Shown here: piece by piece, positions 1 through 64,000 of the stretch
How positions within the stretch are numbered: position 1 is the stretch's first letter
Layout of the letters: each line of letters begins with the position of its first letter
Source of the DNA: Enterococcus sp. DIV0212c
GTDB taxonomy: Bacteria; Bacillota; Bacilli; Lactobacillales; Enterococcaceae
Assembly: GCF_017377505.1 (NCBI RefSeq)
Contig: NZ_JAFREN010000007.1
Span: 1-64,000, forward strand
Reading direction: 5' to 3'
Length of the DNA: 64,000 nt
Notes under the pieces: generated by a model
The model's input: only the letters and a program-made list of their open reading frames with translations
What the model was told of the DNA's origin: nothing
Databases searched by the model: none
Program-made: the position numbers and the translations under genes

Positions 1-38
1 ACTTTTGTTCTATCCTTTTTAATGATTATGGAAATAAA

Positions 39-905
39 TTATGCTTTGTTAGCAGAACCGAACCATTCGATACGTTGTTCAACTAATTCAGTAACAGCTT
101 TTGTTCCTGGTGCTAATAATTTACGAGGGTCAAAGCCTTTACCTTCAAGATCTTTGCCTTCTTCGATATATTTACGTGTTGCAGCTGCAAATACTTCTTG
201 ACATTCAGTATTAACGTTGATTTTAGAAACACCCATAGAGATTGCTTTTTGAACTTGCTCTAAAGGAATACCTGATCCACCGTGTAATACTAATGGAATG
301 TCACCAACAGCGTCAGCGATTTCTTGTAAGTGGTCAAATGCTAAACCAGTCCAGTTATCTGGGTATGAACCGTGGATGTTACCGATTCCGCAAGCTAGGT
401 AATCAATACCAGTTGCTACCATTTGTACACATTCTTGAACGTCAGCTAATTCGCCAGAACCGATGATTCCGTCTTCTTCGCCGCCGATTGAACCAACTTC
501 ACATTCTACAGAAACGCCTTTAGCGTGTGCTTTTGCAACAACGTCTTTCGCTTTTTCGATATTTTCTTCAAATGGTAAATGAGAACCATCAAACATTACT
601 GAAGTGTAGCCGATTTCGATACATTCTAATGCATCTTCATATTCACCATGATCTAAGTGAAGAGCTACAGGTACAGTAATACCCATTGAATCGATCAAGT
701 CTTTCACTAAATCGTAACATACTTGGTATCCGCCCATGTATTTAGCAGCACCCATAGAAGTTTGGATAAGTACTGGTGCTTGTTTTGCTTCAGCACCTGC
801 AAGGATTGCTTTTGTCCATTCTAGGTTGTTTGTGTTGAATCCGCCAACACCGTAGCCGCTTTTACGAGCTGCTTTAAGAAATTCTGTTCCTGATACTAAT
901 GGCAT
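39..905 (-). CDS. fba: Class II fructose-1,6-bisphosphate aldolase
   Basis: Cytosolic glycolytic and gluconeogenic enzyme that reversibly splits fructose-1,6-bisphosphate into dihydroxyacetone phosphate and glyceraldehyde-3-phosphate with a zinc ion. The 288-residue length is normal for the short class IIA/B enzymes of Firmicutes. Zinc-ligand motif ALHLDHG lies at residues 81-87 (His83, His86), with CGIGNIHG and the phosphate-binding HGGSGI and NVNTE motifs further on. The ATG start at 905 has a strong TTAGGAGGA ribosome binding site. A perfect 17-nt palindrome sits in the 5' untranslated region. The gene appears monocistronic. Identification is firm. Confidence 0.97.
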   Translation of the reverse strand: MPLVSGTEFLKAARKSGYGVGGFNTNNLEWTKAILAGAEAKQAPVLIQTSMGAAKYMGGYQVCYDLVKDLIDSMGITVPVALHLDHGEYEDALECIEIGYTSVMFDGSHLPFEENIEKAKDVVAKAHAKGVSVECEVGSIGGEEDGIIGSGELADVQECVQMVATGIDYLACGIGNIHGSYPDNWTGLAFDHLQEIADAVGDIPLVLHGGSGIPLEQVQKAISMGVSKINVNTECQEVFAAATRKYIEEGKDLEGKGFDPRKLLAPGTKAVTELVEQRIEWFGSANKA

Positions 906-943
906 AATAAAATTCCTCCTAAGTTTTAAAAAAACTTTATTTG

Positions 944-960
944 TTAAGGGTATCCCTTAA
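944..960. promoter_or_regulatory. Perfect palindrome in the fba leader
   Basis: TTAAGGGTATCCCTTAA is a perfect 7+3+7 inverted repeat about 40 nt upstream of the fba start codon. It could be a repressor operator or an mRNA hairpin. No T-tract follows directly, so it is not a plain terminator. No known operator consensus was recognised. Confidence 0.45.
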
Positions 961-1079
961 CCAACAGTTATATTTTAGCAGACTTTTTAGTACTTTTCTA
1001 CTAAAATTAACTTTTTCAGAAAACTTTTGTCCAGACTTTCACAAAACTAAAGACACTTCCGGCTTTTTGTCTAAAAAAA

Positions 1080-1113
1080 AGAGTGAACGGCTATTGAATA
1101 ATGCCTTCACTCT
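1080..1113 (-). terminator. Intrinsic terminator downstream of the LRR protein gene
   Basis: AGAGTGAA-GG arms pair across a 13-nt centre, and on the minus strand the hairpin is followed by a run of eight T. It lies about 90 nt after the stop of the secreted LRR protein gene. Confidence 0.8.
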
Positions 1114-1204
1114 GTTAAACCTCATTATGAAATTTGTTAGTCGAAGTCAAAATCACACAAAATTATAAAACACATATTCTTTGTACTTACTTCTATTTAT
1201 TTGT

Positions 1205-2086
1205 CTACTTCCAGATAATAGGGATTTCTGCGTAACCATTATAAGAAAAGTTACCTTTCTTGATTTCCCATCTAAAATTAAGAAATTCTTCACCTTCATC
1301 CCCTTCTTCTTCATTAGGATTTTCAATGTCCGTCCATTTTAGAACTCCATCCTCCACACTTACATCGTAATACTGAATTTCTGCTCCTTCGAATTGTTTA
1401 GATAGAATGATTGGATCGATCATTTGATAATTAGTCATACCCTTCTTCAAAACAATTGTTTGCATCTTACCTCTTGTCGCTATCCGTACATTTTCAAGAT
1501 TTGGCATGTTGTTCAACGCTGAAATATCAAGTAACGCCAAATTATTAGTAAGTCCACTACCTTTCTCTCCCATAACGTTTCGACTAGCATAAAGTTGTAT
1601 ATTGATCTTTTTAACTTTAGTTAATTTAGAAAAATCTGATAAATCTGGTATCGAACCGCCAACTCCTATTTCAAGTTCTTCTATTTTAGTTAAATTTGAC
1701 AACGGGCGAAAATCAGAAATATATCCAAATTCTATATTGACCCTTTTGGCATTTTCAACATATTGTGCTCCCTCTAAGGATGTATCTTCGTCAAAGAACT
1801 CTGTTGACACGTCATCCAAATATTTCATATCACTTTTCTTAATTAGACCATAATTATCCAAAAGTTCTTGAGCATCATTAGCTCTATTTTCTTCTCCCAT
1901 TTCCTCTAAAAGATGAATAGCAGTTCCCGCAAAAGCCATTCTCAGAGGAGGACTTGGTACATATGCATAGTCTGATTCATACATACTACGCTTCGTTTGT
2001 TTCTCAGCATTCACTGTTGTTGTTATTCCACCAAGTAATAAACCAACCATTATTAAAGCAAATCCTATCAATTTTTTCTTCTTCAC
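1205..2086 (-). CDS. Secreted protein with internalin-like leucine-rich repeats
   Basis: Function unknown. The 293-residue product begins with a classical signal peptide (KKKK, a hydrophobic stretch to about residue 24, likely cleavage after VNA). Three imperfect leucine-rich repeats of internalin style are visible in the middle (ISDFRPLSNLTKIEELEI, then IPDLSDFSKLTKVKKINI, then LLDISALNNMPNLENVRI). The C-terminal part is acidic (NEEEGDEGEE). No LPXTG anchor or lipobox is seen, so it should be released or held non-covalently. The start is GTG at 2086, with AAGGGGTGG just upstream. Internalin-type repeats usually bind protein ligands, but no partner can be inferred here. Confidence 0.8.
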   Translation of the reverse strand: MKKKKLIGFALIMVGLLLGGITTTVNAEKQTKRSMYESDYAYVPSPPLRMAFAGTAIHLLEEMGEENRANDAQELLDNYGLIKKSDMKYLDDVSTEFFDEDTSLEGAQYVENAKRVNIEFGYISDFRPLSNLTKIEELEIGVGGSIPDLSDFSKLTKVKKINIQLYASRNVMGEKGSGLTNNLALLDISALNNMPNLENVRIATRGKMQTIVLKKGMTNYQMIDPIILSKQFEGAEIQYYDVSVEDGVLKWTDIENPNEEEGDEGEEFLNFRWEIKKGNFSYNGYAEIPIIWK

Positions 2087-2310
2087 TTTACCACCCCTTG
2101 ATATTTTTCGTTCAAAACTAACTTTATATCAAAAAGTCTCTTTTTTCAATGTAAACATACGTTTATTTCATCCCATAAATCCTAAATATATTATGAGTTT
2201 TTGATTTCAAGCAAGTCTTTGTAAATATTAATCATCCAACAAAGTCCAAATTTAAAATTACTTATTTATATCAGTCAAGCTTTGTAACTCTGTCCCAAAA
2301 ACAAAAAAAA

Positions 2311-2346
2311 TCTAAGTTGCAAGAACATACTTCTCGCAACTCAGAC
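2311..2346 (-). terminator. Intrinsic terminator downstream of the YitT gene
   Basis: A 15-nt imperfect inverted repeat (TCTAAGTTGCAAGAA against TTCTCGCAACTCAGA) is followed on the minus strand by eight T. It begins directly after the stop codon region of the YitT-family gene. Confidence 0.85.
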
Positions 2347-2349
2347 AGA

Positions 2350-3282
2350 TTATTTACTTTTTTTATGTTTTTTTAATTCTGGAAAGCTCCCAGTACTTTT
2401 AAAAATCCGTTGTTCATCTTCATTCGCAAATCTTCCTAATACGGAATGCGTAGGAATAATATTCATAAAAGCATTCTCATCCACTTCATAGACAATTTGC
2501 TCTAAATCATAGAGTTCATAACGCGTGATCACGATCATGATCATTCGTCCTTCTACACCAGAATAGCCACCCATAGACGGTAACAATGTCATTCCACGAA
2601 CCATTTGTTTTGAAATTGCTTGGGTAACGATTTCTGGATTAACAGTCACGATCATAGCAGTGACTTTTTGATGACTTGTATGAATCATATCGACTACTTG
2701 AGTCATACAATAAATCGAAATAATTGTATACAATGCACTTTCCCAATCAAAAACAAAACCCGCAATCACAACAATGATCCCATTTAGCATAAACATGTAA
2801 TTTCCAACCGTTTTACCTGTCGTTTTAGACAAAACAAGCGAGATGATATCCATACCACCCGTTGTAAAACCCATTTTAAGCGATAATCCTGCACCAATTC
2901 CAATCAGAACTCCACCCGCAATCGCGTTCATCAACGGATTCGTTGTAATTACTTCAATTGGAATCAAAATCGTTGTCAACGAAACCCATGCCACATTTAA
3001 AAAACTATAAATTGTTGATACTTTTCCTAATTTTAAAAACCCCAAAACAAAAATTGGAATATTTAATAACAAAATAAAAAGACCAGTATCAATCGTGATC
3101 CCAAGATTTGTATGCAATAACGTTGCAATAATCTGTGCCACACCATTCATTCCAGCAGAAAAAACTTTGGCCGGAATCAAAAAAAAGTTTAAACTAATCG
3201 CTACTAAAATACCCGTAACAAAAATAACAGCAAATTTTTTCAACGTTTCACTTTGTTTATATGAAATAACCCACTTACTCAA
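2350..3282 (-). CDS. YitT family membrane protein (DUF161/DUF2179)
   Basis: Integral membrane protein of unknown transport role. The 310 residues hold about five or six hydrophobic segments in the first 200 residues, with glycine-rich helices (GGVLIGIGAGLSLKMG, FTTGGMDIIS) typical of the YitT_membrane domain. A soluble C-terminal DUF2179 domain follows (from about residue 215: VTAMIVTVNPEIV ... RGMTLLPSMGGYSG). The start is TTG at 3282, supported by GAGGAGG six nucleotides upstream; no better ATG exists. The gene is transcribed divergently from yajQ. Confidence 0.92.
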   Translation of the reverse strand: MSKWVISYKQSETLKKFAVIFVTGILVAISLNFFLIPAKVFSAGMNGVAQIIATLLHTNLGITIDTGLFILLLNIPIFVLGFLKLGKVSTIYSFLNVAWVSLTTILIPIEVITTNPLMNAIAGGVLIGIGAGLSLKMGFTTGGMDIISLVLSKTTGKTVGNYMFMLNGIIVVIAGFVFDWESALYTIISIYCMTQVVDMIHTSHQKVTAMIVTVNPEIVTQAISKQMVRGMTLLPSMGGYSGVEGRMIMIVITRYELYDLEQIVYEVDENAFMNIIPTHSVLGRFANEDEQRIFKSTGSFPELKKHKKSK

Positions 3283-3485
3283 TTAGATCCTCCTCTTTAA
3301 GAAAAAGCTGAACAGTCGTTACAGCTTTGATTCATCACTTATTTAACAGTAAAATTCTCCTGAATTAGAATAACAGCTCGCTGTAAAAAAGAAAAGAAAA
3401 ATTGATTAAAATGAGGATTATTTTATTCTACTTTGGGCTCACAACATCACTTGATTCCTCTATTCTTCAAAAATTGTTTTTCTAC

Positions 3486-3513
3486 TTGTTTCTTCGCTAT
3501 TTAATGGTACTAT
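3486..3513 (+). promoter_or_regulatory. Candidate promoter of yajQ
   Basis: TTGTTT (3486-3491) and TACTAT (3508-3513) are separated by 16 nt, about 30 nt upstream of the yajQ ATG. Confidence 0.5.
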
Positions 3514-3545
3514 AAAAGTAAGAAATAATGAGAGGAGCAATTTTA

Positions 3546-4040
3546 ATGGCAGCAAAAGAAGCAAGTTTCGATGTAACATCTGAAATAAACATGGAAGAAG
3601 TCAAAAATTCGATCCAAATCGCATTGAAAGAAATCAAAAATCGTTTTGACTTTAAAGGTTCAATTGCAGATATAAAATTAGAAAACAATAAATTAGTGGT
3701 AGTTGCAGAAGATGACTACAAAATCGAACAGGTCAAAGACGTTTTGTTCAGCAAGTTAGTTAAACGAGAAGTACCTATTAAAAATATCCACTTCTCAACA
3801 AGTGAAAAAGCGCTTGGTGGTTCTGCCCGCCAATACGGTGATTTGATTAGTGGGATCGATAAAGATAACGCTAAAAAAATCAATGTGGCAATCAAAAATT
3901 CTGGTATAAAAGTCAAATCACAAATCCAAGAAGATCAAATCAGAGTAACTGGAAAAAGCCGTGATGACTTGCAAAAAGTGATTACTTTGCTTAGAAATTT
4001 AGATTTACCAGTAGAATTACAATTTACCAATTTTCGTTAA
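3546..4040 (+). CDS. yajQ: YajQ family nucleotide-binding protein
   Basis: Small cytosolic protein of the YajQ/UPF0234 family, members of which bind cyclic-di-GMP or nucleic acids. The 164-residue product has the usual length and two ferredoxin-like halves. It starts MAAKEASFDVTSEINMEEV and carries the conserved RFDFKGS and QVKDVL stretches. An in-frame ATG at 3528 lies inside the ribosome binding region, so the ATG at 3546 with AGAGGAG upstream is preferred. The gene is monocistronic on the plus strand and ends at a strong terminator. Its role in enterococci is not defined. Confidence 0.95.
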   Translation: MAAKEASFDVTSEINMEEVKNSIQIALKEIKNRFDFKGSIADIKLENNKLVVVAEDDYKIEQVKDVLFSKLVKREVPIKNIHFSTSEKALGGSARQYGDLISGIDKDNAKKINVAIKNSGIKVKSQIQEDQIRVTGKSRDDLQKVITLLRNLDLPVELQFTNFR

Positions 4041-4043
4041 TAT

Positions 4044-4092
4044 AAACGCATAAGCCGCTGGAGAAAATTTCCCCGCTACTTATGCGTTTTTC
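4044..4092 (+). terminator. Terminator of yajQ
   Basis: AAACGCATAAG pairs with CTTATGCGTTTT across a GC-containing inner stem and ends in five T on the plus strand. Confidence 0.85.
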
Positions 4093-4227
4093 TATAACTG
4101 CTTGTTGTTAAATCCGTTACTACTGCCCTCACATAAATCCGCAATATATTTCCCCGTTTTGTTTTCTTGAAAAGATAGTTCAGATATTGATGACGGTAAT
4201 TTCTGATCTCCATTCTGTCTCATTTAT

Positions 4228-5193
4228 CTATTCACTCAAAAACTCTGATAACTCTTGCTGATTTTTACCACTATTTAAACCAACGATCAAGCGAATACGT
4301 GCTTTTGGTCCATTTAGCCCTCTAGAAAAAATAATCCCCATTTTCTTCAGATTAACTCCGCCGCCTTCATAGTCATAAATATCTTCAGCAATCCCATTAG
4401 AACAACGAGAAACCAAAACAATTGGAATCTTTCTTGTTAAAAGTCTTTCTATTGCAGGCAGTGTTTCTGGTGGAAGATTGCCTGCACCTAAAGCTTCAAT
4501 CACAATCCCGTTGGTTTGGTCATTATCAACCAAATCAAATAAACTACCGTCCATGCCAGCATACGCTTTAATAACATAAACTTCTCCAGTAACACTATGA
4601 ATATCACAAACTTCTTGAGGACGAACCTCACTGGCAAAAAACGTTCGTTCCTTAGCGATCATACCAATAGGTCCAAATGTCGGCGTACGGAAGGTTGCAA
4701 CATTTGTGGTATGCGTTTTTGTTACATAACGAGCGGTGTGAATCTCATCGTTCATTACGACAAGCACACCTTTTCCGTAAGAATCATCAGAACACGCTGT
4801 CCAAACAGCACTAATAAAATTATATAAACCATCTGTTCCGATTTCATTACTTGAACGCATGGCACCAGTTAGCACAACAGGAATTTTACGTTCCAAGGTA
4901 ATATCTAAAAAATAAGCAGTTTCTTCTAATGTATCTGTTCCATGAGTGATTACAACGCCATCAACATCTTCTGAATAAGCCTTCTGGATACGTTGTTTTA
5001 ATTCTAGCATTCGTTCTAAAGTCATATGAGGTGAAGGGATATTGAAAATCGGTTCTACAACCAAATTGACTTTTCCTGCTAATAGTTCTTCTTGATCAAG
5101 CAATGGATTCATATGATTGGTCGTAACATTTCCATCTGCCTCTTTTGACATGGAAATTGTGCCGCCTGTATGCAAAACTAATATTGTTTTCAT
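4228..5193 (-). CDS. ansA: Type I L-asparaginase
   Basis: Hydrolyses asparagine to aspartate and ammonia. The absence of a signal peptide indicates a cytosolic enzyme. The 321-residue length fits AnsA. Both catalytic threonine motifs are present: TGGTISM near the N-terminus (Thr12) and HGTDTLEETAYFL (Thr86, Asp87), with the conserved TGAMR and GxGNLPP regions. The gene is single. Its ATG has GGGGAC upstream. A downstream terminator was not clearly seen. Confidence 0.95.
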   Translation of the reverse strand: MKTILVLHTGGTISMSKEADGNVTTNHMNPLLDQEELLAGKVNLVVEPIFNIPSPHMTLERMLELKQRIQKAYSEDVDGVVITHGTDTLEETAYFLDITLERKIPVVLTGAMRSSNEIGTDGLYNFISAVWTACSDDSYGKGVLVVMNDEIHTARYVTKTHTTNVATFRTPTFGPIGMIAKERTFFASEVRPQEVCDIHSVTGEVYVIKAYAGMDGSLFDLVDNDQTNGIVIEALGAGNLPPETLPAIERLLTRKIPIVLVSRCSNGIAEDIYDYEGGGVNLKKMGIIFSRGLNGPKARIRLIVGLNSGKNQQELSEFLSE

Positions 5194-5252
5194 TTTTAGT
5201 CCCCTTATGATTATTTTATTTATGCAGACTTAAGGTCTACTACTCAAAAAAG

Positions 5253-5275
5253 AGCCGATAATCAGAAATTCGGCT
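5253..5275 (-). terminator. Terminator of the nuclease-helicase gene
   Basis: AGCCGA and TTCGGCT form a short GC-rich stem followed by a CTTTTTT run on the minus strand, about 100 nt after the gene at 5373. Confidence 0.75.
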
Positions 5276-5372
5276 TTTTCTATACTAATTATATTTACAC
5301 AAAAACATTTTTTTATCTCTCAATACTTCTGTTAGTATACCAGTAAGTGTCGTTTTTTTCTATTTACATTAT

Positions 5373-7736
5373 TCAATTCAACTGCCAAAATCGCTGCATC
5401 AACTGCTTCGTCTGTTCAGGTGAGTAACTGGTTTGAACCCCATTCCAATGTGGCGGAAATAAACGTTGAACAGGCGCTGATGAAAAACGTTGATCTAAAA
5501 GCAAAACTACTCCTTGATCTGCTGCATCTCTAATTACGCGACCTGCCGCTTGTAACACTTTATTCATCCCAGGAATCTGGTAAGCAAATTGGAACCCTAG
5601 GTGTTTTTCTAGATCATAATAACCTTTGATCAATTCTTGTTCATGATTGATCTGCGGTAAACCGACACCCACAATTGCAGTCCCAATCAAACGGCTTCCT
5701 TTTAAATCAATTCCCTCTGAAAAGATACCGCCTAATACGCAAAAAGCAATCAATGTTTCTTTGGGCTCTGAAACAAAATCAGCTAAAAAATTTTCCCGTT
5801 CCGCTTCATTCATCATCGTTGCCTGAATTTTTGTTTTGACTGTAGGATTTTTTTGTCGGAACATTTCATAAATAATATCCATATAAGAATAAGATGGAAA
5901 GAAAACAAAATAATTTCCTTTTTTTTGTTGGATCATATTAGTCAAGCTTTCGATAATTTTGTCATAACTCTTCTCACGTTCTTTATAGGTTGTCTGAATG
6001 TACTTTTCGATCACCAATAATTGATTTTCTTTTGGAAAAGGACTGGGAATTCGATAGCGCAAACTTTCTTCCCCACCACCTAAAACCTCCTGATAATAAT
6101 CCAATGGCGTTAAACTCGCTGAAAATAAAATACTTGCTTTTCCTTTATCCAATTTTTGCTGTAAAAGGTACGATGGATCGATACAAAATTGCTTGACACT
6201 AATATCGTAGTTTTGACAATTTACGTAAGTACAATAATGATCATCATAACTTTCACTTATTTTCGTATAATTCAGTAAGTCAAAGTAAACAGTCAACACT
6301 TGATTCAGCTCAGCATGGTCTTGATTTTCCGGCAGCCATTCTTTTATTTTTTCAGCTAACGAATAGGCAACTTTGACCAGAGAATCGATAGGTTCTTTTT
6401 GGTGTAAAAATTCTGTAGCTTCATCTTCACAAACTTGTTTGATACGATCAAATTCTTTTTCAATTTTGCTAATCCCTCGGATCAATTTAGTTTGTTTTTT
6501 ATCAAGCAGTGCTTTTAGTGTAGACAGTTTACTTTTAGACAATACCGCTGAGTACATTTCCCGTGAACGATTAACTAAATTATGGACCTCATCCACTAAG
6601 AAGATATTTTCTTTCACTTCTGTTTGCTCTTCAAAGAAACGTCTTAGATAAACGACAGGATCAAATAAATAGTTATAATCACAAATCACTAGATCGCACC
6701 ATAAACTAACATCTAAAGACAATTCAAACGGACATAAGGTGTGTTTACGTGCATATAATTCAATCACTTCACGTGTAAATTGATTTTCATTATTCAACAG
6801 GTCCCAAAGGCCTTCATTTAATCGATCATAATAACCGTTCGCAAATGGACAAGCTTCTGGTGTGCAATTTCTTTCTGTTAAAAAACAAATTTTATCCTTT
6901 GCGGTTAATGTAACACTCTTTAACTTCAAGTCTTTTTGTTTCATGGCTTCTACTGCATCTTCTGCTACTTGTCGTGTAATCGTTTTAGCTGTTAGGTAAA
7001 AAACTCTTTCTGCTTGCTCTTCACCAATCGCCTTTAATGTTGGAAATAAGGTAGAGATCGTTTTGCCTGTACCAGTTGGTGCTTCAACAAACAATTTTTG
7101 GTCGCTTAAAATCGTTTTATAAACAGCGACTGCTAATTCTCTTTGTCCTACCCGATAATCTCCATATGGAAAAGGCAGTTTTTTTAATGATTGGTTTCGA
7201 ATCGTGCGCCAGTTTGCTTTAAAAATCAACCATTGTTCATATCTTTGTGTCAGGTCATCAAAAAATACTTTTAATTCTTCTTTAGTAAATTCCTTTTTTT
7301 GTCGAGTGATTTCTTCTGTTGTTGTTTGGTAATAGGTCAATTGTAAGGTGATCATATCCAACTCTTCCTGCTGGCAATAAATATGTCCATAACACATTAC
7401 CTGATACCAAAACATATCTATTTGCTCGTCCAATAACTCTGAAAATGCAGGTTCGGATGTTTTGATTTCATCGATTACTGTTCTTTCTTGCTCATCAATA
7501 AAAATCCCGTCTGCACGACCTTCGATTATGTATATTTGTTGGTTTAATTCTATGTCAATTGCTAGTTTGATTTCTTTTTGATATGAATCTCCGGCTGCTT
7601 TTTGAAGCTTCCGATGGATTTTAGCTCCTTCTAACGCTGTATGTTCACTTGTATTTGTATATCTAGCATCAATACTACCTCTGCGTAAAATAAACTCCAC
7701 TAATTTGCGGACTGCGATTCTTTGAGTATTCGGCAT
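5373..7736 (-). CDS. RecB-type nuclease fused to XPD/DinG-type Fe-S helicase
   Basis: Predicted DNA repair helicase with an added nuclease. Numbering from the ATG at 7736 (787 residues), the N-terminal domain shows the complete PD-(D/E)XK RecB/Cas4 set: Asp76 in EGRAD, Glu90-x-Lys92 in DEIK, and Gln112-x3-Tyr116. The helicase follows: Walker A APTGTGKT at about 219-226, four cysteines at about 284, 291, 296 and 335 suited to a [4Fe-4S] cluster, and DEVH at about 382. The C-terminal motif GRVIRD fits superfamily 2. The upstream in-frame GTG at 7748 lacks a ribosome binding site, whereas GGTGGG precedes the ATG. Substrate is unknown; DNA repair is inferred from the families. Confidence 0.88.
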   Translation of the reverse strand: MPNTQRIAVRKLVEFILRRGSIDARYTNTSEHTALEGAKIHRKLQKAAGDSYQKEIKLAIDIELNQQIYIIEGRADGIFIDEQERTVIDEIKTSEPAFSELLDEQIDMFWYQVMCYGHIYCQQEELDMITLQLTYYQTTTEEITRQKKEFTKEELKVFFDDLTQRYEQWLIFKANWRTIRNQSLKKLPFPYGDYRVGQRELAVAVYKTILSDQKLFVEAPTGTGKTISTLFPTLKAIGEEQAERVFYLTAKTITRQVAEDAVEAMKQKDLKLKSVTLTAKDKICFLTERNCTPEACPFANGYYDRLNEGLWDLLNNENQFTREVIELYARKHTLCPFELSLDVSLWCDLVICDYNYLFDPVVYLRRFFEEQTEVKENIFLVDEVHNLVNRSREMYSAVLSKSKLSTLKALLDKKQTKLIRGISKIEKEFDRIKQVCEDEATEFLHQKEPIDSLVKVAYSLAEKIKEWLPENQDHAELNQVLTVYFDLLNYTKISESYDDHYCTYVNCQNYDISVKQFCIDPSYLLQQKLDKGKASILFSASLTPLDYYQEVLGGGEESLRYRIPSPFPKENQLLVIEKYIQTTYKEREKSYDKIIESLTNMIQQKKGNYFVFFPSYSYMDIIYEMFRQKNPTVKTKIQATMMNEAERENFLADFVSEPKETLIAFCVLGGIFSEGIDLKGSRLIGTAIVGVGLPQINHEQELIKGYYDLEKHLGFQFAYQIPGMNKVLQAAGRVIRDAADQGVVLLLDQRFSSAPVQRLFPPHWNGVQTSYSPEQTKQLMQRFWQLN

Positions 7737-7787
7737 GTTCCATCCCACCTATCATTTATTTATTATAGAACATACATTCGCAAAATG

Positions 7788-7833
7788 AAAGAGGAGCGAA
7801 CAAAACTTTTTCAGTCCTGCTCACTCCTCTTTT
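7788..7833 (-). terminator. Terminator of argJ
   Basis: AAAGAGGAG(C)GA pairs with TC(A)CTCCTCTTT across a 20-nt loop, 45 nt after argJ. The minus-strand T-tract is interrupted, so efficiency is uncertain. Confidence 0.6.
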
Positions 7834-7877
7834 AAAAACATAATAAAGTAGCTCAATTCTGACAAAAAATGATATCA

Positions 7878-9035
7878 CTACGTCGAATAATCACTATTTA
7901 TTTTGACATATTCATAACTCAAATCACAGCCAATTACCTCAAAACTTTCTGATCCTTGATGAAGATCTACCGTTAAATAGATATCTTCATTTTGTTCAAT
8001 GTACGCTGCAATCTGACTGATGTTTTGCTTTTCTTCATTATTATTTGAAAAAATAGGATACTTGCCATAATAGATTTCTACTTTATTCTGGTCAAAAATC
8101 AAACCCTCTGTTTTTCCAAGCGCCATTGCGATACGGCCCCAATTAGGATCATTGCCAAATAAAGCAGTTTTTACTAACGGCGAGTTGATGATTGATTTTC
8201 CAGCTTTTTTAGCTTGTTCCTGACTTTCAGCATTCTTAACTGTGACAAACATGGTTTTCGAAGCACCTTCAGCATCTTTTACAACATCTAAAGCGAGTTC
8301 TTTACAAATTTGATTTAGTCCTGCTTGCAAGTCTGTTTTTTCAACTTCATAATGACCACTAGCTAAAAAAGCGACCGTATCACTTGTGCTTGTATCTGTA
8401 TCAATACTAATCGTATTAAAAGACTGATCTACTGCTGTTTTTAGCATCGGATAAATGTCCTCTTTACTGATTTTAGCATCCGTTAAAATATACGCCAACA
8501 TCGTCGCCATATTTGGTTCAATCATTCCAGAGCCCTTAACGATACCTAAAATCGTCCCATTATTGACTTTGAGACTGCGAACCTTGATTCGTTGATCCGT
8601 TGTTAAAATAGCTTGTGCAAAATTCTCGTAAGTACTTTCCAATGCAAGCGAATTATTCTCCAAAAAATCTTCGATCAGTTCGATTGGCAATTGAGGCCCA
8701 ATCAAGCCTGTTGAAGAGGGCAAAATAGTTTCTTTTTTAATCTGTAGCTTACTGGATAATTGTTCTAAAATCTTATATTCATTTTCTCTACCAATTTTCC
8801 CAGTGGCTACATTAGCTATGCCACTAGTCACAACCACTGCCTGCAATTCAGCATTTTTTACATGCTCTTTACCGATCGGTATACATTCCCCACAAAACGT
8901 ATTCTTGGTAAAAACAGCTGCCCCATGACACAGCTTGTCTGCTACGATCAAGCCAAAGTCTTTTTTTCTTTTTTTTATCCCAACATGTGTGCCATAAAAT
9001 TTAAATCCTTTTGGTATTTTTTCATACTCTTCCAT
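7878..9035 (-). CDS. argJ: Orphan ArgJ (ornithine/glutamate acetyltransferase) family protein
   Basis: ArgJ moves the acetyl group from N-acetylornithine to glutamate in the cyclic arginine pathway and matures by self-cleavage. The 385 residues span the full family length. The cleavage site and nucleophile are intact (KGSGM at 167-171, MATML with Thr178) and so is the oxyanion motif SSTGLIG (106-112). The usual N-terminal motif NSGxANACTG is altered to TSGIANVATG. No argC, argB, argD or argF lies nearby, and the gene has its own promoter and terminator, which is unusual. Arginine synthesis is therefore uncertain; a different acetyl acceptor is possible. Confidence 0.87.
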   Translation of the reverse strand: MEEYEKIPKGFKFYGTHVGIKKRKKDFGLIVADKLCHGAAVFTKNTFCGECIPIGKEHVKNAELQAVVVTSGIANVATGKIGRENEYKILEQLSSKLQIKKETILPSSTGLIGPQLPIELIEDFLENNSLALESTYENFAQAILTTDQRIKVRSLKVNNGTILGIVKGSGMIEPNMATMLAYILTDAKISKEDIYPMLKTAVDQSFNTISIDTDTSTSDTVAFLASGHYEVEKTDLQAGLNQICKELALDVVKDAEGASKTMFVTVKNAESQEQAKKAGKSIINSPLVKTALFGNDPNWGRIAMALGKTEGLIFDQNKVEIYYGKYPIFSNNNEEKQNISQIAAYIEQNEDIYLTVDLHQGSESFEVIGCDLSYEYVKINSDYST

Positions 9036-9103
9036 TTTTTACACCATCCCGTAGATTATTAACTGAACATTAGTAAATCTATATATATTTCTAATTTTAT
9101 AAA

Positions 9104-9132
9104 AGTATAAATCAAAGAGAACAGATAGTCAA
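9104..9132 (-). promoter_or_regulatory. Promoter of argJ
   Basis: On the minus strand TTGACT (9127-9132) and TATACT (9104-9109) are separated by exactly 17 nt. The predicted transcript has a leader of about 60 nt before the argJ ATG. No clear arginine-repressor box was recognised in it. Confidence 0.75.
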
Positions 9133-9223
9133 TGGATTTTTAGTCACAAAATACCTTTAAAAAGAATTTTAATACAAAATATAATCAATTTTCGTATAAA
9201 AATCTATCCAACGCATAAAAAAA

Positions 9224-9249
9224 CAGTATTCAGATTTCTCTGAATACTG
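9224..9249 (-). terminator. Terminator of the BI-1 gene
   Basis: CAGTATTCAG and CTGAATACTG form a perfect 10-bp stem with a 6-nt loop, followed by seven T on the minus strand. Confidence 0.93.
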
Positions 9250-9267
9250 CTCAATCAAACTCTTTAA

Positions 9268-9948
9268 TTAATTATTTTTACCAAAAATACGTAAAAATGC
9301 TAAGAACAAGTTAATAAAATCAAGATATAATTGTAATGCGAAGAATACAGCTATTCCTGTTCCTGCTTGTCCGCCTGTTTCATTGTATACTTGACGAATT
9401 CTTTGATTATCATATGCGGTAATCCCAGCAAAAATCAAAACCATCAAAATCGAAATGAAAAATGACACTGCACTACTGCGTAGGAAAAAGAAATTAATGA
9501 CCATTGCAATAATAATACCGATCAAGGCACTATAAGCCGCATGTCCCATTGCTGATAAATCTTTTTTCGTAAACATTCCAACTAATGACATCGCCCCAAA
9601 AGTTGCGGCAGCGCTGATAAAAGCACTGACTACTGTTGCTTGAGCGTACATTAGTAAAGTAGCAGAAATCGTCACACCATTTATAATGGAATATGCTATG
9701 AAACCACTGATTGCCAAACTAGGATTCTTCTGTGCTTTAAACCCTAAAAATAAAACCAAGCCGATCTCCACAAGCCATAAACCAAAAAATAAACCTGGGG
9801 ACTTTAATAATGCAACTAAAACTCCTGGAAAAGCAGTCAATATTAGATATGACACAAGAGCACTTACACCAATTCCCATCGCTAAAAATGCATAGATTTT
9901 TGAATAAAACTTGTTTATTCCCGCATTTACTACTGCTCCGTTATTCAT
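9268..9948 (-). CDS. Bax inhibitor-1/YccA family membrane protein
   Basis: Polytopic membrane protein of the TMBIM/YccA family; bacterial members act as pH-sensitive calcium-leak channels or FtsH modulators. The 226 residues hold seven hydrophobic segments, with conserved AYSIINGVTIS, GMFTKKDLS and the C-terminal AYDNQRIRQ region followed by ALQLYLDFINLFL. The start codon overlaps the last 8 nt of the upstream MaoC-like gene (ATGAATAA), so the two are probably translationally coupled. A strong terminator follows. The physiological role here is unknown. Confidence 0.92.
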   Translation of the reverse strand: MNNGAVVNAGINKFYSKIYAFLAMGIGVSALVSYLILTAFPGVLVALLKSPGLFFGLWLVEIGLVLFLGFKAQKNPSLAISGFIAYSIINGVTISATLLMYAQATVVSAFISAAATFGAMSLVGMFTKKDLSAMGHAAYSALIGIIIAMVINFFFLRSSAVSFFISILMVLIFAGITAYDNQRIRQVYNETGGQAGTGIAVFFALQLYLDFINLFLAFLRIFGKNN

Positions 9949-10423
9949 TTATATTACCTTCTTTCTCTTCTAATTCAGCTAATGTGACCTGAGGCGGCTG
10001 AACCATTACGACCGCATCAAGAACACGATCCTCTTCCTCATTGACCACTTCAATCGAAATTGTCACGACATCTTTCATTTTATCGACCTTAATGACTTCA
10101 AACTGAAAAGTCAGTGTCTCATAATGAAAAACTGGTTCTACAAAATTCACCGAAAAATTGACCACATGTGAGCCTGGTCCTGGTAAATGTTTTGAAATTG
10201 CGCTAGTGATAATTCCCATCAGCATGATTGATGGTACGATTGGTTTGCCATATTCTGTTTTTTGGGCATAATCATGTTGGATATATAAAGGATTGGCATC
10301 GTTGGTTAAGCCCAAATAAAGAAGTAGATCTTTATCTTCGATCGATTCGGTTAAAGACAGCGAATCGCCTTCCTCAATATCTTCGATGGTTTTGCCTAAT
10401 TTTCTCGGTTTTCCGATATTCAA
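9941..10423 (-). CDS. MaoC-like hot-dog fold protein
   Basis: Probable acyl-CoA binding hot-dog protein related to MaoC/PaaJ enoyl-CoA hydratases. The 160 residues include NDANPLYIQHDYA followed by FGKP-like YGKPIVPSIMLMG, the hydratase-2 helix region. In hydratases the motif reads D-x-NP-x-H-x-D; here the histidine position is a tyrosine, so dehydratase activity is doubtful. The start is TTG at 10423, preceded by GGAGGTG seven nucleotides upstream. It forms a two-gene unit with the BI-1 gene. The partnership with a membrane protein is noted but not explained. Confidence 0.82.
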   Translation of the reverse strand: MNIGKPRKLGKTIEDIEEGDSLSLTESIEDKDLLLYLGLTNDANPLYIQHDYAQKTEYGKPIVPSIMLMGIITSAISKHLPGPGSHVVNFSVNFVEPVFHYETLTFQFEVIKVDKMKDVVTISIEVVNEEEDRVLDAVVMVQPPQVTLAELEEKEGNINE

Positions 10424-10488
10424 ATTAGTACACCTCCACTAATGATAAGATAATTGTACCAAAATGACAGTAAAAGGCAAGTTAAAAA

Positions 10489-10533
10489 GAAGAAGCTTCA
10501 ACAAATCACAAAATGTGTCGTTGAAACTTCTTC
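10489..10533 (-). terminator. Terminator of murC
   Basis: GAAGAAGCTTCAAC pairs with GTTGAAACTTCTTC (one mismatch) and a CTTTTTAA tract follows on the minus strand. A second small hairpin, AAACGAT/AATCGTTT at 10537-10558, lies between it and the murC stop codon. Confidence 0.85.
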
Positions 10534-10561
10534 GTCAAACGATCGTGATCAATCGTTTAGT

Positions 10562-11899
10562 TTATAAAACACTTCTAGTTGTATTACTTAATAAGGTTTC
10601 GTAAGCTTGTTCAAATTTTTGAACATCTCCAGCTCCCATAAAGACCATTACGGCATTTTCATGATCTAAAAGAGGAGATACATTCTCTTCTTTGATAACT
10701 TGTCCACCTTTTTTAATTTTATTGCCTAAATCTTCAATTTTTACATCGCCTTGTTGTTCTCTGGCTGATCCGAATATATCACAAAGATAAACAGCATCCG
10801 CTAAATCTAACGCTTCAGCAAATTCATCCATCAATGCAATCGTCCGTGTGAATGTATGTGGTTGAAATACAGCAATAATTTCTTTATCTGGGTATTTTTG
10901 ACGTGCGCCATCAATTGTCGCGATAATTTCTGTTGGATGATGCGCATAATCATCCACGATGATCATGTCAGAAACCTTTTTCTCAGTGAAACGACGTTTT
11001 ACACCCTCAAAAGTCAACATTTCTTCAGCAACTTTTTTCATATCTAATTCTTCAAAATAGGCTACGGCAATCACACCTAAAGCATTCATGATATTGTGTT
11101 GACCAAATGCAGGTAAGACGAAGTGACCCACGAATGTTTCTTTGTGATAGACATCAAAAGAAGAGCCTTGAGTTGTTCGTTTGATATTTTTAGCTTGAAT
11201 GTCATCGTCTTCTGTTAAGCCATAATAATAAACCGGTACATCTGTTTTTAACTGACGTAGATATTTATCATCACCATAAGCAAAAATCGCTTTTTTTACT
11301 TGTACTGCCATTGTTTGAAACGCAGAGAACACATCTTCAATACTCTTGAAGTAATCAGGATGGTCAAAATCAATGTTCGTCATGATCGCATAATCTGGTG
11401 AATAGGCTAGAAAATGACGGCGGTATTCACATGCTTCAAAAGCAAAAAATTCAGCATCTGGATCACCGTGTCCAGTACCATCACCAATCAAAAAGCTCGT
11501 TGGCGCAATCCCAGTCAATACATGTGAAAGTAGACCTGTTGTACTTGTTTTTCCATGAGAACCAGTTACAGCTACGCTTGTGTAAGGCTGGATAAAACGT
11601 CCAATAAAATCATGGTAACGAATGATTTCAGCACCTAATTCTTTTGCACGAACTAATTCTTCATGAGTATCAGGAAAAGCATTGCCTGCGATCACGATCA
11701 TGTCTTTACTAATATTATCAGCAGCAAAAGGTAAGATCTTAACACCTGCTTTTTCTAAATCACGTTGTGTGAAAAAATATTCTTCCACATCAGACCCTTG
11801 TACTTGATAGCCCTTTTCAAATAACACCAGTGCCAATGAACTCATTCCTGATCCTTTAATCCCAACGAAATGATGTAATTTATTTTCTTGATTGCTCAT
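10562..11899 (-). CDS. murC: UDP-N-acetylmuramate--L-alanine ligase
   Basis: Adds L-alanine to UDP-MurNAc, the first amino acid of the peptidoglycan stem peptide, using ATP in the cytosol. Numbering from the ATG at 11899 (445 residues), the nucleotide-sugar loop GIKGSGMSS lies near residue 13 and the ATP loop GSHGKTSTT at about 113-121; the family motif DYAHHPTEI is near 325. An in-frame ATG 36 nt upstream has no ribosome binding site, while AGAGGAT precedes 11899. Family length and motifs make this firm. The gene is monocistronic with its own promoter and terminator. Confidence 0.97.
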
Positions 11900-11967
11900 T
11901 ATAATCCTCTTCTCTTCATATCTATATAAATACATAAATTTTCACTTAACAGTTTTCTACGTTCCCC

Positions 11968-11996
11968 ATTATCGTATAAAAATTGAAAATAATCAA
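11968..11996 (-). promoter_or_regulatory. Promoter of murC
   Basis: TTGATT (11991-11996) and GATAAT (11968-11973) are separated by 17 nt on the minus strand, giving a leader of about 60 nt. Confidence 0.65.
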
Positions 11997-12040
11997 CCCA
12001 TAATGATTCAACATTTCTCCTTCTTTTACACTAAAAATAA

Positions 12041-12071
12041 TGCAGCAAGCCGTTGTCTCAAGCGTGCTGCA
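12041..12071 (-). terminator. Second terminator-like hairpin between the 305-aa protein gene and murC
   Basis: TGCAGCA pairs with TGCTGCA, with further G-C pairs inside, followed by ATTATTTTTAG on the minus strand. It stands about 150 nt after the better hairpin at the gene end. The stretch from 11900 to 12230 holds no gene apart from this hairpin and the murC promoter. Confidence 0.55.
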
Positions 12072-12216
12072 CTGATTTACTAATTACAGAAATAATATTA
12101 TTTATCTTTTTCATTTTCAAAAAAATTAGTGATGAATCCATCTCTTCTGCAGTATAAACCTTGTTAGTTAAAGTACTTCCTTAGTAATAAATTACTACCT
12201 TATGACTTCAAAGAAA

Positions 12217-12252
12217 AAACAGTAACTATTTTAAATAAAATACTTACTGTTT
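12217..12252 (-). terminator. Terminator overlapping the 3' end of the 305-aa protein gene
   Basis: AAACAGTAA and TTACTGTTT form a stem that starts inside the last codons and includes the TAA stop in its loop; a TTTTTTC run follows on the minus strand. Confidence 0.75.
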
Positions 12253-13148
12253 TTCATTTCATCATTAGAATCTTCAATAATACCGCTTAAAGACTTATCT
12301 AAAATTCCACTTTTTTTCTCATGTTCGGCTTCTGCCACTTTTTGGCCATAAGCTGTTTGGCTTTTGGCATTTTCTTTTGCTGTTTTTAGTTCTTTTCGAG
12401 AACGTGGTAAGGTATGACTGATATCTTCTTCTTTACCAAAACGCTCCATATCCGGCTTAATCTGTTGGTATTGACGTCTTGTAACTGGAATTTCAGGTGT
12501 ATTTGTAGGGATGTTAAACTTTTTAACAGTTGGATCTTCATTCCCTTTTACTTGAAACGCCGCTGGCTCATCATCAAATAGCAAATACGAACTTTGATCT
12601 TTTTTCATAGATTCCGCTAATTCATGCTCTGTCAAAATTGGTGCTTTTTCTTCTGGAATAACAGAGGCTGGAATATACTTTGGTACAAAATAAGAGCGTG
12701 TATCATAAGTAAAATCCTTAGAAAAAGCCGCTTTATTTTTGTTTGGCATTTGTTGAGAACCAAAACCATATGAGCTTCTTTTAGGCATATTGCCGAAGAG
12801 ATTCGTTTTTTGCTTGGTTGTGCTTGGTTTATTATGAGTCATCATATAATTGGGCAAATTAGATTTGTGTCGTGCTAATTCTTCCATCTGCTCTTGACTA
12901 TGAGTAACATGTTGATTATTTGTTTGCGCCGGCTGTTTAGACAACACTGGTTGAACCGTTATCGGATCAATCACTGGTGCACTATGATTTTGTGTTGTAT
13001 GTGGTGTTGTTTGTGACGTCGTTTTTGTCATTACTGGTTCATCTTGAAACAATGTTCGTTTATTTTCAGAAATTAATTTTACGCCTAATTCATCATCATA
13101 AGCTGGAAAACGAAAATGTTTTCTTTTGATTTGTGTTGGGTTTTCCAT
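12231..13148 (-). CDS. Unknown basic, disordered protein (305 aa)
   Basis: Not recognised. The 305-residue product from the ATG at 13148 has no signal peptide or membrane segment. It is rich in Q, T, N, K and P, with a low-complexity stretch near residues 40-85 (TTSQTTPHTTQNH and similar), and short more-ordered blocks such as RKHFRFPAYDDELGVKLIS near the N-terminus, YDTRSYFVPKYIPASVIPE in the middle and a lysine/glutamate-rich helix near the C-terminus. An upstream extension to 13211 is unlikely, because AAAGGA sits nine nucleotides before 13148. It lies between asnS and murC but has its own terminator. A scaffold or division-linked adaptor is only a guess. Confidence 0.7.
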   Translation of the reverse strand: MENPTQIKRKHFRFPAYDDELGVKLISENKRTLFQDEPVMTKTTSQTTPHTTQNHSAPVIDPITVQPVLSKQPAQTNNQHVTHSQEQMEELARHKSNLPNYMMTHNKPSTTKQKTNLFGNMPKRSSYGFGSQQMPNKNKAAFSKDFTYDTRSYFVPKYIPASVIPEEKAPILTEHELAESMKKDQSSYLLFDDEPAAFQVKGNEDPTVKKFNIPTNTPEIPVTRRQYQQIKPDMERFGKEEDISHTLPRSRKELKTAKENAKSQTAYGQKVAEAEHEKKSGILDKSLSGIIEDSNDEMKNSKYFI

Positions 13149-13276
13149 TCGAGTCATTCCTTTATTATACTTTCTAACAATTCTACCACAAAAAAATGGA
13201 TTTCTAAACAATTTACTTTATCTTTTCTAATTTTGTATTGATATTTTATCCGAAACATTCATTCTCAATAAAAAAA

Positions 13277-13312
13277 CAGTCGTTGAAGCGAAATACAACA
13301 CTTCAACGACTG
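13277..13312 (-). terminator. Terminator of asnS
   Basis: CAGTCGTTGAAG and CTTCAACGACTG form a perfect 12-bp stem followed by seven T on the minus strand. It closes the dinG-tseB-aspB-asnS cluster. Confidence 0.95.
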
Positions 13313-13327
13313 ACTGTATAATTATTT

Positions 13328-14626
13328 CTATGGATAGATACGGTTTAATAAACGTGGGAATGGGCTTGCTTCACGAACATGTTCGATTCCAGCCAACCAA
13401 GTAACTGTACGCTCTAAACCTAAACCAAATCCTGAATGTGGTACAGAACCGTAACGACGTAAATCTAAATACCAAGAGTATTCTTTTTCGTCTAAATTGT
13501 GGTTACGAATTTGTTCTAATAAGTAATCATGGTCAATGGCTCTTTCAGAACCGCCGATGATTTCCCCATACCCTTCTGGAGCGATCATATCAGCACAAAT
13601 CACTACGTCATCACGAGTTGGATGTGGTTTCATGTAAAATGCTTTGATTGCTTTTGGATAGTTTAAAATAAAGACTGGGCGGTCAAATGAATTGGCAATA
13701 AATGTTTCATGTGGTGAACCAAAATCATCGCCCCACTCGATATCATCAAATCCATTTTTCTTCAATAGCTCAACTGCTTCATCATAAGAAATACGTGGGA
13801 ATGGTAATTGTGTATATTTCTTCAAGACTTCTTTATCGCGTTCTAATACATCTAAAGCTTGGTCACAATTGTCCAGCACGCTTTGTACAAGGAAAGCTAC
13901 ATATTGCTCTTGAACTTCTAAGCTTTCTTCTTGATGCATAAAAGCCATCTCAGGCTCGATCATCCAAAATTCAATCAAATGACGGCGTGTTTTCGATTTT
14001 TCTGCTCTAAATGTTGGTCCAAATGAGAACACTTTACCAAACGCTAAAGCAGCAGCTTCCATATATAATTGTCCACTTTGAGATAAGTAAGCTTTTTGAT
14101 CAAAATAATTTGTTTCAAATAAATCAGTTGTTCCTTCAGCCGTGCTGGCTGTTAGAATCGGTGGATCGATCTTAACAAAGTTATTGTTATTGAAAAATTC
14201 ATATGTCGCACGAATAATTTCGTTACGGATTTGCATGATCGCATGTTGACGAGAAGAACGTAGCCATAAGTGACGGTGATCCATCAAAAAGTCTGTTCCG
14301 TGTTCTTTTGGTGTGATTGGATAATCATGGCTTTCACCAATGACTTCGATTCCTGTTACACCGATCTCGTAACCAAATTTTGAACGGCTGTCTTCTCTGA
14401 TTTCACCAATGATCCAAACTGATGTTTCTTGATTTAGACCTTTGGCCAATTGGAAAGTTTCTTCCGGTACTTCACTTTTAACTACAACTCCTTGAAAATA
14501 AGCTGTTCCATCACGTAATTGTAAAAAAGCAATTTTACCGCTTGAGCGTTTATTAGCAATCCATGCACCTATTTTTACTGTTTCGCCTACATGATTTTTT
14601 GAATCGATAATTTGAATTTGTTCCAC
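13328..14626 (-). CDS. asnS: Asparaginyl-tRNA synthetase
   Basis: Class II aminoacyl-tRNA synthetase that charges tRNA-Asn. An N-terminal OB-fold anticodon domain (about 1-110) precedes the catalytic core, with [15 protein letters not shown] (motif 2) and [15 protein letters not shown] (motif 3). The likely start is GTG at 14626 (product begins [10 protein letters not shown]), because CGGAGAG lies six nucleotides before it; an ATG at 14644 would run through that site. The gene follows aspB by about 50 nt in the order tseB-aspB-asnS, as in Bacillus subtilis. No T-box is seen ahead of it. Confidence 0.97.
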
Positions 14627-14674
14627 AATCGTCTCTCCGTTCATTTCTTTTTTGCCTATCCCGAATTAAGTGTT

Positions 14675-15865
14675 TTATCTAATTGATTTTTTTTCGATGA
14701 ATGCTTTGATTCGTTTGACTGCTTCTTCCAATGTTGCAAGATCTGTCGCATAACTGATCCGAACATTCTCAGGAGCACCAAAACCTGCACCTGTAACTAA
14801 AGCTACTTGGGCTTCTTCTAGTAAGTCGTTCACCCATTTTGTTACATCTGTATATCCGCAAATAGTTAATGTTTCTTTGATGTTAGGAAACAGATAAAAG
14901 GCACCGTGTGGTTTTTGTAAGTTAAATCCTGGTAAAGCGGCAAATTTAGGATAAACCTTGTTCAAACGCTCTTCAAAAGCTTGACGCATGACTTCTACGG
15001 TTTCTTGATCTCCATTTAACGCTTCTAGCGCTGCATATTGACTAACAGCTGTGGGATTACTTGTTGACTGAGAAGCGATGTCATTCATCGCAGCAATGAT
15101 CGTTTCATCTCCAACCGCATACCCGATGCGCCAACCAGTCATGGCATAACTTTTGGACACACCATTAATGATGATCGTCTGTTTGCTGATTGCTTCAGAA
15201 ATTGTTGCTATCGGTGTAAATGTAGCGCCATTATAAACCAATCTACCATAAATATCATCAGATACAATCAAGATATTATTTAAAACTGCCCATTCACCGA
15301 TTTTACGTAATTCTTCTTTTGAATAAATCATTCCGGTTGGATTAGAGGGAGAATTTAAAATTAAGAGTTTTGTTTTTGCCGTTCTGGCTTGTTCTAATTG
15401 TTCCACCGTTACTTTAAACTCTTTTTCTTGATCACACGAAATGAACACAGGTACACCCTCAGCCAGTTTAACTTGCTCACCATAACTTACCCAATATGGG
15501 ACTGGAATGATGACTTCATCAGCTGGATTAAGAACTGCTTGAAAAAGTAGATACAAGGCAAATTTGGCCCCATCTGTCACAATGACATTCTTTGTCTGAT
15601 AGCTTAACTGATAATAACGAGCAATATAATCGACAACAGCTTCTTTTAACTCTTTGATTCCACCAGATGGCGTATAATAGCTAGCTTTACCATTTTCGAT
15701 TGCTTTGATCGCTGCTTGCTGAATATTTTTCGGCGTGGTGAAGTCTGGTTCACCAACCGTTAAACTTAATACATCTTTTCCTTCTGCTTTTAACGCATTT
15801 GCTTTCGCTGATGCAGCTAGGGTCACAGAAGGTTCTAGTTTTTGGGCGCGTCTTGATAATTCCAT
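14675..15865 (-). CDS. aspB: PLP-dependent aspartate aminotransferase family protein
   Basis: Class I aminotransferase, most likely interconverting aspartate and oxaloacetate with 2-oxoglutarate/glutamate. The 396 residues are the usual length. Visible motifs are SNPTG (174-178), DDIYG (203-207), the pyridoxal-phosphate lysine Lys238 in NGVSKSY, and GWRIGY just after it. A GGAGGG site precedes the ATG. Its place between tseB and asnS links aspartate supply to asparaginyl-tRNA formation and is conserved in Bacillales. Exact amino acid specificity cannot be read from sequence. Confidence 0.94.
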   Translation of the reverse strand: MELSRRAQKLEPSVTLAASAKANALKAEGKDVLSLTVGEPDFTTPKNIQQAAIKAIENGKASYYTPSGGIKELKEAVVDYIARYYQLSYQTKNVIVTDGAKFALYLLFQAVLNPADEVIIPVPYWVSYGEQVKLAEGVPVFISCDQEKEFKVTVEQLEQARTAKTKLLILNSPSNPTGMIYSKEELRKIGEWAVLNNILIVSDDIYGRLVYNGATFTPIATISEAISKQTIIINGVSKSYAMTGWRIGYAVGDETIIAAMNDIASQSTSNPTAVSQYAALEALNGDQETVEVMRQAFEERLNKVYPKFAALPGFNLQKPHGAFYLFPNIKETLTICGYTDVTKWVNDLLEEAQVALVTGAGFGAPENVRISYATDLATLEEAVKRIKAFIEKKSIR

Positions 15866-15921
15866 ACTATTCCCTCCATTTATTTTTTGCCTTGTTACAT
15901 CAAATATATTAATTTGTCTCG

Positions 15922-16422
15922 TCAGACATTTTTAATGATCATGATTTCTTCGGCCTTTTCAAATGACAACAGATAATAACTTAGTAAGCCGTCATCATTT
16001 TTTGTCACTATCTCCCAGGTAGGTTTGTCATTATACAAGCCTAAACTGATTTTTTGAATATTTTTTTCTTTGTACTCTGTTTCAATAATTTGGCGAATGT
16101 GTCCTTCTTCCACGCCGTCTTTTTGGTTGAGTACAGTGACTTTTTTTCCTGATTTCGGGATGATTACAACTAGGTCTTCCCCTTTATCATTTTTCCCAGT
16201 CACACTAAAGTAGGTTTCTTTTCTGGTAAACCAGTAAAACTTATCAACTGATTCCAGATGTGCGTATTCTTTTGCAATCTCAGTTGCTTCTTTTTTCGCT
16301 TGTGTTCTTGGATGTGTTGAGCGAACATAGAAAATAGTGATCATCACAATAATTGCTAATAATATTGCGATTATACTTAAAAGAATCTTCGTTTTTCTTG
16401 TTTCATTTTGATCTTCTTGCAC
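15922..16422 (-). CDS. tseB: TseB/YpmB-like single-pass membrane protein (DUF5590)
   Basis: Membrane-anchored extracytoplasmic protein. In B. subtilis TseB (YpmB) modulates the cell-wall transpeptidase PBP2A; the same role is inferred. The product (166 aa from GTG at 16422) has a short charged N-terminus, a transmembrane helix at roughly residues 14-33 (ILLSIIAILLAIIVMITIFY) and an outer domain with two PepSY-like repeats. A TTG at 16440 is also in frame, but GGAAAGGG lies eight nucleotides before the GTG. The position between dinG and aspB matches ypmB and supports the call. Confidence 0.85.
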   Translation of the reverse strand: MQEDQNETRKTKILLSIIAILLAIIVMITIFYVRSTHPRTQAKKEATEIAKEYAHLESVDKFYWFTRKETYFSVTGKNDKGEDLVVIIPKSGKKVTVLNQKDGVEEGHIRQIIETEYKEKNIQKISLGLYNDKPTWEIVTKNDDGLLSYYLLSFEKAEEIMIIKNV

Positions 16423-16507
16423 TCGACTCGCCCTTTCCAAACTTACTGGCTATCATTATAGCAGAAAATCAGTTTGATTTAATAGATAGCAGGCAAATTT
16501 ATTTCAT

Positions 16508-19276
16508 TTATTTGTTTAAAAATTCGTTTAGTTCGGAAGTTATCTCTTTTAGTGATTCTTCTTTGATCGGCAAATTTTTAGGCAATGCTTTTAACATCCG
16601 CTTACCGTACTTAGCTGTCACTAAACGTCTGTCTAAAACAATCAAGGCTCCTTTATCACCATCAGAGCGGATCAAACGCCCTAAAGCTTGGCGTAAACGT
16701 AGAGCTGCTTTAGGCAATGCTTCATGAGTGAAAGGATTGATTCCTTTTTCTTCAAGGTAATCATAACGAGCTTTGACAAAGGGCCGCTTCGGGTTTTCAA
16801 ATGGCAAGCGTGTCACAATCAAAATCGACAGCGCTTCTCCTGGTAGATCTACACCTTCCCAAAAGCTGTCAGCACCTAATAAGATACTATTTTTAGAATG
16901 AGCAAACCGTTTTAAGATTTTTTCCCGGCTTCCGCTGATTCCCTGAGCTAAGAGCTCTCTACCAGCATTTAGAAACTGCGGATGCAGACGGTAATAAACA
17001 CTGGATAAAATCTCATGTGATGTGAATAAAACCAGCATAGAACGATTCTGGCTTTCTGACAACTCTTGAATCACAGAAGCAATATAAGCCGAAAATTCTG
17101 CAGCATCAGCTTGACTGATCGCAATCGCTTCTGTTGGAATATATAAGCTGGCGTTTTGTTCATAGTCATAAGGATCAGGCAACGTTTTAAACAAAACATC
17201 TGTCAATCCTAATTTATTGGGCAAGTATTTTTTATCATTACCAAATTTCAAAGTACCGCCCGTATATAAGATTCGCTGATAACGGTCATACCAAGTTGTT
17301 TCTGGCAAAATACTTGCTTCTAAATCATTGATGGCAAGTAAACCATAGCCTTGAGGAGTAAGACTATATTCTTTGATCCAACGCGGATGCCATTCATTAA
17401 CATAAATATCAAAACACTCATAAATATATGCGATTCGTTCAAAGAATTGCAGTAAACTGACAAATACGATCCGCTGAGAGGCTGTATATTTTTCCAACTC
17501 ATCAACAAGCGATCGCTGCAATCTATTTTGAATTTCCTGCATCTCTGTTAAAAGAATCTCGATTTTTTGAATTGACGTCTCTCCGTTTAACGACAAATGA
17601 TCAAATAATGGTTTCGTTAACAACACAGCTTCAGCAGTCCGCTGCTTAACATTTTTAAACAGCTGGTTGATCTCATAAAACAAATCGCTAAATTCTTCAA
17701 CTAAATCATTCAGTGCTTTAGAATAAATACGCAATAATCGCTGTACTTGTGTTTCTGATTCAAATATTTGGTTCACCTGATCAAACAACTGATCTTCTTC
17801 TAAATACAGACTTGCCTGCTTTTTAAATGAAGCATAATTAAATTGACGATTAGCAATCTTTCCAGCAATATCCGGCAAATGATGCGCTTCATCAATGATC
17901 AGATACGAGCTTTTAGGAAGAAGTGGGACTTCTCTAAGGGTTTCTTGTGCCAAAAAAGCATGATTAACAATCAATACATTACTTTGTTTAACTTTCTTAT
18001 ATAAAAATCGTACAAAATCTTCTTGATATAACGGATCTTGTTCGGATAAAAAATCGATACCACGATGAGCAACATCGCGCCAAAAAACGTGGTTAAAATT
18101 CGTTAATTGCAATTCATCAAGGTCACCAGTCTTTGTTTCTACTAGCCAAACTAGGACTCCCATTTGATACAATGCATATTGTTTTTGCTGGATTGGATTT
18201 TTCAGCGTAGCTTTAAACCGCTGTAAATCAATATAATGGCGATGACTTTTAATGATCGTTGCTTGTAACGGTTTAGGACAAACCTGATTTGCTAGCGGAA
18301 TATCTTTTTCAGTTAATTGATTTTGTAACACGATAGAAACTGTACTGATAATAACAGGGTTCTCTGGTGTTGCCAAATAACTCAACGGAAATAAATAGCC
18401 TAAGGTTTTTCCTGTTCCCGTAGCTGCCTCAATAAATAAATTTTTGTTCTCATCATTCGTAAAATGATCATAAACTAAATTCATCATCCGACTTTGCTCT
18501 GAACGATAGCCGATTTTTTCTGTGAAAACTTTTTCTTTGGCTTTCTTCTTTTGCGGAAAAATCGATTTTCCATATAACTTTTCTTCGTATAGTGGAACTT
18601 CTTTTTTTCTCAAAGCAATTCCAGACACAACATGCTGGTCTTTTGCTAAAGGTTGAATCTCCTGCTTCATTTCTTTATATATATGATGAATATAAGAGCT
18701 CGTATCCATCCCTGTTTGCTGACTTAAACGGTCGATTACTTCCATTGTAATCAGCGGTAATCGTCGCATTTTTTCTTCAATCAACAGCAGAAGTTCAGCC
18801 GTCACCTGTGCATCGCTATCCGCTTGGTGAGGATTATCATGGATCAGTCCTAAACTTTCAGACAAATCACCTAAACGGAAACTCTTTTCAGTCGGCAAGA
18901 AAATCTGAGCTAATTCGACTGTGTCAATTCCAAGTATTTTCAACTTAGGTGTGCCACATCGTACCAACTCCTGCGTTAAAAAGGAATAATCAAAATAAAT
19001 ATTATGAGCAACAAAAACCGTATCAGCCAATAAATTATAAATTGTAAGTGCAACATCTTCAAAATAAGGTGCTTTTTGTACCCGTGCATTACTAATACCA
19101 GTAAGTTGCTGAATTTGTTTAGAAATAGCTTGATTGGGATTGATGTCAGTAGCAAAACGGGAAATAATCTCTCCTTTTTGAACCAGCACACAGCCGAATT
19201 GAATGATCCGGTCTACGCTCGGATCCGTTCCTGTTGTTTCTATATCAACGACTGCATAGGTCTGACTTTTATTCAT
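16508..19276 (-). CDS. dinG: DinG-family exonuclease-helicase
   Basis: Large DNA-processing protein of 922 residues. An N-terminal DEDD 3'-5' exonuclease domain is intact (Asp11 and Glu13 in DIETTG, Asp96 in YFDYSF, His150 and Asp155 in HQADSDA). The superfamily 2 helicase region has Walker A ATGTGKT at 285-291, a DEAH box (IIDEAHHLPD) and ALGRLIRSDGD near the end. The four cysteines of Fe-S DinG proteins are absent, as in other exonuclease-fused Firmicute DinG; the S. aureus protein is reported as a nuclease rather than a helicase. It heads the dinG-tseB-aspB-asnS cluster, with GGTGGG before the ATG. Confidence 0.95.
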   Translation of the reverse strand: MNKSQTYAVVDIETTGTDPSVDRIIQFGCVLVQKGEIISRFATDINPNQAISKQIQQLTGISNARVQKAPYFEDVALTIYNLLADTVFVAHNIYFDYSFLTQELVRCGTPKLKILGIDTVELAQIFLPTEKSFRLGDLSESLGLIHDNPHQADSDAQVTAELLLLIEEKMRRLPLITMEVIDRLSQQTGMDTSSYIHHIYKEMKQEIQPLAKDQHVVSGIALRKKEVPLYEEKLYGKSIFPQKKKAKEKVFTEKIGYRSEQSRMMNLVYDHFTNDENKNLFIEAATGTGKTLGYLFPLSYLATPENPVIISTVSIVLQNQLTEKDIPLANQVCPKPLQATIIKSHRHYIDLQRFKATLKNPIQQKQYALYQMGVLVWLVETKTGDLDELQLTNFNHVFWRDVAHRGIDFLSEQDPLYQEDFVRFLYKKVKQSNVLIVNHAFLAQETLREVPLLPKSSYLIIDEAHHLPDIAGKIANRQFNYASFKKQASLYLEEDQLFDQVNQIFESETQVQRLLRIYSKALNDLVEEFSDLFYEINQLFKNVKQRTAEAVLLTKPLFDHLSLNGETSIQKIEILLTEMQEIQNRLQRSLVDELEKYTASQRIVFVSLLQFFERIAYIYECFDIYVNEWHPRWIKEYSLTPQGYGLLAINDLEASILPETTWYDRYQRILYTGGTLKFGNDKKYLPNKLGLTDVLFKTLPDPYDYEQNASLYIPTEAIAISQADAAEFSAYIASVIQELSESQNRSMLVLFTSHEILSSVYYRLHPQFLNAGRELLAQGISGSREKILKRFAHSKNSILLGADSFWEGVDLPGEALSILIVTRLPFENPKRPFVKARYDYLEEKGINPFTHEALPKAALRLRQALGRLIRSDGDKGALIVLDRRLVTAKYGKRMLKALPKNLPIKEESLKEITSELNEFLNK

Positions 19277-19602
19277 TGACTTCCCACCTTTCCCCTATCC
19301 TTGAAAATTATACTACAAAATCAACTTTTTTTTTAGTGTTAGTTTGAAAGGTTGTAAGATGAAGGAGATTTAGTTGATTTTGTTCTATTTGTATTTCGAA
19401 TTTGATTCTTTTTTTGATTAATAAAAAAGCAATCATTCACTTTTAGTTAGTAGAATGATTACTTTTATTTTCTAAGATTTATCCTTTTCAGAATTTAAAA
19501 CTCTGACCAATGGAAATTCCCCCAAGAACAGTTTTTGTTTTTTTATCACCATGACTAATTTCAATAAGCGTATCAGTTTGTTTAATTCATTTTTCTTAAA
19601 TT
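19277..19602. other. Gap between dinG and the 158-aa membrane protein
   Basis: Apart from the bidirectional terminator at 19431-19460 and a TATAAT-like element for dinG at 19307-19312, no gene is seen. On the minus strand 19500-19590 two overlapping frames stay open for about 30-40 codons without a start or ribosome binding site; they may be remains of a longer gene but match nothing I recognise. Confidence 0.4.
19431..19460. terminator. Bidirectional terminator
   Basis: AATCATTC pairs with GAATGATT. T-rich tracts flank both sides (GCTTTTTTATT on the minus strand, ACTTTTATTTT on the plus strand). It probably serves the minus-strand gene ending at 19603. Confidence 0.75.
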
Positions 19603-20079
19603 TTAGTTACTTTTCTTGATAGCTACATACTTTTCACGAGCATCTATTGAATCTTGTTTCATCGTTGGATAAGCCTTTTTTATGTCGTTCGCTGTAATAA
19701 AAAAGAAAATAATTGCTAAAATTTCTATAGGAAATACAAGTAGACTTATGAATCCCAAAGCGATGAGACCCTTCCCTCCAGTTGAAATTCCGATAATCAT
19801 TAAAATTACTAGTACTACTCCCAATGCATTCCCTACGTAAATTAGTACTGGAGCTATATACTTTCTTCTAGATACCAGTTTTAATTTACTCACACCAACA
19901 TTCGCCAGAATAGTAAAAACAAGAATAATCGTCCCTATTGAGTTTTGATCCATTCCTAAAAATGATGATACAAACAAAACTATAAGAGCAATTGGAATGG
20001 CTAAATAATAGCCATATGTCTGATACGGTCTACTTTTATCCTTCATTTCTTGTTTGACAACCTTTAAATTTTCTTTCAT
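19603..20079 (-). CDS. Small polytopic membrane protein, unknown function (158 aa)
   Basis: Not recognised. After a basic, amphipathic N-terminus (about 20 residues) there are four hydrophobic segments at roughly residues 24-42, 48-62, 75-98 and 108-130, with a glycine-rich ISTGGKGLIALG between the third and fourth, and a charged C-terminal tail. AAGGAGG precedes the ATG with normal spacing, so it is a real gene. It stands alone in an accessory region with small unknown genes upstream. Four-helix proteins of this size include immunity and stress-response proteins, but no assignment is made. Confidence 0.75.
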   Translation of the reverse strand: MKENLKVVKQEMKDKSRPYQTYGYYLAIPIALIVLFVSSFLGMDQNSIGTIILVFTILANVGVSKLKLVSRRKYIAPVLIYVGNALGVVLVILMIIGISTGGKGLIALGFISLLVFPIEILAIIFFFITANDIKKAYPTMKQDSIDAREKYVAIKKSN

Positions 20080-20313
20080 AATTTATATCCTCCTTGATTT
20101 TTAAACATATCTCTTTTTCGATACAAATCTGTACACATTTCTTGCTTTGTAGAACACAATTCACGTTTTATTGATCTTTTTTTTGGACATTACTTATTTT
20201 TTCTAATTAAGCAACATCGAAATTATATATATTAAAAAATCTATTCCCATAGGCAAGAAAAATACTCATGCCAGAAAAGGATCTTTTATTTTATAGTATG
20301 AAAGATATTTTTC

Positions 20314-20409
20314 TTACATTCGTTTAGAAAACTTATTCCTAAATATTATGACACCACTCACCCCTGATAATAAACAAGTGATACACACAGAACTTAAAAA
20401 GTCTGTCAT
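20314..20409 (-). CDS. Possible 31-aa membrane micropeptide
   Basis: A short frame, beginning MTDFLSSVCITCLLSGVSG and ending in a basic tail (RNKFSKRM), would make one hydrophobic helix with a positive end. AAAGGAAG lies about 13 nt upstream, which is long. It follows another tiny membrane frame in an otherwise gene-free 600-nt gap. Coding status is uncertain. Confidence 0.3.
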   Translation of the reverse strand: MTDFLSSVCITCLLSGVSGVIIFRNKFSKRM

Positions 20410-20481
20410 AACTTATTGTGCACTTCCTTTCTTTGTTATCAGTTTTGAAACACTCATTTGAGAACAATCTAAAAGTTTTTA

Positions 20482-20616
20482 TTATTTCTGATACTTTCCT
20501 TTAAGATAGACTGTAGTAAAAAAGAAAAGAACTGCTATCCCTAAATAATTTTCAATTTTTATTAATAGAAGAAGAGTAACCAGAAATACAATTAGGAAAC
20601 ATAAATTTTCGATCAT
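20482..20616 (-). CDS. Possible 44-aa membrane micropeptide
   Basis: The frame from ATG at 20616 encodes two hydrophobic stretches (LCFLIVFLVTLLLLI, then LGIAVLFFFTTVYL) separated by KIENY, ending KGKYQK. An AGAAAGGA site lies about 13 nt upstream. The composition is what a real small membrane protein would have, and the frame sits between the 131-aa protein and the 158-aa membrane protein on the same strand. No family is recognised. Confidence 0.4.
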   Translation of the reverse strand: MIENLCFLIVFLVTLLLLIKIENYLGIAVLFFFTTVYLKGKYQK

Positions 20617-20676
20617 TGCTAATTAAACTATCCTTTCTGATTCTTTTTAGGAATGCCTTCCGTATTCCGTAAATAG

Positions 20677-21072
20677 CTATTTAAACAAATAATTCTTCAA
20701 CTTATCAAAGCAATTTATTTGCATTGCTTTATTTTCCTTACAGTCTTCATATTTTTCTTCCCATTCTTTAAGTGATGGGCAATAAATAAAAGTAATAACA
20801 GGTATTCTTTTCCCCTTGTTATTCATCGCACAACGAGTCATATTATATTCATAAAATTTATTTTTCTTTGTTTTCCATGCAATCCTATCTTTTCCGTCGA
20901 ATCTTAGAATCCAAACGACATCATTTCCTTCAATATGAGGAAAATAATCTTTTGCTATTAACTCTTCAAAGAGTTCTAGAAATGTTTTTTTATTGCTTAT
21001 TTTATATGTGCTTTTGTGACTTGTAATGTCATCACCCATACATACACTTTGCCTATCTATTATAATATCCAT
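20677..21072 (-). CDS. Unknown cytosolic protein (131 aa)
   Basis: Not recognised with certainty. It begins MDIIIDRQSVCMGDD and has a central block FPHIEGNDVVWILRF followed by a lysine-rich strand region and C-terminal cysteines (EDCKENKAMQINCF). There is no signal peptide or membrane helix. GGAGCC lies five nucleotides before the ATG. The general look (short, beta-rich, opening with DRxSVCxGDD and a FPxIxGNxVVW block) reminds me of small proteins encoded next to polymorphic toxins, possibly immunity proteins, but no toxin gene is adjacent here. Treat this as a weak impression. Confidence 0.65.
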   Translation of the reverse strand: MDIIIDRQSVCMGDDITSHKSTYKISNKKTFLELFEELIAKDYFPHIEGNDVVWILRFDGKDRIAWKTKKNKFYEYNMTRCAMNNKGKRIPVITFIYCPSLKEWEEKYEDCKENKAMQINCFDKLKNYLFK

Positions 21073-21253
21073 ATTGGCTCCTTATTTATTCAGCCCATTT
21101 TTCCCTTCCAAAAGTAAAAATAGGCGGATTTTCAGGAAGTTTTTTTAGAGTAAAAATATATTAATATGAACGTATGAACTCTTAGAAATGTTGTGAAGTT
21201 TAGCGCTATTTTAATTGTTGTGTTTGGGCTCCACAAATCAATCCTATAGGTTA

Positions 21254-21296
21254 ATCGAAAAAAGAACCTCCCATTAACAGCGATTCTTTTTTCGAT
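21254..21296 (-). terminator. Terminator downstream of the YdeI-like gene
   Basis: ATCGAAAAAAGAA and TTCTTTTTTCGAT form a perfect 13-bp inverted repeat with a 17-nt loop, 65 nt after the gene. Because the arms are A/T rich, it could work in both directions. Confidence 0.7.
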
Positions 21297-21360
21297 TGAT
21301 TTGGTGCTCAGCATAATCTCTTACAGACCTTTTCTGCGACAATAAAGTAAAATGAAAAAT

Positions 21361-21930
21361 CTAAGGTCTTAACATTTCTCCATCTTCCCAGGAAACAATT
21401 AATCGGTTTAATCTTCTTAGCCTCGTTTCTTCTTTTTTAGCACTCATTATCCACCAAATAGAATCTCTTCTATAAGAAGGCGAAAGTTGATTGAAAAATT
21501 CCCAAGAACTTGGATTTTTTCTAATTTTAACCTCATATTTTTTCACTAGAGCAACATTCCTATGGACTAAAGAATAACCTGCTTGATCATTTCTTTGATT
21601 GAAAACAGCCAATCCCTCAGGCCTCATTTGATGGAGTTCTATGAGTTTATACACCTTTTGCACATTCACTTTACTCCAGAGGCTATTAGGCTTACGTGGA
21701 GTAAAACGAATTTTATAGCTATCTTCATCTACTGTTTTCCGTATCCCATCAATCCAACCAAACGACAGTGCACAATCTACCGATTCAGGCCAAGTAAGAC
21801 TTACTTTGTTAGTTTTTTTCTTAAAAAAAACGACCCAAATTTCACTAGCTGTTTGGTGATGAATAGTCAACCAATCAATAAATTCTGTTTGATTACTAAA
21901 AAATAGAACTTCACTCATTTTTTCAGCCAT
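21361..21930 (-). CDS. YdeI/OmpD-associated family protein
   Basis: Cytosolic protein of the YdeI family, whose members are linked to resistance to cationic peptides and bacteriocins in some bacteria; the biochemical role is not settled. The 189 residues carry the family signature: FSNQTEFIDWL near the start, EIWVVFFKK, SFGWIDGIRK and FTPRKPNSLWSKVN, then a helical C-terminal part (PSYRRDSIWWIMSAKKEETRLRR) with ExxRRL at the end. Its start overlaps the 3' end of the broken alpha/beta hydrolase gene by 16 nt, so the two were once co-translated. There is no clear ribosome binding site of its own. Confidence 0.85.
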   Translation of the reverse strand: MAEKMSEVLFFSNQTEFIDWLTIHHQTASEIWVVFFKKKTNKVSLTWPESVDCALSFGWIDGIRKTVDEDSYKIRFTPRKPNSLWSKVNVQKVYKLIELHQMRPEGLAVFNQRNDQAGYSLVHRNVALVKKYEVKIRKNPSSWEFFNQLSPSYRRDSIWWIMSAKKEETRLRRLNRLIVSWEDGEMLRP

Positions 21931-22843
21931 TCTAAAATTATTTGATTGAGCTCAACTGGTCTTTCTTCTTGAATCCAATGACCAGCATTTAAACTCTTAA
22001 TGTCTATATTAGGGACAAAATCTTTGATGTTTGGAAGTGGCGGAATAACATCTTTCTCGCCGTAAACCATCAATGTTGGCTGATGAAGAATAGGAGATAC
22101 ATCAGCTAATAAATGCCAATTACGATTTAAATTTCTGTACCAATTGATGCTTGGAGTAAAACCTGTTTTATTGAAGCCTGAAATATAAACAGCAAGATCC
22201 TCGTCGCTCATAACAGGCTCACCTAATGGTTTGGTTGCTCTAGCTAAATGAATCATTTCCATTCCTTCACCAGGACCTTGTGTCGGCGCATTTTTTCGAT
22301 ATAAGTTATGAAGAAATTGTGAGGCATTTTCGTCCAATATGGCATCTGCAACACCTGGTTTTTTGTTGAAATGAACAAAATAGTAATCATCTCCAAAAAA
22401 TTCTTCCATAAAATCAATCCAAGGTTTCTCTCCACGAACTTGATAGGGCAAGCATAAGTTAATCATTTTACGAACACGTTCTGGATGTAGCAAAGCCATA
22501 CTCCAAACAACGCTTGCACCCCAATCATGCCCCATAAAAATAGCATCTTTGTATTGGTAGTGATCCAAAAGAGCAACAAGATCACCCGTTAAATGTTCAA
22601 TATCATATTGTGTGACTTCTTTTGGACAAGAAGACCCTCCATACCCGCGTTGATTAGGAATAATCACGTGATAACCTGCTTCTACAAGAGGTGTCACTTG
22701 ATATAAGAAAAGGCATGTTCTGGCCATCCGTGACAGAGAACGATAGGTTGCCCCACATTTTTTTGTCCAGCTTCAAAAACCTCTAGCTCTACACCGTTAA
22801 CTAAGATAAGTGTTGATGTTGGAAATTCATAATTGTTTGTCAT
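21915..22843 (-). pseudogene. Frameshifted alpha/beta hydrolase (epoxide hydrolase-like)
   Basis: Two frames make up one hydrolase. The true start is ATG at 22843 with AGGAGG upstream; it encodes 49 residues ending PIVLCHGWPEHAFSYIK and meets a TGA at 22694-22696. The remaining 260 residues continue in the next frame from TCTTATATCAAG (about 22700-22712): QVTPLVEAGYHVIIPNQRGYG, the nucleophile motif GHDWGAS, and the catalytic histidine in NAGHWIQEE near the C-terminus. Loss of one base (or four) at 22697-22712 explains the break. The oxyanion HGWPE segment is cut from the rest, so no active enzyme is expected unless the sequence is in error. All other family motifs are intact, so the break is recent. 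Confidence 0.85.
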
Positions 22844-22867
22844 TTTATATCCTCCTAATTTTTTAAA

Positions 22868-22905
22868 GCTGAGCAGGATCGTTCAGTTCTGACAGAAAAA
22901 TAGGA
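22868..22905 (-). repeat. Dispersed repeat copy 1 (beside a terminator)
   Basis: This 38-nt stretch matches 37885-37922 at 28 of 38 positions, including the near-identical core TGACAGAAAAAtAGGA. In both copies it forms the T-tract side of a minus-strand terminator. Confidence 0.5.
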
Positions 22906-22943
22906 AAATCTGTAGGTGACGATTTTTGTCACAAGCGGATTTC
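22904..22943 (-). terminator. Terminator of the WYL regulator gene
   Basis: GAAAATC..GTGAC pairs with GTCAC..GGATTTC, and TCCTATTTTTCTG follows on the minus strand. It separates the regulator from the broken hydrolase. Confidence 0.7.
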
Positions 22944-23056
22944 ATTTTTTTCCGAAGACCTATTCTGCGGAGCTAGATAATTAAAATAAAAGTCTCTTAC
23001 AAGAACAATATTATCATGGAGGTTTGACAACAGTCTGTCAGGTTTGAGAAACGCAC

Positions 23057-23986
23057 TTAATGATATTTTTCAGCCATCAATTTGAGTTTGGTAGCCATTT
23101 TTTGGCGCAGTTCTTTTGGTGCTAAGATCTCTATATGTTCTCCAAAACTAAATATGAGAGAGAACAACCATTCTTTTTCGGGGAATGTAGCAGTAACAAG
23201 AAGTTCACCTGTCTCTAAAACTACAATATCTTCTTTATTAAAAACATCCTCCACACGGGACTTCATTTTAGGGGAAACTTTCAAAACAATCGTTGTCATG
23301 GTTGTTTGCTCATTTAATAATGTCATAATCTCGTGATAGGATTTTTCTCGACGTTCAAATGATTGGTTTTCAATGTGAAAATCACTTATACGAGAAACTC
23401 TAAATATTCTGAATTCTTCTTTTAACAGACAATAAGCAAATAAATACCAAGTATAATTTTTAAATACGAGGGACATAGGCTCAACTTGTCTTTTGCTGAC
23501 GATATTATCATAATTTCTGTAGTCAATCGTTAGTAAATTAGTTTGGGTAATAGCTTTCCTTAGTGTCTTAACTAATGCTTTATGCTCTGGAGAATCTCCA
23601 TAAGGATGGAGATCAATGATGATTTGTTCCATATGTAGCTTTAGATAATCTTCCTTATTTTCAGGAATGATATTTTTTAGTTTTTCTATGGATGATTCTA
23701 GTTCAATATCGTCAACTGTGGAATTAATATCCTTGAGAACAGAAAGAAGTGAAGCCAAGTTGTTAAGAGTCAGTACTTGATGATTTAATTTATAACTCTC
23801 ATAAATGCTGAATCCTCCATTGTTTCCAGAATGAGAAATGATGGGAATGCCAGCTAGATTGATTGTTTCGATATCTCGGTAAATAGTCCGAACCGACACT
23901 TCAAATTTTTCAGCCAATTCATTTGCTGTTATACGATTTCTATTCAGTAACATCACAATAATGGTTAGCATACGCTCTATTTTCAT
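23057..23986 (-). CDS. YafY-type transcriptional regulator (HTH_11 + WYL)
   Basis: DNA-binding regulator of 309 residues. An N-terminal winged helix-turn-helix (about 1-60, with ITANELAEKFEVSVRTIYRDIETI) is followed by a linker and a WYL ligand-sensing domain (TIDYRNYDN ... EPMSLVFKNYTWYLFAYC, about 150-200) and a WCX-type C-terminal domain. AAGGAGAA precedes the ATG. The broken hydrolase and YdeI genes lie downstream on the same strand behind a terminator and may be its former targets; this is inference. The inducing ligand is unknown. Confidence 0.9.
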   Translation of the reverse strand: MKIERMLTIIVMLLNRNRITANELAEKFEVSVRTIYRDIETINLAGIPIISHSGNNGGFSIYESYKLNHQVLTLNNLASLLSVLKDINSTVDDIELESSIEKLKNIIPENKEDYLKLHMEQIIIDLHPYGDSPEHKALVKTLRKAITQTNLLTIDYRNYDNIVSKRQVEPMSLVFKNYTWYLFAYCLLKEEFRIFRVSRISDFHIENQSFERREKSYHEIMTLLNEQTTMTTIVLKVSPKMKSRVEDVFNKEDIVVLETGELLVTATFPEKEWLFSLIFSFGEHIEILAPKELRQKMATKLKLMAEKYH

Positions 23987-24202
23987 CTTGTTCTCCTTAA
24001 AAATGTACTTCTTTTATGTAGTAAGAGCAATCAATCAAATGTTTTGTTTTAGAGTTGTTAGGATTCTTCTTGGTTGTCTTAAAGGTTCTATACGGATTTT
24101 ATACAACAACTATTTTAAATAATTTTATATAAGTTTCGAAGCTACCTATATCGTTGCACCCGTAAGTGGAAAACTCAGTAAGATTAATATAACACTTTTA
24201 AA

Positions 24203-24319
24203 GCTTCTGTTGCAAAGCTTTTCAAAAAAAGGTATAAATTGAGTTATCGCTATATTTTAGAAATCCTTCGTGAACGAAGAAGTGCTCGATTTTATTCGAT
24301 TGATACGTTTAAGTTTTGA
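24203..24319 (+). mobile_element. Degenerate IS6-family (ISS1/IS1216-like) remnant
   Basis: GCTTCTGTTGCAAAGCTTTTC at 24203-24223 closely resembles the terminal inverted repeat GGTTCTGTTGCAAAG of IS6-family elements. Just after it, in one open frame (24230-24319), lies RYKLSYRYILEILRERR, which parallels the RYNLSYREVxEILxxRG segment of these transposases. The first 35 or so transposase codons are missing between the two, and the frame ends after 12 unrelated residues, so only a scrap remains. No second inverted repeat or target duplication was found. Confidence 0.65.
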
Positions 24320-24331
24320 TAAAAAAAGCAA

Positions 24332-24359
24332 AAAGGACAATCAATTAAGACTATCCTTT
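24332..24359 (-). terminator. Terminator of the 128-aa lipoprotein gene
   Basis: AAAGGA pairs with TCCTTT with inner pairing, followed on the minus strand by TTTTTGCTTTTTTTATC. Confidence 0.65.
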
Positions 24360-24386
24360 CTGTTTTATTTTGTTCACTTTTGAACA

Positions 24387-24773
24387 TTAATTCAAAAAGC
24401 CACCATGAATAATTTTAAACCTATCTTCCTCTTTTTCTAAAATCCAATAAAAATTTTTATAAACCGATAACGGAGATAATGAACCTGAAAATAGGTTTGT
24501 TCTGATATCAGAATCTAAAACAATTAGATCTTTTTTTAGGTCAACTGAATAATCTTTAAGAACTCTATCCGATGTTTCTTGATTAAATGTCAAAACTATT
24601 GGTCTACCAACAGATAAAAACTCTTCATACTCTTTTTCCAGTACAGATATGGCATTTTCTATATCTTTTTTTGAGTAATCATCTGATTTCCCTATATTCT
24701 TTTCTATTGAAAAAGAACAAGCCGTTAAAATTATAAGTGGGAACAATAAAAATATCCGTTTTATATGATTCAT
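24387..24773 (-). CDS. Small lipoprotein, unknown function (128 aa)
   Basis: Predicted membrane-anchored lipoprotein: short basic start (MNHIKR), hydrophobic core and lipobox LTAC with the lipidated Cys19. The mature part is charged (DDYSKKDIENAISVLEKEYEEF), then beta-rich with a closing FKIIHGGFLN. An AGGATA site precedes the ATG. The C-terminal block (YWILEKEEDRFKIIHGG) resembles small lipoproteins that act as immunity or stress factors, but I recognise no family. It stands alone between two gene remnants in the accessory region. Confidence 0.75.
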   Translation of the reverse strand: MNHIKRIFLLFPLIILTACSFSIEKNIGKSDDYSKKDIENAISVLEKEYEEFLSVGRPIVLTFNQETSDRVLKDYSVDLKKDLIVLDSDIRTNLFSGSLSPLSVYKNFYWILEKEEDRFKIIHGGFLN

Positions 24774-24850
24774 AGATTATATCCTATCATAACAAAACCT
24801 TCACCCTTTTATTGTTAATACGAATTGTACTAATAATAAACAACTACCAT

Positions 24851-24931
24851 CTATATTACAATATATTTTTTCATAATTGCTTCATCGTAATCATCAACTA
24901 TTAATGCGATGTGGACTATAGATTGTTTCAT
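24851..24931 (-). pseudogene. 5' remnant of a glyoxalase/VOC family gene
   Basis: A strong ribosome binding site (AAAGGAGC) and ATG at 24931 are followed by 26 codons, beginning MKQSIVHIALIVDDYDEAI. This is the usual first strand and helix of a VOC/glyoxalase-like protein (H-x-A-L-V-V-x-D-Y-D-E-A-I). The frame then stops at TAG and no continuation is found in any frame up to the lipoprotein gene. The body of the gene has been deleted. The label as VOC rests on these 19 residues only. Confidence 0.55.
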
Positions 24932-24998
24932 AAAAAAGCTCCTTTTCAGTTTAAAATTTTCTGATTCATTCTTTTAAGCTGATCCGTTTTCCTAAGCT

Positions 24999-25724
24999 CT
25001 ATTTTGATTTTTTACTAGAATTTTGTAATGCATCAAACAGGGTTTTAAATTGCCCTTTAAACGTCATTGTTTGCTCAAAAATGTCTTCTCCATCGTTTAA
25101 CATTTTGACAGTAACCCAACCAAGCGTTTCTGTAATCGTGCTGGCAACAGTCGCATTGATGGCAGCACCGGCAACTGTTCCTACTCCGGGAATAAATTTT
25201 ATTATATTGCCCACTGCACTTTTGCCTAATCCAACAACGACAATTTCTTTTCCTATACTTTTGCCCATACTTTCAGACCAAGATTGTCCAAATATTTTAT
25301 GCAAACGAGCCATCATTGTTAACTGAATAGGAACAAGCAGAAATGCATCTGAAAAAGGAATTGGTGAACAACCTACGATTGCAGCTGTTAAGGATGCTGC
25401 ATGTACCGTTTTGTGGCATTTTTTTCGTGTATCATCATCTACACCTGCCAAAAATTCATCGAAGATACTACCGAATTGATTTTTACTTTTAGCCATGATT
25501 TTTTCAGCACGTTCTTTTGATTTTCCATAACTGTTAAGGATAATTGATGATGTTTTCTCAGGAAATTTTTTTATTACTTCAGAGAAAAATGATTCAAATT
25601 CTTTTTCATCTGCTTCATTGTCCATATTTACGCTCTTGTTTTCTTTTAGTTTGTCACTTTTTCCAGCTTTTTTTAAGGGTGATTTTTTTTCGTCTGCAGT
25701 TTTTTTCTTAAAAAATTTCTTCAT
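24999..25724 (-). CDS. DUF697/YcjF-like protein (241 aa)
   Basis: Unknown function. A lysine-rich N-terminal tail (MKKFFKKKTADEKK, to about residue 40) leads into a helical region and then a DUF697-type domain: HAASLTAAIVGCSPIPFSDAFLLVPIQLTMMARL, GKSAVGNIIKFIPGVGTVAGAAINATVAS. The hydrophobic stretches suggest membrane association. The ATG at 25724 has GGAGGT seven nucleotides upstream; a GTG 15 nt earlier lies within that site and is less likely. DUF697 domains often accompany Era-like GTPases, but no GTPase gene is adjacent. Confidence 0.82.
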   Translation of the reverse strand: MKKFFKKKTADEKKSPLKKAGKSDKLKENKSVNMDNEADEKEFESFFSEVIKKFPEKTSSIILNSYGKSKERAEKIMAKSKNQFGSIFDEFLAGVDDDTRKKCHKTVHAASLTAAIVGCSPIPFSDAFLLVPIQLTMMARLHKIFGQSWSESMGKSIGKEIVVVGLGKSAVGNIIKFIPGVGTVAGAAINATVASTITETLGWVTVKMLNDGEDIFEQTMTFKGQFKTLFDALQNSSKKSK

Positions 25725-25863
25725 ACTATTTACCTCCACTATGATTAACTATTATAGGCTATGTATAATCCTATTAAGATTGTGCTGTATTCTAATCATA
25801 CATTAGAAGTCATATTTAACCAATTAACAGCACTTTACTCTCAATTATATATCTATCAAAAAT

Positions 25864-25900
25864 AGACTAAAGCAAAGCTTATACGGCTTTACCTTAGTCT
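25864..25900 (-). terminator. Terminator of the 515-aa protein gene
   Basis: AGACTAAAGCAAAGC pairs with GCTTTACCTTAGTCT, followed by TATTTTTGA on the minus strand. Confidence 0.85.
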
Positions 25901-25934
25901 GTTAAAAGTCAATTCACTTTTTTTATCATGCCAA

Positions 25935-27482
25935 CTATTCTTCAACCGGCATCAAACTTAAATTTTGCATGTATTGGTCCATTAAAATATACCCATCTAA
26001 ACGGCGCAATAGGTCAACAGAACAGCGAACTTTTTTACCAAATAATGAACGGCTATAAGCAATTACTCGCATTTCTTTTAAAAATTCATCTAAAGAGGCG
26101 ACTAAACCACCGCAACTTAAGCGGCCGCAGATCAAAACATCTTCTTTACGTTGTCTTAATACTTGCCCCCAAGAATAATTTAAATATTCTGCTTGACTAA
26201 TTTGAGCTAGCAATTCCGAACGTAAGACTCTTTTTTTCTGTGTATGACTTTTCTTTGTTCCTAAACGCATCCGCTTATTCATAAAACACAAATAGATTTC
26301 ATCTTCCAAATTTTCCATTTCACTCTTTGTAAAATTTGGGACTTTTTCTGGTGCTTCAATTGTTTTACTTGCTTTTAACAGCCTTGAAAAACGGGGCCAG
26401 TTACTTGGTGTTGCTTTTTTTGTTGCTTGTTGATCTAATACCAAGCGTGTAATATCTACTGGCTCAGGCGCTGTTACTTCTTGTTCCGTATCTTCTTTCA
26501 CAGCCTTAGATTTTGTAGTCTGCTCTGCTTGTTCACGTTCTAACTGTTTTCGTTTTAATCTTAGTGATGTGCGCTCTTTTTTTACTGGAATATCTTGATT
26601 TGATTCATTGTTATTTTCTTGTCCCGGATTTAGATAAGCTGTACGTTCTTCTTCTGCTTGGAAATCTTCTTGAATTGGTTTTTCCGCCAATCCGTTCTCC
26701 AACTTTTTTTCTATCGCTTGACCGTCTGCTTCCTTTGTTTCTAGTGCTTCATCTATTTTTTCTGATGCTGTTTCTGCCACAACATCGTGCTTGTCATCGT
26801 CAAAAAGCTCAACTTCTATATCAGCTGCAGCGGAGTCAGACACTTCTGTCCTTTTATTTTCTTCGATCATTAAAGGATGCGCCCTTTTCAGATGAATGGT
26901 CTGAATACTTCTAGAAATAACTGGATTGCTTTTAGCAATAGAAATCTCGTTTTTCTCGTTTTTGATTGTCTCTGTTAAGTCACTGATCATTTTGCGTAAA
27001 CGAAAAATCTCATTTGAGGTTTCAAGCATCTGCTTCATCATTCTTTGAACTTCGCCAGAATTCAATGTGTTTTCTCCACGAGAAACCAGTGCACGATCTT
27101 GTTTTTCAAGAGTAATTCCTTCGAGCCATTGCTTTAGGTTCATGCGTAGTGCTCGTCTAGTTGGTTCAAAACTTCCCATAAATAATGTGTAATAGATTAT
27201 CTCTGTCTCAACATACATATAAATCTTTTTAACTACTAACTCTTCAAATTCTTCTATTTCATCCCAGCTATCACAGATTGCATCGAAAAATGCTTCCCCT
27301 TCAGCAAGATTTTGGTAATCTTTTGCTAGATTCAACTTTCGAACTAAATAAAATGTATATGGAGTATCAACATCATCCGCGTAAATCTCACGGCCTAGAT
27401 AATCGGGGTCAACTTCTTTACAAAGATACGTTAATCTTTCTTCATTTTCTGATTGATGTTGTCGCTTACTAATTGTTCTCAC
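25935..27482 (-). CDS. Unknown three-part protein with acidic linker (515 aa)
   Basis: Not recognised. Residues 1-130 form an ordered helical domain (YTFYLVRKLNLAKDYQNLAEGEAFF ... VETEIIYYTLFMGSF). A coiled-coil-like helix follows near 145-180 (EVQRMMKQMLETSNEIFRLRKM). Residues about 205-370 are acidic and low complexity, and the last 130 residues form another ordered domain with KKRVLRSELLAQISQAEY and GRLSCGGLVASL. There are no membrane segments. The GTG at 27482 has GAGGAA almost touching it, an odd spacing, so the true start could differ slightly. Two end domains joined by a flexible tether suggest a cytosolic scaffold, but this is inference. Confidence 0.75.
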   Translation of the reverse strand: MRTISKRQHQSENEERLTYLCKEVDPDYLGREIYADDVDTPYTFYLVRKLNLAKDYQNLAEGEAFFDAICDSWDEIEEFEELVVKKIYMYVETEIIYYTLFMGSFEPTRRALRMNLKQWLEGITLEKQDRALVSRGENTLNSGEVQRMMKQMLETSNEIFRLRKMISDLTETIKNEKNEISIAKSNPVISRSIQTIHLKRAHPLMIEENKRTEVSDSAAADIEVELFDDDKHDVVAETASEKIDEALETKEADGQAIEKKLENGLAEKPIQEDFQAEEERTAYLNPGQENNNESNQDIPVKKERTSLRLKRKQLEREQAEQTTKSKAVKEDTEQEVTAPEPVDITRLVLDQQATKKATPSNWPRFSRLLKASKTIEAPEKVPNFTKSEMENLEDEIYLCFMNKRMRLGTKKSHTQKKRVLRSELLAQISQAEYLNYSWGQVLRQRKEDVLICGRLSCGGLVASLDEFLKEMRVIAYSRSLFGKKVRCSVDLLRRLDGYILMDQYMQNLSLMPVEE

Positions 27483-27741
27483 TTCCTCAATTTTTTTCCT
27501 GTATAAATCGTATCATTTTTTTAGAAAAAAGAACAGACTTCTCCTTCTATTATACCGATAAAAAGGAAGAAATGTTCTCATTTTTTTAGAAATATTTGAA
27601 ATTAAAAGAAAAACATCAAGTAAAATATATTTTTAAACCATAATAATCCAAACAAACTAAATATTTGATTAATAATACTAGCTAGAAAAACCATAACTAA
27701 AGACAGCAATAAAAAAGTTGACTACTCCCCTATAAATAAAA

Positions 27742-27778
27742 AGAGAGAAAAACACTCATACTGAGCATTTTTCTCTCT
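27742..27778 (-). terminator. Terminator of yjeM
   Basis: AGAGAGAAAAA and TTTTTCTCTCT form a perfect 11-bp stem with an inner CTCA/TGAG pairing, followed by a CTTTTTA tract on the minus strand. Confidence 0.88.
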
Positions 27779-27782
27779 GCTA

Positions 27783-29225
27783 TTAATTAACTTGTGCTTT
27801 CTTCTTATCACGACGAGCAAGCGCAGGTAAAATCATCCCTAATAAAATCAACACAACTGGTGTGATAATATTAGACGCTAATTGGAAGAACCATGCTTTT
27901 GGATCTGCTGCAAAATCAATTTTCGGCACCATTCCTAAGATACAAGCAAATGCTGTAAATAGGAAACACCATAGTCCAAAACCAAAAGCAATCTTTGGAT
28001 TCTTAATAAATTTATATTCTGACGTATAATTTTTGTACGCTTTATTTAGCATCATATATGCGAAGAATACCCATAGATAACGCATTGGCATTACAACTGA
28101 ATTCAAGTTAGTCAACCATTTCACTAGTTCTTTGATATTGTCGATACCAAACATTGGTAATACAATGATAATACTTACTAAAATACCTGTTAACAAGTAA
28201 CCATTGACCAAGGTTCCTTTTTTACTTCTTTTACGTAGCGCAGCTGGAACATAATCAGGATCAGCATCAGCTAAAAGAATTTGAAGTGGTGCATCTATTG
28301 AAAAGGCTAACGCTGAAATTTGTCCGATACCATTTGTGATTGCGTAAATGATCATCAACAAGTTACCGACACCATAATATTCACCTAATAGTTGGAATGC
28401 TGTATACGCACCATTAGCCATCAAATCTTCTGGAATATTATTACTTGCAAATAACATCCCCATAGCGAATGAGCCTAAAACCGCTGAAACACCAACCATG
28501 GCCGCTAAGAAAATCATTCCTTTTGGAAATTCTTTTGCTGGATTTCTCATTGAGTTTACATATGGCGAAATCTTTTCTGCGCCACCAACGGCAAAGACTA
28601 GCATTGAAACCGTCGTAAAGTAACTAAAATCAAATTTCGGAATATACGTACTGATTTTATCCATATGAGGTGTAGCGAATTCAACTGTAGAATTCATCAT
28701 TGGTGCGCCAACTGCCAATAAGATAAACAGCATAGACATCACAAAGATGGCCGTTCCAGCCATTCCACCAATAACTTTTAAGGTCATCAAGCCTTTTGTC
28801 GATAACAGTAAAAATACTAAGAAAATAGCTAAGGAAATCAAGGTAATTCCTACAACTGAGAAATTATTGACAATGTCTCCATTTCCTTGGATCGCCCAGC
28901 CAAAAGCAATCAGAACCAATTGCGGCTTTTGAGCTAAGTAAGGGATATGCACAACCCAATATGTCCACGCAGCATAATAAGCTAAACGTTTCGTACTTGT
29001 GTTTTGAACCCACGAACTAACTCCTCCGCTGCTGTCTTTGAAGGTTGAACCAAGTTGTCCCACGATCAACGCGTAGGGAATAAAATATAAGACCAAAATC
29101 AAAACCCATGATGTCACAACTGAAATTCCTTGTTGTGCATAGTTATTCACGACGTTACCTAAGCCCCAGACCATGTTGAAAGCGATCAGACCTACGGTAA
29201 ACCATCGTAGTTGCTTTTGTTCCAT
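27783..29225 (-). CDS. yjeM: YjeM-type amino acid permease (APC family)
   Basis: Twelve-helix membrane permease of the glutamate/GABA antiporter branch of the APC superfamily. The 480 residues match the family length, with the helix-1 signature FNMVWGLGNVVNN, YAAWTYWVVHIPYLAQKPQ and FAVGGAEKISPYVNSM. YjeM substrates are not firmly known. The ATG at 29225 with GGAG seven nucleotides upstream is preferred to the TTG directly before it. A good promoter lies 40 nt upstream and a terminator directly follows, so it is a single-gene unit. Confidence 0.9.
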   Translation of the reverse strand: MEQKQLRWFTVGLIAFNMVWGLGNVVNNYAQQGISVVTSWVLILVLYFIPYALIVGQLGSTFKDSSGGVSSWVQNTSTKRLAYYAAWTYWVVHIPYLAQKPQLVLIAFGWAIQGNGDIVNNFSVVGITLISLAIFLVFLLLSTKGLMTLKVIGGMAGTAIFVMSMLFILLAVGAPMMNSTVEFATPHMDKISTYIPKFDFSYFTTVSMLVFAVGGAEKISPYVNSMRNPAKEFPKGMIFLAAMVGVSAVLGSFAMGMLFASNNIPEDLMANGAYTAFQLLGEYYGVGNLLMIIYAITNGIGQISALAFSIDAPLQILLADADPDYVPAALRKRSKKGTLVNGYLLTGILVSIIIVLPMFGIDNIKELVKWLTNLNSVVMPMRYLWVFFAYMMLNKAYKNYTSEYKFIKNPKIAFGFGLWCFLFTAFACILGMVPKIDFAADPKAWFFQLASNIITPVVLILLGMILPALARRDKKKAQVN

Positions 29226-29266
29226 CAAAACACTCCAATCCTAATTAAGTATAAAATATCTTTTTA

Positions 29267-29295
29267 ATCATAATCATTTTTAAGTATTTAGACAA
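29267..29295 (-). promoter_or_regulatory. Promoter of yjeM
   Basis: TTGTCT (29290-29295) and TATGAT (29267-29272) are separated by 17 nt on the minus strand. Confidence 0.65.
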
Positions 29296-29395
29296 GCTTT
29301 CACATGCATAAATATTGATTTTATCAGCAATTTATTAGATAAAAAACAAAACTATTCATTTTCTCTAATAAAACATTTTTATCATTATAAAAAGA

Positions 29396-29431
29396 AAGAC
29401 CAAAACCTTGTTAATCCAAAGTTTCGGTCTT
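29396..29431. terminator. Terminator of the two-module ABC operon
   Basis: AAGACCAAAAC pairs with GTTTCGGTCTT. T-rich tracts lie on both sides (TTTCTTTTTA on the minus strand, TGTTTTTC on the plus strand). It closes the operon that ends at 29504. Confidence 0.8.
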
Positions 29432-29503
29432 GTTTTTCATTTTACACAACAGCTTATTTTTCTCATTTAACATTAAAATATAACTAGTAATGATAAAAAA
29501 GAA

Positions 29504-30316
29504 TCAACTCAATGACACATCTCTCTTCTTAAATAACAGCTGCATCACCAAATAAATAATGAAACTATAGACTAAAATCCCTGCAGTCATTTGCCAAAAA
29601 TTCAGATAACCAGCATAATTATTAGCTGCTTCACCATTTTCCATGATTGTATTTTTAATATTCAACATATTAAACGGATTCCATTTCAACCATTGATGTT
29701 CGGTGATCACAACATTTAAAAATGAATTAATAATGCTGCTGCCAAACAAAACTCCTAAACCAACACCAACAGCTAAACTTTGCGAACGAATGGCAGCTGA
29801 TATAAATAAAGTAATTGTGATATACAAAAGAATCAGAAGTAAGTTTGCACCAGCGTAGGCGCCAGCAACTGTCAGCGCATTCCAGCCATGATAGCCTTTG
29901 ACAACAGCGAATGGAGACTGTGCACCTAGCAACAAGTTCGCAGAAATCAGACTGCTACTATACAAAATCACTGTACCGATCACACTGTAAATCAAACAAG
30001 CGACAAATTTTGAAAATAGAATCTGGCTTCTCGTATACGGGCGAATCAATAAGAATTTGATTGTACCTCGACTGAACTCTTCTGCAACGATCGATGCAGC
30101 AACTACTACTATAAATAAATTGAGAAATGAGGTCATTTCAGTCAAACTAGCAAATAAATCGTTGGCCTTCATCATGACTTCGCCACTTTGAGTTTTAACC
30201 GTTGATTTTACTAACAACGTAATCCCAAATGTCATCACCGCTAATAGAATCCACATGATCCAAGAAGATTTTTTCTTGATCAACTTTAACCATTCATTTT
30301 TTATCAGTACGCCCAT
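29504..30316 (-). CDS. ABC transporter permease, ABC-2/BcrB type
   Basis: Membrane subunit of 270 residues with about six helices. It opens with MGVLIKNEWLKLIKKKSSW, typical of ABC-2 permeases of bacitracin/lantibiotic export type, and has the conserved EEFSRGTIKFLLIRPYTRSQI block near residue 80. The ATG at 30316 sits one nucleotide beyond the stop of the ATPase gene and has GGAGGG seven nucleotides upstream, so this start is preferred over a longer frame. Together with the preceding ATPase it makes module 2 of the operon. The substrate is unknown; peptide antibiotic efflux is a reasonable guess. Confidence 0.88.
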   Translation of the reverse strand: MGVLIKNEWLKLIKKKSSWIMWILLAVMTFGITLLVKSTVKTQSGEVMMKANDLFASLTEMTSFLNLFIVVVAASIVAEEFSRGTIKFLLIRPYTRSQILFSKFVACLIYSVIGTVILYSSSLISANLLLGAQSPFAVVKGYHGWNALTVAGAYAGANLLLILLYITITLFISAAIRSQSLAVGVGLGVLFGSSIINSFLNVVITEHQWLKWNPFNMLNIKNTIMENGEAANNYAGYLNFWQMTAGILVYSFIIYLVMQLLFKKRDVSLS

Positions 30317-30317
30317 G

Positions 30318-31232
30318 TTATAACCCTCCATCTTCTGTCCAACGCAGGAAATTCTCCTCTAGAGAATCTACGTGTACTTTTAACTCTTTGATACCGATTC
30401 CTTTATCAACCAATTGTTTGACTAAAACAGTTCTAGTATCTTCTGGTAGTTCAACCTTTAAATAGTTTCCTTCAACATTCACGACATAGTCTTGCTCTTT
30501 TAAGAAACTTAACGCTGCTTGTTGCTGGTCTGTTTCTAACAATAAAATCAGTTTGTTTTCATCTTCTGGGTTATTCATTGGACCTACATAAGTGATTTCC
30601 CCTTTTTGAACAATTACTAAATCATCGCATAATAACTCCATATCGCTTAATTGATGACTTGAAATCAATACACCAACACCTTTATTTTTCAGTGATTGGA
30701 TCATTTCCCGAAATTCTCGCATCCCCTTTGGATCCAAGCCATTCATCGGCTCATCCAAAAGCAGTAAATCAGGTTGATGTAAAATGGCTTGCGCTACGCC
30801 AAGTCTTTGGCGCATTCCTAAAGAATAGGTTTTGACCTTTTGATCGATGTTATTTTCCAAATGAACACTATGAATCACCTGATCCAACTCTTCATCAGTA
30901 ATCTTTTTTGGCGACATTCGAACATATTGTTTTAAATTCTCCATGCCAGTCATATAATTATAGAACTCTGGATTTTCGACGATAGCGCCGACATGAGTCA
31001 TAGCCTCTTTAAAATTCGTCGAAAGTGACTGACCATTGATTTGAATGGAACCTTCATCGTGGCTCATCAATCCAACCAGCATACGAATAATCGTTGTTTT
31101 ACCTGCACCGTTTGGTCCTAATAAACCAGTTACTTTCCCACTTTTAACGATAAATGACGCATCTTTGATGATTGTTTTTTTGCCTACACGTTTTGAAATA
31201 TTTTTTACTTCTAATACTTGCTTATTTTCCAT
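30318..31232 (-). CDS. ABC transporter ATP-binding protein, BcrA type
   Basis: ATPase of 304 residues for the permease encoded downstream. Walker A GPNGAGKTT at about residues 39-47, signature YSLGMRQRLG, Walker B LLLLDEPMNGLDPKG and the switch histidine in ISSHQLSDME are all present. A C-terminal extension of about 85 residues, as in BcrA/NukF-type ATPases, follows the ATPase core. An AAGGTAA site lies before the ATG. It begins just after the 243-aa membrane protein gene in the same operon. Confidence 0.92.
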   Translation of the reverse strand: MENKQVLEVKNISKRVGKKTIIKDASFIVKSGKVTGLLGPNGAGKTTIIRMLVGLMSHDEGSIQINGQSLSTNFKEAMTHVGAIVENPEFYNYMTGMENLKQYVRMSPKKITDEELDQVIHSVHLENNIDQKVKTYSLGMRQRLGVAQAILHQPDLLLLDEPMNGLDPKGMREFREMIQSLKNKGVGVLISSHQLSDMELLCDDLVIVQKGEITYVGPMNNPEDENKLILLLETDQQQAALSFLKEQDYVVNVEGNYLKVELPEDTRTVLVKQLVDKGIGIKELKVHVDSLEENFLRWTEDGGL

Positions 31233-31235
31233 GAT

Positions 31236-31967
31236 TTACCTTCTTTCTGCTTCGATATATTTCTTCAAAATGAAAATACTAGCCACACTACTTATCACAA
31301 GTAAAAATCCATCAAAAATTAGATCTTCTAAATACAACGGAACATACCCTACAATGATTTTAAATTGATGACTCTCAATGAATGCAATTTTTTTGTACCC
31401 GTTTAATAGTTGATCGCTGACCACTACTTCTGCCACAAACAAGAATAGAAAAAGTACATATTTTGATACTCTTTGCAATCTGATCGGTGCATTCATGCTA
31501 ATCAAACTACTTAATAAATAAACCAACTGAACATAGATTGATGTTGAAAAGAAAAAGTAGCTAGCAATCAAAAGATGTTTCCAATACTCTTGAAAATTCG
31601 CCATATCTACTTGTTTATCCAATAGAAAAACCAGCCCGACAAGACACAAATAGTAACAAGTCATAAAGAGTGTGGTCGTAATCCAGCTAAACAGAATATT
31701 ACTGAAATAAAATTTAGCTTCACTAATTGGCAACAAGCGATACTGACTTTTTTTCCAAACTTTGATTTGCCGATACATTTCATAAATAAAATGAGCAAAC
31801 AAGAAGAAAAATACCATAATTAAAACAAATTGTGAAATCCCCTGAAAATGTATTTGTTGAAATCCTAATTTATAAATCATAAATCCACTGAGAAATAGAA
31901 ACGAACAACCACTAAACAGCCATAATAAGCGGCTCTCTTTCCTATATTCATTCCATAACAGCCACAT
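31236..31967 (-). CDS. Membrane protein of the ABC operon (243 aa)
   Basis: Probable membrane subunit with about six hydrophobic helices, starting MWLLWNEYRKESRLLWLFSG. The shared block YRLLPISEAKFYFSNILFSW recurs in the next upstream gene as YRLLPISTRKLYFYNVIFS, so the two are paralogues, likely forming a heterodimer served by the first ATPase (compare YtrC/YtrD). The ATG abuts the upstream stop codon (TAAATG) with GGGGGAT before it, indicating tight coupling. Confidence 0.8.
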   Translation of the reverse strand: MWLLWNEYRKESRLLWLFSGCSFLFLSGFMIYKLGFQQIHFQGISQFVLIMVFFFLFAHFIYEMYRQIKVWKKSQYRLLPISEAKFYFSNILFSWITTTLFMTCYYLCLVGLVFLLDKQVDMANFQEYWKHLLIASYFFFSTSIYVQLVYLLSSLISMNAPIRLQRVSKYVLFLFLFVAEVVVSDQLLNGYKKIAFIESHQFKIIVGYVPLYLEDLIFDGFLLVISSVASIFILKKYIEAERR

Positions 31968-32669
31968 TTATTTATCCCCCGCTTCCACAAACCGATTGAT
32001 CACCCAGATGCTTAGGTTAAAATAAAGACAAGCGGTTACTAATTGTAAAATTACACGAAAATAGATTTCTTGCTTCATACCAAAAGTATCTATCACAAAT
32101 CCTTTTATAATACCCAAATCAAATCCCGAAAAACGATCCATTAAAATTATAAAGAGTATGAATAACACTATCTCCAAAATCCAACGAAATCTCTTTTGAA
32201 TAAATTGCTTACTCGCAGAGTATATACAAACTAAAAACTGTACCACTAAAAATAAAACGACTACATCAACAATAGCAGCGACCCCTTCAATCCAAGATGT
32301 ACTTAGATCAAGCGGTATATTAATTATTGTATAATTTATCAGTACTCCAATAATCGCATTTCCTATAAAAAAACTAAATCCTATGATTGTACTGAAAATA
32401 ACGTTATAAAAATACAATTTTCTTGTACTAATTGGCAGTAATCGATAATCGGTATCTCGAAAAAATTGATAAATACGATTTGATTCTAGTACAAAAAAGA
32501 GCAGAAAAAAAATCATAATTGAAAAAGCTAAAAATGCCGCACTGAAATCAGCCGATTGCTGCTTTACGTTGTATACATTTATAAGCCCCAGTAAGATTGT
32601 CAAAATCCAAGTAACGCTATAAACTAAAATAAGTGTCTTTGAAAAAAATAATCGAAATAGCTTGATCAT
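31968..32669 (-). CDS. Membrane protein of the ABC operon (233 aa)
   Basis: Paralogue of the next gene downstream, with about six hydrophobic helices and the same YRLLPIS-x2-K-x-YF-x-N-x3-S block near residue 75. It starts with ATG overlapping the TGA of the ATPase gene (ATGA), typical of translational coupling. Predicted to form the membrane channel of module 1 with its paralogue. No substrate can be assigned. Confidence 0.8.
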   Translation of the reverse strand: MIKLFRLFFSKTLILVYSVTWILTILLGLINVYNVKQQSADFSAAFLAFSIMIFFLLFFVLESNRIYQFFRDTDYRLLPISTRKLYFYNVIFSTIIGFSFFIGNAIIGVLINYTIINIPLDLSTSWIEGVAAIVDVVVLFLVVQFLVCIYSASKQFIQKRFRWILEIVLFILFIILMDRFSGFDLGIIKGFVIDTFGMKQEIYFRVILQLVTACLYFNLSIWVINRFVEAGDK

Positions 32670-33364
32670 ATCTCATACACCTCACGATACAAGTCTTCTA
32701 AATCCTTGTGTTTGACTTCTTTGATCGTTTCCAATGATTCATGAAGAATGATTTGTCCATCACGTAAAAATAATACTTCATCAATAATCGTTTCAATTTC
32801 CCTTAATTGATGTGTAGTAATGATGATCGTACTTTCCTCGTCAAACCACTGCAACAATGATTGAATGATTTTTTCTCTTGATAACAAATCTACTCCGCTC
32901 AATGGTTCATCTAATAAATATAATTTTGCTCTTCTAGCCAAAGTCATACTCAAAGCAAATTTTTCAGCGTTTCCTTTTGATAAGTTTCCTAGTTTTTCTG
33001 ACTCACTCAAATTCATAAAACGCAATAATTCGTAGGCTCTTCGTTTATCAAAATCTGAATAAAAGCGCGCATAAAATGAGATGACTTCTTCTAATTGCTG
33101 ATTCGGTTGAAAATTATTTTGATCTTCTAGGTAGGCTACAAATGATTTTGTTTTTGTCCCAACGACACTCCCATCAATCAAAATCTGCCCTTTCCAATTT
33201 AAAGCTAAACCGGCAAGTAGACGCATGATCGTTGTTTTTCCAGAACCATTTTCGCCGATCAACGCAATGATTTTCCCAGTTGAAACAGAAAAACTCAACT
33301 CATTAAAAATTTGCTTCATTCCTTTGCGGTAACTCAATTGTTCGACCTTCACTAAATCTGCCAT
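32666..33364 (-). CDS. ABC transporter ATP-binding protein, YtrB type
   Basis: ATPase of 232 residues for module 1. It shows Walker A GENGSGKTT, a divergent signature LSKGNAEKFALSMTLA, Walker B LYLLDEPLSGVD and TTHQLREIE. The start is placed at ATG 33364, two nucleotides after the stop of the GntR gene, with GGGAGAAG upstream; a longer frame would overlap the regulator by about 60 nt without a ribosome binding site. Gene order (GntR, ATPase, two membrane proteins, ATPase, permease) parallels the Bacillus ytr operon. Confidence 0.9.
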   Translation of the reverse strand: MADLVKVEQLSYRKGMKQIFNELSFSVSTGKIIALIGENGSGKTTIMRLLAGLALNWKGQILIDGSVVGTKTKSFVAYLEDQNNFQPNQQLEEVISFYARFYSDFDKRRAYELLRFMNLSESEKLGNLSKGNAEKFALSMTLARRAKLYLLDEPLSGVDLLSREKIIQSLLQWFDEESTIIITTHQLREIETIIDEVLFLRDGQIILHESLETIKEVKHKDLEDLYREVYEI

Positions 33365-33366
33365 TA

Positions 33367-33729
33367 TTACTTCTCCCTTTCGATATACACTTTCAGCAAA
33401 TCCTTTGCTTCTTCTTGTGACCAACCGAAATTTTTCATTTCAGCTAAAAAATTTTCGATTACTTGGCCAACTACTTGATTTTGTAAGTCGCTGATTTTTT
33501 CAATATCTTCTGTTACGAAGCGTCCCAATCCACGTTTAGAAAATAAAATATCCTCACGTTCCAATTCTTGTAAAGCTCGTTGAACAGTATTTGGATTTGT
33601 GGCTAATTCGACCGCCATCTCTCTTACAGCTTTAACTTTATCTCCTGGCTCAAGCTTTCCAGAAACAATTTGCTGAATGATAAAGTCCATAATTTGTAAA
33701 TAAATCGGCCGATCTGTATGGAAATCCAT
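33367..33729 (-). CDS. GntR family repressor, YtrA subfamily
   Basis: Short regulator of 120 residues: an N-terminal winged helix (PIYLQIMDFIIQQIVSGKLEPGD, VREMAVELATNPNTVQRALQELE) and only a short C-terminal helical tail for dimerisation, as in the YtrA subfamily that lacks a ligand domain. It is first in the operon and probably represses it through the inverted repeat upstream. YtrA-type regulators usually respond to cell-wall antibiotics. GGAGGT precedes the ATG. Confidence 0.93.
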   Translation of the reverse strand: MDFHTDRPIYLQIMDFIIQQIVSGKLEPGDKVKAVREMAVELATNPNTVQRALQELEREDILFSKRGLGRFVTEDIEKISDLQNQVVGQVIENFLAEMKNFGWSQEEAKDLLKVYIEREK

Positions 33730-33758
33730 GACTTTACCTCCAATTGATTTTAACCTTC

Positions 33759-33788
33759 ACTAGTGTTCTAGTTAAATAGTACACTAGT
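33759..33788. promoter_or_regulatory. Likely GntR operator
   Basis: ACTAGTGT (33759-33766) and ACACTAGT (33781-33788) are perfect inverted 8-bp arms 14 nt apart. One arm touches the -10 box of the operon promoter. Binding would block transcription, consistent with autorepression by the adjacent GntR protein. Confidence 0.75.
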
Positions 33789-33804
33789 TGTAAAAAAAGT
33801 TCAA
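33776..33804 (-). promoter_or_regulatory. Promoter of the GntR-ABC operon
   Basis: TTGAAC (33799-33804) and TACTAT (33776-33781) are separated by 17 nt on the minus strand, about 45 nt upstream of the GntR ATG. Confidence 0.75.
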
Positions 33805-33838
33805 TATTTTTTTGATCTAAGGAGAATGTAAATTAAAA

Positions 33839-33873
33839 AGCGTATAAAATCAGCATAATTGATTTTATACGCT
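33839..33873 (-). terminator. Terminator of katA
   Basis: AGCGTATAAAATC and GATTTTATACGCT form a perfect 13-bp stem with a 9-nt loop, followed by TTTTTAATTT on the minus strand. Confidence 0.93.
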
Positions 33874-33979
33874 CTTACTTTAAATAACTAAGACTATTGC
33901 TTTAATTGTTTGATAAAGAAGCATTTCATAGAGTCGAATCGTTATAGTCTATTTTATTGGTGACCTGTTAAACTATTTT

Positions 33980-35425
33980 TTACTGCTGGATTTCTTCTAT
34001 TGGAATATTCAAAGCCTTAGCAACTCTTGAACCATATTCTTGATCCGCTTGATAAAATTGTTTGATTTCTAAAACCTGAATTTCTCGATTATCAACCTGA
34101 CCTAAGTTGTTCTTAATAGTTTGGACTAAGCGTTCTTTTTCATCTTCTGGAATCAAACGGTACAGATCACCTGCTTGGGAATAGTGGTCTGGACCATTTT
34201 CATAAGTTCCTGCCTGCCCTTCTATATCGAATGGTGTAATCGCTGCAGACTCATCCTGTACTGGTCCACCTTGACTATTTGGTTCATAATTAACTGCTCC
34301 ACCTGGATTATTTCCTTGCATGAAACCATCTCGTTCATAATTATTGACTTCATTGATTGGTTTATTGACAGGTAATTGATCGTAATTCACACCTAAACGA
34401 TAGCGCGCCGCATCTTTATAGGCGAATAATCTTCCTTGTAGTAACTTGTCAGGTGATACTTCGATCCCTGGAACCAAGTTAGCTGGTGAAAAAGCAATTT
34501 CTTCCACATCTGTAAAATAGTTTTGAGGGTTTTCATTCAATGTCATTTTACCAACTTCAATCAACGGATAATCCTTTTGTGAAACAACTTTAGTTACATC
34601 AAATAAATCATATTTGTAGTTCAAGCCTTCTTCATACGGAATGATTTGCACACAAAGTGTCCATGAAGGAAAATCACCTGTTTCAATCGCTTGAAATAAT
34701 TCATCTGTTAAATAATCCGTATTTTCAGAAGCAATCTGAGCAGCAACATCATCTGTTAGATTTTTTACACCTTGATTTGTTCTAAAATGATACTTCACCC
34801 AAAAAACTTCTCCTTGATTATTGACCCATTTAAACGTGTGGCTGCCGTAACCATGCATCGTACGATAACTTGCAGGGATGCCTCGATCAGCCATTAATAT
34901 CGTGACTTGATGAACAGATTCTGGTGAATGAGACCAAAAATCCCATTGCATATAAGGATCTCGTAAATGTGTTTTTGGATCACGCTTTTGAGAATGGATA
35001 AAATCAGGAAATTTTAACGGATCATTAACAAAAAATACCGGCGTATTATTACCGACAATATCATAATTTCCTTCTTCTGTATAAAACTTGACTGCAAACC
35101 CTCTAACATCGCGGTACGTATCGATGTAACCCGATTCACCAGCTACTTGAGAAAAACGAATCGCTACTCTTGTCTTTTTTCCTACACCATTAAAAAGTCC
35201 AGCTTTTGTATAGTGGATCATGTCATTAGTCAGCTCAAACTCGCCAAAAGCACCAGCTCCTTTAGCATGGACTACTCTTTCTGGAATTCTTTCGCGGTTA
35301 AAATGAGCTAATTTTTCCAAAAGATGAATATCTTGGATCAATACTGGTCCTCTTTTACCAGCTGTTTGCGAATGTTGATTATTGGCTACGGGTTGTCCTT
35401 CACTTGTGGTCATTTTTTTACTCAT
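33980..35425 (-). CDS. katA: Haem catalase
   Basis: Clade 3 small-subunit catalase (481 aa) that breaks hydrogen peroxide into water and oxygen. The active-site histidine region [13 protein letters not shown] is near residue 55-65, the distal asparagine lies in [10 protein letters not shown], and the haem-ligand tyrosine motif [14 protein letters not shown] is near residue 340. Enterococci cannot make haem, and the known E. faecalis enzyme is active only with haem from outside; the same is expected here. GGAAGGTG precedes the ATG. A good promoter lies upstream. Confidence 0.97.
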
Positions 35426-35462
35426 ATTTTCACCTTCCTATAAATATATTCTTTACAAATCA

Positions 35463-35491
35463 ATAGTAACTCTAATAAAGTGATTGTTCAA
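35463..35491 (-). promoter_or_regulatory. Promoter of katA
   Basis: TTGAAC (35486-35491) and TACTAT (35463-35468) are separated by 17 nt. The stretch TTAGAGTTACTATTG over the -10 box has a loose likeness to a PerR box, too weak to rely on. Confidence 0.7.
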
Positions 35492-35498
35492 ATAAAAA

Positions 35499-35536
35499 AG
35501 AACCCAACGAAACGATATACGTTTCGTTCGGCTCTT
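35499..35536 (-). terminator. Terminator of the flippase-like gene
   Basis: AAGAACCCAACGAAACG pairs with CGTTTCGTTCGGCTCTT (few mismatches) around ATATA, followed by TTTTTTATTT on the minus strand. It starts at the stop codon of the gene at 35536 and ends next to the katA promoter. Confidence 0.88.
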
Positions 35537-36588
35537 TAATGGTTCTCATCAGTCACTTCTTTTTTCTCTTCCCTAACAGCATGGAGTCCTGATTTTATCT
35601 CTCGTCTTTTTTGAATCAAGACATAAATAAACCCAATCAGAAATGGCAAAACGAAGCTGCCAAAGCGGTACAATAATAAAGATGATACTGCATCAACTGT
35701 TCCTACTAAAGGTTTAAACAGTAATAAATAAACAAATTCAAACGGTCCAATTCCTGCAGGCGTCGGAAATACACCCGACAAAATCACTGAAAAACTGGTA
35801 AACGAAAGAACCAAAAGGAAGTCGATATTTGGATGATTTTCAACCAAGACCACATAAGGAATCACATACCAAAAAAGTAACTTCGCGACATTCCAGCCAA
35901 AAATCCGAATCATCGCTGAACGGTCTTTGGTGATCGTTTGAACGGTTTCTCTTAAAGAATAGATTTGCAAATTGCATTTATCTACCCAATCCCGTAATTT
36001 TTTTCGCTTAAAGTGCTTGTTTGTCCAGCTTATTAAGAGCACTTGAAGATTGATACTACTTGAAAGAATCAGTAGTGAAAAAATAATCCCAAAAGTCAAT
36101 CCAACGCCCACTAAAATAAAAGGAATCATTTTTGGTGAACGCTCATAAAATAAAGAAAACTGGAAAATCAAACCTAATGTAGATAAAAAAATAACTGCAA
36201 CTTTATACATAATCATATGCAGAGCTGTTACACCAACACCTTGAGAAACTGCCAGTCCTTTTTTCTTATAAAAATAAATTTCAGAAAGCAACGTACCTGT
36301 TCCAAAAGAAATCACACGATAAAAGGCAACATAACAAGAGGTAAAAAAACCATCTTTCGTCGTGAAATCTTTCTGAAAGTACGAGGCAATTTCTTTGATA
36401 GAACGCCCTTCAACGATTTGATAAACAACACCTAACAAAACGACAAGAGCAGCAACGATCCAGCTTGTTTTCATTAATTGAGCAAATATATCGCTAAGTG
36501 AATTATCCATCACATAGATGATCACACCGATAAAAATCGCTAACAAGCCAATATTTAGGAAAACTTTTGTTTTAGAATTGCTTTTCAT
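35536..36588 (-). CDS. Flippase-like membrane protein (UPF0104, MprF N-domain family)
   Basis: Polytopic membrane protein of 350 residues related to the flippase half of MprF (LPG_synthase_TM domain). About eight hydrophobic helices are seen, with FGTGTLLSEIYFYKKKG and the conserved GVFPTPAGIGPFEFVYLLLF near residue 275. The synthase half is missing, so it does not itself aminoacylate lipids; lipid or glycolipid translocation is the family-level inference. GGGGAG precedes the ATG. It follows a DUF1294 gene by about 30 nt and is probably co-transcribed with it. Confidence 0.87.
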   Translation of the reverse strand: MKSNSKTKVFLNIGLLAIFIGVIIYVMDNSLSDIFAQLMKTSWIVAALVVLLGVVYQIVEGRSIKEIASYFQKDFTTKDGFFTSCYVAFYRVISFGTGTLLSEIYFYKKKGLAVSQGVGVTALHMIMYKVAVIFLSTLGLIFQFSLFYERSPKMIPFILVGVGLTFGIIFSLLILSSSINLQVLLISWTNKHFKRKKLRDWVDKCNLQIYSLRETVQTITKDRSAMIRIFGWNVAKLLFWYVIPYVVLVENHPNIDFLLVLSFTSFSVILSGVFPTPAGIGPFEFVYLLLFKPLVGTVDAVSSLLLYRFGSFVLPFLIGFIYVLIQKRREIKSGLHAVREEKKEVTDENH

Positions 36589-36618
36589 GGTTTCTCCCCA
36601 CTAAATTTGTCTTCATCC

Positions 36619-36897
36619 TTATTTTTTATAGCTAAAATAAAGAATTGCAATAGCTACAAGTGTACCAAAAATAAAGGAAAAATAAAAGCGTAATTTTCTT
36701 GTTTTGTGATGAAACAGTTGCTGAGAAAGTAAACCGCCGATTCCTCCACCGATCAAGCCAACAAGTAACAAATCAAATTCAGGTATACGCCATTTTTTAC
36801 GTTTGGCCCGTTGTTTATCAATATACATTGCAAAAAATTCAACAACATTTATTATGAGTAAATATACCCAAGGTAAATGTTTCAATAAATCTGCCAT
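36619..36897 (-). CDS. DUF1294 membrane protein (92 aa)
   Basis: Small membrane protein with the DUF1294 pattern: a first helix, then YIDKQRAKRKKWRIPE, a glycine-rich helix LLLVGLIGGGIGGLLSQQLFHHKTRK, and a last helix. Function is unknown for the family. GGAGGG lies five nucleotides before the ATG. It is placed between the diacylglycerol-kinase-like gene and the flippase-like gene on the same strand. Confidence 0.88.
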   Translation of the reverse strand: MADLLKHLPWVYLLIINVVEFFAMYIDKQRAKRKKWRIPEFDLLLVGLIGGGIGGLLSQQLFHHKTRKLRFYFSFIFGTLVAIAILYFSYKK

Positions 36898-36954
36898 TCA
36901 TTTCCCTCCAACCCTCATTCTCTTAATAAGGTACTTTGCAATAAAAAATCAAAT

Positions 36955-37863
36955 CTAAGATTTTGGAACAAAAACAGTCAAACCATGCTTAACAACGTTC
37001 ATTTGAATCGGTAAATCCTCACTTGGGTCTCCATCAACACGCGTCCCAACTTTTTTTTCGTTCAAGCTTTTGATCTCTATTTCAGCTGCCGTTATATACT
37101 TAATATCAGGAAGTTCATAGATTTTTCCTGCAATAATTTTCGGTAGATAAAAAGCCAATTTGAAAAAGTTTAATTTTGGCAAGATCGTTAAATGAAACAA
37201 ACCATCATCTGGAGATGCTGAATCATCAAAATTCGTATACCCACCAACAGAATTCGTCATGGTCACAGTCACTAACTGTGTCTTTCCTTGCCACTGCTCT
37301 TTTTCTGTTTTGATTTCTAAACGATAACGTTTTTTCTTAGCGAGCAATTTGAAAAAGTTTTTCACAAAAATAAGTTTACCGTATTTTTGTTTATCTTCTT
37401 GACTGATTCGAGCCGCTGTATCTGCTAAAATACCGATCGTCATTGTACTAACGATCACTTTTTCGTTAATCATACCATAATCGATTTTTCTAGTAGCTCC
37501 GCCCAGAATGATATCGGCTGCCGCTTCAAATTTCATTGGAATTTCTAAAACTCTAGCCATGTTATTAACCGTTCCACCAGGTAGTAAACCAACTTTTAGA
37601 TGCGGTAACTCTTCTTTGAAATCTTCTACATTATGATTGATCGTGCCATCTCCACCAATGAAAATCAACGTATCGATATTTTCAGTCTTCGCCTTTTCAA
37701 CTGTTTTTTTACTATCACAATCTGGGCCAACTTGTTCTAATAGAAAATGGGTAGTTGTTTGTCCATGATCTTTTGCATACTCTACAAACTGTTCTGCTAA
37801 TTCTTTGCCTTTGTCTTTACCTGATGTTTCATTAAAAAGAATCATTACATTTTCCATTGTCAT
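36955..37863 (-). CDS. Diacylglycerol kinase family lipid kinase
   Basis: Cytosolic or membrane-peripheral lipid kinase of the DagK/YegS family (302 aa from ATG at 37863). The glycine-rich catalytic motif FIGGDGTINHNVE and the following GLLPGGTVNNMAR are intact, with the C-terminal beta-domain VDGDPSEDLP. A longer frame to 37893 is rejected, because GGAAGG sits seven nucleotides before 37863. Substrate may be diacylglycerol or a related lipid; DgkB-type recycling of diacylglycerol from lipoteichoic acid synthesis is plausible. Confidence 0.9.
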   Translation of the reverse strand: MTMENVMILFNETSGKDKGKELAEQFVEYAKDHGQTTTHFLLEQVGPDCDSKKTVEKAKTENIDTLIFIGGDGTINHNVEDFKEELPHLKVGLLPGGTVNNMARVLEIPMKFEAAADIILGGATRKIDYGMINEKVIVSTMTIGILADTAARISQEDKQKYGKLIFVKNFFKLLAKKKRYRLEIKTEKEQWQGKTQLVTVTMTNSVGGYTNFDDSASPDDGLFHLTILPKLNFFKLAFYLPKIIAGKIYELPDIKYITAAEIEIKSLNEKKVGTRVDGDPSEDLPIQMNVVKHGLTVFVPKS

Positions 37864-37884
37864 CACGTTTCCTTCCAATTTAAA

Positions 37885-37922
37885 ACTGAACATGCTTGTC
37901 TAGCTTTGACAGAAAAACAGGA
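37885..37922 (-). repeat. Dispersed repeat copy 2 (beside a terminator)
   Basis: Second copy of the element at 22868-22905 (28 of 38 identical), again directly after a minus-strand terminator hairpin and before a gene start. Confidence 0.5.
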
Positions 37923-37951
37923 AGTAAGTCACTACCTGTAACGTTACTCCC
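37920..37951 (-). terminator. Terminator of pepT
   Basis: GGGAGTAA pairs with TTACTTCC (one wobble) on the minus strand and is followed by TGTTTTTC. Confidence 0.75.
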
Positions 37952-37991
37952 TCTTTTTGAATTTTAGTGCTATTATCAATAGTTACAAACT

Positions 37992-39221
37992 TTATTTAGC
38001 GTTAGATTCCGCAATTTTCACGATTACATCAGTCGCTTTTTCCATTGCTTGTAATGAAACGAATTCAAAGCGTCCATGCATATTTTCGCCACCAGCAAAA
38101 ATATTTGGCGTTGGAATACCTAGATAAGAAATCTTAGAACCATCTGTTCCGCCACGGACAGGCTCAATCAAAGGTTCAATATCAAGCTCGATCATCGCAT
38201 TTTTAGCTAATTCAATAATGCTCATATCTTTTTCGATTACTTCACCCATATTATAATATTGATCAAATAAATCGATTTGAACACGTTCTTGGTCAAATGG
38301 TTGATTGATGATTTCTTGAATTTTAAGAATCAAGGCTTTACGCGCTTCAAATTTTTCACGATCATGATCACGGATGATATACGTCATTTTTGCTTCTTCT
38401 GGTGTTCCCTCCATTTGTGCTAAGTGGAAGAATCCTTCATAACCATCTGTTTTTTCAGGCACTTCATTTTGCGGTAATTGATTTTGAAAATCGATTGCCA
38501 ACTGTAATGCATTGATCATTGTATTTTTCGCTGTTCCAGGATGAACATTTTTCCCTTGGATCGTTACTTCTGCTTGAGCTGCGTTAAATGTTTCATATTG
38601 TAATTCTCCGACTGGACCGCCATCCATTGTATAAGCAAAATCTACGTTGAATTGCTCTACGTCAAATTTATCTGCACCAACACCGATTTCTTCATCTGGT
38701 CCAAAAGCCACACGAATCGTCCCATGTTTGATTGATGGATCTTTGATCAAGATTTCCATAGCCGTCATGATTTCAGCGATTCCTGACTTATCGTCTGCGC
38801 CTAAAAGCGTTGTACCATCCGTTGTGATCAATGTTTGATTCGCATAATTTTTTAGGTTAGGAAAATCTGTTGTGTTTAGAGTGAATTTTCCTTCGCTATC
38901 TAATTTGATGGTTGACTCGCCATCATAATTTTCAATAATTTGCGGATTCACATTGACTGCGTTGAAATCTGCCGTATCCATATGAGCGATAAAGCCAATT
39001 GAACGAACTTCTTTATCTATATTGCTTGGTAACGTCGCAATCACAAAACCATTTGTTTCATTATATACTACATCACTCATGCCGATTTCTTCTAATTCTT
39101 TTTTCAAAGTTTGGGCAAAAGCAACTTGTGTTTGCGTTGAAGGTGTTGTTTCACTTTTTGGATTCGAGCGCGTTTCTGTTTTTACATAGCGTAAAAAACG
39201 TGGTAATAAATTTTCATACAT
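37992..39221 (-). CDS. pepT: Peptidase T (tripeptide aminopeptidase)
   Basis: Cytosolic zinc aminopeptidase of family M20B that removes the N-terminal residue from tripeptides. The 409-residue length is standard. Metal and catalytic motifs are seen: HMDTADF (about 80), [14 protein letters not shown] (about 140), [11 protein letters not shown] with the catalytic glutamate (about 175), [10 protein letters not shown] and the C-terminal [22 protein letters not shown] precedes the ATG. It follows the nif3-like gene by 23 nt and is probably in the trmK-nif3-pepT transcript. Confidence 0.97.
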
Positions 39222-39243
39222 CGTTAAGTTCCTTCTTTCTACT

Positions 39244-40362
39244 TTATCTAAATTTGAATGGATTCGTATTTACCTCTGATTCAATAAATGTTATATCCCA
39301 ATTATAGTCTTTTTTCCATTGATTGAATAGTTCAACCAACTTTGGTTTGCATAATTGTTCGATATAATGTCCCGGATCAATCACAGACAAACCTTCTGTC
39401 AACATATCATGTCCAGTGTGATAATAAACATCTCCTGTGATGTAAACGTCAGCTTGTTTTTTGATTGCATCTGGGTAAAATTTTTCACCACTGCCACCGC
39501 AAATAGCAACACGCTGGATCATTTTTGTTTCGTCTTCTGCTACGATTCGCAAGCCATCTAAAGCAAATTTTTCTTTGATGATAGTCACAAAATCTTTTAG
39601 CGGCAAAGCTTTTGCTAAATTCCCAATGCGTCCTAACCCGTAATCTTTAGTGATGTTTTCTATTTGATAAACATCATAAGCTGGTTCTTCGTATGGATGA
39701 GCCGCCAGCATTGCTTGAATCACATTTGCTTGGATTGTTTCTGGGAAAATAACTTCGATTTTAGCCTCTTGAACAGATTCTTCTTCACCGATCGTTCCAA
39801 TAGCTGGGTTAGCACCAACAGCTGGCGTAAATCGGCCAGTCCCAATCAAAGAATAGCTTGTATTTGTATAATCACCTTGCATGCCGGCACCTGCTTGTCC
39901 AAGAACTTTACGCATATTGGCTGCATCATCGATCGGTACAAAAACAGCTAATTTCTTGTAAGAAATTGTATGTGTTTTTGTTAAGTAAGTCGTATCGTTG
40001 ATCTCTAGTAATTCACAAAACCAGTCATTTAAGCCGTTATCAATAATATCCATATTCGTATGCGCTGCAAAAACGGCAATATCATGTTTCAATAAATCAG
40101 CATACATTTTTGTCTGAAAATTATCTGTATCCAAACGCTTTACTGCTCTAAAAATAGGCGGATGTTTAGCAATGATCAGATCAACCTTTTTTTCGATTGC
40201 TTCAGCGACAACTTCCGGTCGAACATCCAATGTAACTAAAACTCGATTTAACTTTTTATTCAGTGTCCCGATATGTAACCCTACAGGATCTCCCGCTTCG
40301 GCTAGCCATTGAGGGCAGTACGTTTCAAAACGTTCAATAAATACGTTCCCATCAAGACTCAT
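39244..40362 (-). CDS. Nif3-like dinuclear metal centre protein
   Basis: Hexameric metal-binding protein of the NIF3/YqfO family, 372 residues from ATG 40362. Conserved metal ligands appear in [18 protein letters not shown] and near the C-terminus in [14 protein letters not shown] and [10 protein letters not shown]; a PII-like inserted domain (about 130-235) is present, as in Firmicute homologues. AGGAGG lies eight nucleotides before 40362, which overlaps the end of trmK by 11 nt. The trmK-nif3 pairing is widely conserved in Firmicutes. A role as GTP cyclohydrolase-like enzyme or in metal/coenzyme handling is debated. Confidence 0.93.
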
Positions 40363-41062
40363 TTGACAAAACCTCCTGAATTTCAGTGATTTCTTTTTCA
40401 ATTTGTTGAATTCTTGCTTGTTGATCGCCAGCGGCTTTGGCTAGTTGAGCTAAAATCGTTTCACGTTGTTTTAATTCACCTTGCCATTTTTTTTGAAAAA
40501 TAGGCGATTGTTTTTTTAGTAAAATAGGACCAAAAAGGCGTTCTTTTTCTGAATAAGCCACTCTCGTTTCTTCTCTAGCAGCCACGATGATTTCGTAAAT
40601 CTTATTATTTTCTTCTAAAATATCTTCTTCAAGAATCGTATAGCCATGTTCTGTCAACCAATCACGCAACGGTTTTTCACCAATATTTGGTTGTAAAACT
40701 AAGCGTTCGTTTCCTTGAAGACGCTGGTTATGCCAGCCGGCATCCAAAATATCCCGAATCAAAACGCCGCCCATACCGCAAATAGTTACTGCATTAACTT
40801 TATCCGATGCCTCTACAGCATCTAATCCGTTAGCTAAGCGAACAACGATTTGTTCAGTCAACCCATTTTTTCTAACTTGTTTTTTGGCAGCTTCAAAAGG
40901 TCCGTTGACCACTTCACCAGCTACCGCAAACTCAATTTTATTTTGTAAAACTAACGCTACAGGTAAATAGGCATGATCGGAACCGATATCTGCTACACGG
41001 CTTCTTTCAGGGACTAATTCACCTACACGTTTTAAACGTTCTGATAATTGATTTTCATTCAT
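40352..41062 (-). CDS. trmK: tRNA (adenine(22)-N1)-methyltransferase
   Basis: SAM-dependent enzyme that methylates N1 of A22 in the D-loop of tRNAs. The 236-residue product has a Rossmann methyltransferase fold: VADIGSDHAYLPV (motif I, about 24-36), NGLDAVE, and VTICGMGGVLIRDIL, followed by a C-terminal coiled-coil (about 190-236). GGAGGA precedes the ATG. Its position directly upstream of the nif3-like gene is characteristic. Confidence 0.95.
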   Translation of the reverse strand: MNENQLSERLKRVGELVPERSRVADIGSDHAYLPVALVLQNKIEFAVAGEVVNGPFEAAKKQVRKNGLTEQIVVRLANGLDAVEASDKVNAVTICGMGGVLIRDILDAGWHNQRLQGNERLVLQPNIGEKPLRDWLTEHGYTILEEDILEENNKIYEIIVAAREETRVAYSEKERLFGPILLKKQSPIFQKKWQGELKQRETILAQLAKAAGDQQARIQQIEKEITEIQEVLSNES

Positions 41063-41175
41063 TCGACATATTCCTCCATGGTTATTATACCATTGAAAAA
41101 AGGGCTTGAAAACTTTGAAAGAAGTAAATTATTGACAATTTTTTCCATTTATAAAATAGACAACTAACAAAAACA

Positions 41176-41212
41176 CAGAACAATCATCCGTTCATTTCTG
41201 ACGATTGTTCTG
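41176..41212 (-). terminator. Terminator of the MutS2-like gene
   Basis: CAGAACAATCATC and GACGATTGTTCTG form a near-perfect 13-bp stem, followed by TGTTTTTG on the minus strand. Confidence 0.88.
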
Positions 41213-41246
41213 CTTACTTCTTGCGTCCGACTACAATAACGATCAC

Positions 41247-43151
41247 TTAATCGTCTCTTTTTGCCTGTCTTTCTTGCATTTCTTTTCTTAATTTTTTGTG
41301 CGCTTTTTTTGACCCTCTTTCAAGATCTCTATTCCTCTTGCGGTCATGATAATGTTCAAATAAAGAATCTAGATCATAATTTGGCGGATATAGCTCTTTG
41401 GCGCTGCGATCTAATTTCAATTGCCGTTTATGAACTGTTATTTTTTCGTTGTCCACGTAAATTATCACATCATCTGTCATTTCTACGGACTCATATACCA
41501 AACCAATTTTCTTTTTTTCTGTCCAAAATACACGGTCACCTTTTTCATAATTTGGAAAAACCGTTTGTTCTTTTTGTTTTCTGACCTTTTGCAGTGAGTC
41601 TGCTTTTTTAGTTGAATAGTTGCGGTCATGTAAATAGTTTTGCGCGAGTTTAACCACTTGTTTATCTAAGTTCATCTTATTGGCAATCCAAAACGCATTA
41701 CTCTCACCAGTTTCGCCTAAAATCAATTGATATTTCGGCATGAGGTTTTCTGAATCAAACGCCATCGCTGCGGTTAGAAAATCTTCATGTTGTTCGGAAA
41801 ATCGTTTGATTTCGCCATAGTGAGTCGTTGTAATAAGGATGCTCCCTTTTTTATAAAAAGCTTCCATGATTGCAATTGCTAAAGCGGCTCCTTCGTTTGG
41901 CTCTGTCCCACTACCGATTTCATCTAATAAAATCAAGCTGTTTTGCTTGGTTTTAGCAAGGATTTCAGAAATATTTTGCATATGACCAGAAAAAGTACTT
42001 AATGCATTTTCGATACTTTGCTGATCACCGATATCAACGAAAATCTGATCAAAAATAGCAACGTTTGTGCCAGCATCAGCGATAATTTGTACACCAATCA
42101 TCGTTTGCAAGGAAATCAATCCGACGGTTTTCAGTACGACTGTTTTTCCTCCAGCATTCGGTCCAGTAATCGTCAAACCTCGGTATTCTTTTCCTAATGA
42201 CACATTCAAAGGAACTGCTGCTTCACCCAGAAGTGTATGCTTTACGTTCACAAATTGAATGATTCCCTCTTGATTGATTTCAGGTTCGATACCATTAATT
42301 TCTCTACTGTATTTCGCTTTGGCAAAAATCATGTCATATTGCGCGATTACTTCTATATTTGAGTGAATTGCTATCATTTGTTCCGCAATCAAACCAGTCA
42401 ATGTCGATAAAATTTGGTAAACTTCTGCTACTTCTTCCATTTTCAGCTGATATAATTTATCATTCAACTTCGTTATCGCTGCAGGCTCAATAAAAACTGT
42501 CGTTCCTTTAGATGATGCATCCACAACCGTTCCTGAAATTTGGTTTTTGTACGTTGCTTTGATCGGTACCGTGAAACGATCATTTTTCTTCACAATGATT
42601 GCTTCTTGAATTTTAGGTTTATTTTGCGTATTTCTAAGAAATGATTGGAGTTTCATTTCAATTTCTTTTTCGCATTCTTGAATGGCTCTACGAATTTTAC
42701 GTAACTCTCGGCTAGCATCATTTTCCACTTGATTGTTACGAATTACATGATAGATTTCGTCCTCAATAGTTGAAAATAGTTGTAGCGATTCGCTGTATCT
42801 AGCTAAAAATGGTGCAATAAAGTTATTTTTTTGCATAAAACTTTGGATCAATCGGCAACTTCTAAGAAAATCTGCATAGCTGACTAACTCACTTGGTTCT
42901 AAAATAAAGCCTTTTTCCACTTGACTCGTCAGATGTTCAATGTTGTTTAAGCCCATAAATGGAACATGCAGATTGGCCATAAGCAACGCTTTTGCTTCTG
43001 AAGTTTCTTGCAGGCGTTTTTTGACTACCTCTATGCGACTACTTGGTTCTAATACTTGGATTCTTGCTTTTCCGTAAGAACTAATTGCATAGGTCATCAA
43101 TTTTTCTTTAATTGTATTGAATTGGGTTTTATTATACGTTTCTTGATTCAT
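41247..43151 (-). CDS. MutS2-like ATPase lacking the Smr domain
   Basis: DNA- or ribosome-acting ATPase of the MutS2 family, 634 residues against about 780 for full MutS2. The core and clamp region (1-300, with KNDRFTVPIKATYK and SSKGTTVFIEP) and the ABC-type ATPase are intact: Walker A GPNAGGKT at 330-337, Walker B LILLDEIGSGTEPNEG with Asp410/Glu411, and TTTHYGE. After residue about 520 there is a KOW-like segment (KGDRVFWTEKKKIGLV) and a basic tail, but no Smr nuclease motifs. GAAGGAG precedes the ATG. A 325-nt attenuator-like leader lies upstream. Full MutS2 with Smr splits or rescues collided ribosomes in B. subtilis; a related role is inferred. Confidence 0.9.
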   Translation of the reverse strand: MNQETYNKTQFNTIKEKLMTYAISSYGKARIQVLEPSSRIEVVKKRLQETSEAKALLMANLHVPFMGLNNIEHLTSQVEKGFILEPSELVSYADFLRSCRLIQSFMQKNNFIAPFLARYSESLQLFSTIEDEIYHVIRNNQVENDASRELRKIRRAIQECEKEIEMKLQSFLRNTQNKPKIQEAIIVKKNDRFTVPIKATYKNQISGTVVDASSKGTTVFIEPAAITKLNDKLYQLKMEEVAEVYQILSTLTGLIAEQMIAIHSNIEVIAQYDMIFAKAKYSREINGIEPEINQEGIIQFVNVKHTLLGEAAVPLNVSLGKEYRGLTITGPNAGGKTVVLKTVGLISLQTMIGVQIIADAGTNVAIFDQIFVDIGDQQSIENALSTFSGHMQNISEILAKTKQNSLILLDEIGSGTEPNEGAALAIAIMEAFYKKGSILITTTHYGEIKRFSEQHEDFLTAAMAFDSENLMPKYQLILGETGESNAFWIANKMNLDKQVVKLAQNYLHDRNYSTKKADSLQKVRKQKEQTVFPNYEKGDRVFWTEKKKIGLVYESVEMTDDVIIYVDNEKITVHKRQLKLDRSAKELYPPNYDLDSLFEHYHDRKRNRDLERGSKKAHKKLRKEMQERQAKRDD

Positions 43152-43260
43152 GTTGTATCTCCTTCTTTTTTCAGAGATACCTATCTTCTTTTGAATAGGT
43201 CAAAGAGTTTCCTTTTCTGCTTGTGATCTATTTTATTGTTCGAGTGAAAATACAAAAAAG

Positions 43261-43283
43261 AGACGAAGATTTCCTTCATCCCT
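43261..43283 (-). terminator. Attenuator terminator in the mutS2-like leader
   Basis: GATGAAG pairs with CTTCGTC (one wobble), extended by G-U/G-C/A-U pairs to about 11 bp, and the minus strand continues CTCTTTTTTG. It lies after the mutS2-like promoter and before the gene, and is also the first terminator after the glycogen operon. Confidence 0.75.
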
Positions 43284-43421
43284 CACTAATCAATAAATAA
43301 AGATAGATATACAGCAGTCTATCGGATATTTTTTATGAGTTAAGATAGGTATCAAACATAGGTATGCTAAAGAAGCCATCTAAAAATGGTTGTTTATTCT
43401 TCAGCTATTCATTTCCTTAGG

Positions 43422-43439
43422 TTAGATACTTACACTCAC
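43422..43439 (-). CDS. Putative five-residue leader peptide MSVSI
   Basis: GTG AGT GTA AGT ATC TAA begins five nucleotides after AGAGGTG, a fair ribosome binding site. The codons themselves form the 5' strand of the closing stem of the folded leader element. A ribosome on this frame would prevent that stem. Too short for homology support. Confidence 0.4.
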   Translation of the reverse strand: MSVSI

Positions 43440-43484
43440 AAAAACACCTCTATGGCTTTCTTTGACTATTCATTTCTCGCTAAA

Positions 43485-43513
43485 AGTATACCGCAGTTTT
43501 TTTGGTTGGTCAA
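43485..43513 (-). promoter_or_regulatory. Promoter of the MutS2-like gene
   Basis: TTGACC (43508-43513) and TATACT (43485-43490) are separated by exactly 17 nt on the minus strand, only 10 nt beyond the stop codon of the glycogen-operon GH13 gene. Confidence 0.8.
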
Positions 43514-43522
43514 TAAAAGAAG

Positions 43523-45340
43523 TTACAGCTTCCCAGAAATAAAACAACAGTCATAAGCTGCAATTTCTAATTCATCTAAAATCGTTTCGATTTTTTCATC
43601 AGTCAACGGACAACTTTTAGTAAAGCTGAAATCAGCAACATTGATTTTTTTTGCACAGTTGTTTGGGTTTAATACATATAGTGCATAGTTACTTGAATCA
43701 TAGCGCAAGATTCCCAATAATTCTTCCGTATAAAAAAGAATAAACGCTCCATATTTTAATACTTCTGTTTTCTTGCGAACCTTGATCCAATGTCTAAAGC
43801 CTTTTTCCATTGTTTGATCTTTGTTATCCCACGGAAAATACTTTCGATTTTCAGGGTCCTTTCCTCCTGTTAACCCAGCTTCATCGCCATAATACACACA
43901 AGGAATTCCAGGTAACACAGTCAGTAGAGAAAACGCACTTAACGCTTTTGTTTTATTCCCGTCCATCATTGTTAATAAACGTTCCGTATCGTGAGTTCCT
44001 AAATTATTAAGGTTGTTATAAAAAATGTCAGTAGGATAATTTTCTTCTAATGTCGTTATATTTTTAGCCGCTTTTTCAGGTGTCATTTCTCCTCTAAGCA
44101 ACGCCAAAATCGTCGTGCGAAAAGGGTAATTCATCACACCATGTAAACTATCGCCAAGGATATACTGCCGTCGTTCATCATAGGCTATTTTATTTGATGC
44201 ATCTTCCCAAACTTCTCCCAGTAAAATTTTGTCAGAATACTGATTTAGATTTTGACGAATCCCTTTGATAAAAAAATCGGGTAGTTCATCAGCAACATCT
44301 AAACGCCAGCCATCAATTCCAAAACGATTCCATTTTGCCAATACACTGTCTGATTCTCCATAAATAAACGCTTGAAACAGACGATTTTTTTTGTTGATTT
44401 CCGGCAAATCATCAAATCCCCACCAAGATTCATAAGTCTTCGGATAATCAGTAAAGGTAAACCAAGGATAATAAGGACTTTCTGGATCTCTATAGGCCCC
44501 CGTTTTTTCTCCATAACTGCCATCATAATTAAAGTACATACTATTTTTCCCCACATGATTAAACACGCCATCTAAAATCACATGCATATCATTTTCATGT
44601 AACAAATCTACAAGTGCCCTAAATTCAGTTTCATCACCCAACATGCCATCGATTGTTAGATAATTCGCCGTATCATAACGATGATTGCTAACCGATTCAA
44701 AAATAGGATTCAAATAAATAGCGGTCACACCCAGCTCTTTTAGATATGGAATTTTTTCGATGATTCCTTTAAAATTTCCCCCTTGAAAATCCCAACGGAC
44801 GATGCTGCCCGTCTCATCTTTGATATACATTGGCTCATCAGTATGTCTGCCATAAATAAATGAATTTTTCTTTGGATGATCGATTAGATTATGTGCATTA
44901 CCATTATGAAAACGATCTGGAAATATTTGATAAAAAACCGCTTCTCGATACCATTTAGGCGCATGATCTGCTTGAGAAAAACAAGTAATTTGATAAGGTA
45001 CAACTGAATATTCGCTTTCATAAAGTTGACCTTCCCCACCAAGCTCTTTCGTTGCTCCGTAGAAAAAGGAATCCTTTTTTTGATGACCTACAAAATAATA
45101 AAAATAAAGTCCTTTTCCTTGATCAAATACGTAAGAACATTGGTAATTACCTGGTGCATCACTTTCCATTTTTATATAATCACTTTTTTGACCACTATTT
45201 TCTTTATGAATCACAAAATAAACATCCTCGATCTCATTGCTTTGAATAAAAATTGAAAACTTCATTTGTCCGTTTTGTTCAATTGCTCCAAAAGGATCTT
45301 TATGTTGTTTTAGCCATGGATTGTAATAAATAGTTGTCAT
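43523..45340 (-). CDS. GH13 neopullulanase/cyclomaltodextrinase family alpha-glycosidase
   Basis: Intracellular glycoside hydrolase (605 aa, no signal peptide) acting on alpha-glucans or maltodextrins. An N-terminal beta-sandwich (about 1-120, CBM34-like) precedes the GH13 barrel. Conserved regions are DGVFNH (257-262), GWRLDVADE with nucleophile Asp348, LLGEVWED with acid/base Glu376, and GTHDTERL with Asp451. It is the last gene of the glycogen operon, 16 nt after glgA, so its likely job is trimming or debranching stored glycogen or imported dextrins. AGGTG precedes the ATG. Confidence 0.92.
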   Translation of the reverse strand: MTTIYYNPWLKQHKDPFGAIEQNGQMKFSIFIQSNEIEDVYFVIHKENSGQKSDYIKMESDAPGNYQCSYVFDQGKGLYFYYFVGHQKKDSFFYGATKELGGEGQLYESEYSVVPYQITCFSQADHAPKWYREAVFYQIFPDRFHNGNAHNLIDHPKKNSFIYGRHTDEPMYIKDETGSIVRWDFQGGNFKGIIEKIPYLKELGVTAIYLNPIFESVSNHRYDTANYLTIDGMLGDETEFRALVDLLHENDMHVILDGVFNHVGKNSMYFNYDGSYGEKTGAYRDPESPYYPWFTFTDYPKTYESWWGFDDLPEINKKNRLFQAFIYGESDSVLAKWNRFGIDGWRLDVADELPDFFIKGIRQNLNQYSDKILLGEVWEDASNKIAYDERRQYILGDSLHGVMNYPFRTTILALLRGEMTPEKAAKNITTLEENYPTDIFYNNLNNLGTHDTERLLTMMDGNKTKALSAFSLLTVLPGIPCVYYGDEAGLTGGKDPENRKYFPWDNKDQTMEKGFRHWIKVRKKTEVLKYGAFILFYTEELLGILRYDSSNYALYVLNPNNCAKKINVADFSFTKSCPLTDEKIETILDELEIAAYDCCFISGKL

Positions 45341-45355
45341 TTTTTCACCTACAAT

Positions 45356-46795
45356 TTATGATGATTGATCCATCTCTTGATAGAGATCCAAATATACTTG
45401 GGCCGATTTTTTCCAGCTGAAATCTTTTTTCATAGCCATTTGGATCAGCTGCTGCCAAGTTTGTTGATCGTCCCGATACAGATCCGTCGCAACAAGTACA
45501 CTGTACATCAAATAATAAGAACTAAATTCAGAAAAACCAAAGCCTGTTCCACTTTTGGTAATCGGATCAAATGGAATTACCGTATCTTTTAATCCACCTA
45601 CTTCATGAACGATTGGTAAGGTTCCATAACGCATCGCAATCATCTGAGATAAGCCACAAGGTTCTGTGGCTGAGGGCATCAAGAATAAATCTGAGCCTGC
45701 ATAAATCAACTGTGCCAAAGAAACATCGAAGGTAATGTTCGCACTAAGCTTGTCTGGATAACGACTGGAAAAATAACGGAAAGAATTTTCGATCCCTGTA
45801 TCTCCTGTTCCTAATAAAACAACTTGTACATCTTTTTCCAGCACATTCACTAATTCATCCAAGATTAAATGAAATCCTTTTTGGAAGGTCAAACGACTGA
45901 CTATTCCGATCAGCGGTATATCCTTTCGCAGAGGCAAATTCATTTTTTTCTGTAACACTTGCTTGTTTTGCTCTTTGCCTGACCGATCTTCTAGTGAATA
46001 GTTGCATGGAATTAACTTATCTGTTTCTGGATCATTCATTTCATAATCGATTCCATTCAAAATCCCACTTAATTTTCCTTGTTCTAAACGTAAAATCCCA
46101 TCTAAACCAAAGCCAAATTCAGGCGTTTTGATCTCCTCAGCATAAGTGGGACTGACTGTATTCACACGATCTGCATACATAATTCCGGCTTTTAAATAAT
46201 TGATACCATCCCCAAAACGAGCAGCCCCGTCATAAAATCGATCGATCCCCATTCCAAACAAATCAGGCAGCAAATCTTTACTGTAAGCACCTTGAAACTC
46301 AATATTGTGAATCGTTAAAATCGATTTGATTGCGTGATAAGCGTCGATTTCTTGGTATTTTTCCTTTAATAAAAAAGGGATCATCGCTGTATGAAAATCA
46401 TTGACATGAACCACATCAGGAATAAAATTGATTTTTTCCAACATTTCAATGATAGCTAAAGAAAAGAAGGCAAAACGTTCCCCATCATCGTAATAACCGT
46501 AAAGATTTTCACGGTCAAAATAATACAAATTATCAATGAAATAATAGGTAACACCATTTAATTGTAGTCGTTTAATCCCGCAGTATTGATGCCGCCAGCC
46601 AACATCTACATAAAAATCAATGACGTCTTCACATTGATTTTTATATAGATCAGGCATTTTCGTAAAATAGGGTAAAACAACTGAAATCTCCACACCTTTT
46701 TTGGCTAACTCTTTAGGCAAAGCACCAGCTACATCACCCAAACCTCCTGTTTTAAAAAAAGGTGCACATTCTGCTGATGCAAATAATACTCTCAT
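45356..46795 (-). CDS. glgA: Glycogen synthase
   Basis: GT5 glucosyltransferase that extends alpha-1,4-glucan from ADP-glucose. The 479 residues begin with the ADP-glucose-binding motif KTGGLGDVAG (Lys15-Gly20), then DVVHVNDFHTAM. The C-terminal half has SRLTFQKGFHLIL and the catalytic PSATEPCGLSQMIAMRYG. Its ATG overlaps the TGA of glgD (ATGA), showing translational coupling in the glg operon. Confidence 0.96.
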   Translation of the reverse strand: MRVLFASAECAPFFKTGGLGDVAGALPKELAKKGVEISVVLPYFTKMPDLYKNQCEDVIDFYVDVGWRHQYCGIKRLQLNGVTYYFIDNLYYFDRENLYGYYDDGERFAFFSLAIIEMLEKINFIPDVVHVNDFHTAMIPFLLKEKYQEIDAYHAIKSILTIHNIEFQGAYSKDLLPDLFGMGIDRFYDGAARFGDGINYLKAGIMYADRVNTVSPTYAEEIKTPEFGFGLDGILRLEQGKLSGILNGIDYEMNDPETDKLIPCNYSLEDRSGKEQNKQVLQKKMNLPLRKDIPLIGIVSRLTFQKGFHLILDELVNVLEKDVQVVLLGTGDTGIENSFRYFSSRYPDKLSANITFDVSLAQLIYAGSDLFLMPSATEPCGLSQMIAMRYGTLPIVHEVGGLKDTVIPFDPITKSGTGFGFSEFSSYYLMYSVLVATDLYRDDQQTWQQLIQMAMKKDFSWKKSAQVYLDLYQEMDQSS

Positions 46796-47943
46796 GACTC
46801 TTCTCCATAAATATCAGTGGAAACAACTTGGTTCTTTTTGATCACAATTGGTTTTTCAGCAGTGCCGGAGATTTTGACTCCTGCTTCAACCGTTACATTT
46901 TTATCTAGTATGGCGTATTCGATTATTGCATCTTCAGCAATTTTCGCATTAGCCATCACGATCGAATGTTTGATTTTTGCGCCATTTTTTACTGTTGTTC
47001 GTCTAGAGATCAAACTATTTTCCAAACTTCCTTCGATAATACAGCCTGTTGCGCATTGACTATTTTTTACATGTGAAGATTCGGAATAATAAGTGGGTAC
47101 TTCATTTTTAAGTTTGGTATAAATTTTTTGTTTTGAATACATTAATGAATTGAATTTATTAGAATCCAACATATCCATATTCGCACGATAATAAGAACTA
47201 ACATCGTGAATATTACTTAAATATCCTGTGTATTCATAAGCCGTCGTTGGTTCTTCCGCTATTTTATTTTGAAGAAATGTATGCATACTTGGTGAGCTAT
47301 CATTTTTTTGACCGTTTTTCAATTGATCGATCAACCATTCGGTTTGAATAATATAAATATTCATACACAGGTTTAAGCGTTCAGCTTTTTCTGCTGCACC
47401 TTTAAACCCATGAATTCCCGTAGCATTGCCGTCTTCATTGACTTGAATAATACCTTCATCTAATGATATTTTTTCACGTTCCATTCTTTTATATACAACT
47501 GTCATTTGATTTTTTTGGTTTCGATGACTTCTTAAGACTGCACGTAAATCAATATTGCATAACATATTGCTGCCCATAAAAACAGTAAACTCTGATTCTG
47601 ATTTCTCAAGATAATCGATAACTGAATCAAAATAAGGAAGTCCTTGTGCTTTTTCTTTTAAGAATTCCTGATAAAAGTAAACGAAATATCGATTTTGCAA
47701 TGAATCTAAATTCCATTCTTTTCCTCCACCTATATGATCAAAGACTGAACGAGTTTCTCCTTCGTTGAATACCATGAAAATCGAATTGATATTTGCATTG
47801 GCGATACTAGAAAGTGGAAAGTCGATCAATCGATATTTACAATCAAAAGGCAATGTATCTAAGGGACGGTTTTCAGTTAATGGTAATAATTTTTGGAACC
47901 TTGATTCATTTCCTAAAATGGCACACATTTTTTTAGTCTTCAT
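46792..47943 (-). CDS. glgD: GlgD, non-catalytic ADP-glucose pyrophosphorylase subunit
   Basis: Partner of GlgC in Firmicutes; the GlgCD heteromer is more active than GlgC alone. The 383-residue protein has the pyrophosphorylase fold, but the substrate loop GGxGxRL of GlgC is replaced by GNESRFQKL near residue 12, as expected for GlgD. The C-terminal left-handed beta-helix repeats are visible ([24 protein letters not shown]). The ATG at 47943 has GGGGTG seven nucleotides upstream and overlaps the end of glgC by 11 nt. Confidence 0.94.
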
Positions 47944-49096
47944 CACTTTGCACCCCTATTACTTCAGAATAACCGATCACTTCAATGTCATTTTCGTTAT
48001 AAACCACTGCGTTATCACCGATGATCGCATTTTCGCCAATGATTGCATTTTTAATACGTACGTTTTTGCCAATCGTTGCACCAGGCATGATTACGCTACT
48101 TTCAATTGTTGAGCCACTTTTTACTTGAACATCTGTTGAAAGAATACTATCTTTGACTGTCCCCGCTACATAGCAACCGTCAACAATCAGTGAATTACTG
48201 ACGGAAGCTGTGTCCGTAATAAAATGAGGCGGTGAAATTGTATTTTTTGAAAACATCCGCCAGCTTTTATCCCTCATGTTCAACTCATTTTCCAAGCGGA
48301 TAAATTCCATATTAGCTTCCCACAAAGAATCGATTGTTCCAACGTCTTTCCAGTATCCGTCAAAACGGTAAGCATATACATTTTCACCAGCTTCCAAATA
48401 AGAAGGAATCACATGTTTCCCGAAATCAAGCATTTGACCGTCTTTAGAATAACTATTTAATAAAACATTACGTAAGCGGCCCCAGTTAAAAATGTAAATC
48501 CCCATAGACGCTAAATTACTTTTAGGTTCAGCTGGTTTTTCATCAAACTCAATGATTCGATCATTTTCATCCGTATTCATGATACCAAATCGTGAAGCTT
48601 CTTTAATCGGTACTTCGATAACTGCCACACTCAATGAAGCATTATTGGCAATATGTTCTTCTAACATTGCTTCGTAATTCATTTTATAAATGTGATCTCC
48701 AGATAAAATCAATACATATTGTGGGTCCATTTGATCGATATAAGAAATATTTTGATAAATGGCATGTGCGGTTCCTTCAAACCATTTTTCACCATCAGAA
48801 CTGGAATAAGGTTGTAAAATGGTTACGCCAGAATCAATACCATCTAACCCCCAACTTGCGCCATTTCCAATATGGTTATTCAACGCAAGCGGTTGGTATT
48901 GAGTAACAATCCCAACATTTTTAATTCCCGAGTTGATACAATTACTTAACGTAAAATCAATAATTCGATATCTGCCTCCAAAAGGTACAGCAGGTTTCGC
49001 GATATTTTTTGTTAATTTTCCTAATCTAGTACCTTGTCCTCCGGCTAAAATCATTGCTAGCATTTCTGTTCTCATCTGCAACGGGTGAAATTCCAC
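47933..49096 (-). CDS. glgC: Glucose-1-phosphate adenylyltransferase
   Basis: Makes ADP-glucose from glucose-1-phosphate and ATP, the committed step of glycogen synthesis. The catalytic loop [15 protein letters not shown] lies near the N-terminus, with [27 protein letters not shown] and the C-terminal beta-helix repeats. The start is uncertain: GTG at 49096 follows AAAGGAGG by four nucleotides and is given here, whereas the ATG at 49075 (MRTEMLAM) matches the usual family start but has no ribosome binding site. The product is about 380-387 residues, the normal length. Confidence 0.94.
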
Positions 49097-49178
49097 CCTG
49101 CCTCCTTTCAAAAACATCCATTATTTTAAAATCATATTTTTAGACTTCGTTTGGAAAACGGTTCATTGTTTTATCGCT

Positions 49179-51062
49179 TTACGTACTGATTTGTTTTGGT
49201 TTCAAAATAATTGCCCCCAAAGAAGGAACAATCGTTTTGATCTGATAATCAAATTGTTTAAAAGGCTCCTTAATTGTTTCACTTGTTTGGTTGTGAGCGG
49301 TCCAAGTACCGCCATATTCTTTCATCTCCGTATTTAGGACTTCTTCATACGTTCCAGAAAAAGGTACTCCAACCACGAAGTCCTGCCTTTCTACTGGAGA
49401 ATAGTTTAAGATGACAATTAAAAAATCTTTTTTTGTTTCTCCTTTGCGGATAAAACTCAAGACAGTTTCTTCGTTATTATCTGCGTCAATGATCTCAATT
49501 GTTTCTGGACGATGATCCAAAATCCACAAAGCTTTTTCATTTTTATAAAACGTATTAAGTGTCTTTGTAAAATGCTGCATGCTGTGGTTCATCTCATCAT
49601 CAAGGTCGATCCATTCCAAACGTTCATCAGACTTCCACTCTAAAAACTGCCCCCATTCACTGCCCATAAATAACAACTTCTTTCCAGGGTGAGTCATCAA
49701 ATAAACGTAAAGATTACGAAGTTGTGCGAATTGTTTATGGCGATCGCCCCACATTTTATGCATCAGACTTCTTTTCCCGTGGACTACCTCATCGTGGGAT
49801 AATGGTAAAATGTAATTTTCATTCATCATATACATAAAAGAAAAGGTCAGCAGGCGGAAATTATATTTCCGAAACGCAGCATCCATTTCATAAAAACGCA
49901 ACGTATCGTTCATCCAGCCTAAATTCCATTTATAATCAAAACCTAAAGCCCCACTTTCGACAGTTCCAGTTATTTTAGTCTCCGAGGAACTCTCTTCTGC
50001 AATCATGATCACATTGGGATGATTCAATTTAACAACAGCATTTAGCTTCTGCAAAAAGTAAAACCCATCCCAATTACGGTTGTCGCCTTCTTGATCAACA
50101 ATTACAGGCCCTTCATCATAATCAAGATAAAGCATATTAGAAACAGCATCCACACGTATGCCGTCAATATGAAACATTTCGATCCAATACAACGCACTGG
50201 AAATCAAAAAGCTCTGTACTTGAGGTTTGCTTAAATCAAAATTAAGCGACCCCCAACGAACATTTTTTGCTCGAATCGGATCGTTATACTCAAACTGAGG
50301 TGTTCCGTCATAATGAGCCAACGCATCATCATTAATGCAAAAATGTCCTGGTACCCAATCAATCAACACACCAATATTATTTAAATGACACTCTTCTACA
50401 AAATCCTGAAACTCCTCCGGTCGGCCATAATAAGAACTCAGAGCAAAATACCCAATCAATTGATACCCCCAAGATGTTCCTAACGGATGTTCCATCAAAG
50501 GCATAAATTCAATATGAGAAAAGCCCATTTCTTTAACATAGGGAATCAATGTCTCTTTTAATGTTTTAAACGTATACGGTGTCCCGTCCTCTTCAGTTTG
50601 CCAGGAACTTGCATGGACTTCATAAATGTTTAATGGTCGTTTAAAATGATTGGTCTGTTTACTACGGTTTTGCCAAAGTCCGTCATGCCAGTTTTTTTGA
50701 GGAATTGTGTGAATCACGGCTGCATTGTCAGGACGTTTTTCAAAAACAACTGCAAAAGGATCGGTCTTGTAAACTTCTCTGCCATCTACTTGTTTCACCA
50801 AGTATTTATAAAGATCGTCTTCTTTTGGACTGGTCGTAAAAATTTCCCATACACCAAATTCTTCCGCTTTTTTCATAGGTAAAGACTGATCCCAATGATT
50901 AAAATCACCCACTAACCAAATTGCCTGCGCATTTGGTGCCCATACTCGAAAAAAGAATCCTTCTTGCTTCTCACGAATCGCTTGATGAGAACCAAAGTAC
51001 TGTTGACTATAGAAATTTTCACCTGTTTCAAAACGTTCTATCGAGCTTTTTTCATTAGGCAT
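49179..51062 (-). CDS. glgB: 1,4-alpha-glucan branching enzyme
   Basis: GH13 enzyme that creates alpha-1,6 branches in glycogen. It has an N-terminal CBM48 domain ([22 protein letters not shown]), then the barrel with [26 protein letters not shown] (nucleophile aspartate), MIAEESSS (acid/base glutamate) and [12 protein letters not shown]. The start is taken as ATG 51062 (627 aa), which has GAGTGAGG eight nucleotides before it; the in-frame ATGs at 51086 and 51155 lack such a site. It is the first gene of the glgB-C-D-A-GH13 operon. Confidence 0.95.
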
Positions 51063-51535
51063 TTGTTTAGCCTCACTCTCTTTCATTAACGTATTTAAAC
51101 TTCTTTGTTTATTTATCACAATTAAAAATAACGAGAATCTTTTCAAGGTAGACAAAAAAGTTACAGAAAATATTCTTTTCTTTCTGAATTTTTCAAAAGA
51201 AAACGCAATAAAATTTCTGAAACTATAACTGATTTTAAGAATCTACAGGTAAAAATGTTCACAGATAAGCCAACTTATGTAGTATTTTATTCAGCCACTG
51301 TGACAGTTATCCATGCTTCTAACTGATTATGATTAGACTAGGCTGAGTAAGCTTATCTTAAATCTAACAACAAAATGAAAAAAAAGAAAGAAATATACCT
51401 TTCAAATTTATTGCTATTCAATTCAGGTTTGCTCTGTTATTCGTTCATCTATCTCACTTAAACTTTTACTTTTAACCAATCTGATGATATATTTAATTCA
51501 AAAAGAAAAATATTATTTTAAAGGAGCATTTCAAC
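51063..51535. other. Divergent regulatory gap between glgB and the SDR gene
   Basis: No gene is seen. A weak candidate promoter for the glycogen operon on the minus strand is TTGAAA (51191-51196) and ATATTT (51168-51173), 17 nt apart. The plus-strand promoter of the SDR gene is listed separately. The rest is A/T-rich. Confidence 0.45.
51465..51493 (+). promoter_or_regulatory. Candidate promoter of the SDR gene
   Basis: TTTACT (51465-51470) and TATATT (51488-51493) are separated by 17 nt, about 40 nt upstream of the GTG start. Confidence 0.5.
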
Positions 51536-52282
51536 GTGAATATTTCATTTGAAGGAAAAGTAGTTATTGTAACTGGTTCAACCTCAGGTATTGGTGCGGC
51601 AACAGCAGAAGCTTTTGCTCAAGCAGGAGCACAGGTCATCATTTGTGGGCGAAGAATTGACAAAGGTGAAGCCATCGTCGCTAAAATCGTGGAAAATGGT
51701 GGTAAGGCTTCATTTATTCAAACTGATGTAGGTAATGATTCTAGCATGGAGAACTTAGTGGAAAATGTCATCAAGGACTATGGGAAAATCGATGTCCTCA
51801 TCAATAATGCAGGCGTTTATAAGTCTTTTGCTTTTGAAAATATCGACATGGAAAAAGAATATGAAGAAGTCTTCAATGTTAATGTTAGAAGCTACATCTA
51901 TTTATCTAAACTGGTTTTACATTACATGCTGGAACGAAAAGAGGGCAATATCATAAATATTGCATCAGTCGGTGGATTAAATGGCGGACCTGGAATTGCA
52001 ACTTATTGTGCATCAAAAGGAGCTATTTTACAATTGACTCGTTCGATGGCTAAAGAATTTGGGGGACGTGGCATTCGCGTAAACAGTGTATTACCTGGTT
52101 TGATCCATACTGAGATGATGCCAGAAGACGGACCAATGGATCGAGTTATAGATACCATGATTCCATTAAAACGAGCTGGTGAAAGTCAAGAAATTGCTCA
52201 ACCGATTCTATTTTTGTGTAGCCCATACGCTTCATTTATCAATGGAGCCTCTATTGTGATCGATGGCGGACAAAGTGCCTAA
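51536..52282 (+). CDS. Short-chain dehydrogenase/reductase
   Basis: NAD(P)-dependent oxidoreductase of the classical SDR family, 248 residues. The cofactor loop TGSTSGIG (13-20), the NNAG motif, and the catalytic Ser144, Tyr157 and Lys161 (YCASK) are intact, and the C-terminal FINGASIVIDGG is typical. Substrate is unknown; FabG-like or sugar/alcohol dehydrogenase roles are possible. The start is GTG at 51536 with AAAGGAGC upstream. It is a single plus-strand gene between the glycogen operon and alaS. Confidence 0.92.
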   Translation: MNISFEGKVVIVTGSTSGIGAATAEAFAQAGAQVIICGRRIDKGEAIVAKIVENGGKASFIQTDVGNDSSMENLVENVIKDYGKIDVLINNAGVYKSFAFENIDMEKEYEEVFNVNVRSYIYLSKLVLHYMLERKEGNIINIASVGGLNGGPGIATYCASKGAILQLTRSMAKEFGGRGIRVNSVLPGLIHTEMMPEDGPMDRVIDTMIPLKRAGESQEIAQPILFLCSPYASFINGASIVIDGGQSA

Positions 52283-52290
52283 AATTACTA

Positions 52291-52330
52291 AAAGGGAGAA
52301 CAAAGCCGTCGCAGCTTTGTTCCCCCTTTT
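52291..52330. terminator. Bidirectional terminator between the SDR gene and alaS
   Basis: AAAGGGAGAACAAAGC pairs with GCTTTGTTCCCCCTTTT; the plus strand continues TTTTATTTTTGG. It lies between two convergent genes. Confidence 0.9.
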
Positions 52331-52347
52331 ATTTTTGGTAATCTTAA

Positions 52348-54987
52348 TTATTTAGCTAACCAGTTTGCTACTTCAGTTAAAGCATCACTGATTCCAGCCG
52401 GATTTTTACCGCCAGCTTGTGCCATATCTGGACGGCCACCGCCACCACCGCCGACTTTTGGTGCAATAGTTTTGATTAAATCGCCAGCTTTTAGGCCTTT
52501 TTCATTTGCTGCTTTAGACATAGCTGCTAACAAGCTGACTTTTTCCTCTTGCGCTGTTGCTAAAACTAAAACATCTGTTAATTCTTTTTGTTTCCATTGA
52601 TCTGCTAATTGACGTAATTGATTCATATCTTTTACATTTACTTGTGCCGCAATGTATGTTGTGCCATTGATTTCTTTAACATCTTTGAAAATGTCGCCTG
52701 CTTGTTGATTTGCTAATTTTCCAGCAAGTTGTTCATTTTCTTTTTGTAAATCGCGTAGTTGTTGTTGTAATTGTTCAGTTTTTGACACAACTTCTTTCAA
52801 TTGAGGTGATTTAACAATTCCTGCAATTGCTTTTAATTGTTTTTCTTCTTCGTTCATTAACTCGTAGGCTTCTTTGCTCGTTACAGCTTCGATCCGACGA
52901 ACGCCTGCCCCGATTCCTGATTCAGAAACAATTTTGAAAATACCGATATCTTCTGTATTTGTTACGTGTGTTCCACCACAAAGTTCGATTGAATAGCCAC
53001 CGATATTGACAACACGGACCTCTTTACCGTATTTTTCTCCAAATAAAGCCATTGCGCCCATGTTTTTCGCTGTATCAATATCTGTTTCAACAGTTTCAAC
53101 TGGAATTGCTTCCCAGATTTTTTCATTAACGATCGCTTCCATTTGAACTAATTCTTCTGCTGTAACTTGACCAAAATGAGTGAAGTCAAAACGTAAATGT
53201 CCTGGAGCGACTAATGAACCGGCTTGATTGGCATGATCACCTAAAATATCTTTCAATGCACGGTGTAATAAGTGAGTTGCTGTATGGTTTTTCAAGATAC
53301 GGTTACGCATTTTTTCGTCTACATGTAATTCGTATGTTGCACCTTCAACTAATTTCCCAGTGACTTGAACCGTGTGTAAAAATTGACCATTTGGTGCTTT
53401 TAAGACATTTTCTACATGAGCAACGATTGTTCCATTTTGATCTTTGATGGTTCCGTGATCAGCTACTTGTCCACCCATTTCAGCGTAGAAAGGTGTTTCA
53501 GAGAAGATCAATTGTGCTGTACCTTCTGAAAGTTCACTAAGAATTTCTTCGTCTTTTAAAATGATCAAAAGCTTGCTTGTAGCTTCTAAATTCGTATAGC
53601 CGACAAATTTACTTTCAACTTTAATGTCAGTCAAAACAGCTGATTGAACACCCATTGATGTTGCTTTACTACGAGCAGAACGAGCACGTTCTCTTTGGGC
53701 TTCCATTTCTTTTTCAAAACCAGCATGATCAACTTTTAAGCCAGAATCTTCGGCAACTTCTTCTGTTAATTCAACAGGGAAACCATACGTATCATACAAT
53801 TTAAAGATATCTTTTCCGTTCAAGGTATCTTCATTGGCTGCTTTTACTTTTGTGATCAATTCATTTAAAATATCTAAACCTTCATTGATTGTTTCATGGA
53901 AACGTTCTTCCTCTGTACGAACAACTTTTTCGATAAATTCTTTTTGTTGTAGAACTTCTGGATAATAACTAACCATTACTTCACCAACAACTGGAACTAA
54001 TTTGTATAAGAAAGCTTCATTGATTCCTAATTTTTTTCCATGCATAACCGCACGACGTAACAAACGACGTAACACATAGCCACGACCTTCATTTGAAGGT
54101 AACGCGCCATCTCCGATTGCAAAAGATAAGGCACGAATATGGTCCGCAATCACTTTAAAGGAAATATCTGTTTGTGGTGATTGACCATATTTTACTTGTC
54201 CGCTTAATTTTTCTACTGCATGAATGATTGGCATAAATAAATCTGTTTCAAAGTTAGTTGGTGCATTTTGAACGATAGAAACCATCCGTTCTAAGCCCAT
54301 GCCCGTATCAATGTTTTTATGTGGTAATGGTTCATACGAATCGTCAGCTTGATGATTAAACTCAGAAAATACAAGGTTCCAAATTTCTAAATAACGTTCA
54401 TTTTCGCCACCAGGATAGTTTTCTGGATCATCTTCTGCGACATCGTTGAAAGACTCACCACGATCATAGAAAATTTCTGAATCTGGACCACAAGGACCTG
54501 CACCGATATCCCAGAAGTTGTCTTCGATATCAATGATATGATCCATCGTTAAACCAACTTCTTCATGCCAAATACGTTTTGCTTCGGTATCTTTTGGATA
54601 AACAGTTACATATAATTTTTCAGGATCAAAAGCCATCCATTCTGGAGAGGTTAAAAATTCCCACGCCCAGTGAATTGCTTCATTTTTAAAATAATCACCG
54701 ATCGAAAAGTTTCCTAACATTTCAAACATAGTATGGTGACGTGCTGTTTTCCCAACATTTTCGATATCATTCGTACGAATCGATTTTTGAGCATTAGTAA
54801 TTCTTGGATTTTCAGGAACAACTGATCCATCAAAATATTTCTTTAATGTCGCCACACCTGAGTTGATCCATAACAAAGTTGGATCGTTTACTGGAACTAA
54901 TGATGCACTTGGTTCTACTGAGTGTCCTTTTGATTTAAAGAAGTCTAAATACATTTGACGAACTTGACTGCTTGATAATTCTTTCAT
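52348..54987 (-). CDS. alaS: Alanyl-tRNA synthetase
   Basis: Class II synthetase charging tRNA-Ala, 879 residues. The catalytic core ([17 protein letters not shown] at the start) is followed by the tRNA-recognition region, the editing domain with [11 protein letters not shown] and CGGTHV (zinc-binding editing site), and the C-terminal domain with [17 protein letters not shown]-box riboswitch precedes the gene, so uncharged tRNA-Ala should switch it on. A TAGGAA site lies before the ATG. Confidence 0.98.
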
Positions 54988-55033
54988 TGTTTTATTCCTA
55001 CTTTCTTAAAATAAATGAATTGATTTTGTGCAA

Positions 55034-55267
55034 CAAAAAAAGCGGCATCCACTGCAATACAAGGACGAAAAATCGCGGTACCACCTTGTTTGCAATGAAG
55101 TCGCTTGAAACATTCATTACCTCTTAAACTCGCTAACGCTGAGTGGCGTTGGTATTTCTACCAAAATTTATTTAAAGGGAGCAATCACGTTTTTGCGCTA
55201 TTCTTCTCTCAGCAATGAAGAATTTTCTGTGAACACTAAAAAAACGAATCATATCCTTTAATCTCCT
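55034..55267 (-). ncRNA. T-box riboswitch (alanine)
   Basis: The conserved T-box AAGGTGGTACCGCG lies at 55073-55087 on the minus strand, followed by the usual TCGTCCTT. The terminator uses GTGGTACC against GGATGCCGC (55042-55050) followed by seven T (55035-55041). Stem I spans roughly 55150-55260, and the likely specifier codon is GCT at about 55180-55182 (context ATTGCTCCC), fitting alanine. It reads into alaS. Confidence 0.93.
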
Positions 55268-55272
55268 TACAA

Positions 55273-55301
55273 ATTATAATGAAATTTCCAAAAAAAGTCA
55301 A
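55273..55301 (-). promoter_or_regulatory. Promoter of the alaS T-box transcript
   Basis: TTGACT (55296-55301) and TATAAT (55273-55278) are separated by 17 nt; transcription would start near 55267. The remaining stretch to 55552 is A/T-rich with no other gene seen. Confidence 0.88.
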
Positions 55302-55552
55302 TGGGTTCCATTTCTTGCTAATCATTAGTTCTTTTTTGATTGATTTGAAAATATGAAGTTCCAATATAATCAGACAACGTTCCTTTTTCAAAGTCACAAT
55401 CATTGCTTATATTTTCACTCTCAATGAACAAAAAAAATTAATCAATGTCTTTTTATTTTTTTAAATTATCTTAATTATGTTATAGAAAACTTGCACGTCA
55501 TATGGTATGCTCAATTAGTTACAAATATAATTTCAGGAAAAGGAGATTTTTA

Positions 55553-56107
55553 ATGAAAAAAAAGGGTTTATTAACAGTTGGGGTTGGTCTCTTGTTATTA
55601 ACAGGATGTAATTCTTCAAAAACGGCAGACACTAGTAAATCTAGTGAATCAAACGTATCAACAGAAATGAGTAGCTCATCAAAAGAAGACGATCAGGATG
55701 AATCAACATCAAGCGAAAGTTCTACAGAGATAACTTTTTCAAGTTCTAAAGAAGAAACAAAAGCCTCAGAAAAAATTGAATCTACAGCGTTTCAGCCTAC
55801 TGATGTATCGGATGAAACAATAAAATCAATCAAAACCTACGAGGATTACTTAACTATGTATCAGTCAATAATCAATAATTACTTAGCTGATTACGAAAGT
55901 GCAATCAAAGATACAGCATTATACGACCAAGCCGCTTTTGAAACGCAAAAGCAGCAATACGAACTGTCTTTTGAAACTCAGAAAAAACAATATGGCGACT
56001 ATGGAAACAAGATACTGGTTGGGAAAGATTCATTAGTTGAATTTCTGATCAGCTATCGTGATGGCCTTGCTGAAACAACAAATAACCTAAAAAACTCATT
56101 ACAATAA
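55553..56107 (+). CDS. Ser/Thr/Glu-rich lipoprotein (184 aa)
   Basis: Predicted surface lipoprotein of unknown function. The ATG at 55553 follows AAAGGAG and starts a lipoprotein signal (MKKKGLLTVGVGLLLLTGC; lipidated Cys19). Residues about 20-80 form a serine, threonine and glutamate-rich stalk (SSESNVSTEMSSSSKEDD), a spacer common in enterococcal surface lipoproteins. The last 100 residues are helical, with a tandem pattern AAFETQKQQYELSFETQKKQYGDY. A longer frame from 55502 would place the signal peptide internally and is rejected. Confidence 0.85.
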   Translation: MKKKGLLTVGVGLLLLTGCNSSKTADTSKSSESNVSTEMSSSSKEDDQDESTSSESSTEITFSSSKEETKASEKIESTAFQPTDVSDETIKSIKTYEDYLTMYQSIINNYLADYESAIKDTALYDQAAFETQKQQYELSFETQKKQYGDYGNKILVGKDSLVEFLISYRDGLAETTNNLKNSLQ

Positions 56108-56116
56108 AAACATACT

Positions 56117-56160
56117 AAAAAAAGTGGAGAGCCATCTTAGAATGATTCTCCACTTTTTTT
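56117..56160 (+). terminator. Terminator of the lipoprotein gene
   Basis: AAAAAAAGTGGAGA pairs with TCTCCACTTTTTTT across a 16-nt loop; poly-T is on the plus strand, and the reverse strand is similarly T-rich. Confidence 0.85.
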
Positions 56161-56241
56161 AGTCAATGAATCCAAGCAAAAATTTCCAGCTTTCCATATT
56201 CATCTTCTTTTTTTAAAAGTTATTCTATTTGTTAAAAGACT

Positions 56242-57351
56242 TCATCGCTCAACTTTAATCACTTTTCGGTACAGATATTCGTTTGGCTGCAGTTTTTGAT
56301 TGCTAGAAACCGTATGTGATGGATGAAAATAAGTTGATAAAGGTAACATCTTCTCAATCAAATGCTCTTTTTCCACCAACTGCTTCGTTAATTTAACACT
56401 TGAACGATCATCCGTTAGCTCAAAACGATTTTTTTCTGTATCAATCATTAAACCGAACATGTTGGCACCATCCATTTTATTTTTGATCTGCCGGCCGGAC
56501 TCATTTTCTTGAAGTAATAACTCATTGCCCCAGCGGAATAATCGTCGAGTGCCACCACCAACGGCATACTCCCACTGATCTTCTGACAATAAATCAAATC
56601 CTTGTCGCTTGATTGCTCGTTTCAATTCTTCGTGGGTAAAATCAAGATGGCTATAGACGAAATAATAATCAGATTCAGGTAAAAATTCTAAATAAACTTT
56701 ATTTTTCATTAATAGGTTTTTAGGAAATGACCAGTTAAAACTTTCTTCCGCTGTCAACTCTGGAAAAATCTGCTCGCAAATAAGCGTTTCATAAGGAACA
56801 AACTGTTCAACCTCCCCTTCAAATGTACCAGTCACCGTATCAAAAATGCCTAAAAATTCTGTGCCCGCTGGCAGTGCATATTTTTGAACAAACATCGCAG
56901 GAATCGCTACTTTTCTTAAATTCGTTGTGTGATCGTTTATATAATCTGAAATGCCCTCTAGCGATGTATAATCATATTGCACCTGCTCTTCTTCAATCCA
57001 CTCAGAATTAGGCCGGATTGCTTCGTTGGTTAACGTTGTTTTAAAGGTATTTTTTTCTAAACACTCCGCATCGAACCCTAATAATTCATGTGACCGTAAC
57101 CCCTCTGCCCCCAGATCCCAACCAAGGATCGCTTCACTGTTTCCAGGAACAAAAACAAATAGCTCACCATCTAGTTCTAATTCAAATGTGCGACATTTAA
57201 TTCCATATAATTCAAAATTTACTAATTCGATTGTATTGACTTCCACAGTTGGCGGAACAAAATACATTAATAGTTGATGTAAGAGTGTTTCTTTTTCAGG
57301 ATCTTTCAAATTTTTCCAATTTGCCCATTCAACTTGTTCAAATAGGTCCAC
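56242..57351 (-). CDS. Unknown protein with C-terminal SUMF1-like motif (369 aa)
   Basis: No confirmed family. Cytosolic, no signal or membrane helix. Residues 1-130 form one domain (VEVNTIELVNFELYGIKCRTF, LFVFVPGNSEAILGWDLG). Toward the C-terminus the block FDLLSEDQWEYAVGGGTRRL and FRWGNEL closely resembles the LPTEAEWEYAARGG...PWG signature of formylglycine-generating enzyme-like (SUMF1/C-type lectin fold) domains, but the rest of that domain is shortened. The start is GTG at 57351, because AGGAGG lies six nucleotides before it; the TTG at 57375 would include this site in the coding region. It may be a non-enzymatic SUMF1 relative. Confidence 0.75.
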   Translation of the reverse strand: MDLFEQVEWANWKNLKDPEKETLLHQLLMYFVPPTVEVNTIELVNFELYGIKCRTFELELDGELFVFVPGNSEAILGWDLGAEGLRSHELLGFDAECLEKNTFKTTLTNEAIRPNSEWIEEEQVQYDYTSLEGISDYINDHTTNLRKVAIPAMFVQKYALPAGTEFLGIFDTVTGTFEGEVEQFVPYETLICEQIFPELTAEESFNWSFPKNLLMKNKVYLEFLPESDYYFVYSHLDFTHEELKRAIKRQGFDLLSEDQWEYAVGGGTRRLFRWGNELLLQENESGRQIKNKMDGANMFGLMIDTEKNRFELTDDRSSVKLTKQLVEKEHLIEKMLPLSTYFHPSHTVSSNQKLQPNEYLYRKVIKVER

Positions 57352-57444
57352 AATATCCCTCCTCGTGTGTTTCAAAAATATCTGTTATGATTAAGTATAC
57401 CATTGAATGATTCTTTCATTAAGAAAATTATCTGGAGGACAAAC

Positions 57445-57879
57445 ATGCATATCCATTTTGGAAATGAACCTTGGAACCGTGCGGCGGCTTTCGCTTTACG
57501 TTATGAGGTTTTTGTATTAGAACAAGAAATTTCGCTACAAGAGGAGTTCGATGAATTAGACACCGATCAACGAAACTATTTTGTCGCCTATGATCAACGC
57601 CTTGTTCTTGGAACGATTCGTTATCAGAGCATTGATGCTGCTTCTATCCAACCAGACCGACTTTGTGTAAAAAAGGAGTATCGCAAAAAAGGAATCGGGA
57701 AGCAATTACTTTTATTATTAGAAGAAAAAGCGCTAACAGAAGGCTATGAGTTTAGTATTCTATCTGCTGAAAAAACCGCTTTGTCTTTTTACGAAGAATT
57801 AGGTTACCGTGTGACTTCTGAAGAATTTTTAGAAGATGGTATTCCGTGTGTGAAAATGAGCAAAAAAATACGTGAGTGA
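57445..57879 (+). CDS. GNAT family N-acetyltransferase
   Basis: Acetyl-CoA-dependent transferase of 144 residues. The acetyl-CoA loop is RKKGIGKQLL (about 85-94, Q/RxxGxG/A), preceded by PDRLCVKKEYR and followed by FYEELGYRV near residue 120. The opening, RAAAFALRYEVFVLEQEI, is the pattern of ElaA/YjcF-like members. ATG 57445 has TGGAGGAC upstream. The substrate is unknown. It converges on cshB, whose terminator overlaps its last codons. Confidence 0.9.
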   Translation: MHIHFGNEPWNRAAAFALRYEVFVLEQEISLQEEFDELDTDQRNYFVAYDQRLVLGTIRYQSIDAASIQPDRLCVKKEYRKKGIGKQLLLLLEEKALTEGYEFSILSAEKTALSFYEELGYRVTSEEFLEDGIPCVKMSKKIRE

Positions 57880-57912
57880 GACATAACTCTTTGAGTCATC
57901 TCTCGCTCACGT
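57870..57912 (-). terminator. Terminator of cshB overlapping the acetyltransferase gene end
   Basis: Two 20-nt arms, ACGTGAGTGAGACATAACTC and its inverted partner, match at 17 of 20 positions around a 3-nt loop, and the minus strand continues ATTTTTTTG. The T-tract and left arm lie inside the final codons of the convergent acetyltransferase gene. Confidence 0.8.
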
Positions 57913-57969
57913 GAAATTCGGATAAAAGCTGGGCGCACAAGCAATTTCTTCTGTCCCATCCTCTTACTT

Positions 57970-59322
57970 TTATTTATAGCTATTCTTTTTAGATTTTTTC
58001 GCTGTCCGCGTTTGCTGACGACGTTCAACTTTACGTTTTTGTTTGTTGCTAGCTGAAATAGCCCATTCGATTTTCTTTTTGTAGCCTGGTTTGATTTTTT
58101 TCTTTTTCTTTTTCACCAAACCGATCAATGTCGGATCTTCCAAAGCATCTTTTGACTTTTCACGCTTTGTTCGACGATTTCGATCATACGTATCAATCAT
58201 TTCACCATTTTTGATTTCCTTGGGATGAAACTCGATACCTAACTGTTCCACTTCAGAAATCGCTTCTTCATCTGCTGGTGAATAAAGAGTGATCGCTGTT
58301 CCATCTAAGCCATTTCTTCCAGTTCTACCAACACGGTGAATAAAGAAGTCTAAATCGCTTGGCACTTCCGCATTGATGACATGAGAAACACCTTCGATAT
58401 CAATTCCTCGTGCAGCTAAATCAGTTGCCACTACATATTGAAATTCAAGATCTTGAACTTGGCGCATCACACGTTTTCGTTCTCTTGGAGAAATATCCCC
58501 ATGAATTTTTGCGACTTTCAAGCCTTGATCTTTTAAATAATCAGTGATTTCATCTACCCGTTGTTTCGTATTTGCAAATACGATCACTAGATATGGGTGA
58601 CCAATTGTCAATAGCTGATAAATCAAACGGTTTTTATCTTTTCCTTTAGTAGAAATCAACCAATTATCGATAGTTTCAGAAATAATATTTTTTGGTTTGA
58701 TATGCTCAATCACAGGATTTTCCATATATTTTTTTAGGAAAGGTTTTAATTTTTCTGGAATTGTTGCAGAGAAAACTAGCATTTGCAATTTATCAGGCAA
58801 ACGTCCAGCAATCTGATCAACTTCTTCTAAAAATCCCATGTCCAAAGTCATATCCGCTTCATCGACAACAAAGGCAAAAGCCGTATGTGCTTTAAGCGCT
58901 TGTTCATTCATCAAATCTAAAATTCGTCCTGGTGTTCCAATAACCACATGTGGTTGCTGATGCTTTAGTTTGGCAATTTGACGTTGTTTGTCTGTTCCGC
59001 CAACAAAGTTCGTCACACGCATTTCAGGTTGACTGAATTTGGCAATTTGATTTGCTTCTTGATAAATTTGATTCGCTAACTCTCGACTAGGTGCCGTGAT
59101 CAGAATTTGTACTTCATCCAATTGAGGATTTACTTTATTCATCAATGGTAATAAAAATGTATGGGTCTTTCCGCTTCCGGTTTGAGATTGCCCGATAACA
59201 CTTTTGCCTTTTGTAATGACAGGAATCAATTTTTCTTGTACTTCTGTTGGTTGTTCAAACCCTTTATCCGCTAATGCTTCCATGATAAAATCGTTGAATT
59301 GAAATTGTTTAAATGAACTCAT
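57970..59322 (-). CDS. cshB: DEAD-box RNA helicase, CshB-like
   Basis: ATP-dependent RNA helicase (450 aa) of the CshB group, involved in ribosome assembly, RNA decay and cold growth in Firmicutes. Motifs in order: Q motif (FEQPTEVQEKLIP), Walker A SQTGSGKT (about 45-52), PSRELA, TPGR, DEAD in VDEADM, SAT, and HRVGRTGRNG. The basic, lysine-rich C-terminal tail (KKKKKKIKPGYKKK) fits CshB rather than CshA. GAGGTGAGG precedes the ATG. Confidence 0.93.
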   Translation of the reverse strand: MSSFKQFQFNDFIMEALADKGFEQPTEVQEKLIPVITKGKSVIGQSQTGSGKTHTFLLPLMNKVNPQLDEVQILITAPSRELANQIYQEANQIAKFSQPEMRVTNFVGGTDKQRQIAKLKHQQPHVVIGTPGRILDLMNEQALKAHTAFAFVVDEADMTLDMGFLEEVDQIAGRLPDKLQMLVFSATIPEKLKPFLKKYMENPVIEHIKPKNIISETIDNWLISTKGKDKNRLIYQLLTIGHPYLVIVFANTKQRVDEITDYLKDQGLKVAKIHGDISPRERKRVMRQVQDLEFQYVVATDLAARGIDIEGVSHVINAEVPSDLDFFIHRVGRTGRNGLDGTAITLYSPADEEAISEVEQLGIEFHPKEIKNGEMIDTYDRNRRTKREKSKDALEDPTLIGLVKKKKKKIKPGYKKKIEWAISASNKQKRKVERRQQTRTAKKSKKNSYK

Positions 59323-59388
59323 TTACCTCACCTCTTTCAAACTTGTTGTGTAAGTCCTCATGCATTATACCACAAAAACTGTAAATCC

Positions 59389-60564
59389 TTATTGATTTTC
59401 TGTATTTTTCTCTCTTTTTATTGTACTGATTGTATAGGTATGACTCGCTTTTTCATAAAATAGCCGACGTTTTTTTCTGATTAGTACATATAAAATGTTG
59501 ATGAAAAACAGCAGCAATAAAAATGAACAAAACAGAAATAACATAAAACTCACTAGCTGTAGCATCCGATTATTCGAGTTCAGCAAATCGGCTGAACTTG
59601 TCATGTATGAACTGATCAGACCATAAACAAAATACAAATAGCCGTACCGAATAAATAGAGCCCTAAAACGAATTTTTTCATATCCTTCTTCCACTACTTG
59701 AATACGCACAACTTTCTTGCCGATCGTTTCGCCATTCGTAATTTTTGGCAGCAACATAAACACTAAAAATACCATAATGAAAAACCAAACTCGTCCTTCT
59801 AATGCAGGATATCCTGCAAACCATTGTTTGTATTGAGGAATTAGATTTAGAAGAAACATTACAATTGTCTGAACGATTGAAATCACAAACCAATCAATCA
59901 AAAAAGCTACAAAGCGCCTGAATAAGCTAACTGACTGCCCTTTTTCATAGGCCGCTTCATCCAATTCATCTCTTGTTGGAAATAAAAACGTCAGCATCGG
60001 TGTGATCGCATAACCAACAATTCCACCAAAGGTATTATTGATCAAATCATTGACATCCGCTAAGCGGTAAGGTCTTGGATAAATAAAATACAACCCGCTC
60101 AATTGAGTCAATTCGAAAAATAACGACAAGAGAAAACTAGCTAAAACAACTTTTTTAAATGAAAGTTTATAGTAATAGCGCAAGTATACACCAAAAGGTA
60201 CTAGCAACAAGACGTTGAACACGGGTTCCAACACAACACCTTGTCTTAAAGCTGGAATAAACGTACTTGGATCATGAATATTCAATACCGTATCCTGTAA
60301 AAATCGACTGACAAAATAAAATGGCCGCAATTCCAAATACTGACTAGTATATTGCGCTACCTCAGCTCGAGGTGGTAATGGTAAAATAATTAAAAAATAC
60401 GCACATAGTAAATAGAAAACAAATGAATAAAGGATAAGTGCTCTTCTGAATAAAAATGTCCCATATTTTCGGTATTCACGAATAACAAGAACAAATGAAA
60501 TCGCAAACGCTAAAAAAGGAAAGACAATTAACGCTGTTTTGATTGGTGCTGCATATACTGACAT
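59389..60564 (-). CDS. VanZ-RDD fusion membrane protein
   Basis: Membrane protein of 391 residues in two parts. The N-terminal VanZ-like domain (about 1-180) has four or five helices with NVLLLVPFGVYLRYYY, LFFELTQLSGLYFIYPRPYRLADVNDLINNT and GGIVGY. The C-terminal RDD domain (about 200-370) has FRRFVAFLIDWFVISI and ITNGETIGKKVVRIQVV. VanZ relatives confer low-level glycopeptide tolerance in some species; RDD domains are linked to ion transport. The combined role is unknown. AGAAGGAG precedes the ATG. Confidence 0.92.
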   Translation of the reverse strand: MSVYAAPIKTALIVFPFLAFAISFVLVIREYRKYGTFLFRRALILYSFVFYLLCAYFLIILPLPPRAEVAQYTSQYLELRPFYFVSRFLQDTVLNIHDPSTFIPALRQGVVLEPVFNVLLLVPFGVYLRYYYKLSFKKVVLASFLLSLFFELTQLSGLYFIYPRPYRLADVNDLINNTFGGIVGYAITPMLTFLFPTRDELDEAAYEKGQSVSLFRRFVAFLIDWFVISIVQTIVMFLLNLIPQYKQWFAGYPALEGRVWFFIMVFLVFMLLPKITNGETIGKKVVRIQVVEEGYEKIRFRALFIRYGYLYFVYGLISSYMTSSADLLNSNNRMLQLVSFMLFLFCSFLLLLFFINILYVLIRKKRRLFYEKASHTYTISTIKREKNTENQ

Positions 60565-60750
60565 TGTAGTTCACTCCTTCTTCTTTAGTGTAGTGGAAAA
60601 CAAAAGCTTTGTCATTTCTAAAAACTATAGCTTTAAGAAAAAATATATTTTGCAAATTGGAAAAATTGCAGTATGATTGAATTATAGAGCTATAATCAAT
60701 AGTACTTCTAACTAATTTTATTAGTAATTTTTACATACGGAGGCTTTTTT

Positions 60751-61074
60751 ATGTTAAATCCATACTTTGCTTTTGGCGTTCCTATCTTTTTACTTTTTTT
60801 ATACGTTGCATTTGCTATTATTAGAAAAAAAAGTAAGATCCATTATATTGGGTTTGTCCTTTTATTGATTGCCACTTTTATGATGGCGTTTAGCTTTCAA
60901 GTGCTCCAAGGATTGTGGACATTAGAGGAAAATCATTCCACTGAGCAACTAAACAATTTGAATTACTCACCAGAATTACTATGGGCCCCACTTATTTTGG
61001 GTGGTGTTTTAGCTATTGTGAATCTTTGGCGTGGTGTGAAAAGAGTGCAGTCATTTCGGAACGATTCCAACTAA
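60751..61074 (+). CDS. Small membrane protein, unknown (107 aa)
   Basis: Three predicted helices (residues about 7-24, 32-52 and 75-92) with a short basic stretch RKKSKIHY between the first two and a basic C-terminal end (RGVKRVQSFRNDSN). An acidic outer loop (LEENHSTEQLNNLN) lies between helices 2 and 3. CGGAGG precedes the ATG. It is divergent from the VanZ-RDD gene and followed on the same strand by the deaminase-like gene. No family recognised. Confidence 0.75.
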   Translation: MLNPYFAFGVPIFLLFLYVAFAIIRKKSKIHYIGFVLLLIATFMMAFSFQVLQGLWTLEENHSTEQLNNLNYSPELLWAPLILGGVLAIVNLWRGVKRVQSFRNDSN

Positions 61075-61200
61075 TCACAATATTAGAGAATAAAACGATG
61101 GCTAGAAGACTTTTCTTCTTTCCATTGTTTTTTTTATTACTGTTCTTTGAAGATAACCTTGTTATAATTAATAGTATCAATAACTGAATGGAGTGAAATG

Positions 61201-61623
61201 ATGGATATCTGGGAAACATTGTATGAAAAAGCAAAAAAAGAGTATTATCCCACAGAAGTGACACCTTTTATTTATGCTCATCATGTTGTTTGCGCATTAG
61301 AAAGTGATAACGGTGAAATTTATACTGGCTTTTGTATTGAAAGCTGTTGTGGTGTTATGGATTTATGTGCTGAACGGACTGCCGCGTTAAATATGTACAT
61401 GAATAGCGGTCAAACAGTCATTAAACGCAGCATTACATTTCGTAGTGACGCTCCTGAAGGTTTAGGTGGAATGCCTTGTGGTGGTTGTAGAGAACTATTG
61501 CTCCAATTTTCTCCTAAAAATAAAGATACTGAGATCATGGTCGATTATCAGACACGAGAAACGGTTAGACTTGAAGAGTTAGTTCCAAAATGGTGGGGTT
61601 GGCCAAGGTATGAAAATCAATAG
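61201..61623 (+). CDS. Cytidine/blasticidin-S deaminase-like protein
   Basis: Zinc deaminase fold of about 140 residues. Zinc-binding motifs are LCAERTAALN (catalytic Cys-Ala-Glu) and MPCGGCRELL, the Pro-Cys-x2-Cys motif. FCIESCCGVMDLC just before differs from housekeeping Cdd, which has a distinct GxNxE region, so this looks like the smaller blasticidin-S-type branch. Substrate may be a nucleoside or an unusual base. Two ATGs are adjacent; 61201 has the better spacing to GGAG. An extended -10 TGTTATAAT lies at 61160-61168. Confidence 0.85.
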   Translation: MDIWETLYEKAKKEYYPTEVTPFIYAHHVVCALESDNGEIYTGFCIESCCGVMDLCAERTAALNMYMNSGQTVIKRSITFRSDAPEGLGGMPCGGCRELLLQFSPKNKDTEIMVDYQTRETVRLEELVPKWWGWPRYENQ

Positions 61624-61660
61624 TTTTTGGCGTGTACCAAAGCAGTATATAATATAACAA

Positions 61661-61688
61661 AAAGTTTTTAGTACAGAAAGTTTTTAGT
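61661..61688. repeat. Short tandem direct repeat
   Basis: AAAGTTTTTAGT occurs at 61661-61672 and again at 61677-61688 with a 4-nt spacer. It could be a repeated operator half or simple slippage. The surrounding 250 nt holds no gene other than the terminator at 61809. Confidence 0.4.
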
Positions 61689-61808
61689 CAGGAAACGGTT
61701 ATTCTTACTAAAATAATCTAGTCTAATTATCGTCTTAAACGTTTCTATCGAAGAGCATGTGTATAAATTAACTTCTCCTAATCAATTACTATAATCGAAT
61801 CATAAAAA

Positions 61809-61841
61809 AGAGGGTGCCTGAAGTAAAATTCAGACACCTCT
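61809..61841 (-). terminator. Terminator of the PhnA-like gene
   Basis: AGAGGGTGCCTGAA and TTCAGACACCTCT form a strong stem, followed by CTTTTTTATG on the minus strand. Confidence 0.92.
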
Positions 61842-61876
61842 AAAATTTAATACCTTATATTTCACAGACCTAAGCT

Positions 61877-62221
61877 TTAATTCTTCTTCACAAACTCAGA
61901 TTTCAACTTCATCGGACCAAAGCCTTCAACTTTACAATCAATATTATGTCCATCAGCTGCATCAACGACTAAACGAATGCCTTTGACTTTTGTTCCTTGT
62001 TTGATTGCACCGCTTGCGCCTTTGACTTTCAAGTCTTTAATAACCGTTACATTATCGCCATCGGCTAAGACATTACCGTTGGAATCCTTGATAACTGCTG
62101 CTGTGTCTTCTGCTACATCTGTCGGTGACCATTCGTGTCCGCATTCAGGGCAAATCATCATGCCGCGATCCTCATAAGTGTAAGTTGAGCTACATTGTGG
62201 GCAACTTGGTAAATTTTCCAT
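61877..62221 (-). CDS. PhnA/YjdM family zinc-ribbon protein
   Basis: Small cytosolic protein of 114 residues with an N-terminal zinc ribbon ([21 protein letters not shown], four cysteines) and a C-terminal SH3-like PhnA domain ([29 protein letters not shown]). Despite the historical name, the family is not tied to phosphonate use; its function is unknown. AAAAGGAGA precedes the ATG. It is a single gene. Confidence 0.93.
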
Positions 62222-62377
62222 TTAAATTCTCCTTTTAATAGATCTGATAGCTATTATTCCTACTAAGTAAAAATAACAGCTTTCCTTTAAATTGTTGTCA
62301 ATTCATTTTATCGTACTTCCACAGGAAAGGAAAGACCCATTTTATAAGGGAATTTTATGACTGATACTTTTGGAGAA

Positions 62378-63226
62378 TTATTTACTTTCTTTGCCTTTTT
62401 CTACATAAGAAAGATCATTTACGCTATCAACTGTATATTTACCATCTTTGTACGTTACTTTTGAGACGCTAGCGTTTTTCAATCCGCCATCTGGCAAATC
62501 TGCATTTTCATCTAATTCACCTAATAACGTAATAATACTCATTCCGTGAGACACAACTAAGACATTGTTTGCGCCTTCTTTTTCGGCATCTTTCACAAGA
62601 TCATCTAGCCCAGCTGTTAAACGAGCAACGATTGTTTTACTATCTTCTGCTGGCCAGTTCACGCCTTCTTCAACGTTTTTCTTATCTAAATCAGATAAGA
62701 CATCAGCAAAATCGATAATTCCTTTATAAAAACCGACTTCTTTCATCCACTCATTGTATTCTTCATATGTTTTGCCTTGTTCTTTAGCAACTGCTGTTAA
62801 CATTTCTTCATTCATTAAGCCTTCATACGTGCCAAAATTATATTCTCTTAAACGTTTATCTTTCGTCATTTCTTTCGTTAATTTTTCTTGTCCGTTATTT
62901 TTTAATACCAGTTCAGCTGTTTCGATTGCTCGTCCGCTGTCACTCGTAACTACTTTATCAAACTTAACATCCGATAATCCTTTACCTAACTGCTCAGCAA
63001 CTTCAACGCCTGCAGGAGTTAGCGGCGCATCGATCCAACCTTGGGACCGATCAACAGTGTTCAACATTGTTTTCCCATGTCTGGCAAGATAAATCACCAC
63101 TTCAGTATTATCTTTCTTAGCTGTATCAGTGTTCTTTTCTTCTTTTGCAGTTTCATTACTACTACATCCAGCTAAAACCATTGATAACAACGCCACACCA
63201 ACAAACATTTTTTTCAATTTCATCAT
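62378..63226 (-). CDS. Histidine phosphatase family lipoprotein
   Basis: Surface-anchored phosphoglycerate-mutase-like phosphatase, 282 residues. The signal peptide ends in lipobox LAGC (Cys21), followed by a charged linker (NETAKEEKNTDTAKKDN) and the histidine-phosphatase domain: YLARHGKTMLN with the catalytic histidine, SDSGRAIETAE, and VVSHGMSI with the second catalytic histidine. The substrate is unknown; an extracytoplasmic phosphate-scavenging role is inferred. Either of two adjacent ATGs could be the start. Confidence 0.92.
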   Translation of the reverse strand: MMKLKKMFVGVALLSMVLAGCSSNETAKEEKNTDTAKKDNTEVVIYLARHGKTMLNTVDRSQGWIDAPLTPAGVEVAEQLGKGLSDVKFDKVVTSDSGRAIETAELVLKNNGQEKLTKEMTKDKRLREYNFGTYEGLMNEEMLTAVAKEQGKTYEEYNEWMKEVGFYKGIIDFADVLSDLDKKNVEEGVNWPAEDSKTIVARLTAGLDDLVKDAEKEGANNVLVVSHGMSIITLLGELDENADLPDGGLKNASVSKVTYKDGKYTVDSVNDLSYVEKGKESK

Positions 63227-63305
63227 TCTCTCTCCTTTTATTCATCCATATTTTCATTTTTTGCTAACCAGTGAACAAATTTTTTCTCTCATTTAAAAAA
63301 AGAAA

Positions 63306-63349
63306 AAACCCAACTACACCAAATAAAAAGATTCGGCATAATCAGGTTT
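63306..63349 (-). terminator. Terminator of nrnA
   Basis: Nineteen paired positions (including G-U) form a stem around CTTTTT, and the minus strand continues TTTTTTCTTTTTTT. Confidence 0.9.
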
Positions 63350-63433
63350 AGCTTGTATTAAAACAATCACTATCCACTATTTAACTGACCCTAGTATAAC
63401 GGATTTCCAAATGGATGTAAATGCTTTCAGATG

Positions 63434-64000
63434 TTATTTTTTAAATTTTTCGCAGAGTGCTTGAATTTCATTATAAATTTCGGTTGTTTCTTCTATATTC
63501 TTAGCATTAGCACCACTTGCCAACGGATGTCCGCCACCATGATGTTTTTTGGCTAACTCATTGATTACAGGTCCTTTTGAGCGTAAGCGTACTCGGTAAT
63601 AGCCTTCTGGCTGCTCTACAAAAATGCCCCATGCTAATACCTCATCGATCACACCAGGTAAAGACACAATCGCAGCCGTCTCTGAATCAACGATGCCGTA
63701 TTCATCAAGTAAAGATTGAGGCAGAATCACCATAGCTGCTCCATGCTCGTCTACTTTAATATTTTGGTACACATATCCAGCTAATTTCGCTACACTCATC
63801 GGAATTTGTTCCAATTCACGATTTAGTTCTGCTGCGTTGAATTCATATGTCATCAATTTAGCTGCTACTTCTAAGGTATGCGGCGTTGTTGACGGGTATA
63901 AAAATCTACCTGTATCGCCAATGATCCCAGCATATAGTAAACGTGCAGCATTATCATTCATGATCAGCTCATCTTGATTAAGATCGTAAAAATCTGCAAT
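63434..64000 (-). CDS. nrnA: NrnA-type DHH phosphoesterase (partial, 3' part only)
   Basis: C-terminal 188 residues of a DHH-family oligoribonuclease/PAP phosphatase. The reading frame stays open to the window edge (64000), so the 5' half, with its DHH motif, is outside. Visible are LYAGIIGDTGRF with its metal-binding aspartate and the DHHA1 motif GGGHPLASGA near the C-terminus. In Firmicutes NrnA degrades nanoRNAs and pApA and dephosphorylates pAp. Confidence 0.9.
   Translation of the reverse strand: MADFYDLNQDELIMNDNAARLLYAGIIGDTGRFLYPSTTPHTLEVAAKLMTYEFNAAELNRELEQIPMSVAKLAGYVYQNIKVDEHGAAMVILPQSLLDEYGIVDSETAAIVSLPGVIDEVLAWGIFVEQPEGYYRVRLRSKGPVINELAKKHHGGGHPLASGANAKNIEETTEIYNEIQALCEKFKK

Follow-up and report, generated by a model that had tools for sequence, protein, structure and literature searches.

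The leader design described here is already known from vmlR, cplR and hflXr, to judge from the portions of the published accounts drawn on here. The ABC-F gene vmlR of B. subtilis is preceded by a short upstream open reading frame (uORF) that sits within an anti-antiterminator stem, together with a pause motif, an intrinsic terminator and a hairpin that sequesters the Shine-Dalgarno (SD) sequence and is opened by alternative pairing (PMC9226507, in the excerpt used), and the present leader resembles that of vmlR in these respects. Similarly, hflXr of Listeria encodes a homologue of a ribosome-splitting factor and is under leader-ORF attenuation (PMC6310831, in part), whereas cplR, lsaA and vmlR2 encode ribosome-acting ATPases behind very short conserved uORFs (MR[I/M], MAGN, MK[L/Q]; PMC10201436, in part). 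At the protein level the closest described relative is MutS2/RqcU of B. subtilis, which has a core, a clamp, an ATPase with intact Walker motifs and a KOW-like domain (excerpts of PMC10897456), as does the product of the gene considered here.

Here, the leader of a MutS2-like gene was analysed in the window, i.e. the entire stretch of 64,000 nucleotides from Enterococcus sp. DIV0212c. An amylase-type gene upstream of the leader ends at 43523 and the promoter begins 9 nt later on the minus strand; the gene neighbours upstream presumably constitute a glycogen cluster. A preliminary description of this DNA had listed a promoter, an SD, a five-codon frame, a terminator and complementary segments, and each was recovered in its place on the minus strand, including the terminator, which had been assigned to 43261-43283 and was found as a hairpin at 43284-43258 with a U-run. 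The features are as follows.

43485..43513, minus strand: promoter TTGACC-17-TATACT (TTGACC 43513-43508, TATACT 43490-43485), with the RNA start expected near 43478
43459..43472, minus strand: 5' strand of helix P1, UGAAUAGUCAAAGA, with its partner at 43206-43192 (from the MFE fold, a test of own against swapped pairs, and two-sided changes)
43450-43445, minus strand: SD of the leader frame, GAGGTG
43422..43439, minus strand: leader frame (uORF), GTG AGT GTA AGT ATC TAA, encoding MSVSI
43330..43444, minus strand: SL1, the resting stem-loop, in which the uORF and its flank are paired with R5 and AACUCAUAAAAA
43405-43397 (R2) and 43374-43366 (R3), minus strand: inner hairpin of SL1, with TTCTTT, a TTNTTT motif, in R3
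43344..43353, minus strand: R5, GATACCTATC, whose partner is the uORF or R6
43258..43284, minus strand: intrinsic terminator hairpin, followed by a U-run to about 43253
43192..43206, minus strand: 3' strand of P1, UCUUUGACCUAUUCA (from the MFE fold, own-against-swapped test and two-sided changes)
43176..43185, minus strand: R6, GATAGGTATC, which pairs with R5 (a pseudoknot with P1) or shuts the gene SD
43181-43174, minus strand: the portion of R6 that shuts the gene SD, GGTATCTC
43155..43166, minus strand: SD of the MutS2-like gene, AGAAGGAGA, of which GAGATAC is shut by R6 at rest
41247..43151, minus strand: MutS2-like, Smr-less ATPase of 634 aa

R5 (GATACCTATC) and R6 (GATAGGTATC) are exact complements. 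The full leader folds with an energy of -84.2 kcal/mol (z -3.76), which none of 100 shuffles equalled, and the terminated form has a z of -2.76, with 1 of 200 shuffles as good. The promoter match is not significant in the window sequence alone (2 found, 3.1 expected); a promoter-like site (9/12) is present upstream of the leader in 64 of 83 representatives of relatives, as against 13% of shuffles. Searches of Rfam at the gathering threshold returned no match in the window and, in 12 loci of relatives, nothing but a tRNA; no match was returned at E<=1 in 5 loci.

The MutS2-like protein has the core, clamp and ATPase of MutS2, with Walker motifs, at about residues 1-510, a predicted KOW-type barrel after the ATPase domain at about 540-582, and a conserved, helical and basic tail at about 584-634. 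The C-terminal Smr domain is missing: the match to TIGR01069 stops at position 534 of 790, and Smr was absent in Pfam scans of the protein. In its place is a family-specific C-terminal motif, ELYPxxYDLxxLFxxYxxRKxxxDxERGSKKAxKK (window 41250-41402, minus strand), which has no Pfam match. Since comparison of profiles gave no significant KOW match, the KOW assignment rests on predicted folds, where other KOW barrels, and Tudor barrels, score an equal Z. A canonical MutS2 is encoded elsewhere in the same genome and is 35% identical to the Smr-less paralogue over residues 7-529. By analogy, the latter is probably an inducible ribosome splitter, standing to MutS2 as HflXr does to HflX.

Conservation of the leader was examined in 164 upstream regions, comprising 78 from named genomes plus genus and Enterococcaceae matches; two of these, L073 (contig end) and L096 (the 3' fragment of a split gene), were not assessable. 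The MutS2-like gene, at a minimum of 52% identity, is present in 21 of 22 genus genomes (in pieces in two) and was found in 85 of 105 Enterococcaceae genomes. The conservation of frame and stems upon which the preliminary description had depended was looked for and is present: a short SD-led Met-Ser frame, predicted to be translated, precedes the gene in 160 of 162 assessable loci from Enterococcaceae, Bacillaceae, Paenibacillus and Clostridia, a count made with a scoring list that was tuned after the sequences had been viewed and that demands Ser2. A fairer control is provided by a simple uORF criterion, not tuned to the 3' end but again demanding Ser2, which 142 of the 147 leaders satisfied, as against 9 of 1470 shuffles; no match to it occurred in the 7 enterococcal upstream regions of canonical mutS2. 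The scored set of 147 distinct leaders excludes L073, L096, L064 and L067, and some species are represented twice among the loci. The two loci without a short frame, L064 and L067, are both from Anaeromonas and have a longer frame of 19 aa (MFNTNYTNMLSVGVRRLNK in L064) some 160 nt upstream of the gene, in which SVGV leads into a run rich in Arg; this is possibly a switch to another drug context.

The leader frame spans 5 to 9 codons across lineages. Among Enterococcaceae the peptides are MSVSI (the window type), MSVVI (the avium group) and MSVxGI (most others), while MSAVVSK occurs in Lederbergia, Siminovitchia, Sporosarcina and others, MSVVGSK in Paenibacillus, MSGVGIN or MSVVGIN in Peribacillus, Metabacillus and others, MSVVVSK and MSGVFSK in Clostridia, and MSAVAAN in Aerococcus. 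Within the 147 leaders the start codon is GTG in 85, ATG in 61 and TTG in 1, and Ser2 is encoded by AGT (112), AGC (3), TCG (25), TCT (4), TCA (2) or TCC (1). Twelve different amino acids are found at codon 4, and codons 5-7 vary by lineage.

A strict uORF pattern gave one match in each of 37 of the 105 Enterococcaceae genomes and none in a reversed control, and all 37 matches lie no more than 700 nt upstream of the MutS2-like gene (positions compared by eye). Two further strict patterns gave 2 and 1 matches in a 398-genome class sample, all before the MutS2-like gene, so that at this strictness the leader is tied to that gene only. In five avium-group loci (L008-L011, L081) leader and gene occur together in a different neighbourhood, preceded by the end of what is presumably an asparagine-synthase-like gene and not by the glycogen cluster. 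No plasmid match was obtained with the leader DNA, and the protein search of plasmids returned 85 records, every one below 60% identity. In E. ureilyticus and E. termitis (L012 with L096 and L104; L013 with L097 and L103) the gene was matched in two pieces behind an intact leader, and would appear from the sequence to be split or frameshifted. A stop codon falls inside the gene match in L087, L119 and several other relatives; some of these may be end-of-match artefacts and others decaying copies.

In the resting state, as given by the MFE fold, R5 and AACUCAUAAAAA form a stem with the uORF and its flanking sequence, and R6 shuts the gene SD, the core of which is unpaired on folding with a probability of no more than 0.04. 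Across 17 Enterococcus leaders (that of the window and those of 16 relatives), 93-100% pairing is kept in the main helices of uORF:R5 and in the SD hairpin; in these leaders the uORF lies inside the stem that a stalled ribosome would open and the gene SD is predicted to be shut by a hairpin that alternative pairing could open. Changes within these helices in the 17 leaders are one-sided only, none being two-sided, which indicates preservation as opposed to covariation; the coding function of the frame may limit change in the uORF:R5 helices. Only 29 of the 84 representatives have a uORF:R5 pairing superior to 95% of shuffles.

Alternatively, a helix of 10-12 bp can form between R5 and R6, which would free the gene SD. 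For a structure that combines this helix with P1, the terminator and the inner hairpins, 96.6% of cells are paired in the 17 leaders, compared with 38-48% when the columns are slid by 1-3, and 8 pairs are altered at both positions, a number that none of 500 shuffles (mean 3.7) reached. In P1 there is a C-G/U-A exchange (5 and 5 sequences, with 6 unpaired), whereas R5:R6 shows one-sided G-U changes only among the 17. Between groups a two-sided change in R5:R6 is seen: of the 147 leaders, 44 conform to the R5/R6 anchors (103 did not), and in these 435 of 440 cells are standard, and the pair at R5 position 8 is A-U in 27, G-C in 15 and G-U in 2 but never A-C, where the anchors permit A/G against T/C/A. 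R5:R6 is better than 95% of shuffles in 55 of 84 representatives, and in 8 of 84 both R5:R6 and uORF:R5 pass with overlapping R5.

P1 connects the 5' terminus of the RNA with the segment immediately ahead of R6, and its sequence varies by lineage with complementarity kept. Its own pairs beat 95% of lineage-swapped pairs in 52 of 84 representatives and 99% in 29, the window having a rank of 0.000; this test used a contiguous helix with approximate stacking energies, and with L157 dropped the remaining 146 of 147 leaders gave the 84 representatives. It replaced an earlier, loose test (RNAduplex, long segments), which 50 of 147 leaders passed at 5%. Because R5 lies inside P1 and R6 outside it, P1 and R5:R6 together make a long-range pseudoknot. 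An automatic joint test for P1, R5:R6 and R6 beyond P1 covered the four largest groups (136 leaders). All 21 MSAVVSK-type leaders passed it, as did 10 of the 14 of avium type and 25 of the 69 of other Enterococcaceae type, but only 3 of the 32 MSGVGIN-type leaders did, which points to another layout in that group. MSGVGIN-type leaders (L014, L024, L040, L044 and relatives, from Peribacillus, Cytobacillus, Psychrobacillus and others) mostly gave no P1 in the tests, and have a second GC-rich hairpin (GCCCGC...GCGGGC) before the gene. With a ribosome imposed in pseudoknot-free folding, the SD stays shut (core unpaired 0.05 or less) and the probability of R5:R6 is 0.02 or less; the switch is therefore inferred from complementarity and conservation.

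On the sequence evidence, it is likely that this is a ribosome-sensing leader of the Smr-less MutS2 paralogue. The arrangement originally proposed, with the frame in the closing stem, a terminator, complementarity that would free the SD, and a vmlR-like logic, is supported. RNA polymerase would pause near TTNTTT, immediately ahead of R5, as a ribosome is loaded onto the frame. Should the ribosome finish normally, the frame:R5 stem would form, most transcripts would end at the terminator, and those that pass would have a shut SD. Should a ribosome-binding drug or some other defect of translation slow or stall the ribosome on the first codons, R5 would stay free and could pair with R6 in transcripts that extend past the terminator, opening the SD, and the product would then probably split or clear stalled or collided ribosomes, as does MutS2. 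Induction by translation stress, the inducer and the function of the product are suggested here by analogy. With codon 3 in the P site Ser2 is penultimate, and the early stall is possibly of the phenicol or oxazolidinone type; chloramphenicol and linezolid stall best with Ala in the penultimate position, and less with Ser or Thr (PMC8987054, in the excerpt used). Initiation-stage drugs would fit too, as for vmlR. A broader reading, that Smr-less MutS2 proteins form a Bacillota-wide family devoted to ribosome splitting and induced by drugs, the counterpart of HflXr alongside HflX, and that this family is controlled via a uORF with Ser2 as its early-stall mark and an SD-opening pseudoknot and serves as an intrinsic resistance or tolerance determinant, is offered tentatively, as a possibility that falls a little short of probable.

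It could instead be supposed that transcription attenuation is the main control, with a stalled ribosome freeing an antiterminator and the SD switch being secondary, as in vmlR. Both vmlR and hflXr do operate by attenuation in the excerpts of PMC9226507 and PMC6310831, and an intrinsic terminator lies between uORF and gene in most leaders: a terminator-like hairpin (-7 kcal/mol or lower, in a search begun 40 nt past the uORF stop) is present in 78 of 84 representatives, compared with 4 of 40 shuffled sequences. TTNTTT, a NusG-pause motif in vmlR (PMC9226507, in part), is present within 32 nt upstream of R5 in 68 of 78 representatives as against 23% of shuffles (6 of the 84, without an R5 anchor, having been left out). 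Its final copy lies 17-21 nt ahead of R5 in 49 of 71. The motif points to a pause that would set the timing of the switch, as in vmlR; the same stretch is also paired in a conserved stem, and the motif may be kept for that stem. The preliminary description had held that opening of the stem abolishes the terminator. When a stalled ribosome was imposed, though, the mean terminator probability across the 78 representatives hardly moved (0.934 free, 0.909 and 0.901 stalled). A fall of more than 0.2, which would speak for attenuation, occurred in 6 of 78. Between frame and terminator, competitor helices for the two terminator arms reached p<=0.05 in 7 and 5 of 78, no more than expected by chance, and neither imposed footprints nor competitor-helix tests, both at the level of secondary structure, detected a general antiterminator. 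Readthrough via stem opening is consequently unsupported, and attenuation as the main control is unlikely. Translation control, with R5:R6 against the SD hairpin as the conserved switch, is better supported by the sequences.

The nature of the signal bears on the remaining alternatives. What is sensed might be a defect of initiation or elongation in general, or a stress other than an antibiotic, such as the loss of a rescue factor, as opposed to a drug class, with any first-codon stall opening SL1. The frame is very short, and a ribosome on any of its first codons would, given its footprint, cover the part that pairs with R5; codon 4 and the peptide end vary widely, and translation defects also induce vmlR (PMC9226507, in the excerpt used). 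Against this, position 2 remains serine although codons of both families are used for it, an indication that the peptide is of importance at codons 2-3, albeit that the search itself demanded Ser2, and a general sensor is considered possible but doubtful. A small frame followed by a terminator could also recall an amino-acid-starvation attenuator sensing serine, valine or isoleucine, but there is no run of a single codon, codon 4 and codons 5-7 differ as described above, and the regulated gene is not biosynthetic, making this very improbable indeed. Relatives are annotated as 'endonuclease MutS2' or 'DNA mismatch repair protein MutS2', in keeping with a DNA-repair or anti-recombination role and a housekeeping attenuator unrelated to ribosome rescue; the absence of Smr, the resemblance of the KOW-like barrel to that of ribosome-bound MutS2 and the near-constant presence of the short leader frame render this improbable.

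In the open-licence literature nothing was found, among the matches listed, on the Smr-less paralogue or its leader, and MutS2 together with uORF gave no match. The paralogue is not mentioned in the excerpted parts of PMC2902013, PMC10219788 and PMC11317155, and the mutS2 of an E. faecium AsrR study is assignable to neither paralogue in particular from the portion of that account used (PMC3410868). As far as the open-licence literature was searched, what is new is which gene is regulated, the family of leader peptides and the pseudoknot-based form of the switch. Ribosome-sensing control would link a MutS2 paralogue to translation stress by regulation and not solely by homology. It leads one to expect, in many Gram-positive genera, an inducible factor for ribosome rescue or resistance, and it provides a conserved RNA switch of uORF, pseudoknot and SD hairpin. 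It also bears on the suspicion, raised for B. subtilis in the part of PMC11633108 used, that there are bacterial ribosome splitters beyond MutS2.

With respect to the systems outlined at the outset, and within the excerpts of each account, the vmlR uORF encodes MIN whereas those here encode MSxxGI and related peptides, the regulated genes are unrelated, and the P1/R5:R6 pseudoknot is found here without a recognisable antiterminator (PMC9226507). The hflXr gene belongs to the HflX family and has a 14-aa RLR leader with control at termination (PMC6310831), while cplR, lsaA and vmlR2 are ABC-F genes with other peptides (PMC10201436). The seven enterococcal canonical mutS2 genes have no such leader in their upstream regions. 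The paralogue itself is 36% identical to MutS2/RqcU over 464 aligned residues of 7qv3, and differs from it in lacking Smr, in having a shorter link before the barrel and in possessing an ELYP...ERGSKKA tail of its own (PMC10897456, in part).
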